Part shown: piece by piece, positions 1 through 64,000 of the stretch | How positions within the stretch are numbered: position 1 is the first letter of the stretch | Layout: every line of letters starts with the position of its first letter | NCBI RefSeq assembly: GCF_900188025.1 | Contig: NZ_FZNO01000002.1 | Location: 124,001 to 188,000, forward strand | Reading direction: 5' to 3' | DNA length: 64,000 nucleotides | Origin: Blastococcus mobilis | GTDB lineage: Bacteria; Actinomycetota; Actinomycetes; Mycobacteriales; Geodermatophilaceae | The notes under the pieces: generated by a model | Told to the model about the DNA's origin: nothing | What the model saw: only the letters and a program-made list of their open reading frames with translations | The model's database searches: none | Made by a program: the position numbers and the translations under genes

Positions 1-593
1 ACCAGGCGCTGCTGACGCTGGGCATCTCGCTGATCGTCGCCGAGGTGCTGTCGATCATCTACGGCAACGACGTGTTCTCCGTCCCGCCGCCGCCGGGCCT
101 GGCCGAGAGCATCGACGTCGCCGGTCGGGCCTACCCCGCCTACCGGCTCATGCTCATCGCCGTGGGCCTCGTGCTCGCCCTGGTCGTCTGGCTCGTGGTC
201 GAGAAGACCTCGATCGGCGCACTGGTGCGGGCCAGCGTGGCCGACCGCGAGATGGTCTCGGCCATGGGGGTCGACAACCGGAAGGTGAAGTTCGCCGTCC
301 TGGGTGTCGGCTCGCTGCTGGCGACCGTCGCCGGCGTCCTGGCCGCCCCTGTCTACGGCGCACGCCCCGGGCTCGACGAGACGATCCTGCTCCTCGCCCT
401 CGTCGTGATCGTCATCGGCGGTCGCGGCTCGGTCCGCGGTGCGCTGGTGGGCGCCCTGGTCATCGGCCAGGTGGAGTCGCTGGGCCGGGCACTGGTCCCC
501 GACCTGGCGTCCTTCATCCTGTTCGGCACGCTGGCGCTGGTCCTCATCGTCCGGCCGCGGGGACTCTTCGCCGGGAAGGTGGCCCACTCGTGA
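1..593 (+). CDS. livH: Branched-chain amino acid/aromatic-type ABC transporter permease LivH (5' truncated)
   Basis: Partial gene: the reading frame is already open at base 3 and the start lies before the window. It encodes an inner-membrane permease subunit of a Liv-type (HAAT family) ABC importer. Hydrophobic segments and the C-terminal stretch 'GGRGSVRGALVGALVIGQVE' are typical of LivH, where this loop contacts the ATPases. It heads a livH-livM-livG-livF run on the same strand. The stop codon lies inside the GTGA that opens a repeat cassette (R1). Liv-type transporters carry branched amino acids in some bacteria and benzoate or other aromatic acids in others. The substrate-binding protein is not in view, so the substrate cannot be read from sequence; the adjacent benzoate operon makes an aromatic acid possible. 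Confidence 0.9.
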   Translation, partial: QALLTLGISLIVAEVLSIIYGNDVFSVPPPPGLAESIDVAGRAYPAYRLMLIAVGLVLALVVWLVVEKTSIGALVRASVADREMVSAMGVDNRKVKFAVLGVGSLLATVAGVLAAPVYGARPGLDETILLLALVVIVIGGRGSVRGALVGALVIGQVESLGRALVPDLASFILFGTLALVLIVRPRGLFAGKVAHS

Positions 594-684
594 GCGAGTT
601 GGCGAGCTCACGCATGAGCGCAGCAGTCATGAGCACAGCAGCGCCGCGAACGCGGCCGACGAGCGCCAGCAAGGAGGACTCGTG
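590..684 (+). repeat. R1 repeat cassette, copy A (two hairpins plus RBS)
   Basis: The livH-livM junction is a structured repeat. Hairpin 1 is GTGAGC/GCTCAC (590-595 and 606-611) around a 10-base loop GAGTTGGCGA. Hairpin 2 is GCCGCG/CGCGGC (643-648 and 651-656). It then runs into GAGCGCCAGCAAGGAGG and the GTG of livM. Related copies are at 29941-30017 and, in tandem on the other strand, at 41604-41903. The cassette supplies the livM ribosome binding site. Confidence 0.8.
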
Positions 685-1719
685 AGCGTCATCCCCGACA
701 GCTCGACCGAGACCACAGGCGCCGCCGCCGCGGTCGCCGCCACTTCCCCGGCGTCCCGGCGGAACGCACTCCTCCGGCGCGGGGTGCCGGCGCTCGTGCT
801 GCTCGTGCTCCTCGCCGCGGTGCCGCTGTTCGCCGACCCCTTCACCACGAACACGATCTCCCGGATCCTGATCTTCGCGCTGTTCGCCGTCAGTCTCGAC
901 CTGCTCGTCGGGATCACCGGACTCCCCTCGCTGGGTCACGCGGCCTACTTCGGCGTGGGCGCGTACACGGCCGGGCTGGTGTCGATCCACTGGACCAGTG
1001 AGGCGCCGGTGCCGGTGCTCCTGGCCGCGGGTGCCGGCGCCGTGGCCGCTGCCGCCACGGGTTGGCTGGCCGTTCGCAGCGGTGGCGTCTACTTCCTGAT
1101 GCTGACGCTGGCCATCGGCGAACTCGTCCACCAGCTCGCCCAGCGCCTGACGTCGGTGACGGGTGGCTCCAACGGCCTGTTCGGCATCCCGAGCGTGCGG
1201 ATCGGCGGCCAGCCGCTGACGCTGGCCGGGCTCGTGTACTGGTACGTGCTCGTCCTGGCGTTGCTCGGCTTCCTCGGCCTGTGGCTGGTGGCGCGCTCCC
1301 CCTTCGGCGGCGCCCTGCGCGGGATCCGCGACAACGAGCCCCGGATGCGGTCCCTGGGGTACTCCCCGTTCCGCTACAAGTACGTCGCGTTCATCCTCGC
1401 CGGCGGTTTCGCCGGACTCGCCGGCGGGCTCTTCGCGGGCCTGCTGCGGATCGTGAACCCGAGCGACGCCGGCTTCACCACGAGCGCGCTCATGCTCCTG
1501 GCGGTCATCCTCGGCGGGGCCGGGACGCTCTGGGGGCCGGTCCTGGGCGCCGCAGTCGTGGTGCTGGTCCGGGACACCTTCGGCCCCCAGCTCGACGGGC
1601 ACGGCCCGCTGCTGCTCGGCATCGTCTTCGTCGTCGCCGTGTACGTACTGCCCCGCGGGTTCGCCGGCCTGACCGGGGTCCTCGCCCGCCGGAAGCGGAC
1701 CGCGGGAGGTACGGCATGA
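682..1719 (+). CDS. livM: Liv-type ABC transporter permease LivM
   Basis: Second membrane subunit of the Liv-type importer, 345 residues. The GTG at 682 was chosen because AAGGAGG lies 4 bases before it; the open frame extends further upstream but only through the R1 repeat. After a polar N-terminus of about 35 residues, a series of hydrophobic helices follows, with the family stretch 'GLPSLGHAAYFGVGAYTAG' and the C-terminal EAA-like loop 'LGYSPFRYKYVAFILAGG' that docks with the ATPases. The stop overlaps the livG start (ATGA), so translation is coupled. Family assignment is secure; the transported solute is not. Confidence 0.93.
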   Translation: MSVIPDSSTETTGAAAAVAATSPASRRNALLRRGVPALVLLVLLAAVPLFADPFTTNTISRILIFALFAVSLDLLVGITGLPSLGHAAYFGVGAYTAGLVSIHWTSEAPVPVLLAAGAGAVAAAATGWLAVRSGGVYFLMLTLAIGELVHQLAQRLTSVTGGSNGLFGIPSVRIGGQPLTLAGLVYWYVLVLALLGFLGLWLVARSPFGGALRGIRDNEPRMRSLGYSPFRYKYVAFILAGGFAGLAGGLFAGLLRIVNPSDAGFTTSALMLLAVILGGAGTLWGPVLGAAVVVLVRDTFGPQLDGHGPLLLGIVFVVAVYVLPRGFAGLTGVLARRKRTAGGTA

Positions 1720-2507
1720 GCCAGCCGCTGCTGTCCCTGTCCGGCGTGTGCCGTCACTTCGGCGCCCTGAAGGCCGTCGACGACGTCAGCCTGGACGTCC
1801 CCGCGGGCGCCCGGCATGCCCTCATCGGTCCGAACGGCGCCGGGAAGAGCACGCTGTTCAAGCTGATCACCGGCGCGATGCCGGTCACGGCGGGCCGGGT
1901 CGCCCTCGCCGGCGCCGACATCACCCGGCTGCCGGAGCACCAGCGGGCTCGGCGGGGGATCAGCCAGACCCTTCAGCACTCCAGTCTCTTCCTGACCCAG
2001 ACGGTGCTGCAGAACGTTCTGCTGGCCGCTCAGCGTCAGCACAGCAGCCGGCACTCCCTCGTGCCGCGGCGACAGGCGGGCGCGCGCGAGCGCGCCCGGG
2101 CGCTGCTGGCCGACGTCGGCCTCGAGCAGCGGGCGAGCACCCCCGTCGCGGCGCTCTCCCACGGCGAACGCCGTCAGGTTGAGGTCGCGGTGGCGCTGGC
2201 CTGCGAACCGCGGCTGCTCCTGCTCGACGAGCCGGCGGCGGGCATGTCACCGGCCGAGAGCGCCCGGCTGGTCGCACTGCTGAAGTCGCTGCCGGCGTCG
2301 GTGACCCTGGTGATCGTCGAGCACGACCTCGACGTGGTGTTCGCGCTGGCCACCTCGGTCACCGTGCTGCACCTGGGCCGGGTCCTGCTGACCGGGTCAC
2401 CCGACGAGGTGCGCGCCAGCGCGGCGGTGCAGGAGGCCTACCTCGGCACCGGTCGCGAGTCCCTCTTCACCGACGGCTCCGGGCCGGCCCATCTGGAGGT
2501 GAGCTGA
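1716..2507 (+). CDS. livG: Liv-type ABC transporter ATP-binding protein LivG
   Basis: Cytoplasmic ATPase subunit of the importer, 263 residues. Walker A GPNGAGKST is at residues 38-46, the ABC signature appears as LSHGERRQ at 147-154, and Walker B LLLLDEPAAGM follows near residue 170, with the switch histidine in VEHD. The signature SHGE instead of SGGQ is common in LivG. ATG at 1716 overlaps the livM stop by four bases, and CGGGAGG-like sequence precedes it at 1704-1709. The gene ends in TGATG, sharing one base with livF. Confidence 0.95.
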   Translation: MSQPLLSLSGVCRHFGALKAVDDVSLDVPAGARHALIGPNGAGKSTLFKLITGAMPVTAGRVALAGADITRLPEHQRARRGISQTLQHSSLFLTQTVLQNVLLAAQRQHSSRHSLVPRRQAGARERARALLADVGLEQRASTPVAALSHGERRQVEVAVALACEPRLLLLDEPAAGMSPAESARLVALLKSLPASVTLVIVEHDLDVVFALATSVTVLHLGRVLLTGSPDEVRASAAVQEAYLGTGRESLFTDGSGPAHLEVS

Positions 2508-3208
2508 TGCTCGAAGTCCGCGGACTGGAGTCCGGCTACAAGCGCAGTGCCGTCCTGCAGGGGGTCGACCTCGACGTCGCCGCCGGTCAGGTGCTCGGGC
2601 TCCTCGGCCGCAACGGCGTCGGCAAGAGCACGTTGATCAACACGCTGATGGGACTGGTGCACCCCTCCAAGGGCACCGTCACGCTCGACGGCGTGGAGCT
2701 CGCCGGCCGCCGGCCGGACGTGATCGCCCGGGCCGGTGTGGCGCTGGTGCCCCAGGGGCGGCGGGTGTGGGCGCCGCTGAGCGTGACCGAGCACCTGGAT
2801 CTGGCCGCGCGACGGGGCCGGGGCCGCGGCCCCTGGGACATCGACCGCGTGCTGGAGCTGCTGCCCCGCCTCGGGGAGCGCCGCCGGCACGGCGCCGGCC
2901 AGCTCTCGGGCGGTGAGCAGCAGATGCTGGCCATCGCGCGCGCCCTGCTGACCAACCCGCGCCTGGTCCTCATGGACGAGCCGTCCGACGGCCTCGCCCC
3001 GGCGGTCGTGGACCTGATCGGCGAGGCCATCGGCGGGATGAAGGCTGAAGGCGTCACCCTCGTCGTCGTCGAGCAGGACCTGCACCTGGCGTTCGCCGTG
3101 GCCGACGACATCGCCGTCATGGACAAGGGCGTGATCGTGCACCGGTGCACCACGCGCGAGTTCCGCAGCGACAGCTCGGTCGCGCACTCCCTGCTCGGCG
3201 TGGCGTGA
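2507..3208 (+). CDS. livF: Liv-type ABC transporter ATP-binding protein LivF
   Basis: Second ATPase of the importer, 233 residues, the usual LivF length. Walker A GRNGVGKST is at residues 34-42, the canonical signature LSGGEQQ starts at residue 133, Walker B is LVLMDEPSDGL, and the switch region reads VEQD as in most LivF proteins. The start is translationally coupled to livG (TGATG). It is the last gene of the transporter unit; an R2 hairpin element follows at 3234-3331 and probably ends the transcript, since the next gene is convergent. Confidence 0.95.
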   Translation: MLEVRGLESGYKRSAVLQGVDLDVAAGQVLGLLGRNGVGKSTLINTLMGLVHPSKGTVTLDGVELAGRRPDVIARAGVALVPQGRRVWAPLSVTEHLDLAARRGRGRGPWDIDRVLELLPRLGERRRHGAGQLSGGEQQMLAIARALLTNPRLVLMDEPSDGLAPAVVDLIGEAIGGMKAEGVTLVVVEQDLHLAFAVADDIAVMDKGVIVHRCTTREFRSDSSVAHSLLGVA

Positions 3209-3233
3209 CCCGCAAGCCCTGACGCCCCGCCGG

Positions 3234-3331
3234 GTCGCGCCGAGTGGGCCCGGAGGGGTGCGCGCAGGCGTGACGAAGCGGCTCATCGCGACCGGCGCGG
3301 CACCTGGCCGCGGTGTCGTCCGGAGGACGAC
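3234..3331 (+). repeat. R2 two-hairpin element, copy 1 (probable 3' end structure)
   Basis: The space between convergent livF and the GNAT gene holds an R2 element. The outer arms GTCGCGCC (3234-3241) and GGCGTGAC (3267-3274) pair with one G-U. The second hairpin is GTCGTCC/GGACGAC around GGA and ends at 3331. Similar elements are at 50168-50268, 54242-54342 (opposite orientation) and 63413-63450 (second half only). Its position suggests a bidirectional terminator or mRNA-end stabiliser. Confidence 0.65.
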
Positions 3332-3344
3332 GATGTCATCGACG

Positions 3345-3995
3345 TCAGAACCGGTGCTGCTCCTGGTCGACGTAGCCGCCGCTCTCCTCGGCCCCCGGGC
3401 CCAGGTCGGAGCCGCCGGGGTGCTCCACGTCGGTCCGGGGACGCGCTGCCGCCCGCTCGCGCTCGACGGCGTACCGCGCCTGGTGCCCCTGGTCCGGCAG
3501 CTCGGCCTTGCTGGTCCCCGGACGCCCCGCCTGGTGCTGGCCGATGTCCCGAGCCCGGTCGCCCACCCGCTTGCGCAGTCTGCCGTCCTCGGTACCGGTG
3601 AACCCGTGCGCGAGGAACCACTCGGTCACCGCGGTCCGGTCGGGGTGTGTGTCGCGCACCACGTTGAGCACGTAGTTGAGCCCGCGGGCCGCCGCCTCCT
3701 CCTCGAGCCGGGCGAGCGCGAAGGCGCCGGCTCCGGTCCCGCGTGCGGCCTCCTCCACGGCGAGCAGGATCTCCGCGTCGCCCCAGACGTCGTCGAGCCA
3801 GCCGTAGCCGACCACCCGGCCGCCGTCCTCGACGCGCCACCAGTCGCTGGACAGACGCTCCCCGGGAGTCCGGGCCTCGGCGCGGAAGACGCCCTCCGGC
3901 ACGGTCGCGAAGATCCGCTCCCGGTCGGCGTCCCAGCGGGGGTCGTCGTCCTTGACCCAGGCCAGTCGGGCGGTTCGTGCTTCCGTCTCGGTCAT
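3345..3995 (-). CDS. GNAT family N-acetyltransferase with long polar C-terminal tail
   Basis: Predicted acetyl-CoA-dependent N-acetyltransferase of 216 residues. The GNAT core occupies about residues 1-140: the central strand 'GDAEILLAVEEAARGTGAG' carries the R/Q-x-x-G-x-G/A acetyl-CoA loop as ARGTGAG, followed by the helix 'FALARLEEEAAARGL' and the late strand 'EWFLAHGFTGTED'. Residues from about 145 onward are rich in R, G, E and Q with no predicted fold, an unusual extension. The ATG at 3995 has GAGGAG nine bases upstream. It is divergent from the box operon and shares its control region, but no functional link can be shown. The acceptor substrate is unknown. Confidence 0.75.
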   Translation of the reverse strand: MTETEARTARLAWVKDDDPRWDADRERIFATVPEGVFRAEARTPGERLSSDWWRVEDGGRVVGYGWLDDVWGDAEILLAVEEAARGTGAGAFALARLEEEAAARGLNYVLNVVRDTHPDRTAVTEWFLAHGFTGTEDGRLRKRVGDRARDIGQHQAGRPGTSKAELPDQGHQARYAVERERAAARPRTDVEHPGGSDLGPGAEESGGYVDQEQHRF

Positions 3996-4060
3996 GCCGG
4001 GCTCCTCGCGCTCGGGCGGACCCGGGCGCCACCTCCGGCGTCGCGGGCGGATGACCCGAA

Positions 4061-4098
4061 GCTACACAAGATTGGCATCTTGCGCAGCAGTCTGTAGC
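4061..4098. promoter_or_regulatory. Nested inverted repeats between GNAT gene and boxC; candidate operator
   Basis: Two inverted repeats are nested here: an inner perfect CAAGAT-TGGC-ATCTTG (4067-4082) and outer arms GCTACA (4061-4066) and TGTAGC (4093-4098). It lies 62 bases before the boxC start in a locally AT-richer strip, the right place for a regulator of the divergent promoters. No box regulator gene is visible nearby, so the protein that would bind is unknown. Confidence 0.5.
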
Positions 4099-4159
4099 AC
4101 GTCAGGATGGTCCTGCAAGCCCGCGGGATCACCGCGCGAGCGCACCCCTTGGAGGCACC

Positions 4160-5896
4160 GTGACCACCCTCGACGACCGTCCGGGCATCGGAGGCGCGGA
4201 GGCCACGGCCCCGGCTCCCGACCAGCCGCCGGCCCGCACAGAGGTCTCTTTCGACACCTCCCCCGACCGGTACAAGCACTGGACGCTGTCGGTCGAGGGC
4301 GACGTGGCGACGCTCACGCTCGATGTGGCCGAGGACGGCGGGATCGTGCCGGGCTACGAGCTGAAGATGAACAGCTACGACCTCGGCGTCGACATCGAGC
4401 TGCACGACGCGGTCCAGCGGATCCGCTTCGAGCACCCCGAGGCCAAGGTCCTCGTCGTCACCAGCGCCAAGGACCGCATGTTCTGCGCCGGCGCCAACAT
4501 CAAGATGCTCGCGGCGTCGCCGCACAGCTGGAAGGTCAACTTCTGCAAGTTCACCAACGAGACCCGCAACGGGATCGAGGACGCCTCGGCTCACTCGGGT
4601 CTGCCGTCCATCGCCGCGGTCAACGGCACCGCCGCCGGCGGCGGCTACGAGCTCGCACTGGCCTGCGACGAGATCGTGCTGATCGACGACAACTCCTCGG
4701 CCGTGTCGCTGCCCGAGGTGCCGTTGCTCGGCGTGCTGCCCGGCACCGGCGGCCTGACCCGTGTCGTCGACAAGCGCGGCGTGCGCCGCGACCTCGCTGA
4801 TGTCTTCTCCACGACGGCGGAGGGCATCCGCGGAGACCGCGCCGTGCAGTGGCGGCTCGTGGACGCCGTCGCCAAGGCCCGCGACTTCTCCGACGCGATC
4901 GCCCGCCGTGCGGCCGAGGCCGCGAAACGGTCGACCCGGCCCGGCGCCGGCGCGAAGGGCGTGCAGCTCACCCCGCTGACGCGCGAGGTCGACGGCGACA
5001 CCATCCGGTACGGGCACGTGCGCGTCGAGATCGACCGGGAGGAGAGCACCGCCACGATCACCGTCCTGGGGCCGACCGCCGTCCCGTCGTCGGTCGAGGA
5101 ACTGCACGAGCAGGGCGACCAGGCATGGCTGCTGGCCACCACCCGCGAGCTCGACGACGCGATCCTGCGGCTGCGCACCAACGAGCTGGCGATCGGCACC
5201 TGGCTGCTGCGCACCGAGGGCGACGTGGCGACCGTCGTCGCCTACGACGGGTTCCTCCTGGCCAACCGCGACGACTGGCTGGTCAACGAGACCATCGGCT
5301 TCTACCGCCGGACGATGAAGCGGCTGGACACCACCTCCCGCAGCCTGTTCGCGCTGATCGAGCCGGGCAGCTGCTTCGCCGGCCTGCTGGCCGAGATCGC
5401 CTTCGCTGCCGACCGCTCGTTCATGCTCGACGGCCAGTTCGAGGACGACGACGACCCCAAGCCACCCGCAGTGCTGCGGCTGGACGAGTTCAACCTGGGG
5501 CTGCTGCCGATGAGCAACGACCTCTCCCGGCTGCAGGTCCGCTTCCTCGGCAGCGCCGACGAGCTGGCCGCCGCCCAGGCCGCCGTCGGCCGGGACCTGC
5601 TCGCCGCCGAGGCGCTCGAGCTCGGCCTGGTGACCAGCGCCCCGGACGACATCGACTGGGAGGACGAGATCCGCTTGGTCGTCGAGGAGCGCAAGAGCTT
5701 CTCACCCGACGCGCTGACCGGCATGGAGGCCAACCTCCGCTTCGCCGGTCAGGAGACCCCCGAGAGCAAGGTCTTCGGCCGGCTCACCGCCTGGCAGAAC
5801 TGGATCTTCCAGCGGCCCAACGCCGCTGGCCCCGAAGGAGCACTGCGCCGGTACGGCACCGGTCAGCGGGCCGACTACGACAGGAAGCGGGTCTGA
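4160..5896 (+). CDS. boxC: 2,3-epoxybenzoyl-CoA dihydrolase (benzoyl-CoA-dihydrodiol lyase) BoxC
   Basis: Crotonase-superfamily enzyme of the aerobic benzoyl-CoA (box) pathway, 578 residues, the length expected for BoxC and about twice that of an ordinary enoyl-CoA hydratase. It opens the ring of 2,3-epoxybenzoyl-CoA, giving 3,4-dehydroadipyl-CoA semialdehyde and formate. The first oxyanion-hole segment is FCAGANIKML (residues 108-117) and the second NGTAAGGGYELALACD (155-170). A second, more divergent crotonase-like half follows, with the characteristic 'EPGSCFAGLLAEIAFAADRS' stretch. GTG at 4160 has GGAGG four bases upstream. It is the first gene of the operon; boxB begins 2 bases after its stop. 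Confidence 0.93.
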   Translation: MTTLDDRPGIGGAEATAPAPDQPPARTEVSFDTSPDRYKHWTLSVEGDVATLTLDVAEDGGIVPGYELKMNSYDLGVDIELHDAVQRIRFEHPEAKVLVVTSAKDRMFCAGANIKMLAASPHSWKVNFCKFTNETRNGIEDASAHSGLPSIAAVNGTAAGGGYELALACDEIVLIDDNSSAVSLPEVPLLGVLPGTGGLTRVVDKRGVRRDLADVFSTTAEGIRGDRAVQWRLVDAVAKARDFSDAIARRAAEAAKRSTRPGAGAKGVQLTPLTREVDGDTIRYGHVRVEIDREESTATITVLGPTAVPSSVEELHEQGDQAWLLATTRELDDAILRLRTNELAIGTWLLRTEGDVATVVAYDGFLLANRDDWLVNETIGFYRRTMKRLDTTSRSLFALIEPGSCFAGLLAEIAFAADRSFMLDGQFEDDDDPKPPAVLRLDEFNLGLLPMSNDLSRLQVRFLGSADELAAAQAAVGRDLLAAEALELGLVTSAPDDIDWEDEIRLVVEERKSFSPDALTGMEANLRFAGQETPESKVFGRLTAWQNWIFQRPNAAGPEGALRRYGTGQRADYDRKRV

Positions 5897-5898
5897 GG

Positions 5899-7380
<1,482 letters not shown>

Positions 7381-7466
7381 TCCGTTCGGTTCTGACCCCC
7401 GCCGGAGCCGCCGGCTGACGTCCCCGTCAGCCGGCGGCCCCGCCCGCACGAGAAGGGACGGACAGC

Positions 7467-9152
7467 GTGGCCACCGTCGACACCGCTTCCGCAGCACCCG
7501 CACTTCCGCCCGCGCTGCCGGACCGGAAGGTCTTCAACGCGGCTGACTGGCTGGTCACCCGGCATGCCGTCGCGACTCCGGAGCGGCGGGCGATCACCGC
7601 CATCGGTCTCGACGGCGGCGTGCGCACCTTCACCTACCGCGAGCTGGACCAGGAGGTCCGCCGTTTCGCCGCGGCCCTCGTCGCCTCCGGCGTCCGGCCC
7701 GAGGAGCGGCTCATCCTGTGCATGGGGGACACCCCCGAGCTGGTGACGGCGTTCCTCGCCGGGCTTCGGATCGGCGCCGTGCCCGTGCCGGTGAGCACCA
7801 TGCTCAAGCCGAAGGACATCGCCGTGCTGGCGCGGGACAGCCGCGCGCGGCTCGTCGCGCTCAGCTCCGAGTTCACCGACCTGGCCCCCGCGGTCGGCGG
7901 GCTGCCCGACCTCGCCGACGTCGTCGTCCTCACCGACGGACCCGCGGCCGGGCTGCCCGAGGTCGAGGGAACGCGGGTGCGCGACTGGTCGTCGTTCGTG
8001 ACGGCCGGGTCCGACTTCCTCGAGCAGGTGGCCAGCCCCTATCCGACGGTCGCCGACTCCCCCGCCTTCTGGCTGTACACCTCCGGGACGACCGGCACGC
8101 CCAAGGGCGCCATGCACCGGCACGGGTCGCTGCGCGACACCGCCGAGACCTACGCGCAGGACGTGCTCGCCATCGGGCCGGACGACGTCACGTTCTCGGT
8201 GGCCAAGTTCTTCTTCGCCTACGGCCTCGGCAACACCCTGACGTTCCCGTTCTCCGTCGGCGCGAGCACCATCCTGGACCGCTCCCGGCCGAGCCCGGCC
8301 GGCACCCTGCAGGTGCTGCGGGACCTGAAGCCCACCCTGTTCTTCGGCGGTCCGACGTACTACGCCGCACTGCTGGCGGCCGACCTGCCGCAGGACGCCT
8401 TCGCGACCGTCCGCGCCTGCGTCTCCGCCGGTGAGGCGTTCCCCGCTCCCCTCTTCGAGCGGTTCACCTCCAGGTTCGGCGTCGAGATGCTCGACGGCAT
8501 CGGATCGACCGAGATGTTGCACATCTTCATCAGCGGCCGGCCCGGCCGGACTCGCGCCGGCGCCACCGGGGAGATCGTCGCCGGCTACGACGCCAAGATC
8601 GTCGACGACGACGGGAACCCGGTCCCCGACGGCACGCCCGGGAACCTCTTCGTACGCGGCAGCTCCGCGGCAACCGGCTACTGGTGCCGCACGGAGACCA
8701 CCCGACTGGTGTTCCAGGGTTCCTGGGTGCGGACCGGGGACACGTACGTCCGCAGCGCCGACGGCTACTACACCTCGCTGGGGCGGACCGACGACATCAT
8801 CAAGGCCGGGGGCATCTGGGTCTCCCCGACCGAGGTCGAGGAGCGGCTGCGCCAGCACCCCGACGTGATGCAGGTCGTCGTCGTGTCGGTGCCCGACGAG
8901 GCCGGTCTGGACAAGCCGGTCGCCTGCGCGGTCCTGTCCCCCGGGGCCACGACCACCGCCGACGACCTGGTCGCGTTCTGCCGCGAGGGCCTCGCCGCGT
9001 TCAAGCGCCCCCGGCACGTCCTGGTGTTCGACGAACTCCCGACCACCGCCACCGGCAAGCTGCAGCGCTTCCGCATCCGGGAACTGGCCATCGAGCAGCT
9101 CGGCGGCGCGGCCAAGCCCGACCTCACACCGATCTCCGGAGGCTCTGCGTGA
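7467..9152 (+). CDS. Benzoate-CoA ligase family protein
   Basis: ANL-superfamily acyl-CoA synthetase of 561 residues that should activate benzoate (or a substituted benzoate) to its CoA thioester using ATP, the entry step of the box pathway. The phosphate-binding loop YTSGTTGTPKG is at residues 204-214; SVAKFFFAYGLGN and 'DGIGSTEMLHIFIS' match benzoate-CoA ligases, and the hinge and C-terminal lysine region reads TATGKLQRF. GTG at 7467 is preceded by GAAGGGACGG. It sits 86 bases after boxB and overlaps the next gene (GTGA). The exact ring substrate cannot be told from sequence. Confidence 0.92.
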   Translation: MATVDTASAAPALPPALPDRKVFNAADWLVTRHAVATPERRAITAIGLDGGVRTFTYRELDQEVRRFAAALVASGVRPEERLILCMGDTPELVTAFLAGLRIGAVPVPVSTMLKPKDIAVLARDSRARLVALSSEFTDLAPAVGGLPDLADVVVLTDGPAAGLPEVEGTRVRDWSSFVTAGSDFLEQVASPYPTVADSPAFWLYTSGTTGTPKGAMHRHGSLRDTAETYAQDVLAIGPDDVTFSVAKFFFAYGLGNTLTFPFSVGASTILDRSRPSPAGTLQVLRDLKPTLFFGGPTYYAALLAADLPQDAFATVRACVSAGEAFPAPLFERFTSRFGVEMLDGIGSTEMLHIFISGRPGRTRAGATGEIVAGYDAKIVDDDGNPVPDGTPGNLFVRGSSAATGYWCRTETTRLVFQGSWVRTGDTYVRSADGYYTSLGRTDDIIKAGGIWVSPTEVEERLRQHPDVMQVVVVSVPDEAGLDKPVACAVLSPGATTTADDLVAFCREGLAAFKRPRHVLVFDELPTTATGKLQRFRIRELAIEQLGGAAKPDLTPISGGSA

Positions 9153-10213
9153 CAGCGACCGACACCCTGCTGCCGGAGACCGCGGCCGGGGGACGGCGGG
9201 TCGATGTCGACCTGCTGGTCGTCGGGGCCGGCCCGGCCGGCCTCTACGCCGCCTACTACGCCGGCTTCCGGGGGCTGCACACCGCGATCGTCGACAGCCT
9301 TCCCGAGCCCGGTGGCCAGGTGACGGCGCTCTACCCGGAGAAGATGGTCTACGACGTCGCCGGATTCCCCGGGATCAAGGGCCGTGACCTGGTCGCCGGG
9401 CTGGTCGAGCAGGCCGCGCGCTTCGACCCGGTCTACGTCCTCGGTGAGCGTGCCGAGCACCTGACCAACGAGGCCGGGCACCGCCCGCGCGCCGGTGAGC
9501 GGCTCGTGGTCACGACCGACAAGGGCACCCGGATCCGCACCGGTGCCGTCGTCATCACCGGGGGCATCGGCACGTTCACGCCGCGCCCGCTGCCCGGCGG
9601 CGCGCAGTGGGAGGGCCGCGGCCTGACCTACGTGGTCAAGGAGCTCGCCGCCCACGCCGGGCAGGACGTCGTCATCGTCGGCGGAGGCGACAGCGCGGTC
9701 GACTGGGCGCTGGCCCTCGACGGCCTGGCCGCCTCCGTCACCGTCGTGCACCGGCGCAAGCACTTCCGGGCGCACGCGGCCAGCGTCGCCGACATGGAGA
9801 AGGGCTCGACCGTCGTCGTCACCGACGCGCAGGTGGACTCCCTGGAGGGAGATCACCGGCTGCACACCGTGCACGTCAGGCACAAGGACGGCGCCGTGAC
9901 GCCGTACAAGGCGCAGTCGGTCATCGCCGCCCTCGGGTTCACCGCCGACATCGGCCCGCTGGAGACGTGGGGTATCGACATCGTCGACCGCAAGATCATG
10001 GTCGACACCGCGATGCGCACCTCGGTGCCCGGGGTCTACTCCGCCGGAGACATCACCGAGTACCCGGGCAAGGTGCGGTTGATCGCCGTAGGTTTCGGGG
10101 AGTCGGCAACCGCGGTCAACAACGCCGCCACCTATCTCGACCCGGACCAGCCGCTGTTCCCGGGCCACAGCAGCGACGACCCCGCCGGTATCGGCGCGCC
10201 CGCCGCGCACTGA
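9149..10213 (+). CDS. Ferredoxin-NADP+ reductase, thioredoxin reductase-like (type 2)
   Basis: Flavoprotein of 354 residues that moves electrons between NADPH and a ferredoxin. The FAD motif GAGPAG is at residues 26-31, the NAD(P) motif GGGDSAVDWALAL starts at 178, and the C-terminal FAD contact VGFGESATAVNNA is at 314. It lacks the redox CxxC of thioredoxin reductase, which places it in the bacterial dimeric FNR2 group. GTG at 9149 overlaps the ligase stop, with GGAGG six bases before it. Its place between the ligase and a ferredoxin, inside a box operon lacking boxA, suggests it feeds BoxB. That pairing is inference. Confidence 0.9.
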   Translation: MTATDTLLPETAAGGRRVDVDLLVVGAGPAGLYAAYYAGFRGLHTAIVDSLPEPGGQVTALYPEKMVYDVAGFPGIKGRDLVAGLVEQAARFDPVYVLGERAEHLTNEAGHRPRAGERLVVTTDKGTRIRTGAVVITGGIGTFTPRPLPGGAQWEGRGLTYVVKELAAHAGQDVVIVGGGDSAVDWALALDGLAASVTVVHRRKHFRAHAASVADMEKGSTVVVTDAQVDSLEGDHRLHTVHVRHKDGAVTPYKAQSVIAALGFTADIGPLETWGIDIVDRKIMVDTAMRTSVPGVYSAGDITEYPGKVRLIAVGFGESATAVNNAATYLDPDQPLFPGHSSDDPAGIGAPAAH

Positions 10214-10260
10214 TCACCCACGCTCTGTCTTCTCCCACCACCCACTCGAGGAGAAATCCC

Positions 10261-10593
10261 GTGCCCTACGTCATCGGCGCCGAGTGCATCGACACCACGG
10301 ACATGTCCTGCGTGGATGAGTGCCCCGTCGACTGCATCTACGAGGGCGACCGGAAGCTCTACATCAACCCCAAGGAATGCATCGACTGCGGGGCGTGCGA
10401 GCCGGTCTGTCCGGTGGAGGCGATCGCCCAGGACCGGCGGGTCTCCGACGAGAACGAGCCGCACATCGCGGACAACCGGCGGTTCTTCGTCGAGCCGCTC
10501 CCCGGCCGCGACGCCCCCCTCGGTAGTCCCGGCGGGGCCTCGAAGGTGGGGAAGATCGGCGTGGACACCGAACTCGTCGCCGAGCATTCCTGA
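10261..10593 (+). CDS. fdxA: 7Fe ferredoxin (3Fe-4S/4Fe-4S), FdxA type
   Basis: Small soluble electron carrier, 110 residues. The cysteines match the 7Fe pattern: C9, C17 and C50 for the 3Fe-4S cluster, and C21, C40, C43 and C46 for the 4Fe-4S cluster, in CIDCGACEPVCP at 40-51; C25 is the extra cysteine found in this group. GTG at 10261 has GAGGAG upstream. It lies 47 bases after the FNR gene and closes the operon, making it the likely electron link from the reductase to BoxB. It could also serve other partners such as P450s. Confidence 0.92.
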   Translation: MPYVIGAECIDTTDMSCVDECPVDCIYEGDRKLYINPKECIDCGACEPVCPVEAIAQDRRVSDENEPHIADNRRFFVEPLPGRDAPLGSPGGASKVGKIGVDTELVAEHS

Positions 10594-10683
10594 GGAGTCA
10601 CCTCGCCGATCGACGACACCGTCCCCGGGCACGTCGCGAACGCTCGTCCACCGGGAGCAGCTCCCCCGCGTCCGGTGGCCGGA

Positions 10684-11400
10684 TCAGCGCAGCCCCCCGG
10701 TCGCCTCCACGACCGTCCCGGTCACCCATCCGGCCTGCGGGCTCAGCAGGAAGGCGATGACAGCGGCGATGTCGTCGGCCTCCCCGAGCCGGCGCAGAGC
10801 CGGCGCCTTGGCCATCGCGTCGATGGCGCCCTCTGACGTGGTCGAGCGCAGCTGGGGCGTGTCCGTCGCCCCCGGACGCACGGCCGCGACCCGGATGCCC
10901 TGCCTCCCCAACTCCTTCGCCGCCACGCGGATCGCCGCCTCGGCCGCAGCCTTGGCCATCACGTACGAGGTCTGGCGGGCCGGCGCCAGTTCCGCGGCAA
11001 CCGAGGACACCACCACCGCTGCGCCACCAGCGGGTAGCCGTCGCCCGGCTTCCTGGAGCGTCAGGGCCACGGAGCGGGCGTTCAGCGCCCACGACTCGTC
11101 CAGCTCCTCGACGGTGACATCGTCCAGGCGCGTATAGGTCCAGGCACCGACACAGTGGACGACGCCGGTCAGGCCGTCGCCCGCGGCCTCGAATGCCGCG
11201 ACGACATCGGCAGGACTGCGGACGTCGCAGCGCACCGTCCGCGCCCGTGGCGCGAGATCCGCGCAGAGCCACTCCGCGCGCTCCGCCCCGGTGTGGTGGG
11301 TGAACACGACCGATGCTCCGCCGGCGACCAGGCGGCGCACGGTGGCTCGCCCGATCCCGCTACTGCCGCCGAACACCAGCACCGTGTCGTTCACCGCCAT
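10684..11400 (-). CDS. SDR family oxidoreductase
   Basis: Classical short-chain dehydrogenase/reductase of 238 residues, cytosolic. The cofactor loop is GGSSGIG near residue 11 (first glycine of TGxxxGIG read as G-G), the structural motif appears as HCVGAW, the catalytic serine lies in VVVSSVAAE, and YVMAK supplies the catalytic Tyr and Lys. An early basic residue pattern gives no clear NAD/NADP choice. It is convergent with the ferredoxin gene and divergent from the LLM oxidoreductase. A TAGAAT box stands 7 bases from the ATG, so the mRNA may be leaderless. Substrate unknown. Confidence 0.85.
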   Translation of the reverse strand: MAVNDTVLVFGGSSGIGRATVRRLVAGGASVVFTHHTGAERAEWLCADLAPRARTVRCDVRSPADVVAAFEAAGDGLTGVVHCVGAWTYTRLDDVTVEELDESWALNARSVALTLQEAGRRLPAGGAAVVVSSVAAELAPARQTSYVMAKAAAEAAIRVAAKELGRQGIRVAAVRPGATDTPQLRSTTSEGAIDAMAKAPALRRLGEADDIAAVIAFLLSPQAGWVTGTVVEATGGLR

Positions 11401-11407
11401 TCACGAC

Positions 11408-11413
11408 ATTCTA
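11408..11413 (-). promoter_or_regulatory. -10 box TAGAAT for leaderless SDR mRNA
   Basis: TAGAAT on the minus strand ends seven bases before the SDR ATG (11400), so transcription would begin at or next to the start codon. No Shine-Dalgarno sequence fits in that space. Confidence 0.5.
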
Positions 11414-11471
11414 CTCAGCATCACCATGCCGTAGGTTGGCAGTAGCACATCATCACGGAAAGGGGAGCCCG

Positions 11472-12389
11472 GTGCGCGTGATCCTGACCCTGAGTTTCGA
11501 TCAGCAGGCAGTGGCTGCCGAGGCGCGGACCGCGGAGGACGCGGGCTACGACGGCGTGGCCGTCGGCGAGCACCTCTTCTTCCACGGCCCGCATCCCAAC
11601 GGGTTCGTCGCCCTCGCGGCGGCCGCCGGCGCCACGAGCAGGATCCGGCTGCTCAGCTCGCTCACCGTTCTGCCGCTGTATCCGGCCGCGCTGGCGGCGA
11701 AGCTGGCCACCACGCTGGATCAGGTGTCCGGCGGCCGGTTCGACATGGGCGTCGGGGTGGGCGGTGAGTACCCACCGGAGTTCGAGGCGGCGGGCGTCGA
11801 CGTGCGCGAACGCGGGGCACGAACGGACGAGGCCCTGGAGCTGATGCGGGCGCTGTGGCAGGGCGGGCCCGTCGACTTCACCGGCCGCTTCTCCCGTGTG
11901 CCCGCGCTGTCCCTCTCCCCCGGTCCCGTTCAGCCGGGGGGTCCGCCGCTGTGGGTGGGCGGGCGCAGGCCGGCCGCGATCCGCCGGGCGGGCCGCTTCG
12001 GCGACGTCTGGATGCCCTACATGTACACGCCCGAGCAGTTGACCAAGAGCCTCGGCGAGGTACGCGCCGCCGCGGAGGAGGCCGGCCGCGACCCGGCCGG
12101 GATCCGTGGCGCCGTCTTCTGCTGGGGCGGGGTGGACGGCGACGCGGCCCACTCGCGGCGAGAGGTCGTGGACGCGGTCGGCGCGGTCTACCAGCAGGAC
12201 TTCGAGCCGCTGGCCGACCGGTACCTGCTGCACGGCGACCCCGACCGCCTCGTCGCCCGGGCTCGCGAGTACGCCGATGCCGGAGCGGACACCCTGGTCT
12301 TCTCTCCGGTGGGCGCCGGCGACCGGCGGCGCGAGATCGTCGACCTGTTCACCGAGGCCGTCCTCCCCCGCCTGACGGCGGACCGGTGA
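11472..12389 (+). CDS. LLM class (F420-dependent type) flavin oxidoreductase
   Basis: Luciferase-like monooxygenase-fold protein of 305 residues, in the actinobacterial group that usually binds coenzyme F420 or FMN. The N-terminal TIM-barrel start 'AEDAGYDGVAVGEHLFFHG', the segment 'LDQVSGGRFDMGVGVGGE' (cofactor-phosphate region) and 'PPLWVGGRRPAAIRRAGRFG' are family hallmarks. GTG at 11472 has AAGGGGAG six bases upstream. The gene is divergent from the SDR with 71 bases between starts; a TAGGTT at about 11432 may serve as its -10. The oxidised substrate is unknown, though adjacency to the aromatic operon is suggestive. Confidence 0.85.
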   Translation: MRVILTLSFDQQAVAAEARTAEDAGYDGVAVGEHLFFHGPHPNGFVALAAAAGATSRIRLLSSLTVLPLYPAALAAKLATTLDQVSGGRFDMGVGVGGEYPPEFEAAGVDVRERGARTDEALELMRALWQGGPVDFTGRFSRVPALSLSPGPVQPGGPPLWVGGRRPAAIRRAGRFGDVWMPYMYTPEQLTKSLGEVRAAAEEAGRDPAGIRGAVFCWGGVDGDAAHSRREVVDAVGAVYQQDFEPLADRYLLHGDPDRLVARAREYADAGADTLVFSPVGAGDRRREIVDLFTEAVLPRLTADR

Positions 12390-12558
12390 CGTCGCCAGCG
12401 CTGCGCCCCGAGATCGCCTCGTCTCGCGGCCGGTCGGTCAGCCGTCGTCGGAAGGACGGAACCCGTCCATGGACCACGGTGGACCCACCGGTGGTGACGA
12501 CTGAGGCAGCCGTCGGTCCGCCTGGAGCACGGCGCGCACTTCGCCGGTGGCGGCCGGA

Positions 12559-14544
12559 TCAGGCCTGCCCGGCGGGAGCCAGTTGTCCGCCGGCGGGCCG
12601 GGAGATGCCGGCTGCGGCGTAGATCTCCGGCTCGTCGAGGGTCTCCTTCTCGAGGAGCAGGGCGACGATCGCGTCGAGCCTGGCCCGGTTCTCCCGCAGC
12701 AGCCGACGGGCCTCGGCGTAGCAGTCGTCACTGATGCGGCGGGCCTCCTGGTCCACGGCGTCGAGCAGCGCGTCGGAGACGCCGGCCATTCGCGGATCGG
12801 CGTCCCTCGGGAGCACGGACACCGGCCCGACGCGCTCGGACATGCCCCACCGACCGGCCATCGCCCGGGCGATGCGGGTGCTGTTCTCCAGGTCGTTCTC
12901 CGCACCGGTGGTGATCACGCCGAAGATCTCCTCCTCGGCGGCCATGCCGCCCAGCGCGGTGATGATCCGCCCACGCAAGTAGCGCTGGTCATAGCCGTAG
13001 CGGTCGGACTCGGGCGTGGACAGGGTGACGCCCAGGGCGCGGCCCCGCGGGATGATCGACACCTTTCGCACGGGATCCGCGCCGGGCTGCAGCATGCCGA
13101 GCAGGGCGTGCCCGGCCTCGTGGTAGGCGGTGCGCCGCCGCTCCTCCGCCGACATGACGACGCCGCGTTCGGCGCCGAGCTGGATCTTCTCGAGGGCGTC
13201 GCCGAAGTCGCGGGAGCCGACCGCGTCGGCGCCCCGCCGGGCCGCGGCCAGGGCGGCCTCGTTGACCAGGTTTGCCAGGTCCGCGCCGGTCATCCCCGGG
13301 GTGATCGCGGCGATGTGCCGCAGGTCCACGTCGTCGGCCAGGGGGACCGTGCGGGCGTGCACCTGCAGGATCTCGTAGCGGCCGTTCTGGTCGGGTGGAT
13401 TGACGGTGATCGTCCGGTCGAAGCGGCCCGGCCGCAGCAGCGCGGGGTCGAGGACGTCGGGCCGGTTGGTCGCGGCCATGACCACGACCCCCTCCGAGCC
13501 GGAGAAGCCGTCCATCTCGGTGAGGATCTGGTTGAGCGTCTGCTCGCGCTCGTCGTGTCCGCCTTGAGCGACCGCGCCGCCCCGAGCGCGCCCGATGGTG
13601 TCGATCTCGTCGATGAAGATGATGGCCGGAGCGACCTTGCGGGCCTCGGCGAACAGCTCGCGCACCCGCTGGGCGCCGACACCGACGATCATCTCGATGA
13701 ACTCGGAGGCGCCGGCGGAGAAGAACGGCACCCCGGCCTCGCCCGCGGTGGCCCGGGCCAGCAGCGTCTTGCCGGTGCCGGGCGCTCCGGCCAGCAGCAC
13801 GCCCTTGGGGACACGGGCACCCAGCCGCCGGTACTTGTCGGGATGGCGCAGGAAGTCGACGATCTCGTCGATCTCGGCCTCGACCTCGTCGATGCCGGCC
13901 ACGTCGTCGAAGGTGACTCGGAGCGCCTCCGGGTCGACCGGCTTGCGCTTGCTGCCACCGCCGAACAGTCCACCGCCGCCCATGAGCCGTTGCTGGCGAC
14001 GGAACAGCCACCAGTAGAAGGCGATCAGCAGCAGGAACGGGGCCAGGGAGATCAGCAGGTTCCACAGCGCGCCGCGTTGCTCGATGACCGGCTCGGCGCT
14101 GACCGTGGCCCCGGACTCCTCCAACTGGGCCAGCGGATCGTCCTGGGCGAACGTCGGGCGCTCGGTGACGAACTGCCGGTAGGTGCCCTCGGCCTCGCCG
14201 GGGGCCTCGGCCGGCTCGCGCAGCGTCCCCTGGATCGTTTCGCCCCGGGCGAAGATCTCCTCGACGTTGCCGGCCTCGACCTGGTCGGTGAACTCGGTGT
14301 AGGAGATCGAGATCCCAGCCCTGTTGCTGTCCTCCCAGGTGAGCATCCCGAACACCAACCAGTAGGCGAGCAGCGCCACGAGCAGCGCCCGTACCCAGCG
14401 GAAGCGGTCGGGCTTGTCGCCGTCCTTCCTCCCCGGCGGCAACCCCTCGGTCCGCCACGGACGCTGGGAGGCCTGGTCCGGCGGTTGCGGACTGGGTTGC
14501 TCACGCTGCTGTGTCGCCGGGACCGAGGACCGCGGATCGCTCAT
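12559..14544 (-). CDS. ftsH: ATP-dependent zinc metalloprotease FtsH
   Basis: Membrane-anchored AAA+ protease of 661 residues that degrades misfolded membrane and regulatory proteins. Two membrane helices (about residues 52-69 and 160-180) flank the extracytoplasmic domain. Walker A is GAPGTGKT (253-260), Walker B IIFIDEID (309-315), the pore loop and second region of homology [20 protein letters not shown] follow, and the zinc motif HEAGH is at 475-479. The N-terminus carries a proline/glutamine-rich 45-residue cytoplasmic extension. Actinobacterial housekeeping ftsH usually sits near hpt-folE; its placement here after an HtrA-like gene suggests a second, envelope-stress copy. That is inference. 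Confidence 0.93.
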
Positions 14545-14665
14545 GACGAACTCCGATGGTGCGGAAGCCGGGTGGCGCCGACCGGGCTACCCGTCCGGCC
14601 GCCCGGGAGACCGACCGCGCCTGCCGGGTTGCCCCGGGTCGAGGGAGCGGGCGGTCTCGGGCTGT

Positions 14666-15721
14666 TCATTCGCTCACGGACGGCCGCTCGGTGAGGACCA
14701 CGTCGAGGTCCTGTTCCCGACCTCCGCCGCCGCGGACGCTGAGGGTGACGGTTTCCCCGGGATCCCGCTCACGGAGGGCGGCCAGCAGAGCCTCGGGGCT
14801 CTCCGTCGGTTCACCGTCCACGGCGGTGATCACGTCACCGGGCCGTACGCCCGCGCTGGCCGCGGGACCACCGGACACGACAGCCGACACGATGACTCCG
14901 TCGGTGCTGGGCAGATCCAGCTGCTCCGCGATCTGCGGAGTGATGGGCGCCGGCTCGATGCCCAGGAAGGCGTGGTCGGCCGTTCCGTCCTCCTGCAACT
15001 GCTCGACCACGTCGATCACCGTGGCCGCGGGGATGGCGAAGCCGAGCGAGACGGCCCCCGCCTGCGGAGGGATGTAGGCCTCACTGATACCGATCACGTC
15101 CCCGTCGCCGTCCACCACCGCGCCCCCGCTGTTCCCCGGACTGATCGCGGCGTCGGTCTGGATCAGGTCGACCAGCGACGCGCTCTGCGCAGCGCTGCCG
15201 GGGATGTCCCGGTGCAGACCCGAGATGACTCCCGCCGTGACCGTGCTCTGGAAACCCAGGGGGCTGCCGATGACGATGGCCAGCTCCCCGATCTCGGGAA
15301 GCTCCGATTGGAAGTCAGCGGGGGGCAAGCCGGTGCGCTCCGACTCGACGAGGGCGAGGTCGGTCACGACATCGACGGCGAGGACCCTGCCGGGGACGCG
15401 CTGGCCGTCCGCGAAGGCGATGTCGACGGCGGATGCACCACGCACCACGTGTTCGTTGGTGACGATCAACCCCTCGTCGCTGTACACCACACCGCTGCCG
15501 CTTCCTATCGCGGTCAGGACGGTGACGACGCTGGGCTGGAGCCGCGCCGCGACGTCCGGCACGACGGCAAGCGTGTCGGCCTGGGCCGACGGTGCCGACG
15601 GCAGGGCAGGGGTTGCCGCGGCGCCCTCGGGCGCGTCGTCGGAGTGGGTGCAGGCCCCGCTCGCCAGCGCCGCGACGACTACGAACCACAGCCGTCGACG
15701 GCCCCGCCCTCGTCCCGCCAT
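14666..15721 (-). CDS. Exported HtrA/DegP-like S1C serine protease with PDZ domain
   Basis: Trypsin-like protease of 351 residues acting outside the membrane. A basic start and hydrophobic helix (residues 8-22) precede C24; SGAC is a poor lipobox, so lipoprotein status is uncertain. The catalytic triad is H91 (TNEHVV), D121 (VTDLALV) and S198 (GNSGGAVV). One PDZ domain spans about 255-345, with the carboxylate-binding area GVIVSAVVSGGPAASAG. It lies between terC and ftsH, all minus strand with about 120-base gaps, and may act with FtsH in clearing damaged envelope proteins. Confidence 0.9.
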   Translation of the reverse strand: MAGRGRGRRRLWFVVVAALASGACTHSDDAPEGAAATPALPSAPSAQADTLAVVPDVAARLQPSVVTVLTAIGSGSGVVYSDEGLIVTNEHVVRGASAVDIAFADGQRVPGRVLAVDVVTDLALVESERTGLPPADFQSELPEIGELAIVIGSPLGFQSTVTAGVISGLHRDIPGSAAQSASLVDLIQTDAAISPGNSGGAVVDGDGDVIGISEAYIPPQAGAVSLGFAIPAATVIDVVEQLQEDGTADHAFLGIEPAPITPQIAEQLDLPSTDGVIVSAVVSGGPAASAGVRPGDVITAVDGEPTESPEALLAALRERDPGETVTLSVRGGGGREQDLDVVLTERPSVSE

Positions 15722-15842
15722 GTGCGCCCCTCGCCCGCCACGTGCGTGATGACACGGCCGCAGGCCGGGGCTTCTTCCGGCTGCCGGACCCGTACCCCGA
15801 GGCGTGGGTCGCGGAAACGGCTCGATCTGCCGTCACCAGCGT

Positions 15843-17024
15843 TCACCGCGCCACCAGGGCGTCGTGCTCCTCGTGCGCCCGGCGGAGGAGGGCCATCAGT
15901 TTCTCCTCCTCGCGGATCCGTTTCCGGTACTTCTCCGGCAGGGCGCGCATCTGCTCCTCCTCGACCAGGAGGTTGCGGAAGATCTCCTCCCGGTGGGCCG
16001 GGTCGGTCTCGGCGTCGAGGTACTGGCTGGCATGGCGTCGGGCCGCGGAGACGGTGTTCTGCGCCCTGCCCTTCGGACTGGTCAACGAGGCCAGCACGGT
16101 GACTGCCAGGACCCCGAGTATCACGGTCAGCGAGAGCCCGGTGGAGATCTCCGTGACGTCCACCGGCTGCCCGTCGTTGATGAACGGCACGTTGTTCTCG
16201 TGCAGCGCGTGCAAGATCAGCTTCACGCCGATGAAGGCCAGGATCGTCGCCAGGCCGTAGGTCAGGTAGATCAGCCGGTCCAGCAGCCCGTCGATGAGGA
16301 AGTACAGCTGCCGCAGTCCCAGCAGCGAAAACGCCGTCGCGGTGAACACCAGGTACACGTTCTGGGTGAGTCCGAAGATCGCGGGGATGGAGTCCAGCGC
16401 GAACAGGATGTCGGTGCCGGCGATGGCGACCATGACCAGCAGCATCGGGGTCAGCGCGCGCCTGCCGTCGACGACGGTGAACAGCTTGTCGCCGTCGTAG
16501 TGCTCCGAGGTGTGCAGGAACCGCCGGGCCAGCCGCACCATGAGGTTGTCGGCGGTGTGGCTGTCCTCCCCCTCCGGCTTGATCAGGTTGCCGGCGGTGA
16601 TGAGCAGGATCAGGCCGAAGAGGTAGAACACCCAGGCGAAGGCGTTGATCAGGGCCGCGCCCAGGAAGATGAAGCCGGTCCGGGCGATGAGGGAGAACAC
16701 GATCCCGAACAACAGCACCTTCTGCTGGTCGGCGCGGGGCACCTTGAAGCTGGTCATGATGATCAGGAAGACGAACAGGTTGTCGACCGACAACGCCTTC
16801 TCCGTCACGTAACCGGCGAAGTACTCCGTGCCCATCGTCGCCCCGCCGAAGATCCACACGCCGATGCCGAAGAGCACGGCGATGCCCACGTAGAGCGCCG
16901 ACCAGGTCCCGGCCTCCCTCAGCGTCGGGATGTGCGCCTTGCGGACGTGGAACACGTAGTCGAACACCAGCAGGCCGACGATGCCTATGACGGTGAGGGT
17001 CCAGATCCAGCCCGGTACGTCCAT
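15843..17024 (-). CDS. TerC family integral membrane protein
   Basis: Polytopic membrane protein of 393 residues. TerC/Alx proteins are linked to manganese export, tellurite resistance and co-translocational metal loading. Family motifs are visible: 'EKALSVDNLFVFLIIM' near residue 75 and 'AGTDILFALDSIPAIFGLTQ' near 205, whose acidic residues lie in membrane helices. About nine hydrophobic segments are followed by a charged C-terminal tail from residue 325 rich in E, R and H. The ATG at 17024 begins a run terC-htrA-ftsH. Only 92 bases separate it from pspC, too few for a full yybP-ykoY manganese riboswitch. Confidence 0.9.
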   Translation of the reverse strand: MDVPGWIWTLTVIGIVGLLVFDYVFHVRKAHIPTLREAGTWSALYVGIAVLFGIGVWIFGGATMGTEYFAGYVTEKALSVDNLFVFLIIMTSFKVPRADQQKVLLFGIVFSLIARTGFIFLGAALINAFAWVFYLFGLILLITAGNLIKPEGEDSHTADNLMVRLARRFLHTSEHYDGDKLFTVVDGRRALTPMLLVMVAIAGTDILFALDSIPAIFGLTQNVYLVFTATAFSLLGLRQLYFLIDGLLDRLIYLTYGLATILAFIGVKLILHALHENNVPFINDGQPVDVTEISTGLSLTVILGVLAVTVLASLTSPKGRAQNTVSAARRHASQYLDAETDPAHREEIFRNLLVEEEQMRALPEKYRKRIREEEKLMALLRRAHEEHDALVAR

Positions 17025-17116
17025 GCACCCCCCGATCCGGGTCTTACGGCGGTGGAACCGGACGACCAGGTACCGACGCCCGGCGCATCCACCGATGAAT
17101 CACGTGCCGGCGTCGC

Positions 17117-17299
17117 TCACGGTGCCTTGGGGATGAGAATCCAGAGGATGATGTAGGCCACCTCACCGACGCCGAAGAGGCCGAACAGTACGAAGGCCAC
17201 GCGCACCAGCGCACGGGAGAGGCCGAATCGATCGGCCAGAGCGGCACAGACCCCCGCGATGACCTTTCCGGAGCGGGGTCTCACCAGAGTCGATGCCAT
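17117..17299 (-). CDS. PspC domain membrane protein
   Basis: Small stress-type membrane protein of 60 residues from the ATG at 17299. It is almost all PspC domain: the N-terminal 'RSGKVIAGVCAALADRFGL' with the conserved GVCAGLA-like core, then one membrane helix VAFVLFGLFGVGEVAYIILW ending LIPKAP. An open frame runs on upstream to 17455, but that extension is low-complexity and lacks family similarity. It is first in a minus-strand run with terC, the HtrA-like protease and ftsH, consistent with an envelope role. Confidence 0.82.
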   Translation of the reverse strand: MASTLVRPRSGKVIAGVCAALADRFGLSRALVRVAFVLFGLFGVGEVAYIILWILIPKAP

Positions 17300-17551
17300 A
17301 CGTCGCCCGTACCCGTGGTGGAGCCGCGCCAACACCTCGGCGCGCCCGGCGTTGCCTCGCGCGCCGCTCGCGAGCGGTTGCCCGGCCGAGCGCCGTCCCG
17401 CAGCCGGCGCGGATACCGACGAGTGACCGCGGAGCCCGACCAGTGACATGGCCACGGCCGCAGTGGGACACCGCCCGGCGACCGGTCATCCCGACGGCCC
17501 GTCGGCGTAGCGTCACGCGTGCGGATGCGCGGTGTGAGGGAGGAGGACGCG

Positions 17552-17992
17552 ATGCCCCCACACAGCTGCGCCTCCGGCCGGCATCCGGCGGGCAACCGCT
17601 CGGACGACATCCGGGTGCTCGTCGTCGATGACAATCCGTGGGTTCGGGCGTCACTGACCGAGTTGCTGTCCGACGAGGACGACCTCACCGTCGTCGGCGA
17701 GTGCGCGGACGGCTCGCAGGTCGTGGACGCCGCTTCCCGTCTCCGTCCCGACGTCGTGCTCATGGACCTGTCCATGCCGGTGATGAACGGCCTGGCGGCC
17801 ACCCGAGCGCTCACCGCGGTCCAGCCGGGGCCCCGGATCGTCGTGCTGACCGGGGAAGGCCCCGCCGCAGGGCCCCAGGTGGCGGCCGCCGGCGCTCATG
17901 CCCTCGTGTCGAAGAGCGGCCGGTCGGAGGAGCTGCTCGGCTGCCTCCGCACGCTGGTCGCCGGCTGCGGCTGCTGTCCCCACTGCCTCTGA
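17552..17992 (+). CDS. Stand-alone response-regulator receiver protein with cysteine-rich C-terminus
   Basis: Single receiver (REC) domain protein, 146 residues, with no DNA-binding output domain. The acidic pair is D26-D27, the phosphoacceptor D72 in VLMDLSMP, the switch threonine T100 and the conserved lysine K121. The protein ends in a cluster of cysteines, C131, C139, C141, C142 and C145 (GCGCCPHCL), which is not part of the REC fold and could bind metal or sense redox. ATG at 17552 has GGGAGGAGG eight bases before it, favouring it over an in-frame ATG upstream. No histidine kinase is adjacent. Partner unknown. Confidence 0.85.
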   Translation: MPPHSCASGRHPAGNRSDDIRVLVVDDNPWVRASLTELLSDEDDLTVVGECADGSQVVDAASRLRPDVVLMDLSMPVMNGLAATRALTAVQPGPRIVVLTGEGPAAGPQVAAAGAHALVSKSGRSEELLGCLRTLVAGCGCCPHCL

Positions 17993-18081
17993 GGCCCGGG
18001 GCCCCTCCGAACGGGTGAGGCCGGGAGGGACGGGCCGCGGGATGTCTCCAGCACGGTGCGCTTTCGGTCGATCGGGGCCAG

Positions 18082-18477
18082 GTGAGGGTCTCGTTCCTGG
18101 TCTACGGCGTGCTGTACGTCGTGGTCGAGGTGATCGGGTACCGGTTCGAACAGATCGGCTGGACCGACATCTCGGCGCTCGACGTGGCCACCGCCCTCAC
18201 CGATGCCTGCCTGGCCGTCGCCGTCTGCGCAGCGGTGCTCGTGGCCGTCGACCTCGGCGCCCGGCGATGGCGCCGGTCCATGGCGGCGTGGCGCCTGCAG
18301 CAGGCCGAGCTGCGCGGGGAGATCCGGGACGAACCCGTCACCGTGGCCTCGTGGCGCCCGGCACCCCTGGCGGTCACCGCCGAGCGGGTGGACGAGTCGC
18401 GGAAGGCGTCCTTCACCGGCAACCCGTACTCGTTCGCCGGGCACCGTTTCCCGAAGAACCCGGGCACGCTCCTCTGA
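18082..18477 (+). CDS. Hypothetical membrane protein, two helices
   Basis: Protein of 131 residues of unknown function. An N-terminal hydrophobic helix (VSFLVYGVLYVVVEVIGY) and a second one around residues 36-56 (DACLAVAVCAAVLVAVDLG) precede a basic patch ARRWRRS and a hydrophilic C-terminal half with 'NPYSFAGHRFPKNPG'. GTG at 18082 has only a weak ribosome binding site (GGGGCCAG). Its stop and that of the opposite-strand gene are one base apart. Codon usage matches the neighbours, supporting a real gene. Confidence 0.6.
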   Translation: MRVSFLVYGVLYVVVEVIGYRFEQIGWTDISALDVATALTDACLAVAVCAAVLVAVDLGARRWRRSMAAWRLQQAELRGEIRDEPVTVASWRPAPLAVTAERVDESRKASFTGNPYSFAGHRFPKNPGTLL

Positions 18478-18478
18478 T

Positions 18479-18721
18479 TCAGAGGACGGCGAGCGGCAGC
18501 GCCTGTGCGCCCATCGTGTGCGCGGACATCGCGGCCGGTGCAGAGCGCCCGAGGAGGTCCACCAGCTCGCCCGCGGTGGCCGCGGCCAGCCCGGCGTCCA
18601 CGAGCCGGTCGGCCAGCACGCCGTCCAGGTCCGCGTCGTGCAGGTCGTCCACGTCCCGCAGCGGGAACGGAACGGCGGCCTCGGCGGCGAAGCGGGCGGG
18701 GGTGGCGACGGCGGTCTCCAT
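18479..18721 (-). CDS. Hypothetical small acidic protein, 80 residues
   Basis: Small protein of unknown function. ATG at 18721 was chosen because CCAGGAG stands nine bases upstream, while the longer open frame to 18859 has no such signal. It is rich in alanine, leucine and aspartate (DVDDLHDADLDGVLADRL), with no cysteine, membrane helix or known motif. It is convergent with the membrane protein gene and divergent from the YciI gene. No homology is recognised; the evidence is the ribosome binding site, reading frame and GC3 pattern. Confidence 0.45.
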   Translation of the reverse strand: METAVATPARFAAEAAVPFPLRDVDDLHDADLDGVLADRLVDAGLAAATAGELVDLLGRSAPAAMSAHTMGAQALPLAVL

Positions 18722-18857
18722 GACGGCATCTCCTGGCTCGGCGGGCGCCGGGGGATCCCGGCCGAGGAGCACTCTGCGCACCGGGCCGCAGGACCCTGCG
18801 GAGAAAGCCGCACGAGATCCGCAAGAACCTGCCGCCGGTCTGCGCCACGATGCGGGC

Positions 18858-19139
18858 ATGAAGTACGTGATGACCTACCGCGCCGTCGAGGAGTTCCTGC
18901 CGCTGGCTCGCGAGCACGGGCCGGCCCACGTCGAACGGCTCCGGGACTTCCACGGACGGGGGGCGCTCCTGATGGTGGGGACGTTCGAGGAGCCGATGAA
19001 CGGCGACGCCATGGGCATCTTCACCAGCCGCGAGGCGGCCGAGGAGTTCATCGCCGGAGACCCCTTCGTGCTCAACGGGGTGGTCGCCGCATGGACGTTG
19101 CGTCCCTGGAACGAGATCCTGCAGCCCGCCCCCGCCTGA
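18858..19139 (+). CDS. YciI family protein
   Basis: Protein of 93 residues with the YciI-like ferredoxin-type fold. Family features are the early strand KYVMTYR, the conserved histidine in 'REHGPAHVERLRDF', the GTFEEPMNGDAMGIF strand and 'AAEEFIAGDPFVLNGVV', which contains the typical D-P-F. YciI proteins are thought to act as small dehydratase- or lyase-like enzymes, mostly uncharacterised. The ATG at 18858 has CACGAT six bases ahead and no Shine-Dalgarno sequence, so the mRNA may be leaderless. Confidence 0.82.
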   Translation: MKYVMTYRAVEEFLPLAREHGPAHVERLRDFHGRGALLMVGTFEEPMNGDAMGIFTSREAAEEFIAGDPFVLNGVVAAWTLRPWNEILQPAPA

Positions 19140-19216
19140 GCCTGCGTCGACGACGTCGGCGAGGAACCGCAGGTCACTGAGTGGCGTCCAGGTGTTCCGA
19201 TCGGGCGTTCTCCGGT

Positions 19217-19222
19217 TAGGGT
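19217..19222 (+). promoter_or_regulatory. -10 box TAGGGT for the cold-shock gene
   Basis: TAGGGT lies 67 bases before the cold-shock protein ATG. A start about seven bases downstream would give a ~60-base untranslated leader containing the hairpin at 19231-19261. No convincing -35 was found. Confidence 0.45.
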
Positions 19223-19230
19223 GACGTCAT

Positions 19231-19261
19231 CGGGAAGGCCCTGCGCTATGGCAGGACCCCG
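19231..19261 (+). promoter_or_regulatory. 5' UTR hairpin of cold-shock gene
   Basis: CCTGC-GCTATG-GCAGG (19240-19255) is enclosed by CGGG (19231-19234) and CCCG (19258-19261). It precedes the AGGAG ribosome binding site at 19278-19282. Leaders of cold-shock genes often fold in a temperature-dependent way; that role here is inference. Confidence 0.4.
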
Positions 19262-19288
19262 ATGCACCACCACAGCTAGGAGCGAGCA

Positions 19289-19492
19289 ATGCCCGAAGGA
19301 ACAGTGAAGTGGTTCAACGCTGAGAAGGGGTTCGGCTTCGCCACCCCGGACGGTGGCGGACCGGACGTCTTCGTCCACTACTCGGCCATCCAGACCAGCG
19401 GGTACCGCTCGCTCGATGAAGGCCAGCGGATCGCGTTCGACATCGAGCAGGGCCAGAAGGGCCCGCAGGCTGCGAACGTCACTCCGCTCTGA
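19289..19492 (+). CDS. Cold-shock protein (CspA family)
   Basis: Single cold-shock domain of 67 residues that binds single-stranded RNA/DNA and relaxes mRNA structure. RNP1 appears as KGFGFATP and RNP2 as VFVHYSAI, and the protein opens with the standard [19 protein letters not shown] is six bases upstream of the ATG. It has its own promoter and a strong terminator, so it is monocistronic. Actinobacterial genomes carry several paralogues, so a specific gene name is not assigned. Confidence 0.97.
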
Positions 19493-19507
19493 TCTGCTGA
19501 TCAGCGC

Positions 19508-19541
19508 AGCGCCCCCGTCCGGATTCCCGGGCGGGGGCGCT
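19508..19541 (+). terminator. Terminator after cold-shock gene
   Basis: A 15-bp stem (AGCGCCCCCGTCCGG paired with its complement, one G-U) around the loop ATTC starts 16 bases after the stop. There is no U tract, as is usual for GC-rich actinobacteria. It may also serve the convergent gene ending at 19573. Confidence 0.8.
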
Positions 19542-19572
19542 GTCGTCTGCAGGCTCCGTCACCGGGGCTGCG

Positions 19573-20052
19573 TCACCGGACCCGGGGGACGTATCCGCCG
19601 ATCAGCGCCGACATCAGCAGGGCGCCGTCGTCGGGGCCGATGGCCGCTGCGGCGTCGGCGAAAGCCTGCCAGCGCTTCCGCTCGACGTCGGTGGGCGCAT
19701 TCGTCGCGCGGGCGGTCAGCTGCTCGGTGAGCCGCTCCCACTCTCCCTGTGGCGTCGGCCAGAGGCCGGTGAGCCGCCGGGCCTCGGCGGAGATGCCCGT
19801 GATCCGCACGATGTCCCCGGCGTGGTTGGTGAGCGCCTCGGCGTAGCCCGCCGACACCAGGGCCTTCGCCGCCGCGATCACCTCGGCCTTCGGCAGACCG
19901 CTCGCCGGAACCACGGCGCCCAGCAGGTACGGCGAGTTGCCGTGCTCGGATGCGTCCACGAGGCGAGCGATGGCCCGCAGGACCGGCAGGTCGCGGGTGA
20001 ACCAGACGTCGGGCAGCAGATCGCCCGGCGCGGTGGGATCGGGGGAGGTCAC
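19573..20052 (-). CDS. Conserved hypothetical protein, winged-helix-like N-terminus
   Basis: Protein of 159 residues. Residues 20-85 look like a winged-helix: '[51 protein letters not shown]' fits helix-turn-helix and wing order, with a short DNA- or ligand-facing strand IVRITGIS. The remainder is helical and alanine-rich. It could be a transcription regulator or a domain reused for another job; no family name is recognised. It is divergent from msrB with 64 bases between starts and convergent with the cold-shock gene. Confidence 0.6.
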
Positions 20053-20104
20053 GTCTCCAGTCTCCCCTCACCCCTCGCCCCGGTCCCCTGCTGCCCCCGC
20101 GCCG

Positions 20105-20110
20105 TACCGT
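20105..20110 (+). promoter_or_regulatory. -10 box TACCGT for leaderless msrB mRNA
   Basis: TACCGT ends six bases before the msrB ATG. GGAGG lies between them but only one base from the ATG, too close to work as a normal ribosome binding site, so a leaderless transcript is likelier. Confidence 0.5.
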
Positions 20111-20116
20111 GGAGGC

Positions 20117-20536
20117 ATGACCACCTCCGCATCGCAGCCCCAGGTCACCAAGACCGACGAGGAGTGGCGCGCACAGTTGTCCCCGGAGGAGTACGCGGTG
20201 CTCCGCCAGGCCGGCACCGAGCGGCCCTGGACCGGCGAGTACGTCGACACCAAGACCGTCGGTGTCTACGAGTGCCGCGCGTGCGGCGCCGAACTGTTCC
20301 GCTCCGAGACGAAGTTCGACTCGCACTGCGGCTGGCCGTCCTTCTACGAGGCCTCCGCCGAGGACAACGTCATCCTCCGCGAGGACACCAGCCACGGGAT
20401 GATCCGCACCGAGGTGCTGTGCGCGACCTGCCACAGCCACCTGGGGCACCTGTTCGACGACGCGCCGCAGACGCCGACCGGCGACCGGTACTGCATCAAC
20501 TCGGTCAGCATCCGGCTCCAGCCGGCGGAGAGCTGA
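20117..20536 (+). CDS. msrB: Peptide-methionine (R)-S-oxide reductase MsrB
   Basis: Repairs methionine-R-sulfoxide in oxidised proteins using thioredoxin. The 139-residue protein has the zinc site C53/C56 and C102/C105, the substrate motif 'HCGWPSF' and catalytic C126 in RYCINS, so it is a typical zinc-containing MsrB. It is next to hemQ, convergently, as in other actinobacteria. A 20-bp hairpin follows at 20629-20675. TACCGT just before the start suggests a leaderless mRNA. Confidence 0.95.
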
Positions 20537-20628
20537 GACCGCGCCCGACGTGCGGCTGACCGCTCCCCCGCGCGCGCTCGCTGACGACCTCGTCCGGCCG
20601 GCGGACGGATAGGCCGCCCGAGGGGCGT

Positions 20629-20675
20629 GCTCGCGCTCCTGGGGTCCTTAGCCTCAGGACTCCAGGAGCGCGAGC
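20629..20675. terminator. Bidirectional terminator between msrB and hemQ
   Basis: A perfect 14-bp stem (GCTCGCGCTCCTGG with its complement at 20662-20675) continues as a G-T wobble and five more pairs (GTCCT/AGGAC). It lies between two convergent genes, 92 bases after msrB and 17 bases beyond the hemQ stop, so it can end both. Confidence 0.85.
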
Positions 20676-20691
20676 AACACTCCAGAAACGG

Positions 20692-21423
20692 TCAGGGGAG
20701 GTCGCGGACCAGCTCGGCGACCGGCTTGCGGACGCCGGTGTAGAACGGCACCTCCTCGCGGACGTGCCGCCGCGCCGTCGAGGCCCGCAGCTCGCGCATG
20801 AGGTCGACGATGCGGTGCAGCTCGTCGGCCTCGAAGGCGAGCATCCACTCGTAGTCACCGAGCGCGAACGATGCGACGGTGTTGGCGCGCACGTCGGGAT
20901 AACCACGCGCCATCTTCCCGTGCTCGGCGAGCATGAACCGCCGCTCCTGGTCGGGCAGCAGGTACCACTCGTAGGACCGCACGAACGGGTAGACGCACAC
21001 ATAGCGGCGCGGCTCCTCGTCGGCCAGGAACGCGGGGATGTGGCTGCGGTTGAACTCCGCGGGCCGGTGCAGTGCCATCTGGGACCACACCGGGTCCAGG
21101 TGCTGGCCGAGCGTGGTGCGCCGCAGTCGGGTGTAGGCCTCCTGCAGCGCCTCCGGGGTCTCGGAGTGCCACCAGACCATGACGTCGGCGTCGGCCCGCA
21201 GACCCGCCACGTCGTAGACCCCGCGGACGACGACGTCCTTGCCGGCCAGCTCGTCGAGCAGCGCGGTCACCTCGTCGGCCGCGGCGGACCGCTGGTCGTC
21301 GCCGAGCGGGCGGGCCAGCCGGAACACCGACCACATCGTGTAGCGGATGGTGGCGTTGAGCTCGTTCGCCCGCTTCCCGATGCTGCGCTCGTCGGCCTGC
21401 TCACCCGTGTGCTGCTCGCTCAT
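20692..21423 (-). CDS. hemQ: Coproheme decarboxylase HemQ/ChdC
   Basis: Last enzyme of the coproporphyrin-dependent heme route; oxidatively decarboxylates coproheme to heme b. The 243-residue chlorite-dismutase-fold protein has catalytic Tyr145 in [10 protein letters not shown] and the proximal heme histidine H168 in [13 protein letters not shown] at 21423 follows the box GACAAT by six bases, with no Shine-Dalgarno sequence, so a leaderless mRNA is likely; the frame is open further upstream. hemG and hemE follow on the same strand upstream, but a small gene and hairpin at 21485-21719 separate them, so hemQ has its own promoter. Confidence 0.95.
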
Positions 21424-21429
21424 GCCCCC

Positions 21430-21435
21430 ATTGTC
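21430..21435 (-). promoter_or_regulatory. -10 box GACAAT for leaderless hemQ mRNA
   Basis: GACAAT on the minus strand is separated from the hemQ ATG by six bases (GGGGGC), matching the spacing seen at other starts in this window. Confidence 0.45.
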
Positions 21436-21484
21436 CCGCGAGCCGACGCGGACACCGCCGCGGGCCCGCACCCGGGATCACCGC

Positions 21485-21517
21485 GGTCCCCTCGCCGCGA
21501 CGATCGACGAGGGGACC
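21485..21517 (-). terminator. Hairpin downstream of the small Cys protein gene
   Basis: GGTCCCCTCG (21485-21494) pairs perfectly with CGAGGGGACC (21508-21517) around a 13-base loop. It lies 41 bases past the stop of the minus-strand small gene and before the hemQ promoter, as expected of a terminator. The following GGGCACGTGGCGG resembles part of the R2 element. Confidence 0.5.
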
Positions 21518-21557
21518 GGGCACGTGGCGGAGTCCCAGGAGTCGGAGAGGGAGAGCG

Positions 21558-21719
21558 TCAGCGCTGCGGGGTCGCGCTCGCCCGGCGGCTCTCGAGGAGC
21601 GGGGCGTGGGCGTCGCGGCAGTCGCCGCAGTAGGCCATCCACACGTGGTGGCGGAAGCAGCGGGAACTGGAGCGGGAACGGGTGCGGTTGCGGTCGTTCG
21701 GGTCGTGAACTGTTCTCAC
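21558..21719 (-). CDS. Candidate small protein with C-x2-HH...C-x2-C motif, 53 residues
   Basis: Short gene between hemG and hemQ. GTG at 21719 has GAGAAGG three bases before it. The product is basic (NDRNRTRSRSSSR), then RCFRHHVWMAYCGDCRDAH, where C, HH and CGDC could hold a zinc ion. It begins 63 bases after the hemG stop, so it may be the last gene of the hemE-hemG transcript. A hairpin follows it. No family is recognised; the assignment rests on the ribosome binding site, the metal-type motif and the hairpin. Confidence 0.45.
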   Translation of the reverse strand: MRTVHDPNDRNRTRSRSSSRCFRHHVWMAYCGDCRDAHAPLLESRRASATPQR

Positions 21720-21781
21720 GCCCTTCTCAACACCGGCAGGCCGTCCGCGATGCCCCGCCACCGCGTGGGCTCCACCACGGG

Positions 21782-23155
21782 TCAGAGGAGCGCGTCGAGT
21801 GCGTGGTGGGCGTCGCGGATGCAGGCCGGGACGCCCACCCCGCGGAAGGCCGCCCCGGCGATCGCCAGGCCAGGCACCTCGCTCACGGCCGCACGGATCG
21901 CGTCGACCCGGGCCGGATGCCCCACCAGGTACTGCGGCAGCCCGCCGCCCCACCGCACGAGACGGGTCTCCACCGGCTCCGGGCGGTCGAGTTCCAGCAG
22001 GTCTGCGACGTCGGCGACGACGGCCGCGGTGAGGTCCTCGTCGGAGCGCTGCAGCTCCGACTCGTCGCGGAACCGGCCGACCGACGACCGCACCAGCAGC
22101 GCCCCTCCCCCGGCCAGGTGCGGCCACTTCGCCGACGACACGGTCACGCCCTTCACCACACGGCCGCTCACCGGCGGGACGAGCAGCCCGGAGCCCGCGT
22201 CGACGTCCTGCGGCTGGAACGCCATCGCCACGACGGCCATCGACGCGTACGGAATCCCCTGCAGCGGCTCGACGGCGGCCGGCGCCACCTCGCCCAGCAG
22301 CCGCGCGGCCTTCGGGGCCGGTGCGGTCAGGAGGACGGCGTCCGCGGTCAGCAGCTCGGGCGCGGCGGCCGGCCCAATCGAGAGCTCGAAGCCGGTCGCC
22401 GTCCGCCGGAGCCCGTGCGCCGGTGTCCGCAGCCGCACGACGGCGCCCGACGCAGCGGTCAGCGCCCCCGGCAGCGCCCCGATGCCGTCGGCGACGGTCG
22501 CGAACACCGGCCCGTCGGCGTCCCCCCGGGTCCGGGCGCCCGCGTCGCGGGCGACCGCCGCGGCGGCGAGCACCGACCCGGCCGTGGACAGCTGGGCCGC
22601 GAGCGCCGGCATCGTCGCCCCCAACGACAGTTCGTCGGCGCGGCCGGCGTAGACGCCGCCGAGCAGCGGCTCGACCAGCCGGTCGACGATCTCGTCGCCG
22701 AGCCGATCCCTCAGCAGTGCGCCGACCGCGAGGTCCCCCTCCAGGCGGAGGGGTGGGAGCTCGGCCTCGGCGCGGACCCGGGCCACGCCCTCCGGCGAGA
22801 GGATCCCGTCCAGGCCGTCGGCCGACGCGGGCACACCGAGCACGGTCCCCGCCGGGAGCGGGTGCCGGCCGCCGGGCAGGACCACCGACGCCTGCGTGGT
22901 CGCCGGGGCGACGAGCCGTTCGCCGAGTCCCAGGTCCTCGATCAGACGGACCGCCTCGGGCACCCGCGCGAGTACGGCCTCGGGTCCCGTGTCGTACCAG
23001 TGCCCGGCCAGCTCCACCCGGTGCAGCTTCCCGCCGATCCGGTCACCGGCCTCCAGGACCACGATCTCGTCGTCGGGACGGCGGCGTCGCCACTCGAAGG
23101 CAGCCGCGAGGCCGGTGATCCCGGCCCCCACGACGACCAGGCGACGCGCGCTCAC
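21782..23155 (-). CDS. hemG: Coproporphyrinogen III oxidase (HemG/HemY, CgoX)
   Basis: FAD enzyme of 457 residues that oxidises coproporphyrinogen III to coproporphyrin III in the route that ends with HemQ; older annotation calls it protoporphyrinogen oxidase. The dinucleotide motif [15 protein letters not shown] is at the N-terminus, followed by '[13 protein letters not shown]' and the C-terminal FAD contact '[18 protein letters not shown]'. GTG at 23155 overlaps the hemE stop (GTGA), so the two are translationally coupled. The minus-strand frame is open far upstream through hemE, but that is a by-product of GC content. Confidence 0.94.
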
Positions 23156-24255
23156 CTCGCTGGGGTGGTGGGGCGGGCCGGAGACACCGAGAGCTCGTGC
23201 ACCAGCTCGACGACGTGGGTGAGCACGCCCGGATCGGTGTCGGGCAGGACACCGTGCCCGAGGTTGAAGATGTGCCCCCGGGCGGCCCGGCCCTGCTGGA
23301 CGACCCGGCTCACCTCGCGGTCGACGGTCGCCCGGTCGGCCAGGAGCACGGCCGGATCGAGGTTGCCCTGCAGGGAGCGGTCGGGGCCGACCCGGCGCGC
23401 CGCCTCGTCCAGCGGCACCCGCCAGTCGACGCCGACGACATCGGCACCGGCGTCCCCGATCAGCGGGAGCAGCTCGCCGGTGCCCACGCCGAAGTGGATC
23501 CGCGGCACTCTGTCCTCCCCCGCCCGCCCCCCACCGAGCCCGTCGAACACCGCCCGCGAGTGCGGCAGCACGCGCTCGGCGTAGTCGGCGGCGGAGAGCA
23601 CACCCGCCCAGGAGTCGAAGAGCTGCACCGCGGACGCCCCGGCGTCGACCTGCGCCCGCAGGAACGTCGCCGCCGAGATCGCCAGCCGGTCCAGCAGCCG
23701 CCCCCATGCCTCCGGCTCGGCGTACATGAAGGCCTTGGTCCGGGCGTGCTCCTTCGAGGGGCCGCCCTCGATCAGATAGGTGGCGAGCGTGAAGGGCGCC
23801 CCGGCGAAGCCGATGAGCGGCGTCGGCCCCAGTTCGGCGACCAGCTGCCGCACCGCCGTCTGCAGGAACACCAGGCGCTCCGGCTCGAGCGGCGGGAGCG
23901 CATCGACGTCGGCGACCGACCGCACCGGGGTGGCGACGACCGGCCCGACACCGGGCTTGATGTCGATGTCGACGCCGGCGACCACCAGCGGCAGCACGAT
24001 GTCGGAGAAGAGGATGGCTGCGTCGACGCCGTGCCGGCGGACCGGTTGCAGGGTGATCTCGGTGACCAGGTCGGGATCCTGGCAGGCGGCCAGCATCCCG
24101 GTGCCGGCCCGCAGCGCCCGGTACTCCGGCAGGGAGCGGCCCGCCTGCCGCATGAACCAGACCGGCGTCCGGCTCACCGGCAGCCCCCGGGCGGCGCGGA
24201 CGAGGTCGGAGTCGGACGGGATGACCGACCGTGCGGGGTCGAGAGCGGCACTCAC
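23152..24255 (-). CDS. hemE: Uroporphyrinogen decarboxylase HemE
   Basis: Decarboxylates uroporphyrinogen III to coproporphyrinogen III, 367 residues, cytosolic. The signature [17 protein letters not shown] is near residue 30, '[10 protein letters not shown]' carries the catalytic Asp, and '[17 protein letters not shown]' and '[13 protein letters not shown]' are conserved. GTG at 24255 has GGAGG ten bases upstream; a longer open frame has no support. It is the first gene of hemE-hemG and is divergent from the DUF3000 gene with 130 bases between starts. Confidence 0.96.
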
Positions 24256-24372
24256 GACCGCCGATCCTCCCAGACGGAACCGGACCGCCGGAGCGCTGGA
24301 CGCGATCGCCGGGCTCCGGGACGGCTGCGGGACGGTTGCGGCGCGTCGGGCGCGGTGTGCTAGCCGGCGGCC

Positions 24373-24378
24373 TACCCT
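24373..24378 (+). promoter_or_regulatory. -10 box TACCCT for leaderless DUF3000 mRNA
   Basis: TACCCT is followed by seven bases (GCCAGTC) and the GTG start at 24386. No ribosome binding site is present. Confidence 0.5.
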
Positions 24379-24385
24379 GCCAGTC

Positions 24386-25027
24386 GTGGAGCCGACCAGC
24401 CTGGCCAGCGCCGGGACCCGAGGCAGGGATGCGGCCGGGGACGAACCCCCGGCCGAGTTCCGTGCCGCCCTGGACGCGCTCGCGACCGTCCGCGCCCGCC
24501 CCGAGATCGTCCTCGAGCAGATCCCGGCGCCGCAGCGGCTGGCTCCCTTCGCCCACGCCGTCGCCGCCAGGGTCACCGAGCCCGACCCCGAGGGCACCGA
24601 CGACGATCTCGAGATCGCCAGCGCCCGCTTCATCGTCCTGTACGACCCCGAGGGGCACGAGGCCTGGAAGGGCACGACCCGCTGCGTGGGTTACCTGTCC
24701 GCGGCGACCGACGAGGAACTGGTCGACGACACCATGTTCTCCGAGGTGGCCTGGAGCTGGCTGACCGATGCCCTGACCGAGGCCGGTGCGGAGCACCACG
24801 CCGTCGGCGGCACCGTGACGCGCACCGCCTCCACCCGCTTCGGGGACCTCGCCGGCCCGGAGCACACCGTCGACGTGGAGATGCGCGCGTCGTGGACCGC
24901 GGAGGACACCGGGCTCGACCGGCACCTGCAGGCCTGGCTGGACGTCCTCGGGAACGCCGCGGGGCTGCCCCCGCCCGGAGTACGCCTCCTGGGTCCCTCC
25001 GACCGCCCCGGTGGCGAGACTCTCTAA
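24386..25027 (+). CDS. DUF3000 family protein
   Basis: Actinobacteria-specific protein of 213 residues and unknown function, normally found between hemE and rnd as here. It is acidic, with the stretch '[52 protein letters not shown]' at the centre and '[18 protein letters not shown]' after it. No catalytic motif or membrane helix is apparent. The GTG start lies seven bases after TACCCT and the mRNA is probably leaderless. Its conserved neighbours suggest a role tied to growth rather than to heme, but this is not established. Confidence 0.88.
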
Positions 25028-25156
25028 CATCGGTGCTGCCAGCCGGGCGTCAGCCCGCTGTGCCGGCGCCCCTCTCCCCCCGTCCGTGGATCCCGCACGG
25101 ACGCAGCCAGGGCCGGCGGCCCGACCGACGAGGACCGGCAAGAAGGTGGACGGCAA

Positions 25157-26404
25157 CTGAGCACCGAGCCCACTCCCCCGGTGGAGGACCCTGCTGCGGA
25201 GGAGTCCCCTCCGGCAGTTCCTCTCCTCGCCCCGCGCGACGGCCTGCCCCCGGTCATCGAGACGTCGACCCAGCTCGTGGAGTACGCCGAGGCCCTCGGC
25301 GCCGGGACGGGGCCGGTCGCCGTGGACGCCGAGCGGGCGTCCGGCTACCGCTACGGCCAGCGCGCCTACCTGGTGCAGATGCGCCGCGACGGCTCCGGAA
25401 CGGGACTGATCGACCCCGTTCCACTGCCGGACCTGTCGGTGATCCAGGACGCCGTCGCCGACGCGGAGTGGGTGCTGCACGCCGCGAACCAGGACCTGCC
25501 CTGCCTCGCCGAGATCGGCCTGGTGCCGAAGCGCATCTTCGACACCGAGCTCGCGGCCCGGCTGGCGGGGCTCCCCCGGGTCGGTCTGGGCGCCGTCGTC
25601 GAGTCACTGCTCGGTTTCTCGCTGCAGAAGGGACACTCCGCGGCCGACTGGAGCACCCGCCCGCTGCCGGAGGAATGGCTGGTCTACGCCGCCCTCGACG
25701 TGGAGGTCCTCGTCGACCTCCGGGACGCGCTCGCCGCCATCCTCGCCGAACAGGGCAAGACGGAGTGGGCGCGCCAGGAGTTCGAAGCGATCCTCGCCGC
25801 CGGGCCACCGCCGCCCAAGGCCGACCCGTGGCGGCGGACGTCGGGAGTGCACGGCCTGCGCAGCCGCCGGCAGCTGGGCATGCTCCGTTCCCTGTGGCAG
25901 GCCCGGGACGACATGGCCCGCCGCCGGGACGTCGCCCCCGGTCGCGTGCTCCCCGACGCCGCCATGGTCTCCGCCGTCCAGGCGGACCCCGCCAACGAGG
26001 GGGCCCTGCTGGAGCTCCCGGTGTTCCGCGGGCGGGCCAACCGCAGGCTGATCGCCACCTGGTTCGGCGCGATCGCCCGGGGCCGGGCCCTGCCGGAGGC
26101 GGAGCTGCCGCTGCAGAGCAGGCCCGGGGACGGACCGCCGCCGGTCAACCGGTGGGCCGACCGCGACCCCGTCGCGGCCGCCCGCCTGCAGGCCGCCCGA
26201 GCCGGGCTCGCCGAGATCTCGGAGAAGCACTCGGTGCCGGTGGAGAACGTCCTCTCCCCCGACCTGGTCCGCCGGCTGATGTGGAGTCCGCCCGAGCCGC
26301 CGGATGCCGGCGCCGTCGCCGAGGCGCTGCGCGCCGGCGGGGCACGCGAGTGGCAGATCGAGCTCACCCTGGACGTCCTCACCGACGCCGTCGCCAAGGC
26401 CTGA
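25157..26404 (+). CDS. rnd: Ribonuclease D family 3'-5' exonuclease with HRDC domain
   Basis: DEDD-type 3'-5' exoribonuclease that trims tRNA and other RNA 3' ends. Exo I DAE lies in VAVDAERASGY, Exo II in HAANQDLPCL, and Exo III YAALDVEVL with the DEDDy tyrosine. HRDC-like helical domains fill the C-terminal half (ARRRDVAPGRVLPDAAM; 'ARAGLAEISEKHSVPVENVL'). A CTG at 25157, reading L-S-T-E-P-T, is the proposed start: AAGGTGG lies seven bases before it. The first in-frame GTG is at 25181 and has no such signal. Product length is 415 residues from the CTG or 407 from the GTG. Confidence 0.9.
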   Translation: MSTEPTPPVEDPAAEESPPAVPLLAPRDGLPPVIETSTQLVEYAEALGAGTGPVAVDAERASGYRYGQRAYLVQMRRDGSGTGLIDPVPLPDLSVIQDAVADAEWVLHAANQDLPCLAEIGLVPKRIFDTELAARLAGLPRVGLGAVVESLLGFSLQKGHSAADWSTRPLPEEWLVYAALDVEVLVDLRDALAAILAEQGKTEWARQEFEAILAAGPPPPKADPWRRTSGVHGLRSRRQLGMLRSLWQARDDMARRRDVAPGRVLPDAAMVSAVQADPANEGALLELPVFRGRANRRLIATWFGAIARGRALPEAELPLQSRPGDGPPPVNRWADRDPVAAARLQAARAGLAEISEKHSVPVENVLSPDLVRRLMWSPPEPPDAGAVAEALRAGGAREWQIELTLDVLTDAVAKA

Positions 26405-26523
26405 CCCGCCCCTCGCCCCGACCGCCGATCCGGGAACCGTCGTTACGGGATCGTGACGGCTCCCTGTGGGTCCACGCGGCACGCTGCTGCGTGTAGGCAG
26501 CGACGGGCGGCGAGGGGACGGGC

Positions 26524-27093
26524 GTGGACGGCGCGGACGGCGAGGGCCCGGGTGAGGGCCCGACGTCCTTCCCCGACTTCGTCACCCGCCAGCAGCAGTC
26601 GCTGCTGCGCCTGGCGTTCCTCCTCGTCGGCGACCGCGGCCATGCGGAGGACCTCGTGTGGACGGCGCTGATGAAGACCTACCGGCACTGGGACCGGATC
26701 ACCCGGCGCGGCGAGCCGTCGGCCTACGTGCGCCGCGTCCTGGTCACCACGCACACCAGCTGGCGGCGCCGGGCCTGGCATCACGAGCAGCCCACCGGCC
26801 GACTGCCCGACGGCGCGACCACGGAGTCCGACGACCGGCTCGACGGGAACGAGGAACTCCGCCGCGCCCTGGCGGCGCTACCGCCCCGGATGCGCGCCAC
26901 CGTCGTGCTGCGCTACTACGAGGACCTCAACGAGCTGCAGACCGCGCAGCTCATGGGCTGTTCGGAGAGCACGGTCAACACCCAGGCCGCCCGGGGGCTG
27001 GCCCGCCTCCGCACCGTGCTGGCCACCGGTCCGGCTCCCCTGCCCACTGCGGACCACGGACCGCCGAGCCGACGGCGGGAGCCGCCGCGATGA
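26524..27093 (+). CDS. ECF sigma factor, SigE family
   Basis: Extracytoplasmic-function sigma factor of 189 residues. Region 2 spans 'FVTRQQQSLLRLAFLLVGDRGHAEDLVWTALMKTYRHWDRI', with an unusual W in place of Q in the DLVQ core, and region 4 contains 'LPPRMRATVVLRYYEDLNELQTAQLMGCSESTVNTQAARGLARLR' with its helix-turn-helix. GTG at 26524 follows GGCGAGGGGACGG. GGAACC at about 26432 may be the -35 of an autoregulated promoter. The stop overlaps the next gene (ATGA), which encodes a one-helix membrane protein, the usual place for an anti-sigma factor. The signal sensed is unknown. Confidence 0.92.
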   Translation: MDGADGEGPGEGPTSFPDFVTRQQQSLLRLAFLLVGDRGHAEDLVWTALMKTYRHWDRITRRGEPSAYVRRVLVTTHTSWRRRAWHHEQPTGRLPDGATTESDDRLDGNEELRRALAALPPRMRATVVLRYYEDLNELQTAQLMGCSESTVNTQAARGLARLRTVLATGPAPLPTADHGPPSRRREPPR

Positions 27094-28178
27094 CCCCCGA
27101 GGACGCACTGCGCCGCCGGTTGGGCGGGCTCGCCGAGCAGGCCGGGCGCCCGTCGGCGGACGGCCCCGGCCTCGCCCGGAGGATCGCCCGGGACAGCGCC
27201 GGCCGGCAGCGCGCACGCCGGAACCTGCTGGCCGGCGTCGGGTGCGTGGTTCTGCTCGGCATCGCGGTACCCCAGCTCGTCGGCACCGGCGCTCCGGACG
27301 CCGTACCGGCGTCGGGCCCCGCCCCGGCAGCGCCCTCCCGGATCGAGGACGGGGCCTTCGGCACTCCGGACGCCGACATGTTCGCCGGGCCCACCCGCGG
27401 GTCCCTGTCCGACGACCGTGCCTTCGTCGACGCCGTCCGCGCCCTGCCCTGGACCCCGGACCCGCCGTCCGCGGCAGCGGAGGGGCTCACGGATCACCTG
27501 CCGGACCCACCGGTGGAGACCCGCTCGGTGGTCTTCGCCGGTGAGGTGTCCGGGAACCGGTGGGCTCTGGTCGTCGGCCGGTTCGCCGACGTCCCGCCCG
27601 ACGCCTCGCGACTGCCGGGTCAGGTCCCCGGCCCTCCCCAGCTGGTGGCCGCCTGGTTCACCGGGCCGGCCGACGCGGGGCCCGAGGAGATGAGGCTCCG
27701 CAGCGGTCCGGGCGGCATCGTGTCGGACTGGCCGCTGGCGGTGATCGATCCACGCACCGGTGCCCTGGTGGTGGTAGCCGCACCGGGGGACGTCGTGGAG
27801 GTGTCCGAGCGCCCCGAGATCACCGCCGACGGCAGCACCACCCGCGCATGGCAGGAGGTGGAGACCGTCGACGGCATCGCGATCACCCGGATGCCGCCGT
27901 CCGTGCAGCCCTACGACGCGTCGACGTCCTACCGCGTGCTGCGGAACGGCCGCACAGAGGCACGCGACAGCCCGTGGTCGTTCCACTCCGACCAGCCCCC
28001 CGTCCCCGTGCCGGTCGAGTACCCGCGCGGCCGGCCCTCCGCCCTCGGCGAGCAGGCCGCCGACAACGCCGCGCAGCACGCGCTCGCCGAGCTCGGTCTC
28101 CACCCGGCGGAGGTCGAGATCACCGCCCAGTGGGTGGGCAGCGTCCCCGCCGGCGACGTCGGTCAGGCGGCGGCGTGA
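27090..28178 (+). CDS. Single-pass membrane protein, probable anti-sigma partner of the ECF factor
   Basis: Protein of 362 residues coupled to the sigma gene (ATGA). A cytoplasmic N-terminus of about 42 residues, 'TPEDALRRRLGGLAEQAGR', precedes a membrane helix (LLAGVGCVVLLGIAVPQLV) and a large extracytoplasmic region. There is no zinc-binding HxxxCxxC, so it is not a ZAS-type anti-sigma. The frame ends in GCGGCGGCGTGA and the next open frame begins there, one base back; the joined sequence reads as one domain, so a frameshift or a sequencing error may split a single ~495-residue protein. Function as anti-sigma is inferred from position only. Confidence 0.7.
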   Translation: MTPEDALRRRLGGLAEQAGRPSADGPGLARRIARDSAGRQRARRNLLAGVGCVVLLGIAVPQLVGTGAPDAVPASGPAPAAPSRIEDGAFGTPDADMFAGPTRGSLSDDRAFVDAVRALPWTPDPPSAAAEGLTDHLPDPPVETRSVVFAGEVSGNRWALVVGRFADVPPDASRLPGQVPGPPQLVAAWFTGPADAGPEEMRLRSGPGGIVSDWPLAVIDPRTGALVVVAAPGDVVEVSERPEITADGSTTRAWQEVETVDGIAITRMPPSVQPYDASTSYRVLRNGRTEARDSPWSFHSDQPPVPVPVEYPRGRPSALGEQAADNAAQHALAELGLHPAEVEITAQWVGSVPAGDVGQAAA

Positions 28179-28573
28179 CCATCACCCTGCCCAGCGGGGC
28201 GGTGGTGGTCGCGGGGCAGGTGCTGGTGCCCCAGCGCCCGGCGGGCGCGACGACAGGCACGCTCTGCGGCCAGGCGATCCTGCCGGCGGGTCCACCCGCA
28301 GCGCGCCGGGTCCAGGCGATGGCGTGCGAGGTGATCGACCACACGACCGGCGCCCCGATGAGCACCAGCCTGGTGGTGGTCGCCCCTGCGGAGGTTGCGT
28401 TGATCCGCACCTACGCGGCCGACCGGACGTTCCTGGCCGAGCACTCGGCGGTCGACGGAATCCTCGTCGCCCCGCTGCCACTCGGCACCGACACGGTGGA
28501 GGCAGTCACCGCCGGCGGAGTGATCCTGGGGCGGGTCGACCTGCTCCGGCACGCGGCGGACTTCGGTGACTGA
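28175..28573 (+). CDS. C-terminal part of the putative anti-sigma protein, or coupled small gene
   Basis: Open frame of 132 residues starting with GTG at 28175, overlapping the previous stop (GTGA). No ribosome binding site precedes the GTG. The sequence VTITLPSGAVVVAGQVLVPQ and the strands that follow look like a beta-sandwich that continues the extracytoplasmic region of the upstream protein, and there is no signal peptide of its own. It would be secreted only if joined to the upstream frame. A -1 shift in the GCG repeat just before the stop would fuse them. Confidence 0.6.
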   Translation: MTITLPSGAVVVAGQVLVPQRPAGATTGTLCGQAILPAGPPAARRVQAMACEVIDHTTGAPMSTSLVVVAPAEVALIRTYAADRTFLAEHSAVDGILVAPLPLGTDTVEAVTAGGVILGRVDLLRHAADFGD

Positions 28574-28670
28574 CCGGCTGCGGAGCCGGTCGACCGAGTT
28601 CGAGGGCCCCGACGGCGTCTCGGCCGGCGACCGAGCCCCCACCAGGGGGTGCGGTCGGCTTGGCCATGTG

Positions 28671-28686
28671 GTTACCGACGGGTAAC
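28671..28686. promoter_or_regulatory. Palindrome GTTACCGACGGGTAAC, candidate TetR-type operator for fadAB
   Basis: Perfect 6+4+6 inverted repeat located 55 bases before the fadA ATG, in the only AT-containing strip of the region. Its size and symmetry match TetR-family operators that control fatty acid genes in actinobacteria. The regulator is not in the window. No -10 box could be fixed with confidence. Confidence 0.5.
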
Positions 28687-28740
28687 TTCAACGGTGCCGG
28701 CCCTGTTCCCTGGGCCGGTTCCGAACTCTGCGGAGGTTCC

Positions 28741-30014
28741 ATGTCCCGCTCGTTGCGTGAGGTCGTCTTCGTCGACGGCGTGCGCACCCCCTTCGGCAAG
28801 GCCGGTCCGAAGGGCATCTACGCCGAGACCCGCGCCGACGACCTGGTCGTCCGGGTCATCCGCGAGCTCCTGCGCCGCAACCCGGCGCTGCCGGCCGATC
28901 GCGTGGACGAGGTGGCCATCGCCGCCACGACCCAGATCGGCGACCAGGGCCTGACCCTGGGCCGGACCGCCGCGCTGCTGGCCGGGCTGCCCAAGTCGGT
29001 GCCCGGCTACTCGATCGACCGCATGTGCGCCGGCGCGATGACCGCGGTGACCACCACCGCCAGCGGCATCGCCTTCGGCGCGTACGACGTCGCCATCGCC
29101 GGCGGTGTCGAGCACATGGGCCGCCACCCGATGGGCGAGGGCGTGGACCCGAACCCGCGGATCATGAGCGAGAAGATCGTCGACCCGTCGGCCCTCGTCA
29201 TGGGCTCGACCGCGGAGAACCTGCACGACCGCTTCCCGCACCTGACCAAGGAGCGCGCCGACGCGTTCGCCCTGGCCAGCCAGCAGAAGTACGCGAAGGC
29301 CGTCGCCAACGGGCAGATCGGCCCCGAGCTGGTCACCATGGCCACCCGCTCGGCCGAGCAGGGTTGGGACGTCGCCACCGTCGACGAGCCCCCGCGGCCG
29401 CAGACCACCCTCGACGGGCTCGCCACCCTGAAGACGCCGTTCCGGCCGCACGGGCACGTCACGGCCGGCAACGCCGCGGGCCTCAACGACGGCGCCACCG
29501 GCTGCCTGCTGGCCGCCGAGGACGTCGCCCAGGAGCTGGACCTGAACGTCGGCATGCGGCTGGTCGGCTACGGCTTCGCCGGCGTCGAGCCCGAGGTCAT
29601 GGGGATCGGCCCCGTGCCGTCGACCGAGAAGGCGTTCGCCCGCACCGGTCTGTCCATCGACGACATCGGCCTCTTCGAGCTCAACGAGGCCTTCGCCGTC
29701 CAGGTACTGGCCTTCCTCGACCACTTCGGCATCGCCGACGACGACGAGCGCGTCAACCCCTGGGGCGGCGCGATCGCCGTCGGCCACCCGCTGGCCTCCT
29801 CCGGCGTCCGGCTGATGACCCAGCTGTCGCGGCAGTTCGCCGAACGGCCCGACGTCCGGTACGGGCTGACCGCCATGTGCGTGGGCCTCGGCATGGGCGC
29901 CACCGTGATCTGGGAGAACCCGAACTGGGAAGGGGCGGCAGTGAGCGAGCTCGCGAGCTCACCCGGGGCGGAGCGACGCGGAACGCGTCCGACGAGCGTC
30001 AGCGAGGAGGACAA

Positions 30015-30018
<4 letters not shown>
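28741..30018 (+). CDS. fadA: Acetyl-CoA C-acyltransferase (thiolase) FadA
   Basis: Thiolytic step of beta-oxidation, 425 residues. The nucleophile is C96 (DRMCAGAM), the general-base region has H349 (AVGHPLASSG) and C380 lies in MCVGLGMG, completing the thiolase set. ATG at 28741 follows GGAGGTTCC; an upstream in-frame ATG at 28660 is poorly placed. After the conserved end near IWENPNW the frame runs straight through an R1 repeat, adding about 25 residues (VSELASSPGAERRG...) not expected in thiolases. The stop overlaps the fadB start. It pairs with fadB as the trifunctional beta-oxidation complex. Confidence 0.95.
29941..30017 (+). repeat. R1 repeat cassette, copy B, translated as the FadA tail and carrying the fadB RBS
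   Basis: Hairpin 1 is GTGAGC/GCTCAC (29941-29946, 29957-29962) with loop GAGCTCGCGA. Hairpin 2 is GACGCG-GAA-CGCGTC (29975-29989). Then GAGCGTCAGCGAGGAGG leads to the fadB GTG. Unlike copy A, the fadA frame stays open through the cassette. Confidence 0.8.
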
Positions 30019-32102
<2,084 letters not shown>

Positions 32103-32114
32103 GGGCGATGACGA

Positions 32115-32151
32115 CGGCCCGGCTCCCCTCGACGACGAGGGAGCCGGGCCG
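32115..32151 (+). terminator. Terminator after fadB
   Basis: A 16-bp GC-rich stem with one bulged C (CGGCCCGGCTCCC... paired with GGGAGCCGGGCCG), loop ACGA, beginning 12 bases after the fadB stop. TTCGTCGTC follows instead of a U tract. Confidence 0.8.
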
Positions 32152-32273
32152 TTCGTCGTCCTGAGGTGCCGCCGCCGGGCGGAGCGTCCTCCCACCCTTG
32201 TCGCCGCGACCCCGGCGTCACGACGCTGCGGTCGCGCCCACAGGCCTCGGGTGACGGTGGCGGAGCGGGCCGG

Positions 32274-32552
32274 TCAGCGGAACTTCGCGGTCAGGCTGTC
32301 CATCGTGCGGTTCACCGAGGCGACCTTGATGTGCGAGAGCCCGCCGGCGGCACCGGCGGCCAGCATCGCCTCGTGCGCCGCACGGAGAGTGGCCCACACC
32401 TCGTCGGCCTCGCCCTCGAGCGTGGTCCCGAGCGCGCCGACCTCGTAGCGCAGCCCCGACGCCTGGAGCACCGCGATCGCGGCCTCCACGTAGGCGTGCG
32501 GGTCGTCCGCGGTACCCGGCGGCGACGGAGCCACCTGGATCTCGGCTATCAC
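32274..32552 (-). CDS. Thiamine-binding (MTH1187/YkoF, UPF0045) family protein
   Basis: Protein of 92 residues with the ferredoxin-like MTH1187 fold. Members bind thiamine or a related ligand and form tetramers. Family features are IAEIQVAPSPPG at the start, 'VEAAIAVLQASGLRYEVGALGTTLEGEADEVW' and 'VNRTMDSLTAKF' at the end. GTG at 32552 has GGAAGGGAAAG six bases upstream. It lies downstream of dxs, which consumes thiamine diphosphate; whether the two are linked is unproven. An R3 hairpin sits between them. Confidence 0.82.
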   Translation of the reverse strand: MIAEIQVAPSPPGTADDPHAYVEAAIAVLQASGLRYEVGALGTTLEGEADEVWATLRAAHEAMLAAGAAGGLSHIKVASVNRTMDSLTAKFR

Positions 32553-32580
32553 AGTGCTTTCCCTTCCTCGGCGGCCCCAT

Positions 32581-32634
32581 GGCCCCGTCCGGCGGCTCGC
32601 CCTGAGCGTGCGAAGGGTGAGGGGGACGGGGTCC
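32581..32634 (-). repeat. R3 hairpin element after dxs
   Basis: Outer arms GGCCCCGTCC (32581-32590) and GGACGGGGTCC (32624-32634) enclose an inner stem CGCCCT/AGGGTG (32598-32603 and 32614-32619) with the 10-base loop GAGCGTGCGA. It starts three bases after the dxs stop on the minus strand and is a probable terminator. Confidence 0.7.
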
Positions 32635-32636
32635 TC

Positions 32637-34553
32637 CTACTGCCGACCGCCGTCCACCGGCTCGATCACGGGGTCGTCCGTCCGCTCGCCCAGCGTCGCG
32701 GCCCACTCCGCGATCCGGCGGGCGACGTCCTGCTCGGTGAGCCCGGCGTCGGCCAGCACCTGGCCGCGGCTGCCGTGCTCGAAGAACGTCTGCGGCAGGC
32801 CGACCGACCGCACGGGCACGTCGCACTCGCGGTCCTGCAGCGCCTGGGTCAGCGTCGTCCCCACCCCGCCGGCCCGGCCGCCGTCCTCGACGGTGACGAC
32901 CAGCTTGTGGCGGGCAGCCAGGTCGACCAGCTCCGAGGCGACCGGCAGGATCCACCGCGGGTCGACGACCGTCACCTCGATGCCCTGGTCGGCGGCGCGC
33001 TCGGCGACGGCCAGGCACATCGGCACCATCGCCCCGACGGCGACGAGCAGCACGTCCGGCCGTCCACCCCGGCGAAGCACGTCGACCGTCCCCCGCCGCT
33101 CCAGCGCAGCGATGTCCACCGGTGGCGCCCCCTTCGGGAAGCGCACCACCGTCGGCCCGTCGGTGACGGCGACCGCCTCACGCAGTGCCTCTCGCAACGT
33201 CGACTCGTCCCGCGGCGCCGCCACCCGCACACCCGGAACCACCGACAGGATCGACATGTCCCACATGCCGTTGTGCGAGGCGCCGTCGGTCCCGGTCACG
33301 CCGGCCCGGTCGAGGACGACGGTCACCGGCTGCCGGTGGAGCGCGACGTCCATCAGCAGTTGGTCGAACGCCCGGTTGAGGAAGGTCGAGTAGACGGCGA
33401 CGACCGGGTGCAGCCCACCCATCGCCAGCCCGGCGGCCGAGGTCAGCGCGTGCTGCTCGGCGATGCCGACGTCGAAGGTCCGCTCCGGATACCGTTCGGC
33501 GAAGGCCGCCAGCCCGGTCGGGTGGAGCATGGCAGCGGTGATCGCGACGACGTCGGCCCGCTCGGCGCCGATCCGCACCAACTCGTCGGAGAACGCCGTC
33601 GTCCAGTCGCGGGCTGCCACGGTGCTCGTGCCGCTGTCGGGGTCGAAGATCCCGGTCGCGTGCCAGGCGTCGATCTGGTCCGTCTCGGCCGGTGGGTAGC
33701 CGAACCCCTTGGTGGTGACGGCGTGCACGATGACCGGCCCGCCGAAGGAGCGGGCCCGCCGCAGCGCGGACTCCATCATCTCGATGTCGTGCCCGTCGAC
33801 CGGCCCGACGTACTTCAGACCGAGGTCCTCGAACATGCCCTGCGGGGAGAGGATGTCCTTGAGGCCCTTCTTGATCGCGTGCAGCGCGTCGTACAGGGTC
33901 GAGCCGACGACCGGCGCCCGGTGCAGCGCCTGCCGTACCGCGTTGAGTGCATCCTCGTAGCCGGGTCGCAGCCGGAGCGTGGCCAGCGCATCGGCGACCC
34001 CACCGATGGTCGGCGAGTAGGACCGCCCGTTGTCGTTGACGACGATGACCACCGGCCGGTCCTCGGCGGTGGCGATGTTGTTCAGCGCCTCCCAGGCCAT
34101 GCCGCCGGTCAGGGCACCGTCACCGATCACGGCCACCACGGGCCGGGTGTCGCCACGGACGGCGAAGGCCTTGGCCAGCCCGTCGGCGTAGGACAGCGAC
34201 GTGGAGGCGTGGCTGTTCTCGACCCAGTCGTGCTCGCTCTCCGACCGGTTCGGATAGCCGGAGAGACCGCCGCGCTGGCGCAGCCGCCCGAAGCCCTCGA
34301 GCCGGCCGGTGAGCATCTTGTGCACGTAGGCCTGGTGCCCGGTGTCGAACACGATCGGCTCGCGCGGCGACTCGAACACCCGGTGCAGGGCGATCGTCAG
34401 TTCGACACAGCCCAGGTTCGGGCCGAGATGGCCGCCGGTCTTCGCGACGCTGTTGACAAGGGCGTCACGGATCTCGGCCGCCAGGGTGGGCAGCTGGTCA
34501 GCGGGCAGGGCCCGAAGGTCCTCAGGACCCAGGAGCGATCGCAGGAGCGGCAC
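32637..34553 (-). CDS. dxs: 1-deoxy-D-xylulose-5-phosphate synthase
   Basis: Condenses pyruvate and glyceraldehyde-3-phosphate to DXP, the first step of the MEP isoprenoid route, using thiamine diphosphate. The 638-residue length is standard. The ThDP motif is [16 protein letters not shown], the N-terminal signature [19 protein letters not shown] is present, and '[17 protein letters not shown]' carries the catalytic glutamate. GTG at 34553 (V-P-L-L-R-S) was chosen over a longer open frame to 34733; GAGAGGAC lies upstream. A TACAGT at 34606-34611 (minus) could be the -10, giving a ~45-base leader with a GC hairpin. Confidence 0.95.
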
Positions 34554-34659
34554 GGCTCGGCGGTGTCCTCTCGGTCGGCGGCAGCTGCTCGGCAGCCGCC
34601 GGTCAACTGTAGCTGCGCTCTTTCCGCTCTTCCGATCCTGAGCATCATCTGGATGCAGG

Positions 34660-35028
34660 TCACAGCCGTGGGACCCACCGCTCACCGCGCAACGCTCCAG
34701 CCACCACCTCCACGCCACGGGCCGCGGCGGCAAGGCGCGCGCCCTCGCGTTCGTAAGCGGTCATGGCGGCCTCGATCGCCTCTGCGGGCAGCTGGTCGGC
34801 CAGCTCCACCCGCACCGTGCGCCAGCCCTTGCGCGCGGCCTCGAGTCCCGCGGCGACGTGGTCGTCGGCGAAGCGGGCGAGCAGGACCGGATAGCGGCGC
34901 AGCACCTCGTGCGCCCGGTAGTCCGGAGGGACGAGGTCGAAGAGCCAGGCCACCGCCGTCCGTTCCCAGTCCGGGGCACCCGGCGGCCGCACCTCCTCCG
35001 GCCATCCCGGCGGCAGGGTCCCGTCCAC
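34660..35028 (-). CDS. Conserved hypothetical protein, 122 residues
   Basis: Small soluble protein with no recognised domain. It starts '[21 protein letters not shown]', followed by '[31 protein letters not shown]', a pattern seen in actinobacterial proteins encoded beside dxs and the RNA methyltransferase gene. Mostly helical and rich in A, R, E. ATG at 35028 precedes a gap of 48 bases to the DUF4177-like gene on the same strand. No function can be given. Confidence 0.7.
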
Positions 35029-35076
35029 GCCGCCAGTCTGCCCTGGGCCGGGGACGGTCCCGGACCGGCCCAGCCG

Positions 35077-35307
35077 TCAGGAGCTGGACTGGCGCTTCAG
35101 CCAGAACTGCTCGAAGCCCCAGGTCCCGGCGCCGCTCGAGTGATAGCTCACCAGCTCCCACCCCTCCGAACCGAGCCGGTTGAGGACGGAGCTGGTGTCA
35201 CCCTGCTGACGTTCCGACTGTCCACCGGGGAGCTTGATGCTGACGCCGGCGCGCTGGGACTCGGCGTCGTTGGCGGTGATGACGGAGGCGTATTCCCACG
35301 TGGGCAC
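35077..35307 (-). CDS. DUF4177-like small protein
   Basis: Protein of 76 residues. 'WEYASVITAN' at the start and 'LNRLGSEGWELVSYHSS' in the second half are the two strand-helix blocks typical of DUF4177, where the NxLGxxGWELV motif is the hallmark. Function of the family is unknown. GTG at 35307 is preceded by TAACGT and a six-base gap, with no ribosome binding site, so a leaderless mRNA is likely. Confidence 0.75.
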   Translation of the reverse strand: MPTWEYASVITANDAESQRAGVSIKLPGGQSERQQGDTSSVLNRLGSEGWELVSYHSSGAGTWGFEQFWLKRQSSS

Positions 35308-35313
35308 ACCCAG

Positions 35314-35319
35314 ACGTTA
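35314..35319 (-). promoter_or_regulatory. -10 box TAACGT for leaderless DUF4177-like mRNA
   Basis: TAACGT on the minus strand, then six bases (CTGGGT), then the GTG start at 35307. Confidence 0.45.
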
Positions 35320-35380
35320 GCCGGTGGCCGGACGCCACCGCGTGCTCGCCCGGGCGCCGGCCCCACCGCGCCGCAGCCGC

Positions 35381-36661
35381 TCAGGCGGGCACCAGCAGCG
35401 CGACGCACTCCACATGCGCGGTCATCGGGAAGCCGTCGAACCCACGGACCCCAGCCAGGCGGTATCCGGCCGCGCCGAAGGCCGCGGTGTCGCGGGCCAG
35501 CGCCGCGGGGTCACAGGCGACGTAGACGACGGCCCGCGCTCCGGTGCCGGCCAGCAGCCGGCTGACGGCCTGCCCGGCACCGGCCCGAGGCGGGTCGAGG
35601 ACGACCACGTCGGGCCGGCCGAGCTCGCCCAGCAGCCCGGCCAGTCCGTCGGCGTCGACGTCGCCCTCCCACACCTCGGCCTGCGGGAAGTCGGCGAGGT
35701 TGGCGTCGGCCGCCGCGCAGGCCCCGGGGTCCGACTCCACGCAGACGACGCGGCCCTCGGCGCCCACGCCCGGGGCCAGGGCGCCGCCGAACAGCCCGGC
35801 CCCGGCGTACAGGTCGAGGACCGTCTCCCCCGGCCGCACCTCCGCGTACCCGGCGACGGCGGCCACGAGGGCGTCGGCGGCGGCCGGGTGCACCTGCCAG
35901 AACCCGGTGCCCTCGACCTCCCAGTCGCGGCCCCCCGCCCGCCGCTCGGCCCGCGCCGACGGCTCCTCCGGCAGGTCTCCCCCGGGCCGCAGAACCCGGC
36001 TCGACGTGGCCCGGCCCTGCCGGTCCAGCCGGGTCGTGGTGATCGCGCCGGCGGAGTCGACCGAGACGTCCACGGCGCCGGCGCCGGGCCAGCGCCGGCC
36101 GAGCACCGCCTGCGCCGCGGGCTCGACGGTGATCGGGCAGTCGTCGAGGACGACGACGTCGTGCGACCGGTGGCGGCGCAGCCCGGGCGCCCCGGAGCGG
36201 TCGACGGCGAACCGCGCCCGCGAACGCCAGCGCAGCGGTCCACCCGGGAGCTCCTCGACGGTGACGGCGACGTCGAGGCCCGCGAGGCGGGTGAACTGTT
36301 CCCGGACCACCGCGGCCTTGAGCCGACGCTGCTCGGCCGGGTCGACGTGCTGCCAGTCGCACCCCCCGCAGCGCCCGGGGCCGCTGTAGGGGCAAGGCCG
36401 CTCCACACGGGCGGGCGAGGCCTCCAGCACCTCGATGGCGTCGGCGCGGCAGAACCCCGGGTGCCGGTCCTCGGTCACCCGGACGACCACCCGCTCCCCC
36501 GGCAGGCTGTGCCGCACGAACACGACCCGGCCCTCGTGCCGGGCCACGCAGTGACCGCCGTGGGCCACCGGGCCCACGGTGACGTCGAACTCTTTCCCGG
36601 TCCAGCCTCCGCCGCGCGCGGCTCCGTCCCTGGTCCGGCCCCGCTGTTCTCTCTCAGCCAT
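35381..36661 (-). CDS. TrmA/RlmD-type 5-methyluridine RNA methyltransferase
   Basis: SAM-dependent RNA m5U methyltransferase of 426 residues. A TRAM/OB domain fills about residues 23-75. The iron-sulfur ligands C90, C98 and C101 are in PCPYSGPGRCGGCDW, as in RlmD-type enzymes. The SAM site is 'VLDLYAGAGLFGGALA', VVLDPPRAGAG is the N/DPPR motif, and VACDPAALARD contains the catalytic cysteine. ATG at 36661 overlaps the upstream permease gene by eight bases. The homologous position in M. tuberculosis is Rv2689c. Whether it modifies rRNA or tRNA cannot be decided here. Confidence 0.92.
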   Translation of the reverse strand: MAEREQRGRTRDGAARGGGWTGKEFDVTVGPVAHGGHCVARHEGRVVFVRHSLPGERVVVRVTEDRHPGFCRADAIEVLEASPARVERPCPYSGPGRCGGCDWQHVDPAEQRRLKAAVVREQFTRLAGLDVAVTVEELPGGPLRWRSRARFAVDRSGAPGLRRHRSHDVVVLDDCPITVEPAAQAVLGRRWPGAGAVDVSVDSAGAITTTRLDRQGRATSSRVLRPGGDLPEEPSARAERRAGGRDWEVEGTGFWQVHPAAADALVAAVAGYAEVRPGETVLDLYAGAGLFGGALAPGVGAEGRVVCVESDPGACAAADANLADFPQAEVWEGDVDADGLAGLLGELGRPDVVVLDPPRAGAGQAVSRLLAGTGARAVVYVACDPAALARDTAAFGAAGYRLAGVRGFDGFPMTAHVECVALLVPA

Positions 36662-38696
36662 AGGGCGTGACCTCGACCTCGTCACTGGCCAACCCGCGGC
36701 GCAGGTCACCGGGGGCGGGTCCGCCCCGGCGTCCGTCGCCGTCGTCGCGCCCGACCGAGCTCTCCAGCTGCCACGGCACGGTCGTGATCATCACGCCGGG
36801 CTGGAACTGCAGCCGGGCGCGCAGCCGGAGCGCGCTCTGGTTGTGCAGCACGTTCTCCCACCAGTGGCCGACCACGTACTGCGGCACGAAGACGACCACC
36901 AGCTCGCGGGGGCTCTCCCGCCGCACGTCCTTCACGTAGTCCACGACCGGGCGGGTGATCTCGCGGTAGGGCGACTCGAGCACCGTGAGGGGCACCGGGA
37001 TGTCGTAGCGCTCCCAGTCGCTCTGCAGGGCACGCGTCTCCGCGTCGTCGACGTTGACCGTCAGCGCGGTGAGCACGTCGGGCCGGGTGGCGCGGGCGAA
37101 CGCCAGCGCGCGCAGCGTCGGCTTGTGCACCTTGGCCACCAGGACGATCGCGTGCACCCTGCTCGGCAGCATGCGGGCATCGGTGTCGGGGACCAACTGC
37201 TCGGCGACGTGGTCGTAGTGCCGGTGGATCGACCTCATCAGGGCGAAGATCACCGGCATCGCGACGATGACCAGCCATGCGCCGTGGGTGAACTTGGTGA
37301 TCACGATGATCACCAGCACGACGGTGGTGAGCGTGCCGCCGATGGTGTTGATGACCTGCGAGCGGCGGGCCTGCCGGCGGCGGGCCGGATCGGTCTCCAG
37401 GCGCAACTCCCGGTTCCAGTGCCGCACCATGCCCCACTGGCCGATGGTGAAGCTGGTGAAGACGCCGATGATGTAGAGCTGGATCAGCCGGGTGACGTCG
37501 GCGTCGAACGCGACGATCAGCAGCACCGCGAAGCCGGCCAGGAGCAGGATCCCGTTGCTGTAGACCAGCTTGTCGCCGCGCGTGTGCAGCTGCCGCGGCA
37601 GGAACCGGTCCTGCGCGAGGACCGAGCCCAGCAGCGGGAAGCCGTTGAAGGCGGTGTTGGCCGCGAGGATGAGCACGAGGGCGGTCGCGCCCTGGATGTA
37701 GAAGAACCCCAGCGAGCCGTCCCCGCCGAACGTCGCCGCCGCGAGCTGCGCGATGACGGTGCGCTGCGGCTCGTTCTCGCAGTTGGCGAACCCCTCCAGG
37801 TCGCAGGGGTTCTCGGTGTACTTCACCCCGGACAGCAGGGCCAGCGCGGTCACCCCCGAGAACATCGTCGCGGCGATGCCGCCCATGAGGGCGAGGGTGG
37901 TGGCGGCGTTGCGGCTCTTCGGCGGCTTGAACGCCGGGACGCCGTTGGCGATCGCCTCGACGCCGGTGAGCGCGGTGCAGCCGGAGGCGAAGGCCCGCAG
38001 CGCCAGGAACAGCAGCGCCAACCCGGCCAGCTGCTCGTACCCCGGCTCGGGCGTCACCGTGTACCGCGAGGTCTCCGCGGACAGCCCGGCGTCGGTCAAG
38101 AAGTACCGGACGAGGCCGGTGACGATCATCACCATGATGCCGGAGATGAACAGGTAGGTGGGGACCGCGAACGTCCTGCCCGACTCCCGGACGCCGCGCA
38201 GGTTGATCGCCACCAGCAGGGCCACCAGCCCCACCGCGATCGCCACGCGGTGCTCGTGGAGCTGAGGGAACGCCGAGATGATGTTGTCGGTCCCGGCCGA
38301 CACCGACACCGCCACGGTCAGCACGTAGTCGGTGAGCAGCGCGCTGGCGACCACGAGTGCGGCGAACTGCCCGTGATTCTTCATCGCGACCTCGTAGTCG
38401 CCACCGCCCGAGGGGTAGGCCCGCACCACCTGGCGGTAGGACAGCACGACCGTCACCAGCAGGAAGACGACGCCGACCGCGAGCCACGGCGTCAGGTACA
38501 GGAACGCCGTCCCGGCCAGGGTGAGCACGATGAGGATCTCCTGCGTGGCGTAGGCCACGGAGGAGAGCGGGTCGCTGGCGAAGATCGGCAGGGCCAGCCG
38601 TTTGGGCAGCAGGGACTCGCCGGCGCGGTCGCTGCGGACCGGGCGGCCGAGGACGAGTCGTTTCGGTAATTGTCCGAGGTCGGACAGGCTTGGCAC
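36654..38696 (-). CDS. APC family amino acid/potassium-type permease
   Basis: Integral membrane transporter of 680 residues with 12 predicted helices and a ~170-residue cytoplasmic C-terminal domain. The first helix 'ALPIFASDPLSSVAYATQEIL' has the broken-helix motif of APC transporters. It matches the Rv2690c-type permease found next to the Trk/Ceo genes, so a link with K+ handling is plausible. GTG at 38696 follows TACCAT by seven bases, implying a leaderless mRNA. The frame is open upstream to 39869, but that stretch is opposite ceoB and ceoC. It overlaps the methyltransferase gene by 8 bases. Confidence 0.9.
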   Translation of the reverse strand: MPSLSDLGQLPKRLVLGRPVRSDRAGESLLPKRLALPIFASDPLSSVAYATQEILIVLTLAGTAFLYLTPWLAVGVVFLLVTVVLSYRQVVRAYPSGGGDYEVAMKNHGQFAALVVASALLTDYVLTVAVSVSAGTDNIISAFPQLHEHRVAIAVGLVALLVAINLRGVRESGRTFAVPTYLFISGIMVMIVTGLVRYFLTDAGLSAETSRYTVTPEPGYEQLAGLALLFLALRAFASGCTALTGVEAIANGVPAFKPPKSRNAATTLALMGGIAATMFSGVTALALLSGVKYTENPCDLEGFANCENEPQRTVIAQLAAATFGGDGSLGFFYIQGATALVLILAANTAFNGFPLLGSVLAQDRFLPRQLHTRGDKLVYSNGILLLAGFAVLLIVAFDADVTRLIQLYIIGVFTSFTIGQWGMVRHWNRELRLETDPARRRQARRSQVINTIGGTLTTVVLVIIVITKFTHGAWLVIVAMPVIFALMRSIHRHYDHVAEQLVPDTDARMLPSRVHAIVLVAKVHKPTLRALAFARATRPDVLTALTVNVDDAETRALQSDWERYDIPVPLTVLESPYREITRPVVDYVKDVRRESPRELVVVFVPQYVVGHWWENVLHNQSALRLRARLQFQPGVMITTVPWQLESSVGRDDGDGRRGGPAPGDLRRGLASDEVEVTPYG

Positions 38697-38703
38697 GGCG
38701 GCG

Positions 38704-38709
38704 ATGGTA
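38704..38709 (-). promoter_or_regulatory. -10 box TACCAT for leaderless APC permease mRNA
   Basis: TACCAT on the minus strand, seven bases (CGCCGCC), then the GTG start at 38696. Confidence 0.45.
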
Positions 38710-38867
38710 CGGACGCCGGGGGCCCGCGCGCCGCCACGCTCGGCGCGTCCCGCCCGGGAGGGGATGTCGGGGCTTCGGGCACCGGTCCCGGCCGTACCGG
38801 GTGTAGCTTCGCGCCCGTTGACGCGCGGGCGGACGGCGCCGGTGCGACGGATTCCTGGGAGCTCGAC

Positions 38868-39536
38868 GTGCACGTGGTCGTGATGGGCTGCGGACGCGTC
38901 GGCTCCGCCATCGCCCGCCGGCTCGAGGAGGTCGGGCACAGCGTGGCCGTGATCGACCAGGACCCGGCGGCCTTCCGCCGGCTCGGTCCCGAATTCGCCG
39001 GTCGCCAGGTCACCGGTCTCGGCTTCGACCGGCAGACGCTGCTGGACGCCGGAGTCGACTCCGCGGGAGCGTTCGCCGCGGTCAGCAGCGGTGACAACTC
39101 CAACATCATCAGCGCCCGCGTGGCGCGCGAGACGTTCGGCGTGCAGCACGTCGTCGCCCGCATCTACGACTCCAAGCGGGCCGAGGTCTACGAACGCATG
39201 GGCATCCCCAGCGTCGCGACCGTCCCGTGGACGGTGAATCGCCTGCTCCGGGAACTCCTCGGCGTGAAGGTCAGCGAGCTGTGGCGCGAGCCCACCGGCA
39301 AGGTCCTGCTCATGCGGATCACCGTGACCGAGGGCTGGGTCGGGCGGAAACTGAACGAACTCGAGAGCGTCTCGGGTGCGCGCGCGGCCTGGCTGGTCCG
39401 CTTCGGTGAGGCGCAGCTGCCGACGTCGGCGACCGTGCTGCAGGAGGGCGACCAGCTGGTCGTCGCCGTCACCGACGAGATCACCGCCCGCGTGCACGAG
39501 GCCGTCGAGCAGGGGCATCAGGGAGACAGGCGCTGA
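38868..39536 (+). CDS. ceoB: TrkA-N/C domain potassium uptake regulator CeoB
   Basis: Cytoplasmic gating subunit of a Trk/Ktr potassium system, 222 residues. The RCK_N Rossmann motif VMGCGRVGSAIARRLEEVG begins at residue 5 and 'VAVIDQDPAAF' holds the nucleotide-binding acidic residue; an RCK_C domain follows from about residue 140. GTG at 38868 was picked for the family start (V-H-V-V-V-M-G). It is paired with a second TrkA-type gene 25 bases downstream, the same arrangement as ceoB-ceoC (Rv2691-Rv2692). No TrkH channel gene is present in the window. Confidence 0.9.
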   Translation: MHVVVMGCGRVGSAIARRLEEVGHSVAVIDQDPAAFRRLGPEFAGRQVTGLGFDRQTLLDAGVDSAGAFAAVSSGDNSNIISARVARETFGVQHVVARIYDSKRAEVYERMGIPSVATVPWTVNRLLRELLGVKVSELWREPTGKVLLMRITVTEGWVGRKLNELESVSGARAAWLVRFGEAQLPTSATVLQEGDQLVVAVTDEITARVHEAVEQGHQGDRR

Positions 39537-39561
39537 TGCGCACGGCACGAGGGGACCGATC

Positions 39562-40239
39562 ATGAGAGTCGCCATTGCAGGCGCCGGGGCCGTCGGCCGG
39601 TCCATCGCCGGGGAGCTGTTGGGCAACGGGCACACCGTGATGCTCATCGAGAAGGACGGGCGCAAGGTGCGCACCCGCTCGGTGCCCGGCGCCGAATGGG
39701 TCCAGGCCGACGCCTGCGAGGTGTCCTCACTCGAGGAGGCGCAGCTGGCCACGTGCGACGTCGTGGTCGCCGCGACCGGCGACGACAAGGCCAACCTGGT
39801 CGTCTCGCTCCTGGCCAAGACGGAGTTCGCGGTGAACCGGGTGGTGGCCCGGGTGAAGGATCCGCGCAACGAGTGGCTCTACACCGAGGCCTGGGGGGTC
39901 GATGTCGCCGTCTCCACCCCGCGCGTCCTCGCGGCGCTGGTCGAGGAAGCCGTGACCGTCGGCGACGTCGTCCGCCTGATGAGCTTCCGCAAGGGCGCGG
40001 CCAACCTGGTCGAGATCACCCTGGCCGAGGACACCCCGTGGGTGGGCCGCCCGCTGCGCGAGGTCCCGCTGCCCCGCGAGACGGTACTGACGGCCATCCT
40101 CCGCGGGGACCGGGTCATCACCCCCACGCCGGATGAACCCCTCGAGGCCGGGGACGAGCTGCTGTTCGTCACCCACGCCGACGTGGAGGAGCAGCTGAAG
40201 ACGGTTCTCGCACCCGAGAGCGCCATGGGCCCCGCCTGA
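39562..40239 (+). CDS. ceoC: TrkA-N/C domain potassium uptake regulator CeoC
   Basis: Second RCK-type regulator, 225 residues. VAIAGAGAVGRSIAGELLGNGH is the Rossmann start, with 'LIEKDGRK' next; 'ATCDVVVAATGDDKANLVVSLLAKTEF' and a C-terminal RCK_C domain with 'EAGDELLFVTHADVEEQL' are conserved. GAGGGGACC precedes the ATG. It likely forms a hetero-ring with CeoB to gate K+ flux with NAD(H) or ATP/ADP as ligand. An R3 hairpin follows five bases after its stop. Confidence 0.92.
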   Translation: MRVAIAGAGAVGRSIAGELLGNGHTVMLIEKDGRKVRTRSVPGAEWVQADACEVSSLEEAQLATCDVVVAATGDDKANLVVSLLAKTEFAVNRVVARVKDPRNEWLYTEAWGVDVAVSTPRVLAALVEEAVTVGDVVRLMSFRKGAANLVEITLAEDTPWVGRPLREVPLPRETVLTAILRGDRVITPTPDEPLEAGDELLFVTHADVEEQLKTVLAPESAMGPA

Positions 40240-40243
40240 AAGA

Positions 40244-40297
40244 GGACCCCGTCCTCCCCGCCCCTCGCAGGCTCGGGGCGGTGCCATGGACGGGGCC
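40244..40297. repeat. R3 hairpin element between convergent ceoC and DUF3159 gene
   Basis: Outer arms GGACCCCGTCC and GGACGGGGCC enclose the perfect inner stem CCGCCCC/GGGGCGG (40258-40264, 40275-40281) with loop TCGCAGGCTC. It fills the entire space between two convergent stops, so it is almost certainly a bidirectional terminator. Confidence 0.8.
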
Positions 40298-40298
40298 G

Positions 40299-41159
40299 TC
40301 ACGCCGCGGGGCGCCGCCTCCGCACTCCGCGCAGGTCGGCGCTGCGGTGGCGGTGCAGCCGGGAGACCACCCAGAGCGTGATGACGATCTCGACGGCGGT
40401 GACCGGGAGCCCGAGCAGCAGGGACACGGTGCCCAGGACGGTGACGTCGTCCTCCGACATCCGGTACAGCACCCACTGCACGAACGCGCGGATGGCGAAC
40501 ACCCCGCCCCACAGCACCGTCAGCCAGCTGTAGGCCCGCAGCATCCGCGGGTCGTCGCGCCAGTGCCGTTCGGGTTCGGGGTCCGGGTCGCGGCGGCCGC
40601 CGGCCGGCTCGACGGCGTCCTGTGCCGCACCGGGGTGCAGGGTGGCGCGGGCCCGGTCGATCCGCCCACGCAGCAGCGGCAGCGAGTGGCCTGCCATGGC
40701 GCCGAGGTGGCTGGGGGCCAGGAACTCCGCCACGACCCCCACCAGGGGGCGCCGGAACGCGATGGAGGCGAGCAGCACGCCGCCGAGGGCGGCGTTGCGC
40801 ACGATGCCCAGCACGAAGTAGTCCCGGGCCTGCCCGGAAGCCGCGGCGATGGCGACCGCGACGCCGACGGCGAACAGCCCGCTGACCGCCTGCTGCACGC
40901 TCTCGCGGCGGAGGAGCCGGAGCAGGAACACCAGGAGCGCCGCGCCGAGCGCCGACCAGACGCCGGTGCGCAGTCCGCCCAGGGAGTTCGCCACGATGAA
41001 GGCGACGGTCGGGAGAGAGGCGTCCACCATGCCGCGCCAGCCGCCCAGCTGCTCGAGCACGAGGTGGCGGTCGAAGGTCAGCGGCGCGTCCGCCGGTTCC
41101 CCGCCGGGATCAGGGGCCGTGGGCGCCGGCCCCTCTGCCCGGTCCCCCGGTGCACTCAT
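40299..41159 (-). CDS. DUF3159 family membrane protein
   Basis: Actinobacterial membrane protein of 286 residues, at the Rv2693c position. About six hydrophobic segments (for example 'LGAALLVFLLRLLRRESVQQAVSGLFAVGVAVAIAAASG', 'YFVLGIVRNAALGGVLLASIAFR') are flanked by polar ends; 'GWRGMVDASLPTVAFIVANSLGG' is the family start region. Function is unknown. It lies downstream of the OB-fold gene in a long minus-strand run. Confidence 0.88.
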   Translation of the reverse strand: MSAPGDRAEGPAPTAPDPGGEPADAPLTFDRHLVLEQLGGWRGMVDASLPTVAFIVANSLGGLRTGVWSALGAALLVFLLRLLRRESVQQAVSGLFAVGVAVAIAAASGQARDYFVLGIVRNAALGGVLLASIAFRRPLVGVVAEFLAPSHLGAMAGHSLPLLRGRIDRARATLHPGAAQDAVEPAGGRRDPDPEPERHWRDDPRMLRAYSWLTVLWGGVFAIRAFVQWVLYRMSEDDVTVLGTVSLLLGLPVTAVEIVITLWVVSRLHRHRSADLRGVRRRRPAA

Positions 41160-41225
41160 CGCCCACTCCCCCGGTCCTTCGGTCGCCGGGACCTTCCCCG
41201 GGCGGTGTCCATGTCGTCGGGCGGA

Positions 41226-41603
41226 TCAGCCGGCGCCGAGCTCGTACCAAGGGTTGTAGATGACCCGCTTGCCGTCGAAGGCGGCGAACCGGCCACGGGC
41301 GGTGAGGGTACGGCCCGGCTCGATGCCGGCGATCCGGCGGCGGCCGAGCCAGACGAGGGTGACCGACCCGGAGCCGTCGAAGAGCTCGGCCTCCAGCGTC
41401 GGGACGGTCTCGCGCGGGGTGTAGACGACCGACTTGAGCCGGCCGGTCACGGTCACGACGGCGCCCTTGCGGCAGGACCCCACCGGCTCGCAACCGGCGC
41501 TGGCCGACTCGGCACGCAGCTCCTGCGCGTCGATGGTCTGGTCGTCCGCGGTGAGCCGCTGCAGGGTGCGGGACAACCAACCGGGTGATCGGGTCTCGGT
41601 CAC
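41226..41603 (-). CDS. OB-fold nucleic acid-binding protein (Rv2694c-like)
   Basis: Small OB-fold protein of 125 residues. The barrel strands are visible: 'GAVVTVTGRLKSVVYTP', 'LEAELFDGSGSVTLVWLGRRRIAGIEPGRTLTARGRFA' and 'RVIYNPWYEL', matching RecG-like tRNA_anti OB domains. The GTG at 41603 matches homologue length (about 122) and has GAGGAGGG upstream. The same frame stays open through four 75-bp R1 units to a GTG at 41903, which itself follows TACGCT by seven bases, so longer products of up to 225 residues are possible. Function unknown, probably nucleic acid related. Confidence 0.85.
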   Translation of the reverse strand: MTETRSPGWLSRTLQRLTADDQTIDAQELRAESASAGCEPVGSCRKGAVVTVTGRLKSVVYTPRETVPTLEAELFDGSGSVTLVWLGRRRIAGIEPGRTLTARGRFAAFDGKRVIYNPWYELGAG

Positions 41604-41903
41604 GTGCCCTCCTCGCTGGCGCTCGTCGGCACGTGCCGACGTGCTGTGCCCCCTGCGTGACCTCGCAAGCTCGGTCACGGGCCCTCCTCGCTGGCGCTCG
41701 TCGGCACGTGCCGACGTGCTGTGCCCCCTGCGTGACCTCGCAAGCTCGGTCACGGGCCCTCCTCGCTGGCGCTCGTCGGCACGTGCCGACGTGCTGTGCC
41801 CCCTGCGTGACCTCGCAAGCTCGGTCACGGGCCCTCCTCGCTGGCGCTCGTCGGCACGTGCCGACGTGCTGTGCCCCCTGCGTGACCTCGCACGCTCGGT
41901 CAC
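41604..41903 (-). repeat. Four tandem 75-bp R1 units, in frame, each with its own RBS and GTG
   Basis: Four head-to-tail units with starts 75 bases apart (GTG at 41903, 41828, 41753, 41678, and then the gene's own at 41603). The middle units are identical; the ends differ at a few bases. Each unit has hairpin 1 GTGACC/GGTCAC with loop GAGCTTGCGA, the self-complementary hairpin GTCGGC-ACGT-GCCGAC, then GAGCGCCAGCGAGGAGG. Because 75 is divisible by three, all starts share the frame of the OB-fold gene, and each unit could be read as a 25-residue peptide rich in R, S and A. Confidence 0.9.
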
Positions 41904-41910
41904 CGGTCCC

Positions 41911-41916
41911 AGCGTA
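41911..41916 (-). promoter_or_regulatory. -10 box TACGCT in front of the first tandem R1 unit
   Basis: TACGCT on the minus strand, then seven bases (GGGACCG), then the GTG at 41903. This would make the transcript of the OB-fold gene begin exactly at the first repeat unit. Confidence 0.45.
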
Positions 41917-41976
41917 CGGCGTTCGCGACCGCGGGCGTGCCGATGTCCCCTAGCTCGCAGGCGCTCGGCGCGGAGG

Positions 41977-42699
41977 TCACCCTGCCGGTGGTGTCGCCGG
42001 CCGGGTGGCCGGCGGACGGACCGCCGCCTGCTGCTGCTGGGCCAGCTGCGCGGCCGCCTGCGGGGGCAGCGTCAGCGGGAGCTGCTCGCGGACCGGCATG
42101 GGGTCGGCCCCCCGGACGACGACGATGCCGCGAAAGGCCGCCTCCAGGACCGCCGCCGCCTCGGGGCTCTCGGCCGCCGGGCCGGTGATGAGCCCGCGCA
42201 GGAACCAGCGGGGGCCGTCGACGCCGAGGAACCGCGCGGGCCGGCGCACCGGCTGGGGCGCAGTGGCCTGGCCGGGCTGCGCGGGGGGGGCCGCGACGAT
42301 GGTGCCGGCCAGCTCGGGGCCGAACGGGCCCTCGACCTCCCGCAGCGAACCGCCCTGGCCCGAGGCGCTCCTGGCTAGGTCCTCGCGGACGCCGTCCCAG
42401 ATGCCACCGGCCCGCGGCGCCGCGAACGCCGACACCTGCAGGAGCGAGTCACCCGAGCGCAACGTCGCCCCGATGACCTTCTGCTGCTGGTTCAGCTCGA
42501 CCCGCAGGTCGGTGCCCGTGATCGCGGGCAGGCGGATGGAGCCGAGGTCGATGCGCGGCACGCCGTCCTGGGGCGCGTCCGCGGCGTCCCACGGCCCCGT
42601 GGTCTCCGCCACCTCCCGCTCCCGGTGCTGCGGCTCCGGGGGAACGCCCCGCTCGCGCAGGCTGCGGTCGATCCGGTTGCGCCGCCGTCCGAACGGCAT
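41977..42699 (-). CDS. DUF3710 family protein
   Basis: Actinobacterial protein of 240 residues at the Rv2696c position, immediately after dut (one base between stop and start). The conserved core runs 'RIDLGSIRLPAITGTDLRVELNQQQKVIGATLRSGDSLLQVSAFAAPR' and 'RFLGVDGPRWFLRGLITGPAA'. The C-terminus is a low-complexity Q/A/P tail. No enzymatic motif is seen. Translational coupling to dut is likely. Confidence 0.9.
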   Translation of the reverse strand: MPFGRRRNRIDRSLRERGVPPEPQHREREVAETTGPWDAADAPQDGVPRIDLGSIRLPAITGTDLRVELNQQQKVIGATLRSGDSLLQVSAFAAPRAGGIWDGVREDLARSASGQGGSLREVEGPFGPELAGTIVAAPPAQPGQATAPQPVRRPARFLGVDGPRWFLRGLITGPAAESPEAAAVLEAAFRGIVVVRGADPMPVREQLPLTLPPQAAAQLAQQQQAAVRPPATRPATPPAG

Positions 42700-42700
42700 G

Positions 42701-43216
42701 TCAGGCCTGCCTTTCCCGAGTCGCTGCAGCCCCGTCGTCAGCCACTGTCACCGTCGCCCCGTGACCCCCGGTCGAACCGTGACCACCAGTGCCCCGCTCG
42801 GTGTCCGGGAGCTCGTCGACCCGCACGAAACGGGCCCGCACCACCGGCTGGACGACGAGCTGCGCGACGCGGTCCCCACGCCGCAGGTGGAGTGGGGTGG
42901 TCGGGTCGAGATTGATCAAGTTGACCTTGATCTCCCCCCGGTAACCGGCGTCGATGGTCCCGGGCGCGTTGACGAGGCTGAGGCCGAGCCGATGGGCCAG
43001 GCCCGACCGCGGGTGCACGAATCCGGCGTACCCCTCGGGGATGGCGACGGCCACCCCCGTGCCGACGAGCGCGCGCTGGAAGGGAGCCAGGTCGACGTCC
43101 TCGGCGAGGGAGAGATCGGCGCCCGCGTCGCCTGGGAGGGCATAGCGCGGCGGGACGTCCTCCGGCGAGGTCAGGCGGACCGGGACGTCCAGCTGCGGGA
43201 GGGGGGACTCGGGCAC
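42701..43216 (-). CDS. dut: Deoxyuridine 5'-triphosphate nucleotidohydrolase (dUTPase)
   Basis: Hydrolyses dUTP to dUMP and pyrophosphate, keeping uracil out of DNA and feeding dTMP synthesis. Trimeric dUTPase motifs are all present in 171 residues: motif 1 [12 protein letters not shown], motif 2 [12 protein letters not shown], motif 3 [14 protein letters not shown], motif 4 [13 protein letters not shown] and motif 5 as [14 protein letters not shown], whose second GGHG repeat is unusual. GTG at 43216 follows TAGGGT by seven bases; leaderless translation is likely. Confidence 0.96.
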
Positions 43217-43223
43217 GTCGGCG

Positions 43224-43229
43224 ACCCTA
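43224..43229 (-). promoter_or_regulatory. -10 box TAGGGT for leaderless dut mRNA
   Basis: TAGGGT on the minus strand, seven bases (CGCCGAC), then GTG at 43216. It lies just after the stop of the upstream gene at 43262. Confidence 0.45.
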
Positions 43230-43261
43230 GCCGCGGACCGGGTGGGCGCGCGGCGCCCGGG

Positions 43262-44167
43262 TCAGGCGTCCGGGTCGAGCGGAGGGGTCGCACGCAGGTC
43301 GGCCAGCACCTGCTCGGCGAGGGTCTCCGTGGCCCGGCGGTTGATCCGTCCGGCCAAAGCGGCACCGACCAGGAACGGGGCCGCGGTCGGGACGGCGCGG
43401 GCCACCCTGCGGGTCATCCTCCGCTGCAGCGCCCGCATCCCCGGTCCGCCGAGCAGCGAGCTGATGCCCGCGACCCCGGCGCGGTCGATCGACCGCTGCG
43501 CCGACCAGCTGGCCAGGTAGGCGCCGGCCCGGGCGCGTGCGTCACCGGCCGCGGGGCGGCCGTACAGCTCGTGCAGCTCGCCGATCAGCACGATCTCGAC
43601 GCCGGCGACGAGCACCGTCTCGGCCCCGAGCTCGAGCGGCAACGCGAGCAGCGACGGCGGTGCGAACCAGTGCGCCGCCGAGAGCCCCCCGCCGGCCGCC
43701 CCGATCGTGGCGGTCGACCGCGCCGCCCGGGCGACGAGCGCGTCGGCGATCTCGGCGTCGGAGGCGCCGGGATGAGCCTGCCGGAGTCGCGCGCGGTCGC
43801 GGATGGGCAACCGCGGAGCTGCGGCCGACAGCAGCTCGCTGAGGAGCGCCCCCGGAGACCGGTCCCCGGGAGACGCGGCGCCGGCCGGTGGCGTCGCGGC
43901 CTCCCGTTCCGGCCGGAACGCCGCGCCCACGGCTCCGGCCACGGCGCCCACGACGTCCCGCAGGCCGGATGCCGCCGGCCGACGCGCCGTGCCGACCGGC
44001 TCGTCGGGGCGACCGGCGGCAGTGCCGACCAGGCCGGCGACCGCCTCGGCGACGGCACGCGCCGCCCGGCCGAGGCCGGTGTCCTCGGCAACCGGCGGAG
44101 GGGACGCCACCGGACGCGGCGGCGGGACGTCCCGTGGCGCACCGGTCCGCGCCGAGTGATCAGCCAT
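43262..44167 (-). CDS. Conserved hypothetical protein, alanine-rich with hydrophobic core
   Basis: Protein of 301 residues from the ATG at 44167. The first ~110 residues are proline- and alanine-rich and probably disordered. A conserved-looking part follows: 'HPGASDAEIADALVARAARSTATIGAAGGGLSAAHWFAPPSLLALPLELGAETVLVAGVEIVLIGELHELYG', with two hydrophobic helices, then a basic helical region 'LQRRMTRRVARAVPTAAPFLVGAALAGRINRRA'. This resembles EcsC-type peripheral membrane proteins, but not firmly. It occupies the place where M. tuberculosis has a DUF3093 gene. Confidence 0.65.
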   Translation of the reverse strand: MADHSARTGAPRDVPPPRPVASPPPVAEDTGLGRAARAVAEAVAGLVGTAAGRPDEPVGTARRPAASGLRDVVGAVAGAVGAAFRPEREAATPPAGAASPGDRSPGALLSELLSAAAPRLPIRDRARLRQAHPGASDAEIADALVARAARSTATIGAAGGGLSAAHWFAPPSLLALPLELGAETVLVAGVEIVLIGELHELYGRPAAGDARARAGAYLASWSAQRSIDRAGVAGISSLLGGPGMRALQRRMTRRVARAVPTAAPFLVGAALAGRINRRATETLAEQVLADLRATPPLDPDA

Positions 44168-44199
44168 CGGTCGCCCTCCTCGGTCGGATGCCCTTTCTC

Positions 44200-44349
44200 G
44201 GCCCCGTCCGCCCACCCTGCGCCTGCGAAGGGTGGGGAGGACGGGGGCCCCCTGCAGGGTCCCGCCGCCAGTCCGCGTGGCGGGGGCAGGGGCGGCCCCC
44301 CTGCAGGGTCCCGCCGCGAGCCTGCGAGTGGCGGGGGGCAGGGGGGTCC
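44200..44349. repeat. Three consecutive R3-type hairpins between DUF4193 and the hypothetical gene
   Basis: Unit 1 (44200-44249): arms GGCCCCGTCC/GGACGGGGGCC, inner stem CCACCCT/AGGGTGG, loop GCGCCTGCGA. Unit 2 (about 44250-44293) shares CCCTGCAGGGTCCCGCCGC with unit 3. Unit 3 (44294-44349): arms GGCCCCCCTGC/GCAGGGGGGTCC, inner stem CCGCCGC/GTGGCGG, loop GAGCCTGCGA. The array follows the DUF4193 stop on the minus strand and may end its transcript. Confidence 0.7.
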
Positions 44350-44353
44350 TTTA

Positions 44354-44656
44354 TCAGGCTGCGCAGTCCCGGCAGTAGAGCTGGTCGCCCTTGGTCGCCG
44401 CGAGCCGGCTGCGGTGCTGCACCAGGAAGCACCGCGAGCAGGTGAACTCGTCCTCCTGCTTGGGCAGGACGCGCACGGTGAGCTCCTCACCGGACAGGTC
44501 GGCGCCCGGGAGCTCCAGGTTCTCGTTGAAGTCGGTCTCGTCGACGTCGACCGAGGCGGACTGCGCCTCGGCCCGTCGCGCCTTGAGCTCCTCGAGCGAG
44601 TCCTCACCCAGCTCGTCGGCCTCGTTGCGGCGTGGGGCGTCGTAGTCGGTGGCCAT
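44354..44656 (-). CDS. DUF4193 family zinc-ribbon protein
   Basis: Acidic protein of 100 residues, homologous to Rv2699c. After an N-terminal acidic helix 'DELGEDSLEELKARRAEAQ', the C-terminal part has CSRCFLVQHRSRLAATK and then YCRDC, a CxxC...CxxC zinc ribbon. Essential in mycobacteria by report of the family, but its role is not known. GGGAGGGG is eight bases before the ATG. Divergent from the phosphotransferase gene across 355 bases. Confidence 0.93.
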   Translation of the reverse strand: MATDYDAPRRNEADELGEDSLEELKARRAEAQSASVDVDETDFNENLELPGADLSGEELTVRVLPKQEDEFTCSRCFLVQHRSRLAATKGDQLYCRDCAA

Positions 44657-45011
44657 GGGGTGCCCCTCCCTCTGTTCTCGCGGGTGTCGTGCCCGCTCGT
44701 CTGACGCGGCGCAGGGTGAGCGCCGTCGTCCTGGCCGGTCGCGGTGGCGACCGGTGGATCGGGAACCGGCAGCCCGCTGCTGGGCTCCCGGTACCGGTGC
44801 TGCTCCGGGACAGGTCCGGTGCCGGCTTCCGCGGGTACGGGGGGCGACCGGTTCCTGTCCGGGCCGGACCCCCTCCCACCGTCGATTGGACGGTGGGTGG
44901 GATGGACCGGCGAGCCCCCCAACGCGGCGCGGCCCCGGTTTGTGCCCGCCTCCGGAAACGAATTCCGTGCGGACCCCCTGGCCGCGGAGCGCCAGAGGTT
45001 ACCCTGCCGCC
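44657..45011. promoter_or_regulatory. Divergent intergenic region with hairpin 44875-44897 and TACCCT box
   Basis: 355 bases without a gene. It contains the 9-bp inverted repeat CCCACCGTC/GACGGTGGG around GATTG (44875-44897), a possible operator or attenuating hairpin, and the -10 box TACCCT (45000-45005) six bases ahead of the phosphotransferase GTG. The rest is GC-rich with repeated CCGGT words and no convincing gene. Confidence 0.45.
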
Positions 45012-46058
45012 GTGTCGACTCCTGTGGGTGCTGATCCAGCCGTCGTCGGGCCGTACCTCGCCTCCGCCCTGAACGACCAGCGCTGGCGCTCGGTGGACAT
45101 CGAGCTCATCGCGGCGGGCATGTCGAACCTCACCTATGTGGTGACGCCGGAGGGCGGCACTGCGGACGACGCGGTGATCCTGCGGCGGCCGCCGACGGGG
45201 GCGGTGCTGGCCACCGCGCACGACATGGCCCGCGAGCACCGGGTCATCTCCGCGCTCGGCTCGACCGACGTCCCGGTCCCCCGCACGCTGCACCTGTGCA
45301 CCGACGACTCGGTCCTCGGCGCACCGTTCTACGTGATGGAGCGGGTGGTCGGCGTGCACGTGGTCCGGGAGTTCCCGGCCGGCTACGCCGACGAGCCCGC
45401 TCAGCGCCGCGCGGTCGGCGAAGGGCTCATCGACGTGCTGGCCGACCTGCACTCGGTCGACTACGAGGCGGTGGGGCTGGCCGACTTCGGCCGGCCGGAG
45501 GGGTTCGCCGCCCGCCAGGTCCGGCGCTGGACCAAGCAGTGGGACGCCACGCGCGACCGGGACCGCCCCGGCCTGGATGCACTGGCCGCCCGCCTGGCCG
45601 AGACCGTGCCCTCCACGCAGCGGTCGAGCATCGTCCACGGTGACTACCGGCTGGACAACTGTCTGCTCGACCCGGCCGAGCCCGGTCGGATCCGGGCGGT
45701 CCTCGACTGGGAGATGTCCACGCTGGGCGACCCGCTCACCGACATCGGGATGATGTTCGTCTACTGGCCGGAGCCCGGTGAGGAGCGGCCGTCGACGCTG
45801 AGCCCCGTGACCACGCTGCCCGGTTTCCCGACCCGGTCGGAGGTCGCGGAGCGCTACGCGCGACGCACCGGCGCGGACCTCTCCGACCTCAACTGGTACG
45901 TCGGGTTCGCCTTCTTCAAGTTCGCGGCGATCATCGCCGGCATCGTCGCCCGCTCCGCGGCCGGTGCCATGGCGGGCAAGGACACCTCGGGGTACGCCGA
46001 GCGCATCGACCCGTGTGTCGAACTGGGACGCGCCGCGCTGGACGACGGTGCGATCTAG
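45012..46058 (+). CDS. Phosphotransferase family protein (APH fold, ACAD10-like)
   Basis: Kinase-like protein of 348 residues. The N-lobe includes 'GMSNLTYVVTPEGG' and VILRRPPTG with the ATP-binding lysine equivalent; the catalytic loop is IVHGDYRLDNCLLD and the DFG-equivalent is VLDWEMSTLGDP, both diagnostic of APH/ChoK-like enzymes. This branch occurs with acyl-CoA dehydrogenases and may phosphorylate 4-hydroxyacyl-CoAs. GTG at 45012 follows TACCCT by six bases, so the mRNA is probably leaderless. The substrate is inferred from family only. Confidence 0.88.
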   Translation: MSTPVGADPAVVGPYLASALNDQRWRSVDIELIAAGMSNLTYVVTPEGGTADDAVILRRPPTGAVLATAHDMAREHRVISALGSTDVPVPRTLHLCTDDSVLGAPFYVMERVVGVHVVREFPAGYADEPAQRRAVGEGLIDVLADLHSVDYEAVGLADFGRPEGFAARQVRRWTKQWDATRDRDRPGLDALAARLAETVPSTQRSSIVHGDYRLDNCLLDPAEPGRIRAVLDWEMSTLGDPLTDIGMMFVYWPEPGEERPSTLSPVTTLPGFPTRSEVAERYARRTGADLSDLNWYVGFAFFKFAAIIAGIVARSAAGAMAGKDTSGYAERIDPCVELGRAALDDGAI

Positions 46059-46174
46059 GACCCCCTCGCGCCCCTAAACTCCTGCCGACCGCCCCCTCCC
46101 GGCACGCCGCCGGCCGCGGCCCTGTCGGGCCCCTCGGCCGGAGGCGGACCGCCGGGTCTCGCCGAGGAGTGACC

Positions 46175-46717
46175 GTGACGATGCGTACCGACCGCCCCCC
46201 GGTGCGCCCCCGGAGCGGCCGCCGCCCACTGCCGCCGCTGATCTTCCTGCTGGTGCTCGCCCTGGCCGCTCTCGGCGTCTGGTGGTACGTGCTGCGGCAG
46301 GAGACGCAACAGGTTGAGCGGGAGGCCGAGGCGTGCGCCTCGGCCTCCGAGGAGGCACCCCCCACCACCCTGGACCCGGCCTCGATCACTCTCCGCGTCT
46401 TCAACGCCACCGACACGGCCGGCCTCGCACAGACCGTGGCCACCGATCTGAAGAACCGCGGCTTCGTCGTCGAGGAGGTGGCCAACGACACGAGCGGCCG
46501 CGAGGTCACCGGCGTCGGCGAACTCCGGCACGGCGCCCGCGGATCCGATGCGGCGGAGTACGTGCGGCTGTTCCTCCCGCAGGCCGGCGACTACCTCGAC
46601 ACCCGAGCGACCGCAGTGGTCGACGTCGTCATCGGCCCGGAGTTCACCGCCCTGGCCTCCGCCGAGGAGGTGGCTGCCGCGCTGGCCCCGGCGACCAGCG
46701 CAGCAGCCGACTGCTGA
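46175..46717 (+). CDS. cei: LytR C-terminal domain envelope protein (Cei-like)
   Basis: Single-pass membrane protein of 180 residues, at the Rv2700 (cei, cell envelope integrity) position. A basic cytoplasmic start, a helix 'LPPLIFLLVLALAALGVWWYVL', a short charged linker and one extracytoplasmic LytR_C domain: 'ITLRVFNATDTAGLAQTVATDLKNRGFVVEEVAND'. GTG at 46175 has GAGGAG five bases before it; an ATG two codons later is also possible. It precedes the convergent suhB gene by 24 bases. Confidence 0.88.
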   Translation: MTMRTDRPPVRPRSGRRPLPPLIFLLVLALAALGVWWYVLRQETQQVEREAEACASASEEAPPTTLDPASITLRVFNATDTAGLAQTVATDLKNRGFVVEEVANDTSGREVTGVGELRHGARGSDAAEYVRLFLPQAGDYLDTRATAVVDVVIGPEFTALASAEEVAAALAPATSAAADC

Positions 46718-46741
46718 CGACCCGCCTGCAGAACGGTCCTC

Positions 46742-47572
46742 CTAGGCGGCGTGCAGCTCCTCCAGCAGCTCCAGGAACGGTCCGGCGATCGACGGCGCGG
46801 CGGCGACGGCCATCGGCTCGGCGAAGGGCCGGCCGGCCAGCCCGGTGACGACCAGCCCTGCCTCGGCCGCGACCAGCGCGCCGGCCGCGTGGTCCCAGGG
46901 CTTGAGATCCAGTTCGTAGTACGCGTCGATGCGACCGGCGGCCACGGAGCACAGGTCGAGGGCCGAGCTGCCGTGCCGGCGGATGTCGCGCACCCGCGGC
47001 AGGAGCTCGGCGACCACCGCCCCCTGCGCCCGCCGCTGTTCGACCCGGTAGCCGAAACCCGTGCCCACGAGCGTCTGCTCCAGGGAGACCGGGCGGCTGC
47101 CGGTGAGCCGCACCGGCTCCGGCCGGCCCGGGGAGGCGAGGTACGCGCCACCCCCGGCCGTCGCCGTGAACAACTCGCCGGTCGCCACGTTGAGGACCAC
47201 CCCGGCGTGGACCTCGCCGTCGATCTCCACGGCGATGGACACCGCGTAGGCCGGCAGGTCGTAGAGGAAGTTGACCGTGCCGTCGATGGGGTCCACCACC
47301 CAGCGGACCCCGCTGGTGCCCCGGCGGTCGGCCCCCTCCTCGCCCAGCAGGCCGTCGTCGGGCCGGGCATCGAGCAGACGGGCGACGACGAGCTCCTCAC
47401 TGGCGCGGTCGACGGCGGTCACCACGTCCACGGGGCTGGACTTCACGTCGACGTGCTCGGCCGCCGTCGACCGGCCGCGGGCGACGACGCCGGCGGCCTC
47501 GCGGGCGACGTCGACGGCGAGGGCCAGCAGCGCGTGCGGATCGGGGGGGACGGCTCCGGCGGACGAGGGCAC
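46742..47572 (-). CDS. suhB: Inositol monophosphatase family protein SuhB
   Basis: Mg2+-dependent phosphatase that releases inositol from inositol-1-phosphate, feeding phosphatidylinositol and mycothiol-type metabolism. The metal site EE is in LLGEEGADR and the signature is WVVDPIDGTVNFLY; the second metal motif is LKPWDHAAGALVA. The chosen GTG at 47572 follows CAGGAT by six bases (leaderless) and gives 276 residues. An ATG at 47599 is the upstream alternative but leaves only 28 bases to the ppgK start and has no ribosome binding site. Confidence 0.92.
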   Translation of the reverse strand: MPSSAGAVPPDPHALLALAVDVAREAAGVVARGRSTAAEHVDVKSSPVDVVTAVDRASEELVVARLLDARPDDGLLGEEGADRRGTSGVRWVVDPIDGTVNFLYDLPAYAVSIAVEIDGEVHAGVVLNVATGELFTATAGGGAYLASPGRPEPVRLTGSRPVSLEQTLVGTGFGYRVEQRRAQGAVVAELLPRVRDIRRHGSSALDLCSVAAGRIDAYYELDLKPWDHAAGALVAAEAGLVVTGLAGRPFAEPMAVAAAPSIAGPFLELLEELHAA

Positions 47573-47615
47573 GGGCTGATCCTGCCGCAGCAGGGACATC
47601 CCGGCCGAGGCTCAC

Positions 47616-47621
47616 TAGCCT
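47616..47621 (+). promoter_or_regulatory. -10 box TAGCCT for leaderless ppgK mRNA
   Basis: TAGCCT, six bases (GTCGAC), then the GTG start at 47628. Confidence 0.5.
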
Positions 47622-47627
47622 GTCGAC

Positions 47628-48371
47628 GTGCAGGGCTTCGGAGTGGACATCGGCGGCAGCGGCATCAAGGGATGCCCGGTCGACCTGGAGAAGGGCCAGC
47701 TGATCGGTGAGCGGCTGCGCATCGAGACGCCACAGCCCTCCCTTCCCGACCCCGTCTACGACGTGGTGGGCCGGATCGTCGACCACTTCGGCTGGACGGG
47801 ACGGGTCGGCGTCACCTTCCCGGGTGTCATGAAGCACGGGGTCGCCCACACCGCCGCCAACGTCGAGAAGAGCTGGATCGGCACCGACGTCGACGCCGGC
47901 CTCGACCGGTTGATCCCCGGCACGGTGGAGACGCTCAACGACGCCGACGCCGCGGGCATCGCCGAGATGCGCTATGGCGCAGGCCGGGACCGCGCCGGCG
48001 TCGTCCTCATGCTGACGTTCGGCACCGGCATCGGGAGCGCGCTGTTCGTCGACGGCAACCTGGTGCCCAACACCGAGTTCGGCCACATCCAGGTCGACGG
48101 CGAGGACGGCGAGCGCCGCGCCTCGGCCGCCGCGAGGGAACGCGAGGAGCTGAGCTACCCGGACTGGGCGCGGCGGGTCGACCGCTACCTCGACGTGCTG
48201 GAGGCGGGCCTCTGGCCGGATCTGATCATCGTCGGCGGAGGGGTGAGCAAGAAGGCACACAAGTGGGTGCCGCTGCTCTCCACCCGCACGCCTGTCGTCC
48301 CGGCCCAGCTGCAGAACGACGCCGGGATCGTCGGGGCCGCCTTGGCCGCTCACGAGCGCGGCGACCACTGA
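47628..48371 (+). CDS. ppgK: Polyphosphate/ATP glucokinase
   Basis: ROK-family kinase of 247 residues that phosphorylates glucose with polyphosphate or ATP. It opens with GFGVDIGGSGIKGCPVDLEKG, the phosphate motif; VGVTFPGV and 'NDADAAGIAEMRYGAG' supply the glucose-binding and catalytic aspartate, and LTFGTGIGSALF is the second phosphate loop. GTG at 47628 follows TAGCCT by six bases, so the mRNA is likely leaderless. It precedes sigA, as in other actinobacteria. Confidence 0.95.
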   Translation: MQGFGVDIGGSGIKGCPVDLEKGQLIGERLRIETPQPSLPDPVYDVVGRIVDHFGWTGRVGVTFPGVMKHGVAHTAANVEKSWIGTDVDAGLDRLIPGTVETLNDADAAGIAEMRYGAGRDRAGVVLMLTFGTGIGSALFVDGNLVPNTEFGHIQVDGEDGERRASAAAREREELSYPDWARRVDRYLDVLEAGLWPDLIIVGGGVSKKAHKWVPLLSTRTPVVPAQLQNDAGIVGAALAAHERGDH

Positions 48372-48728
48372 GCCGTGGACGCCCCCGGAGGGGCGAGGCT
48401 GGAGGGGCCGGCGAGGCACCGGGCTTCAGTCACCCACCCGTCCGGCCGATGGAGCACGAGGAGTGAGCACCGCCTCGAACACCCGGAACGCCACGTCGCA
48501 GCCACGATCCCGGGATGCGAGACGGTGGAGATCATCGAACACGTCGTTACAATGAGAGCGCCCCACCCCGTCGCCCTCCAGCCCGGGAGGGATCCCCAGC
48601 CCGCCCGGCGGTCAAACGCCGCACCGGCCTGTGGGGACCCTTCCCACCGGACCGGTGCGAGGTCCGGAGCCGCTGCCCGGGACCAGAAGGCCCCCGGGGA
48701 ACGAACCCAGCACGGGAAGGAACCCTGA
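48372..48728 (+). promoter_or_regulatory. sigA leader region with -10 box TACAAT at 48548-48553
   Basis: 357 bases between ppgK and sigA. GTTACAATG is the best -10 in the window and points to a start near 48560, giving a leader of about 170 bases that is GC-rich and contains short inverted repeats (CCTCC/GGAGG near 48577). The first 170 bases hold no clear gene. AAGGAA at 48718-48723 may be the sigA ribosome binding site. Confidence 0.55.
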
Positions 48729-50093
<1,365 letters not shown>

Positions 50094-50102
50094 GACTCAC
50101 GC

Positions 50103-50139
50103 ACGAGGACTCGGCACGCATCGCGTGCCGGGTCCTCGT
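50103..50139 (+). terminator. Terminator after sigA
   Basis: A 17-bp stem (ACGAGGACTCGGCACGC with its complement, one G-U) around ATC begins nine bases after the stop. GTCTCC follows, with no U tract. Confidence 0.85.
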
Positions 50140-50167
50140 CGTCTCCTGAGCCAGGCCGACAGGTCTG

Positions 50168-50268
50168 GTCGTTCCGAGTGGGCCCCGGAGGGGTCCGCGC
50201 AGGAACGACGCAACGGCTCCCCGCGGCAGGGGGACGGCACGTGGCCGCGGTGCGGTCCGGAGGAGCGC
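50168..50268 (+). repeat. R2 two-hairpin element, copy 2
   Basis: Hairpin 1 arms GTCGTTCC (50168-50175) and GGAACGAC (50202-50209) enclose a GGCCCC/GGGGTC inner stem. Hairpin 2 is GCGGTCC-GGA-GGAGCGC with one mismatch. It follows the sigA terminator by 28 bases. Confidence 0.65.
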
Positions 50269-50604
50269 GGTGTCATCGCCCGGAAGGGTCACGGTGTGGT
50301 CGCGAACGGTGTACGCCGACACGTGTCGGGTAGACGGCGTAGCGTGGGGGACGTCAGAACAGCAGCGGACCCACGGTCGGCCCGGTCATCCACCGGTCCG
50401 GCAGACGACAACCAGCACGTGCACCACCGGTTCCACCCCAGTGACGTCCCCTGCTGAACCCGCTCCATCCATGCTCGGCGTGTTACGGACTCATCTCTTT
50501 CGGCGAGTCCGCGATGATCCGGGTGGGAACGGGAATCCGAGGGGCCATCCTGGCGCTGTGCAGGAGGCCGATCCGCAGCCGCGGGTCCGTGCGGTAGAGA
50601 GCGA
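50269..50604 (+). promoter_or_regulatory. Intergenic region with palindrome 50316-50329 before the DUF7455 gene
   Basis: Holds the perfect 14-bp palindrome CCGACACGTGTCGG (50316-50329) and, 10 bases after it, TAGCGT (50340-50345), a possible -10 box. If that promoter is used the DUF7455 mRNA would have a leader of about 255 bases. No further gene is visible in the remaining sequence. Confidence 0.4.
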
Positions 50605-50607
50605 GTG

Positions 50608-50832
50608 ATGAGCCAGATGACCCAGACGCTGACGTCGACCCCGCCCACCGATGACCTCGTCGTTCCGTTCCACTGCGACCGCTGTGGAGCCCTGGCCAAG
50701 GTGCGCGTCGTGCTCGCGAGCGGCAGCGATCTCGTCTTCTGCGGGCACCACGCTCGCGAGTACGAGAGCAAGCTTCGCGACATCGCCGTCGACATCATCG
50801 ACACAGAGGGCGACCAGCGCGTAACTGCTTGA
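50608..50832 (+). CDS. DUF7455 family small zinc-ribbon-like protein
   Basis: Protein of 74 residues from the ATG at 50608 (a GTG one codon earlier is also open). 'FHCDRCGALAKVRVVLASGSDLVFCGHHAREYE' has CxxC and CxHH, a likely zinc site; the family is common just downstream of sigA in actinobacteria. The C-terminal helix 'SKLRDIAVDIIDTEG' is conserved. Function is unknown. The ribosome binding site is weak (GAGAGCGAG). Confidence 0.85.
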   Translation: MSQMTQTLTSTPPTDDLVVPFHCDRCGALAKVRVVLASGSDLVFCGHHAREYESKLRDIAVDIIDTEGDQRVTA

Positions 50833-50857
50833 GGGAGGCGATATCGTCGCGCCCGCG

Positions 50858-53020
50858 ATGACCGCCTCACACGACGACGACGCCGCCGCGTCCTCGACGC
50901 CGCCTCGCGCGGACAGAGGGCCGGCGGCTTCGTCGTTCCCGGGGACTCCCGGTCGACGGACACCGGAGGACTCCCCCATGCCCCAGCATCCCGCCGTGCC
51001 TGACGACACGGTGCACGACGACACCGTGCGGATGCCTGCCGACGGCTCGGACGGCCGTCCCTCCCCGGCCGGACCGGCGGACCGCCCTTCGTCGGTCGAG
51101 GATCTCGACGCCACCCGCCCGGTGACCCGGGACTGGCTGCTCGGCGCGCCGGACGACCCGGCCGCCGCGCCGGAGGACGGCGCCGCGACCGAGCCGGTCC
51201 ACCTGCGGGACGACCCGTCCGGGACGGCCACCCCGCCCCCGCCCGGCGAGGAACCGCAGGGCGACGGCTCCCGTGGTCCGTGGTGGCGTCGCCCTGCGGT
51301 GCTCGCGCCGGTCGGCGCCGTCGCCGTGCTCGCCGTGCTCGCCGTCGCCTACGGTGCGGACCTGCTGGTCTCCTCGGGCGACATCCCCCGCTCCACGGTC
51401 GTGGCGGGCGTCGACATCGGCGGCCTGTCCCCCACGGCCGCGGCCGAGCTCCTCGACGAGGAGCTGGCGCCGCGGGTCGACGCCGAGCACCAGGTACGCG
51501 CCGACGACGTGATCGCGCCCTTCTCACCGCTCACCGCGGGCATCAGCCTGGACGTCGAGGCCACCATCGACTCGGCCGACGACCAGCCGCTCAACCCCTG
51601 GACGCGGCTGGTGAGCCTCTTCAGCGACCGGGAGGTCGAGCCCACCTTCACCGGCGAGGAGACCGCCCTCGCCGCCCAGATCGACGCCGTGGCCGAGCAG
51701 GTGGACCGCGCGCCGGTCGACGCCTCGATCGTCATCGAGGGCACCACGCCCTCGGTGACCGAGCCGGCCGACGGACGTGCCCTCGATCGCGAGGGCGCCG
51801 CCGATGCCGTCCTGGAAGCGCTGCAGTCCGGCGCCGACCCGAGCACGCCGATCGACCTGCCGGTCGAGGTGACCCCGGTCGACGTCGACGAGGCCGAGGC
51901 CCAGCGGGTGCTCGAGGAGACGGTCAGGCCCGCCTTGTCGGCGCCGGTGTCGGTCGTCGTCCAGGGCAGCGAGGACACGGCCGAGGTGTCGGTGGAGGCC
52001 ATCGCGGCCTCGCTCACCTTCACGCCCCAGGAGGACGGCGTCCTCGCGGTCGACATCGACCCGGCCGCCCTGCAGACGGCCCTCGGCGATGAGCTGGCCG
52101 TCTTCGGCAGCGGTGCGAAGGACGCCCGCTTCGAGGTCTCCGGCGGATCGGTCACCGTGGTGCCCTCCGTCGACGGGACCGGCGTCGCCCCGGCGACCCT
52201 GGCCGAACAGTTGCTCCCCGTGCTCACCGCGCCGGAGCCGCGCACGCTCACCGCGCAGCTGGGGCCGGTGCCCGCCGACTTCACCACGGAGGAGGCCCAG
52301 GCGCTGGGCATCCGCGAGGAGATCGGCAGCTTCACGACCAACATCGGGAACCCCGCGAGTGGGACCAACATCCGGGTGGTCGCGCAGGAGGTCGACGGCG
52401 CCGTCGTCATGCCGGGAGAGACGTTCAGCCTCAACGACTTCACGGGCCCGCGGGGGCTGGCACAGGGGTACGTCGAGGCCGGCGTCATCAACAACGGCAC
52501 GTTCACCACGGCCGTGGGCGGCGGGATCAGCCAGTTCGCCACCACGATGTTCAACGCGGTGTTCTTCTCCGGGCTGGAGGACGTCTTCCACAAGCCGCAC
52601 AGCTACTACATCAGCCGCTACCCGGCCGGGCGGGAGGCGACGGTCTACTACGACTCGATCGACCTCGAGTGGCGCAACGACAGCGACACCGGCGTCTACA
52701 TCGACACCACCTGGACGCCGAGCACGATCACGGTGACCTTCTACGGGACGAAGCGGTACGAGATCCAGTCGATCAGCAGCGACCGTTTCAACCAGCGCAG
52801 CCCCGTGGTCCAGGAGAAGCCGGACGACGGCACCTGCAAGCCGCAGAGCGGTTCGACCGGTTTCGACATCACCGTCACCCGCGTCTTCCGCGACCTCACC
52901 ACGGGGGCGGAACTGAAGCGGGAGAACTTCCGCACCCGCTACGCCGCCGAGCCGGTGATCCGCTGCATCCCGCCGGCCGCGCCGCCGGCGGCACCCGAGG
53001 AGACGCCCTCGGGCGGCTGA
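50858..53020 (+). CDS. VanW family protein with peptidoglycan-binding-like domains
   Basis: Single-pass membrane protein of 720 residues facing the cell wall. About 140 cytoplasmic, disordered, acidic residues precede the helix 'VLAPVGAVAVLAVLAVAYGADLL'. Outside are two PG_binding_4-type domains ('VEATIDSADDQPLNPW' in the first) and a VanW domain near the C-terminus: 'EIGSFTTNIGNPASGTNIR', 'VVMPGETFSLNDFTGPR' and 'AVGGGISQFATTMFNAVFFSG'. VanW proteins are found in vancomycin-resistance clusters but are general wall proteins elsewhere; no resistance genes are nearby. GGGAGGCG lies before the ATG. Confidence 0.9.
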   Translation: MTASHDDDAAASSTPPRADRGPAASSFPGTPGRRTPEDSPMPQHPAVPDDTVHDDTVRMPADGSDGRPSPAGPADRPSSVEDLDATRPVTRDWLLGAPDDPAAAPEDGAATEPVHLRDDPSGTATPPPPGEEPQGDGSRGPWWRRPAVLAPVGAVAVLAVLAVAYGADLLVSSGDIPRSTVVAGVDIGGLSPTAAAELLDEELAPRVDAEHQVRADDVIAPFSPLTAGISLDVEATIDSADDQPLNPWTRLVSLFSDREVEPTFTGEETALAAQIDAVAEQVDRAPVDASIVIEGTTPSVTEPADGRALDREGAADAVLEALQSGADPSTPIDLPVEVTPVDVDEAEAQRVLEETVRPALSAPVSVVVQGSEDTAEVSVEAIAASLTFTPQEDGVLAVDIDPAALQTALGDELAVFGSGAKDARFEVSGGSVTVVPSVDGTGVAPATLAEQLLPVLTAPEPRTLTAQLGPVPADFTTEEAQALGIREEIGSFTTNIGNPASGTNIRVVAQEVDGAVVMPGETFSLNDFTGPRGLAQGYVEAGVINNGTFTTAVGGGISQFATTMFNAVFFSGLEDVFHKPHSYYISRYPAGREATVYYDSIDLEWRNDSDTGVYIDTTWTPSTITVTFYGTKRYEIQSISSDRFNQRSPVVQEKPDDGTCKPQSGSTGFDITVTRVFRDLTTGAELKRENFRTRYAAEPVIRCIPPAAPPAAPEETPSGG

Positions 53021-53102
53021 GCCGGTCCCCCGCCCAGCTCAGCGCCCCGCTCTCCCGGCCAGGGCCACGGCCGAGGCAGGACCGGACGTGCACACTGGAC
53101 GG

Positions 53103-54218
53103 GTGAGTGCCGTCCTGCCCGGAGGTTCCCCGGCCGACGCCGGGGTGCCCGGGAGGGTCGGTGACGCCGCTGTCGACGCCGGCCCAGCCCCGGCCGGTGG
53201 CACGCATCCCTCACCCGCTGGTGCCACCCGGCTGGACACACCGGCGGACGGCGAGACGCGGCCCGGGCGGATGGACGGCTGGCTGGCGCCGGTGCGGGTG
53301 CCGCTCCAGGTACTCGGCCACACGGTGGCGAAGGCCTGGCACGACCGCATCCTGGGGCTCTCCGCCGAGGCCGCCTTCTGGCAGATCCTGTCCGTGCCCC
53401 CGCTGTTGATCGGGCTGCTGGGCTCGCTGGGTTACCTGGGCGCGGTGATCGGCGACGACGGGGTCCGGCAGATCGAGGACGAGCTGGTCACCGCCGCGGC
53501 CCAGGTGCTCACCTCCGACGTGGTCGACGATCTCGTGGCACCGACGCTCTCGGACATCCTGGGTTCCGGCCGTCTCGAGGTCGTCAGCCTGGGTTTCCTG
53601 CTCTCGCTCTGGGCGGGCTCCTCGGCGACGGCGACGTTCATGAACACCATCGTCATCGCCTACGACCAGCGGGACGTGCGGGGCCCGATCCGGACCCGGC
53701 TCAAGGCGTTGTGGCTGTTCGTCGTCGGCATGCTGATGGCCGTAGTGACCCTGCCGCTGCTCGTGCTCGGTCGCGGGGTCCTCGTCGCTCTCCTGCCGGC
53801 CGACTGGCAGTCGACCGCCACGGTGCTGGTGAACGCCGTCTACTGGCCCGCGGTGCTCGTCGGCCTCCTCCTGGCGCTGACCAGCTTCTACCACGTGGTG
53901 CTGCCGAACCGGCTGCCGTGGCGCCGGCATCTGCCGGGCACGGTGCTCGCCGTCGCGTTCTTCCTCGTCGCCGCCCTGCTCCTACGGGCCTACATCGCGG
54001 ACATCCTGATCACGGCGCTGCCCTACGGCGCACTCGCGGCGCCGATCGGCGCCCTGCTCTTCTGCTTCTTCTTCGGGATGGCCGTGCTGCTGGGCGCCGA
54101 GCTCAACGCCACCATCCAGGCCCGATGGCCGGCCCCGCTCCGCCGCCACGACCGGCGGCGCCGCGAGCGACGGGCCGCAAAGCTCCAGGAGGAGGCCCGC
54201 CGCCTCGGCCTGCTGTGA
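53103..54218 (+). CDS. YhjD/YihY/BrkB family membrane protein
   Basis: Polytopic membrane protein of 371 residues. After ~55 disordered residues, the YihY core has 'KAWHDRILGLSAEAAFWQILSVPPLLIGLLGSLGYLG', five further helices and the conserved 'LPWRRHLPGTVLAVAFFLVAA'; a basic coiled tail (RRHDRRRRERRAAKLQEEARR) ends it. YhjD-type proteins have been proposed to move lipids or heme-related compounds, without firm proof. GTG at 53103 follows CACACT by six bases; a GTG at 53088 is the alternative start. Confidence 0.85.
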   Translation: MSAVLPGGSPADAGVPGRVGDAAVDAGPAPAGGTHPSPAGATRLDTPADGETRPGRMDGWLAPVRVPLQVLGHTVAKAWHDRILGLSAEAAFWQILSVPPLLIGLLGSLGYLGAVIGDDGVRQIEDELVTAAAQVLTSDVVDDLVAPTLSDILGSGRLEVVSLGFLLSLWAGSSATATFMNTIVIAYDQRDVRGPIRTRLKALWLFVVGMLMAVVTLPLLVLGRGVLVALLPADWQSTATVLVNAVYWPAVLVGLLLALTSFYHVVLPNRLPWRRHLPGTVLAVAFFLVAALLLRAYIADILITALPYGALAAPIGALLFCFFFGMAVLLGAELNATIQARWPAPLRRHDRRRRERRAAKLQEEARRLGLL

Positions 54219-54239
54219 CATCGCGGACCTGCTGTGACA
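54209..54239 (+). repeat. Direct repeat of 12 bases over the yhjD stop codon
   Basis: CCTGCTGTGACA occurs at 54209-54220, where it contains the last codons and stop of the yhjD gene, and again at 54228-54239, just before the R2 copy at 54242. The imperfect repeat continues for about 19 bases. Confidence 0.6.
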
Positions 54240-54241
54240 CT

Positions 54242-54342
54242 GCGGTCCTCCGGACCGCACGGCGGCCACGTGCCGTCCCCCGCTTGCTCGGAGCCGTCGA
54301 GTCGTCCCTGCGCGGACCCCTTCGGGGCCCACTCGGGACGAC
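54242..54342 (-). repeat. R2 two-hairpin element, copy 3 (reverse orientation)
   Basis: Hairpin 2 is the perfect GCGGTCC-(TCC)-GGACCGC (54242-54258). Hairpin 1 arms are GTCGTCCC (54301-54308) and GGGACGAC (54335-54342). It fills the space between convergent yhjD and the DUF3039 gene, so it may terminate both. Confidence 0.7.
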
Positions 54343-54360
54343 GGCGCTGCGCGCCTCTGC

Positions 54361-54591
54361 TCACTCCTTCTTGAGCTGCTCGTAGATCTCCTTGCAGGCC
54401 GGGCACACCGGGCTGCCGGGCTTCGGGCTCTTGGTCACCGGGAAGACCTCGCCGCACAGGGCCTCGACCAGGGTCCCCATGACCGCGCTCTCGGCGATCT
54501 TGTTCTTCCGCACGTAGTGGAAGACCTCGTTGGCGTTGCCGGTGTCGGAGTCGCGGACGTCCGGCCGTTCGAGGATGTCGCTGCTGCTCAT
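54361..54591 (-). CDS. DUF3039 family protein
   Basis: Actinobacterial protein of 76 residues from the ATG at 54591, which has GGGAG upstream. It is 'NANEVFHYVRKNKIAESAVMGTLVEALCGEVFPVTKSPKPGSPVCPACKEIYEQL', with LCGEVF and VCPACK giving C...CxxC, a likely zinc site. Function unknown. It is divergent from psuG, with 84 bases between starts. Confidence 0.9.
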   Translation of the reverse strand: MSSSDILERPDVRDSDTGNANEVFHYVRKNKIAESAVMGTLVEALCGEVFPVTKSPKPGSPVCPACKEIYEQLKKE

Positions 54592-54675
54592 GGGAACTCC
54601 CTGCTGGTGGCGGGTCGGGGGGACGGCCACGGAGGGGTGACTGGGGCGGCCGCACCGGCCATCCATGATGACAGG

Positions 54676-55611
54676 GTGCATCCCTCAGCTCCCGCTCGTC
54701 CCGCCAATACCGTCCTCTCCCCCGAAGTGTCCGAGGCCCTGAACGCCGGCCGCCCCGTCGTCGCCCTCGAGAGCACGCTGCTCGCCCACGGGCTTCCCCG
54801 CCCGGACAACCGCGCCGCGGCCGACGACGTCGAGGCCGCTGTCCGCGCCGGTGGCGCGGTGCCCGCGACGATCGCCGTCCTGGACGGGGTCCCGCACGTG
54901 GGCCTGACCGCCGACGAGGTCGACCGGGTCTGCGCCGACCCGGGTCTGGCGAAGCTCGGCGTCCGGGACCTGCCCGTCGCAGCCGCCCTGGGTCTCAGCG
55001 GAGCGACCACCGTCTCCAGCACGGCCCTGCTGGCCGCCGCCGCCGGGATCGGGGTGTTCGCCACCGGCGGCCTGGGCGGAGTGCACCGGCAGTCGGTGGA
55101 CACCTTCGACGAGTCCGCCGACCTGACCGCGCTGTCGCGCACCTCCCTGGTCGTGGTGTGCGCCGGTGTGAAGTCGATCCTCGACGTCCCCGCCACGCTG
55201 GAGCGGCTCGAGTCGCTGTCGGTCACCGTCGTCGGCTACCGGACGACGACCTTTCCCGGCTTCTACGTCGCCGACTCCGGCTCCACCGTGGACTGGTCGG
55301 TAGCCGACCCCACGGAGGCCGCCCGCGTCTTCGCCGCGCGCCGGGACCTCGCCGCCGGCGCGGTCGTGGTCGCCAACCCCCTTCCCCTGGACGAGCAGCT
55401 GGACCCGGACCTGCACGACCGGGTGATCGCCGGGGCACTCGCCGCGGCCGAGGACGCCGGCGTCCGCGGCAAGGCGGTGACGCCCTTCGTGCTCGACCAC
55501 CTGCACCGGGCCAGCGAGGGGGCCACCCTGGCGGTCAACGTCCGGTTGGTGCTGCGCAACGCCGAGCTCGCCGGCCAGATCGCGGCGGCGCTGGCGGGGG
55601 TGACCCGCTGA
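54676..55611 (+). CDS. psuG: Pseudouridine-5'-phosphate glycosidase
   Basis: Splits pseudouridine 5'-phosphate to uracil and ribose-5-phosphate in pseudouridine breakdown, 311 residues. The signature VVALESTLLAHGLPRPDN is near the N-terminus; 'GATTVSSTALLAAAAGIGVFATGGLGGVHR' carries the active-site lysine-region equivalents and 'VVANPLPLDEQLD' is conserved. GTG at 54676 follows CATGAT by six bases (leaderless). Its stop overlaps the kinase start, fitting the psuG-psuK pair. Confidence 0.94.
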   Translation: MHPSAPARPANTVLSPEVSEALNAGRPVVALESTLLAHGLPRPDNRAAADDVEAAVRAGGAVPATIAVLDGVPHVGLTADEVDRVCADPGLAKLGVRDLPVAAALGLSGATTVSSTALLAAAAGIGVFATGGLGGVHRQSVDTFDESADLTALSRTSLVVVCAGVKSILDVPATLERLESLSVTVVGYRTTTFPGFYVADSGSTVDWSVADPTEAARVFAARRDLAAGAVVVANPLPLDEQLDPDLHDRVIAGALAAAEDAGVRGKAVTPFVLDHLHRASEGATLAVNVRLVLRNAELAGQIAAALAGVTR

Positions 55612-56492
55612 CCGATCGCCCGCAGGTCGTCGTCGTCGGAGACGTCGCGACCGACGTCGTCGTCGTGCTGTCCGGGGAGCCCGCCCCGAGCTCGGACCGG
55701 CCGGCCGCCATCCGGAGCCGCGGCGGCGGTGCAGGCGCCAACGTGGCCGCGCACCTGGCCCGGCTCGGCACGCCGGTCCTCCTGGCCGGGTGCATCGGTG
55801 ACGACGCCGCGGGGGCGGGGCTGACCGCGGAGCTCGCCGCGGCCGGCGTCGCACTCCGCCTGCGCACCGTCCCGGGCTCTGCCACGGGCACGATCGTCAG
55901 CCTGGTGGAGCCCGACGGGCAGCGCAGCATGCTGGCCGACCGGGGCGCGAACCTGGAGCTGCGGCCCGACGACGTCCCCGTGCCCCCTCCCGGTGGGCAC
56001 CTGCACCTCTCGGGGTACACCCTGCTGGACCCGGGATCGCGCGGCGCCGGGCTCGGCGCTCTGGAGGCCGCGGTCGCCGCCGGATGCACCGTCTCGCTCG
56101 ATCCCGCCTCGACCGGCCCGCTGGCCCGCTACGGCGTCGACCGATGGTTGGCCGACACCGCCGCCGCCACGCTGCTGCTGCCCAACGCCGACGAGGCACG
56201 CCTGCTGACCGGCTGCACGGACGAATCCGACGCGGCGCGGGCGCTGGCCCGCCGGCACCGGATCGTGGCGGTGACCCTCGGGGCCGACGGCGCGCTGTGG
56301 GCCTCCGGTGACCTCCTGCTGCACCGGCCCGCGCACCCCACCGACGTCGTGGACACCACCGGCGCGGGCGACGCGTTCGCGGCGGGCCTCCTGGCGGCCT
56401 GGCTCGCGGCGCCCGAGGCCGACCCGGCCGTCGCGCTGGACGCGGGACTGGCCCGGGCGGCCGAGGTGGTGCGACGAGCCGGCGCCCGGTGA
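55608..56492 (+). CDS. psuK: PfkB family sugar kinase, probable pseudouridine kinase
   Basis: Ribokinase-like kinase of 294 residues. 'GGGAGANVAAHLARLG' is the substrate-site signature and DTTGAGDAFAAGLLAAW holds the catalytic aspartate and anion hole. The N-terminal strand VVVVGDVATD requires a start at or before 55608, and the only suitable codon in frame is CTG at 55608, overlapping the psuG stop (CTGA). The next GTG would remove the first strand. Coupling with psuG suggests it phosphorylates pseudouridine to make the PsuG substrate. Confidence 0.88.
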   Translation: MTDRPQVVVVGDVATDVVVVLSGEPAPSSDRPAAIRSRGGGAGANVAAHLARLGTPVLLAGCIGDDAAGAGLTAELAAAGVALRLRTVPGSATGTIVSLVEPDGQRSMLADRGANLELRPDDVPVPPPGGHLHLSGYTLLDPGSRGAGLGALEAAVAAGCTVSLDPASTGPLARYGVDRWLADTAAATLLLPNADEARLLTGCTDESDAARALARRHRIVAVTLGADGALWASGDLLLHRPAHPTDVVDTTGAGDAFAAGLLAAWLAAPEADPAVALDAGLARAAEVVRRAGAR

Positions 56493-56507
56493 GGGCTCCT
56501 GCGGCGG

Positions 56508-56846
56508 TCAGCCGTCGATGACCCGCGTGGGGCGGGACTCCAGTACGCGGTCCGGGCGGGCGTCGTAGTGGTTGACGTGCAGCTTCTTCTTCGGGGGCCG
56601 GTCGTTGGCCATGATCACGGCGATCCAGGGCAGCACGGTGCCGAGGACTGCACAGATGATCATGAGCCAGACGATCTGGTAGAAGGCCGCCGCGAGGACG
56701 ATGAAGACCACGCGGATACCCATGGTGAGGGCGTAGCGCTTCTTCCGCGCCGCGTGCTGCTCGGCCAGGCTCGGCTCGGCCTCGGTGATCAGCACCGGCT
56801 CAGGACCGCGGGGCCGTGGGAACTGCTGGCTCGAGGCCACGGGCAC
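56508..56846 (-). CDS. DUF3099 family membrane protein
   Basis: Actinobacterial membrane protein of 112 residues. 'VLITEAEPSLAEQHAARKKRYALTMGIRVVFIVLAAAFYQIVWLMIICAVLGTVLPWIAVIMAND' contains two helices joined by a short turn; a basic stretch PPKKKLHVNHYD follows. No function is known. It ends 16 bases after the kinase stop on the opposite strand. Confidence 0.9.
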   Translation of the reverse strand: MPVASSQQFPRPRGPEPVLITEAEPSLAEQHAARKKRYALTMGIRVVFIVLAAAFYQIVWLMIICAVLGTVLPWIAVIMANDRPPKKKLHVNHYDARPDRVLESRPTRVIDG

Positions 56847-56950
56847 TCATCCCCTCCGCTGGCCGGCTCTGCCGGGGACCACCCCGTCGCTCCTCCGGTC
56901 CGGGCCCCATCGTGCCACCGCGATCGGCTCGATGCTCGTGTCCCCGTCGC

Positions 56951-57541
56951 CTACTTCCCGGCCGGCTGGCGAGCCTTGGCCGCCTGCTTCTGCGCCTGCT
57001 TGAAGGCACGGACCTCGGCCAGCGATTCGGGGCCGGTGATGTCGGCGACCGAGCGACGCGAGCCGTCGGTGCCGTAGTCCCCCGCCGCCTCGCGCCAGCC
57101 GGCCGGCGTGACGCCGTACTGCTTGCCCAGCAGCGCGAGGAAGATCTTCGACTTCTGGGCCCCGAATCCCGGGAGTTCCCCCAGCCGCCGCAGCAGGGTC
57201 GCCCCGTCCGGCGCGTCGGCCCACAGGTTCTCCGGCCGCCCGTCGTACCGCTCGACCAGCAGCCGGCAGAGGTCCTGGGCGCGCCCGGCCATCGAACCCG
57301 GGTAGCGGTGCAGGGCCGGCGGGCCCTGGAAGACGCGGGTCAGCTCCTCGGGGTCCGCTGCGGCCAGTTGCGCCGCGTCCAGGGTCTCGACCTCGAGCCG
57401 GTCGGCCAGCAGCCGGGGGGCTGCGAAGGCGCGCTCCATGGGGAACTGCTGGTCCAGCAGCATCCCGAGCAGCAGGGCCAGCGGGTCGCGCCCCAGCAGT
57501 CCGTCGGCCGCGACGTCCTGGGCGATGCGGAGGGTCGGCAC
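56951..57541 (-). CDS. HhH-GPD base excision DNA repair family protein
   Basis: DNA glycosylase-like protein of 196 residues. 'RDPLALLLGMLLDQQFPMERAFAAPRLLADRL' is the N-terminal helical part, and 'LGELPGFGAQKSKIFLALLGKQYGV' is the helix-hairpin-helix GPD motif, with the catalytic aspartate region reading 'AAGDYGTDGSRRSVADI'. The actinobacterial subfamily is not well characterised. GTG at 57541 follows GGGGAGC; the frame is open upstream to 58873, but that is opposite the MBL gene. Confidence 0.87.
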   Translation of the reverse strand: MPTLRIAQDVAADGLLGRDPLALLLGMLLDQQFPMERAFAAPRLLADRLEVETLDAAQLAAADPEELTRVFQGPPALHRYPGSMAGRAQDLCRLLVERYDGRPENLWADAPDGATLLRRLGELPGFGAQKSKIFLALLGKQYGVTPAGWREAAGDYGTDGSRRSVADITGPESLAEVRAFKQAQKQAAKARQPAGK

Positions 57542-57718
57542 GCTCCCCGATCCTGCCGTACCCGCCCGGACGGTGACGTCTCGCCGTCCCGTCGGCTGCC
57601 CACAGCCGTGCCGGAGCCGCTCGTCGACATGAGACGTCCGGTGCGCCGGGCGCTGAGCAATCGGTCCCGGACAGCATGGGCGAGCGAGACGAAGGCGGCC
57701 GTGGCAGGGTGCGGTTCT

Positions 57719-58405
57719 GTGGCCACCACGCTGAGGAAGGTGGCCGACGGCGTGCACGTCGGACCGCTCTTTCCACGCAGCCTGTTCAACACCGTGGTTC
57801 TCGAGGGCCCGCGGGGCGATGTGGTCGTGGACGCCGGCCTGCCCTGGTCGGGGCGTCGTCTGGCCCGTTTCCTGCGCGGACGGGACGTCGTGGAACACGT
57901 CGTGACCCACGCTCACGGTGACCACGTCGGGTCCACTGCATGGCTCTGCAACCACACCGGCGCACCGCTGGCCATGAGCGAGATCGAGGCGGACGACTTC
58001 GAGACCGGAGGCAGCATCGCCTACCACGCGGATGCGGGCGGCAGGTACCTGATCGCTCCCCTCGGGCTCCGACGGCGTCGCGTCGACCGACGTCTGAGGG
58101 CAGGTGACACCGTCGCCGGATTCGAGGTCGTCGCCCAGCCCGGCCACAGTCCGGGCCTGCTGGCCTTCTGGCGCGCAGCCGACCGGACCCTTGTCGTGGG
58201 CGATGGGCCGGTCAACGTCTCCACGGATCCGACGAGCCCGCGGTGGTTCCACCTGCCCAAGAAGCTTCATCACGACCCGGACGCCGCAGTCGCCTCGCGG
58301 TGGCGCCTGACCGAGCTGCAGCCGGAGCTGATCGTCTCGACGCACGGCTACCCCGTCCGAGGGCTCGACCACTGGACCGAGGGGATCCGGACAGTCGCGC
58401 ACTGA
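57719..58405 (+). CDS. MBL fold metallo-hydrolase
   Basis: Metallo-beta-lactamase fold protein of 228 residues from the GTG at 57719 (258 from an ATG at 57629). The metal motif is THAHGDHVGS, with the second-metal ligands in QPGHSPG and VVGDGPVNV, and a late STHGYPV supplying the last histidine. The N-terminus 'VADGVHVGPLFPRSLFNTVVLEG' is typical. No ribosome binding site marks either start; CAGGGT precedes the GTG by eight bases. Substrate unknown; lactonase, thioesterase or glyoxalase-like roles are possible. Confidence 0.85.
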   Translation: MATTLRKVADGVHVGPLFPRSLFNTVVLEGPRGDVVVDAGLPWSGRRLARFLRGRDVVEHVVTHAHGDHVGSTAWLCNHTGAPLAMSEIEADDFETGGSIAYHADAGGRYLIAPLGLRRRRVDRRLRAGDTVAGFEVVAQPGHSPGLLAFWRAADRTLVVGDGPVNVSTDPTSPRWFHLPKKLHHDPDAAVASRWRLTELQPELIVSTHGYPVRGLDHWTEGIRTVAH

Positions 58406-58563
58406 GCAGCAACGGTGCCACCTGCGGCGCCACCGGGCGAACTCCGTCGCGGATGTCGGCCAGTGCTGCCGGCTCCCGTGGCCCGGAACTCGGTGCGGGG
58501 TCGGGGAGGCAGCACCTGCTGAGGCCGTGCGCCGGCCGGTGACTGCGCTCCTGGGTTGCGGGG

Positions 58564-58618
58564 CTGCCCCCTCCAGGGCGCCGCCCCGAGCTTGCGAGGG
58601 GTGGGGAGGAGGGGGGTC
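58564..58618. repeat. R3 hairpin element after ctaD
   Basis: Inner stem CCGCCCC/GGGGTGG (58581-58587 and 58598-58604, one G-T) with loop GAGCTTGCGA, flanked by CTGCCCCCTCC and GGAGGAGGGGGG. It starts five bases after the ctaD stop on the minus strand and lies between convergent genes. Confidence 0.75.
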
Positions 58619-58622
58619 TTCG

Positions 58623-60386
58623 TCAGGTCGGGTCGGGGTCACGGGATCCCTGGCGCTCGCCGGCGGTGAGACCGACGTCACTGACCCCGGCATAGGCCGC
58701 GTGCCGCCGGCCGGCGTGCTTCTCCCGCTCCAGCCGTTCGACCAGATGTGGGTAGTGCGCCTCGAAGGCCGGGCGCTCGGAGCGGATCGGCGGGATCGCC
58801 ACGAAGTTGTGCCGCGGCGGCGGCGAGGACGTCGCCCACTCCAGGGAGCTGCCGTGGCCCCAGGGGTCGTCACGCAGCGCCGGCCGCCCGTACCGCCAGG
58901 AGCGCACCACGTTGTAGATCGCCGGGATGACCGAGGCCCCGAGCACGAACGAGAAGATCGTCGAGATCACGTTCAGGGTGGTGAACCCGTCGGTCGGCAG
59001 GTAGTCGGCGTACCGGCGCGGCATGCCCTCGCCACCGAGCCAGTGCTGCACCAGGAAGGTGCCGTGGAAGCCGACGAAGGTCAGCCAGAAGTGCAGCTTC
59101 CCGAGCCGCTCGTCCAACATCCGGCCACACATCTTGGGGAACCAGAAGTAGATGCCGGCGTAGGCGGCGAACACCACGGTGCCGAAGACGACGTAGTGGA
59201 AGTGGGCGACGACGAAGTAGGTGTCGTGCAGGTGCCAGTCGATCGGCGGGGTGGCCAGGAGCACACCGGTGAGGCCGCCCAGCAGGAAGGTGACCATGAA
59301 GCCGACCGAGAACAGCATCGGCGCCTCGAAGGTCAGCGCTCCTCGCCACATGGTGCCGGTCCAGTTGAAGAACTTGATGCCGGTGGGCACCGCGATCAGA
59401 TAGGTCATGAACGCGAAGAAGGGCAGCAGCACCGCGCCGGTGGCGTACATGTGGTGCGCCCAGACCGCGAGGGACAGCGCGGCGATCGCCAGGGTGGCGA
59501 AGACCATGCCCTTGTAGCCGAACAGCGGCTTGCGGCTGAACACCGGAACGATCTCGGTCACGATGCCGACGAACGGCAGCATGATGATGTAGACCTCGGG
59601 GTGGCCGAAGAACCAGAACAGGTGCTGCCACAGCATCGGCCCACCGTTCTCATCCGAGTAGATCAGCGAGCCGAGGTTCCGGTCGGCCAGCAGCGCAACC
59701 AGCGCAGCGGTCAGGATCGGGAAGGCCAGCAGTGCCAGCAGGCTGGTCACCAGGGTGTTCCAGGTGAAGACCGGCATCCGGAACATCGTCATGCCGGGGG
59801 CGCGCAGGCAGACGATGGTCGTGATGAAGTTGACCGCCCCCAGGATGGTGCCCAGCCCGGTGACGGCGAGGCCGCTGATCCACAGGTCCCCGCCGACGCC
59901 GGGCGAGTGCACCTCCAGCGAGAGCGGCGGGTACGCGGTCCACCCGAAGTCCGGTGCGCCGCCCGGGGTCAGGAACCCGGCGAGCACGATCAGGCTGCCG
60001 AAGAGGAACAGCCAGTAGGAGAAGGCGTTCAGCCTCGGGAACGCGACATCCGGCGCCCCGATCTGCAGCGGCACGATCAGGTTGCCGAACGCGAAGAACA
60101 GCGGCGTCGCGAACAACAGCAGCATCACCGTGCCGTGCATGGTGAACAGCTGGTTGTACTGCTCGGCCGACAGGTACTGCAGGCCCGGCTGCGCCAGCTC
60201 GCCGCGCATGAGCAGCGCCATCAGCCCGCCCAGCAGGAACCACGTGAACGACGTGACCAGGTACATCAGGCCGATCGTCTTGTGGTCCGTCGTCCGGAGC
60301 AGGTACGAGAGTCGCGAGCCCTTCCGCGCCCGGTTCACCGAGCTGGGACGGCTGACGATCGGGTGCGGTGCGAGTGCGGTCATCAC
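58623..60386 (-). CDS. ctaD: Cytochrome c oxidase subunit I (aa3 type)
   Basis: Catalytic heme-copper oxidase subunit of 587 residues with 12 membrane helices. Ligands visible are H in TMHGTVML (heme a), [10 protein letters not shown] (CuB His with the cross-linked Tyr), HHMYATG (CuB), and '[13 protein letters not shown]' (heme a3 and heme a). The D- and K-channel residues appear intact. The first codon is GTG followed by ATG, so the start is 60386 or 60383. No ctaC/E subunits are adjacent, as is common for actinobacterial ctaD. An R3 hairpin terminates it. Confidence 0.96.
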
Positions 60387-60673
60387 GAGCTCTCAGACGG
60401 TGCGCTGGGTCGGTCCGGCACGCTGTCGGGCCGGTGGGGACTCGGTGTGCTGCGCTCCGCGCTCAGGGCCCCCTCGACGTCCCTGCTCCGGACGGCTGGC
60501 CGTCCGCTGTCGCGATCGGGCCGAGCGGCCGTCGCGCCCTCCCCCTGACCGCCACGCCTGCTCCCCACGTCACGAAGGTGGTCCACAACGTCGTCCACGC
60601 CCTCGACCGGCTGCTGGCGACCACCCCGACGCTAGGCGGCTGACCAGGCGCCTTCCAGGTACCGTGGCGACTG
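60387..60673. promoter_or_regulatory. ctaD-AraC divergent intergenic region
   Basis: 287 bases with no gene. It contains the TACCGT box (60660-60665) eight bases before the AraC ATG. The ctaD side is GC-rich with imperfect inverted repeats; no clear ctaD -10 was found. Confidence 0.4.
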
Positions 60674-61615
60674 ATGGTGGTCAGATTCGGACAGGCGCGG
60701 TCGGAGCCGGTCCCCGAGGCCCTCTTCTCGCCACGGCCGAACTGGCCGGCCGGCGGGGAGGTCATGTCCCTGGCCGACCTGCGCTCGCGGGTTCCCGCGG
60801 ACGTGCTCGCCCGCCCGCAGCGGCCGGCGTTCCACTCCGTCCTCGCCGTCACCGCCGGCAGCCTGCGGAGCACCGTCGACTTCACCGACCACCACGTGGA
60901 GCCCGGGATGTGGCTGTGGATCCGCCCCGGCCAGGTGCTCCAGTGGCGCGACCTGGAGCAGGCGGAAGGCACGCTCGTGCTCTTCGAACCGGAGGAGCTC
61001 GACCCCGGGACCGCGACCCTGGCGCGTGCGGACGGCCGCCACGGGCCGGTCGTCCTGCCGACGGACGAGGAGGACCGCCGAGCGCTCGACCTGGCCGTCC
61101 GCCACCTCGGCCGCGAGTACTCCGCTTTCGGCGGACTGCCCGCCGACGTGCACATGCAACTGCTCCGCCACCTGCTCGCCGTGTTGGTGATCCGCCTCGT
61201 GCACGTGGCCACTCGGGACGACGGTTCGGCGCACGACCCCAACGACGCCTACGCCCGCTTCCGCGACGCGGTGGAGCAGCACTTCCCGTGCACGCACCGC
61301 GTCGAGGACTACGCCCGGCTTCTCGGCTTCGCACCGCGGACCCTCACCCGCGCCACCCAGGCGGTGACCGGGCTGGGAGCGAAGGCCTTCATCGACCGAC
61401 GGGTCGCCCTGGAGGCCAAGCGGATGCTCGCGCACACCGACTGGCCGGCGGCGCGGATCGCCGCCCGGCTGGGGTTCTCCAGCGCGACCAACTTCGGCAA
61501 GTTCTTCGCCCAGCACACCGGCACCAGCCCCGGCGCGTTCCGGAGTGCCGTGCACACCGGTCGCAGCGCCACCGGTTCGTCCGGGACGACGCAGGCCGTC
61601 TGCCCCGGGTCGTAG
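60674..61615 (+). CDS. AraC family transcriptional regulator
   Basis: Regulator of 313 residues. The N-terminal part is an AraC_binding cupin ('[37 protein letters not shown]'), and two helix-turn-helix motifs fill the C-terminus: '[42 protein letters not shown]' and '[28 protein letters not shown]'. ATG at 60674 lies eight bases after TACCGT, suggesting a leaderless mRNA. It is divergent from ctaD with 287 bases between starts, but nothing links them functionally. Ligand unknown. Confidence 0.92.
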
Positions 61616-61643
61616 TCGACACGCCGCCCGGTTGAATGGCCTG

Positions 61644-62075
61644 GTGCGCGCGGTGGTGAGCAGAGTCAGTACAGCAGCTGTAACGGTCGACGGGGCCGTG
61701 GTCGGCCAGATCGGCCCCGGCGTGCTGTCACTGGTCGGAGTGGGGCACGCCGACGACGCCGTCTCCGCCCGGGGGCTGGCCCGCAAGATCCACGAGCTGC
61801 GCATCTTCCCCGGCCCCGACGGCGCCGTCTCAGCCGCCGACCTCGGCCTCCCGGTGCTGGTGGTCAGCCAGTTCACGCTCTACGCCGACACCCGCAAGGG
61901 CCGCCGTCCGTCCTGGCAGGACGCCGCGCCCGGCGAGGTGGCCGAGCCGCTGGTGGACGAGGTCGTCGCCGAACTGCGGCGGCGTGGCTGCACGGTGGCG
62001 ACCGGGGTCTTCGGCGCGCGGATGCAGGTGTCGTCGGTGAACGAGGGGCCCATGACGCTGCTGCTGGAGGTCTGA
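61644..62075 (+). CDS. dtd: D-aminoacyl-tRNA deacylase
   Basis: Removes D-amino acids (and glycine) wrongly attached to tRNA, 143 residues, homodimeric. The signature [17 protein letters not shown] and the cis-proline [10 protein letters not shown] are both present. GTG at 61644 follows TTGAAT by six bases, implying a leaderless mRNA; the frame is open upstream but that part overlaps the AraC gene. It sits 28 bases downstream of that gene. Confidence 0.95.
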
Positions 62076-62353
62076 GGAGCATCGATCGGCACGTCGGCCT
62101 GGTGAGGCATCACCCCGACGCGGGTACGACGGGGTGACCGAACACACTGCCTGTCGGTTTGCTGTGAACGCGGCATTCATGGAACACCGAACCCCATCAG
62201 CGCCGTTGTGCAGGGCGTACCACACCGGACAGAAGAGCAAGGGGCCGGTCCGGCCACCCCCGGAGCCCCGGAGCTCGACGCCTGGATGCGTCGTCACCGC
62301 CAGCCACGCAGCGGCGACTGCATCCGAATCGAAGGCAAGGACGAAGACCCATC
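62076..62353 (+). promoter_or_regulatory. sigB upstream region
   Basis: 278 bases without a gene. A short inverted repeat GGTGA-GGCA-TCACC lies at 62101-62114 and may end dtd transcription. No convincing -10 or alternative-sigma promoter for sigB could be assigned. The ribosome binding site before GTG 62354 is weak (AAGGA at 62336-62340). Confidence 0.35.
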
Positions 62354-63340
62354 GTGACGCTGCTGCAGTCTTCCCCCGACGACACCCTCGCGGTGCGCTC
62401 GCCTCGACGTGAGCCCGACGCCAGCGGACTGGTGTCGACCGACCTCGTGCGCGTGTACCTCAACACCATCGGAAAGACCGCGCTGCTGACCGCGGAGCAG
62501 GAGGTCGAGCTCGCCAAGCGGATCGAGGCGGGCCTCTACGCGGAGCGCCTGCTCGCCGAGAAGCGGGGCCTCAGCCCGGCGCGCCAGCGCGACTACAAGA
62601 TTCTCGCCGTCGACGGCAAGGCCGCGAAGGCCCACCTGCTGGAGGCCAACCTCCGGTTGGTCGTCTCCGTCGCCAAGCGCTACACCGGCCACGGCATGAC
62701 GTTCCTGGACCTCATCCAGGAAGGGAACGTCGGCCTGATCCGGGCGGTCGAGAAGTTCGACTACACCAAGGGCTTCAAGTTCTCGACGTACGCCACCTGG
62801 TGGATCCGGCAGGCCATCACCCGCGCGATGGCCGACTCCGGGCGCACCATCCGGCTGCCCGTCCACCTGGCCGAGCAGGTCAACAAGGTGGTCCGCACCC
62901 GTCGGCGCATGCACCAGGAGCTGGAGCGGGAGCCCACCGCCGAGGAACTGGGCCTCGAGCTGGACATGCCCGAGGCGCGGATCACCGAGCTCCTCGAGTA
63001 CAGCCGCGACCTGGTCAGCCTCGACCAGACCGTCGGAGCCGACGAGGAGTCCCGCCTCGGTGACTTCATCGAGGACGCCGACGCCGCGGTGGCCGAGGAC
63101 GCCGTGGCCTTCCAGATGATGAAGGGCGACGTGCGCAACGTCCTCTCCACCCTGGAGGACCGCGAGCGCGACGTCGTCATGCTTCGCTTCGGCCTGGACG
63201 GTCACCAGCCCCGCACGCTCGAGCAGATCGGCAAGCAGTTCGGTCTCTCCCGCGAGCGGGTCCGGCAGATCGAGCGCGAGACGATGGCCAAGCTCCGCGA
63301 CCCGGAGCGCGCCGACGCCCTGCGCGACTACCTGGCGTAA
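62354..63340 (+). CDS. sigB: Group 2 RNA polymerase sigma factor SigB
   Basis: Primary-like, non-essential sigma factor of 328 residues. Region 1.2 '[33 protein letters not shown]', region 2 with '[24 protein letters not shown]' and [19 protein letters not shown], region 3, and region 4 '[22 protein letters not shown]'. Regions 2.4 and 4.2 are nearly the same as those of SigA at 48729, so promoter overlap is expected. It lacks the long N-terminal extension. Likely a stress/stationary-phase factor, as in related actinobacteria. Confidence 0.95.
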
Positions 63341-63348
63341 GAGGTAGG

Positions 63349-63392
63349 GGTCCTCGCGGCGCGGGGGCCAGAGGCCTCCCGCCGCGAGGACC
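63349..63392 (+). terminator. Terminator after sigB
   Basis: GGTCCTCGCGGCG pairs perfectly with CGCCGCGAGGACC (13 bp), with an inner GGCC/GGCC pair, beginning eight bases after the sigB stop. Confidence 0.8.
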
Positions 63393-63412
63393 GGACGGCC
63401 TCAGCGCAGACC

Positions 63413-63450
63413 GGGACGGCACCTGGTCGGCGTGTCGTCCGGAGGACGAC
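63413..63450 (+). repeat. R2 element, copy 4 (second half only)
   Basis: GGGACGGCACCTGG leads into the hairpin GTCGTCC-GGA-GGACGAC ending at 63450, matching the second half of the other R2 copies. The first hairpin is absent. Confidence 0.6.
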
Positions 63451-63457
63451 GGAACGC

Positions 63458-63489
63458 AGAGCCCGCCACCTCACGGGGTGGCGGGCTCT
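63458..63489. terminator. Terminator for the LuxR gene, possibly bidirectional
   Basis: Perfect 13-bp stem AGAGCCCGCCACC/GGTGGCGGGCTCT with a six-base loop, 11 bases past the minus-strand stop at 63500. Confidence 0.8.
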
Positions 63490-63499
63490 CGCCGTCTTC

Positions 63500-64000
63500 T
63501 CACCCGCGCACGCCGTGCCGGATGGCGTAGGCAAGCGCCTCCGCCCGCGTCGCGACGCCGAGCTTGGCGAAGATGCTCCCGACGTGGTGTTCCACGGTCC
63601 GCTTGCTCAGGAACAGGCGGTCGGCGATCTGTTGATTCGACAGGCCCTCGACGAGCAGGACCAGGACCTCCCGCTCCCGCCCGGTCAGCGGGCCGGACGT
63701 CCGGGGCGCCGGAACACCGTGGACGTGGGCGCCGAGGGTCCGCAGCACGGTGGCGGCCTCGTCCGCTTCGTGCCGTGCGCCCAGCCTCCGGAACACCTCG
63801 AGCGCGGACCGCGCCTCGGCCACGGCGACGTCGGGAGTGGAGCCGGCCAGCAGGCGGGCGATCAGCAGCCGGCAGCGGGCGGCCTCCCACGGCAGGCCCG
63901 CCTGCAGGAAACCCGAGAGCGCCGACTCGAAGTGCGACAGGGCATCCGCGCCCGACGCCCGGGACAGGACCCCGGCCGACTGCGCCGCCAGCGCGCCGAC
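63500..64000 (-). CDS. LuxR family transcriptional regulator (C-terminal part; start beyond window)
   Basis: The frame is open from the stop at 63500 to the window edge, at least 166 residues. The C-terminal GerE/LuxR helix-turn-helix is complete: 'PLTGREREVLVLLVEGLSNQQIADRLFLSKRTVEHHVGSIFAKLGVATR'. Upstream, 'LSHFESALSGFLQAGLPWEAARCRLLIARLLAG' and 'AVAEARSALEVFRRLGARHEADEAA' read as TPR-type helices, so this is probably a large LAL/TPR-type regulator rather than a small response regulator. A GTG at 63823 is internal. Its target and ligand are unknown. Confidence 0.88.
   Translation of the reverse strand, partial: VGALAAQSAGVLSRASGADALSHFESALSGFLQAGLPWEAARCRLLIARLLAGSTPDVAVAEARSALEVFRRLGARHEADEAATVLRTLGAHVHGVPAPRTSGPLTGREREVLVLLVEGLSNQQIADRLFLSKRTVEHHVGSIFAKLGVATRAEALAYAIRHGVRG

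Follow-up and report, generated by a model that had tools for sequence, protein, structure and literature searches.

Four tandem copies of a probable start-codon element before an OB-fold-like gene of Blastococcus mobilis

The array and its five start codons

Four nearly identical repeat units stand head to tail before an OB-fold-like gene of Blastococcus mobilis, and five GTG codons in one frame could serve as its start. What is this array, and does its ladder of start sites serve this gene in particular? We analyzed the window (the whole stretch of 64,000 nucleotides under study), the genome that contains it (5.09 Mb in 88 contigs) and related actinobacterial genomes. The sequence comparisons indicate that the array very probably arose by tandem amplification from one copy of a dispersed short element that inserts in the sense direction at start codons of the form DTGA (D = A/G/T).

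The gene occupies 41226..41603 of the minus strand (125 codons plus stop). Its OB-fold domain (PF01336, E 0.0045) scores below the curated cut-off, and this assignment is weak but plausible. For 41595-41903, Tandem Repeats Finder reported a period of 75, 4.1 copies, 99% matches and a score of 604, the highest among its 12 rows for the window. The array itself comprises 4 x 75 bp on the minus strand (41604-41903), with the unit number as assembled in the 88-contig draft. The outermost unit 1 (41829..41903, minus strand, 75 bp, GTGACC...GAGGAGGGCCC) is followed by unit 2 (41754..41828, minus strand, 75 bp), unit 3 (41679..41753, minus strand, 75 bp, identical to unit 2) and the gene-proximal unit 4 (41604..41678, minus strand, 75 bp), whose end GAGGAGGGCAC abuts the GTG of the gene. 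The initial annotation had described four near-identical head-to-tail units, which these coordinates confirm; the exact identity it also mentioned holds for units 2 and 3 alone, as a single base separates each of units 1 and 4 from them.

It had further stated that each unit closes with GAGGAGG and a GTG, and this was found to be correct. The GAGGAGG of unit 4, a Shine-Dalgarno motif for the gene, lies at 41608..41614, and those of the other units lie at 41683-41689, 41758-41764 and 41833-41839 (all minus strand); the spacing to GTG is 4 nt in each of the four units. All five GTGs belong to a single open frame of 225 codons (41226..41903, minus strand), an in-frame fusion of the four units and the gene without internal stops, from which products of 225, 200, 175, 150 and 125 residues are predicted. 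The array length, 300 nt, is 0 mod 3. A -10-like box, TACGCT (41911..41916, minus strand), is indeed situated 7 nt 5' of the outer GTG.

The RNA fold of the region is more stable than those of shuffled sequences (z -6.0). The two hairpins per unit suggested earlier were borne out in part: one stem, between bases 1-6 and 17-22, covaries across the family, but the minimum-energy fold pairs the units with one another. A search of Rfam with window positions 41400-42100 gave only rows at E 0.65, far under the gathering score, and the loci L011, L017, L252, L275 and L336 had no match above that score; an Rfam riboswitch or leader was rejected on these grounds. Elsewhere in the window, 44248-44344 holds a different two-copy tandem repeat of approximately 49 bp, very G+C-rich and by eye unlike the element, between the minus-strand ORFs 43262-44215 and 44354-44656.

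A dispersed family at start codons

A BLAST search with one unit matched 40 places in the B. mobilis genome. Using a covariance model built from 22 units (alignment A2, model R1), at least 79 places were detected at E<=0.01, with 150 candidates scored. After extraction of these 79 rows, six weak or partial ones were dropped, and the remaining 73 units make up 60 sites, both singles and arrays. A start codon marks the end of the element at all 60 sites (50 GTG, 9 ATG and 1 TTG), and the start that it reaches is DTGA in 58 of them. A frame of at least 90 codons opens from that start at 59 of the 60 sites, compared with 339 of 862 control DTGA of the window. Ten of the 60 downstream proteins were scanned and Pfam families were found in all ten, including EPSP synthase, RibBA, YchF, GpsA, glutamyl-tRNA reductase, homoserine dehydrogenase, shikimate kinase and a NuoK-type subunit. 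The element seems to be tolerated even in front of basic metabolic genes. Two mechanical counts describe its left side: an upstream frame of 100 codons or more terminates at the left TGA in 38/60 sites (control, 164/862), and TANNNT stands 4-9 nt before the left start at 10/60 sites (control, 2/734).

Two more copies are located in the window, both on the plus strand. The one at 590..681 (92 bp) ends at the GTGA of a permease gene (PF02653), whose start is overlapped by the TGA of a mini-ORF within the element. It contains a 15-bp direct duplication (1.9 copies) at 613-641, so that 92 = 77 + 15, and its length is still 2 mod 3, with the stop/start overlap. The other, at 29941..30014 (74 bp), ends at the GTGA of a PF02737/PF00378 gene of the fatty-acid oxidation type, and again a mini-ORF TGA overlaps the gene start.

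The commonest unit in this genome is 77 bp long (32/60 sites; 43/79 rows), and lengths of 2 mod 3 account for 43/60 sites and 54/79 rows. With such a length, the mini-ORF runs from the left DTG to the TGA within the right DTGA, giving a 4-nt overlap. This overlap, absent from the window array, is present at 42 of the 60 sites. Ten sites, including the window array, have a length of 0 mod 3 (78 bp at eight, 75 bp at two), and there the frame is open into the gene. Among the 28 sites that depart from 77 bp, 11 are 2 mod 3, which is no clear preference, and individual copies therefore seem to drift freely.

Lengths in other families were counted on 100 copies, restricted to full-length matches; families f10, f11 and f15 were left out, as were L262, L341 and L344 (69, 64 and 63 nt, no overlap). 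These copies measure 80 bp (35), 77 bp (27), 68 bp (22), 65 bp (10) and 71 bp (1); 95/100 are 2 mod 3, 94/100 have the overlap and 100/100 end at a start codon, although copies that share a genome or an array do not count as independent. The four lineage lengths (65, 68, 77 and 80 bp) are all 2 mod 3 and give mini-ORFs of 22-27 codons; this agreement in length is hard to explain unless the overlap is used. By match extent, 99 of 127 full-length rows of the class sample and 51 of 55 of family f2 are 2 mod 3, among the matches listed. The class-sample rows of 59 and 57 nt belong mostly to 68-bp-spaced arrays and are misaligned (91/116 without them), and for this reason extracted copies were used for the length counts. 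Inspection of 28 class-sample loci revealed the overlap in 20; four (L259, L264, L267 and L274) misfit and look like chance. At L271 (positions 1451-1600, genome G208), three 50-bp units, consisting mostly of the two conserved ends of the element, lie after the stop of one frame and before the GTGA of the following frame; this unit length, too, is 2 mod 3.

Does the mini-ORF encode a selected peptide? Over 31 units of 77 bp, its codons have no third-position excess of change, so the mini-peptide itself is not visibly selected, and selection on its amino acids was set aside. Stop codons in 32 units of 77 bp number 0 in the mini-ORF frame vs 11 and 3 in the other frames, and in all 58 units 3 vs 15 and 7; these counts give modest support to an open mini-ORF frame.

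Read in the direction of the gene, the element begins with DTGANC, followed by a loop, an internal arm GNTCA(C/T) and a variable middle with a conserved ACAGCA-like stretch; after this come CGACGAGCGCCAGCGAGGAG, a few bases and the next DTGA. Bases 1-6 pair with bases 17-22, and ten double changes occur in alignment A2, where 87.9% of cells are paired, compared with 17-45% for slid structures. Averaged over the 60 sites, 4.9 of the 6 positions form Watson-Crick pairs vs 4.05 for shuffled left ends, a value reached by none of 2000 shuffles. Compensatory pairs include ATGAGC/GCTCAT, CCGAGC/GCTCGG and GCGGGC/GCCCGC, and two main subfamilies differ in the pairing of the middle of the element. In unit 1 of the window, the left hexamer GTGACC (41898..41903, minus strand) is the 5' arm of this stem and is complementary to the internal arm GGTCAC (41882..41887, minus strand).

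The left and right ends of the element were also compared. In the B. mobilis genome the match is weak (4.57 vs 4.44 of 6 by chance; 108 of 2000 shuffles as high), perhaps through older copies, and it is strong only in families f2 and f19. The first base is the same on the left and the right in 41 of 48 usable f2 copies (Fisher 1e-6) and in 22 of 25 f19 copies (Fisher 5e-4); pooled with ten copies from genus g13, it is the same in 71 of 82, with 18 of the 100 copies set aside as array-internal or not DTGA. In f2, moreover, it is complementary to an internal base in 46/49 copies (18/67 lack the motif). The match among left end, right end and internal arm suggests that targets may be chosen by base pairing, and it equally fits a duplication of the target with a stem kept by compensation.

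The family extends well beyond this genome. Matches were detected in 105 of 112 same-family genomes and 10 of 12 genera, and genomes of the genus have 4 to 78 matches each at E<=0.001. The class sample yielded 50/394 genomes at E<=1e-4, some chance matches included, and family f2 yielded 30/301 at E<=0.001. With model R2, 94 of 396 genomes of genus g13 matched at E<=0.01, mostly by single weak matches, with at least 9 in the best genome; g13 also holds the 65-bp lineage. Judged by size and number, f2 is taken as Mycobacteriaceae, with its genera g13 and g14 as Mycobacterium and Nocardia. The candidates scored per genome numbered 41 in the same family, 11 in the class sample, 15 in f2 and 11 in g13, and per-genome counts are to be read as "at least". 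By these model matches, relatives of the unit occur in other actinobacterial families. A two-unit query against plasmid and phage collections (blastn, words of 11, which detects close copies) had no match in either, and carriage of close copies by plasmids or phages was set aside.

Occupied and empty sites in relatives

The closest named relatives by OB-fold protein are mostly Blastococcus species (Geodermatophilaceae), and the start GTGAC of the gene is conserved in relatives. Among 80 named loci, 5 were counted as occupied or decayed and 75 as unoccupied. In 70 of the 75 unoccupied loci a TANNNT box precedes the gene's own GTGA(C/T), at a distance of 6 nt in 69 and 7 nt in one; the five loci without the box are, by record title, outside Geodermatophilaceae. 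With the box so placed in these empty loci, the OB-fold gene looks ancestrally leaderless, and the initial proposal that the mRNA may begin at the outer GTG agrees with this arrangement, since the GTG of unit 1 occupies the position of the leaderless start in empty relatives. One of the records, L049, is titled Bacillus sp. AZ43 (marked unverified) and encodes a protein 95% identical to that of the window; it is probably a mislabelled Blastococcus.

At occupied loci, the box lies before the element's outer GTG by 7 nt in B. mobilis, 6 in G001, 6 in G002, 7 in G015 and 6 in G004. The units are 4 x 75 bp in B. mobilis, 2 x 77 in G001, 1 x 74 in G002 and 1 x 77 in both G015 and G004, and decayed versions of the site are found in G. 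sabuli I12A (76 nt) and B. litoris (79 nt). Variation in unit number, which had been expected between strains, was thus seen between species, with 4, 2, 1, 1, 1 or 0 units at this start. None of the six orthologous versions of the array (74, 76, 77, 77, 79 nt and 2 x 77) is in frame. The G002 unit has in common with the window unit a shorter palindrome, yet it is 74 bp long and retains the overlap.

Occupied and empty versions were also compared at three other genes. The element is present by eye at the aroA start in 2/16 genus genomes and at the ribBA start in 2/16, and by profile at the moxR start in 3/13 (16 genomes, 13 inspected). At moxR there are 7 units in B. mobilis, 1 in G001, 1 decayed unit in G005 and none in the other 10 of 13, and the spacing between the old GGGAG ribosome site and the outer GTG has changed by no more than 1 nt. 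Where the ribBA site is empty (L319), the upstream gene finishes at an ATGA overlap, and element residues are absent. At the ribBA loci of B. mobilis and G004 (L318 and L325), the upstream frame reads through the element to stop at that same overlap, 26 codons further on, and the last ~26 residues of the upstream gene in these two genomes are element-derived. Compared between occupied and empty sites, the spacing from the old -10 box or ribosome site to the outer start is retained within 1 nt. The site pairs at the OB-fold gene, aroA, ribBA and moxR indicate insertion at DTGA. In G008, the aroA match (C1:4076341-4077604) is in three pieces, which suggests frameshifts or sequencing errors.

Proposed mechanism, alternatives and known systems

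The sequences show that the left end of the element stands in place of the original start of the gene, so that the old leaderless promoter or ribosome site faces the element's own DTG, and that the right end brings a Shine-Dalgarno motif just 5' of the gene's start. We propose that ribosomes engage the outer start and read the mini-ORF, then stop at the overlap and begin anew on the gene. Such translation and re-initiation would make an insertion nearly neutral, even before basic metabolic genes, and at operon joints the overlaps on both sides would keep the genes coupled. The four units in the window would have arisen by tandem duplication. Because each is 2 bp shorter than the common form (75 vs 77), the stop is lost and initiation at the outer GTG is predicted to give an N-terminal fusion of up to 225 aa, and the four Shine-Dalgarno-led GTGs could start forms of 200, 175, 150 and 125 residues. 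The predicted ladder of 125-225 aa would follow, then, from a frame-shifted and amplified copy.

The initial annotation had suggested that the gene could give several products or that the array could load several ribosomes in front of it. Read as a selected device of this gene, the ladder would either generate OB-fold isoforms from successive starts or load ribosomes at several sites. The five in-frame, Shine-Dalgarno-led GTGs, the frame free of stops and the leaderless-type outer start would suit such a device, and longer repeats before fpg1 of M. tuberculosis are tied to modestly higher mRNA in PMC2734929, with units of 55 and 79 bp (both 1 mod 3, a misfit to the 2-mod-3 rule). The family-wide data speak against a private ladder, which was rejected: the element stands at 60 starts of the genome, 59 of them other than this one; 42 of the 60 sites have the stop/start overlap instead; the commonest length, 77 bp, is not a multiple of three and only 10/60 sites are 0 mod 3; all six orthologous versions are out of frame; and 75 of the 80 named relatives were counted as lacking the element. 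We consider a gene-specific device quite improbable. That the array is an artefact of the draft assembly is hardly credible; a near-identical array of 300 bp is difficult for short reads and the draft has 88 contigs, but the element is found at the same start in G001, G002, G004 and G015, and arrays are present in other genomes.

For the movement of the element two readings were weighed. One, rather unlikely in our estimation, is that it is moved in trans by a candidate IS200/IS605-like or REP-associated Y1 transposase, with the internal arm as a guide that pairs with the DTGANC target. In single-strand transposition, pairing between guide and cleavage site would give just such matching ends and arm, and the element is short, hairpin-bearing, fixed in orientation and devoid of a gene of its own. 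On the other hand, the arm is explained equally well by a stem that hides the mini-ORF start and is kept by compensatory change, target duplication and target matching give the same pattern here, and the end match is weak in the B. mobilis genome. Spread by recombination, in which units excised from arrays recombine at short matches (DTGASC) at other starts and no dedicated transposase is involved, is less likely still: arrays do occur and the ends match targets in two families, but matches of six to nine bases are short for homologous recombination, and the sharp boundaries of the element in distant families point to an enzyme.

More tentatively than for insertion itself, and with some doubt, we put forward a wider reading, namely a class of 50-80-bp elements in many actinobacterial families that may find start codons through base pairing. 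Genes whose first codons match the element ends would be selected by an internal guide with complementarity to DTGANC; equipped with a coupled mini-ORF, a Shine-Dalgarno site and a leaderless-compatible start, such an element could land on almost any gene without silencing it. Frame-shifted tandem copies, such as those in the window, might in turn give rise to new N-terminal extensions, and insertions at operon joints to new C-terminal ones.

Among known systems, and as compared by published description, mycobacterial interspersed repetitive units (MIRUs) come closest, and at the family level the elements would work like them. The elements likewise are short repeats dispersed over the genome (at least 79 model places here), insert at start codons (60/60 sites, with empty sites at four genes), contain an internal ORF with a 4-nt stop/start overlap (by anatomy, 42/60 sites here and 94/100 elsewhere) and change in tandem copy number (here between species: 4, 2, 1 and 0 at the OB-fold gene; 7, 1 and 0 at moxR). 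They differ in that the window array is in frame rather than coupled at -4, and in that they occur in Blastococcus, Geodermatophilaceae and other actinobacterial families. Supply et al. 1997 is reportedly the source for MIRU, and the term DTGA is said to come from it. A literature search, with subscription journals mostly beyond its reach, found, among the papers listed, neither DTGA together with MIRU nor a description of such elements outside mycobacteria. The J Bacteriol review PMC12548453 describes MIRUs, present in many mycobacteria, as units that seem to be mobile and that, on insertion at a start codon, place an ORF of their own at a -4 nt coupling to the gene. Their size is given as 40-100 bp (PMC12548453, PMC2734929). 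The M. tuberculosis units of 77 and 53 bp are both 2 mod 3 (PMC2453075 and PMC4213456), and the MIRU of the senX3-regX3 gap is reported only from M. leprae and the M. tuberculosis complex (PMC4213456).

Translation-coupled upstream mini-ORFs, as outlined in PMC12548453, resemble the element in that a short ORF delivers ribosomes to a stop-coupled start; here, unlike those evolved in place, the ORF is carried by a dispersed element. REP/RAYT and IS200/IS605 systems share with it short, hairpin-bearing, dispersed units without a gene of their own and internal pairing with a cleavage or target site. We know of no REP sequences described as start-codon insertions.

MIRU repeats serve tuberculosis genotyping, and, according to PMC2734929, it is not well understood what exactly such repeats do in M. 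tuberculosis. In harmless soil actinobacteria, elements of this design are present in dozens of copies, with arrays and many unoccupied orthologous sites, which renders both their spread and their effect testable. The OB-fold gene, where a leaderless-type start appears to have been turned into a Shine-Dalgarno-led one, would be a natural before/after pair for translation studies. The elements also explain N-terminal extensions in gene annotation, given the open frame at the 10 of 60 sites that are 0 mod 3; the eight 78-bp sites (e.g., L010, L022, L159 and L179), with a frame open into the gene, may carry false N-terminal extensions in automatic annotation.
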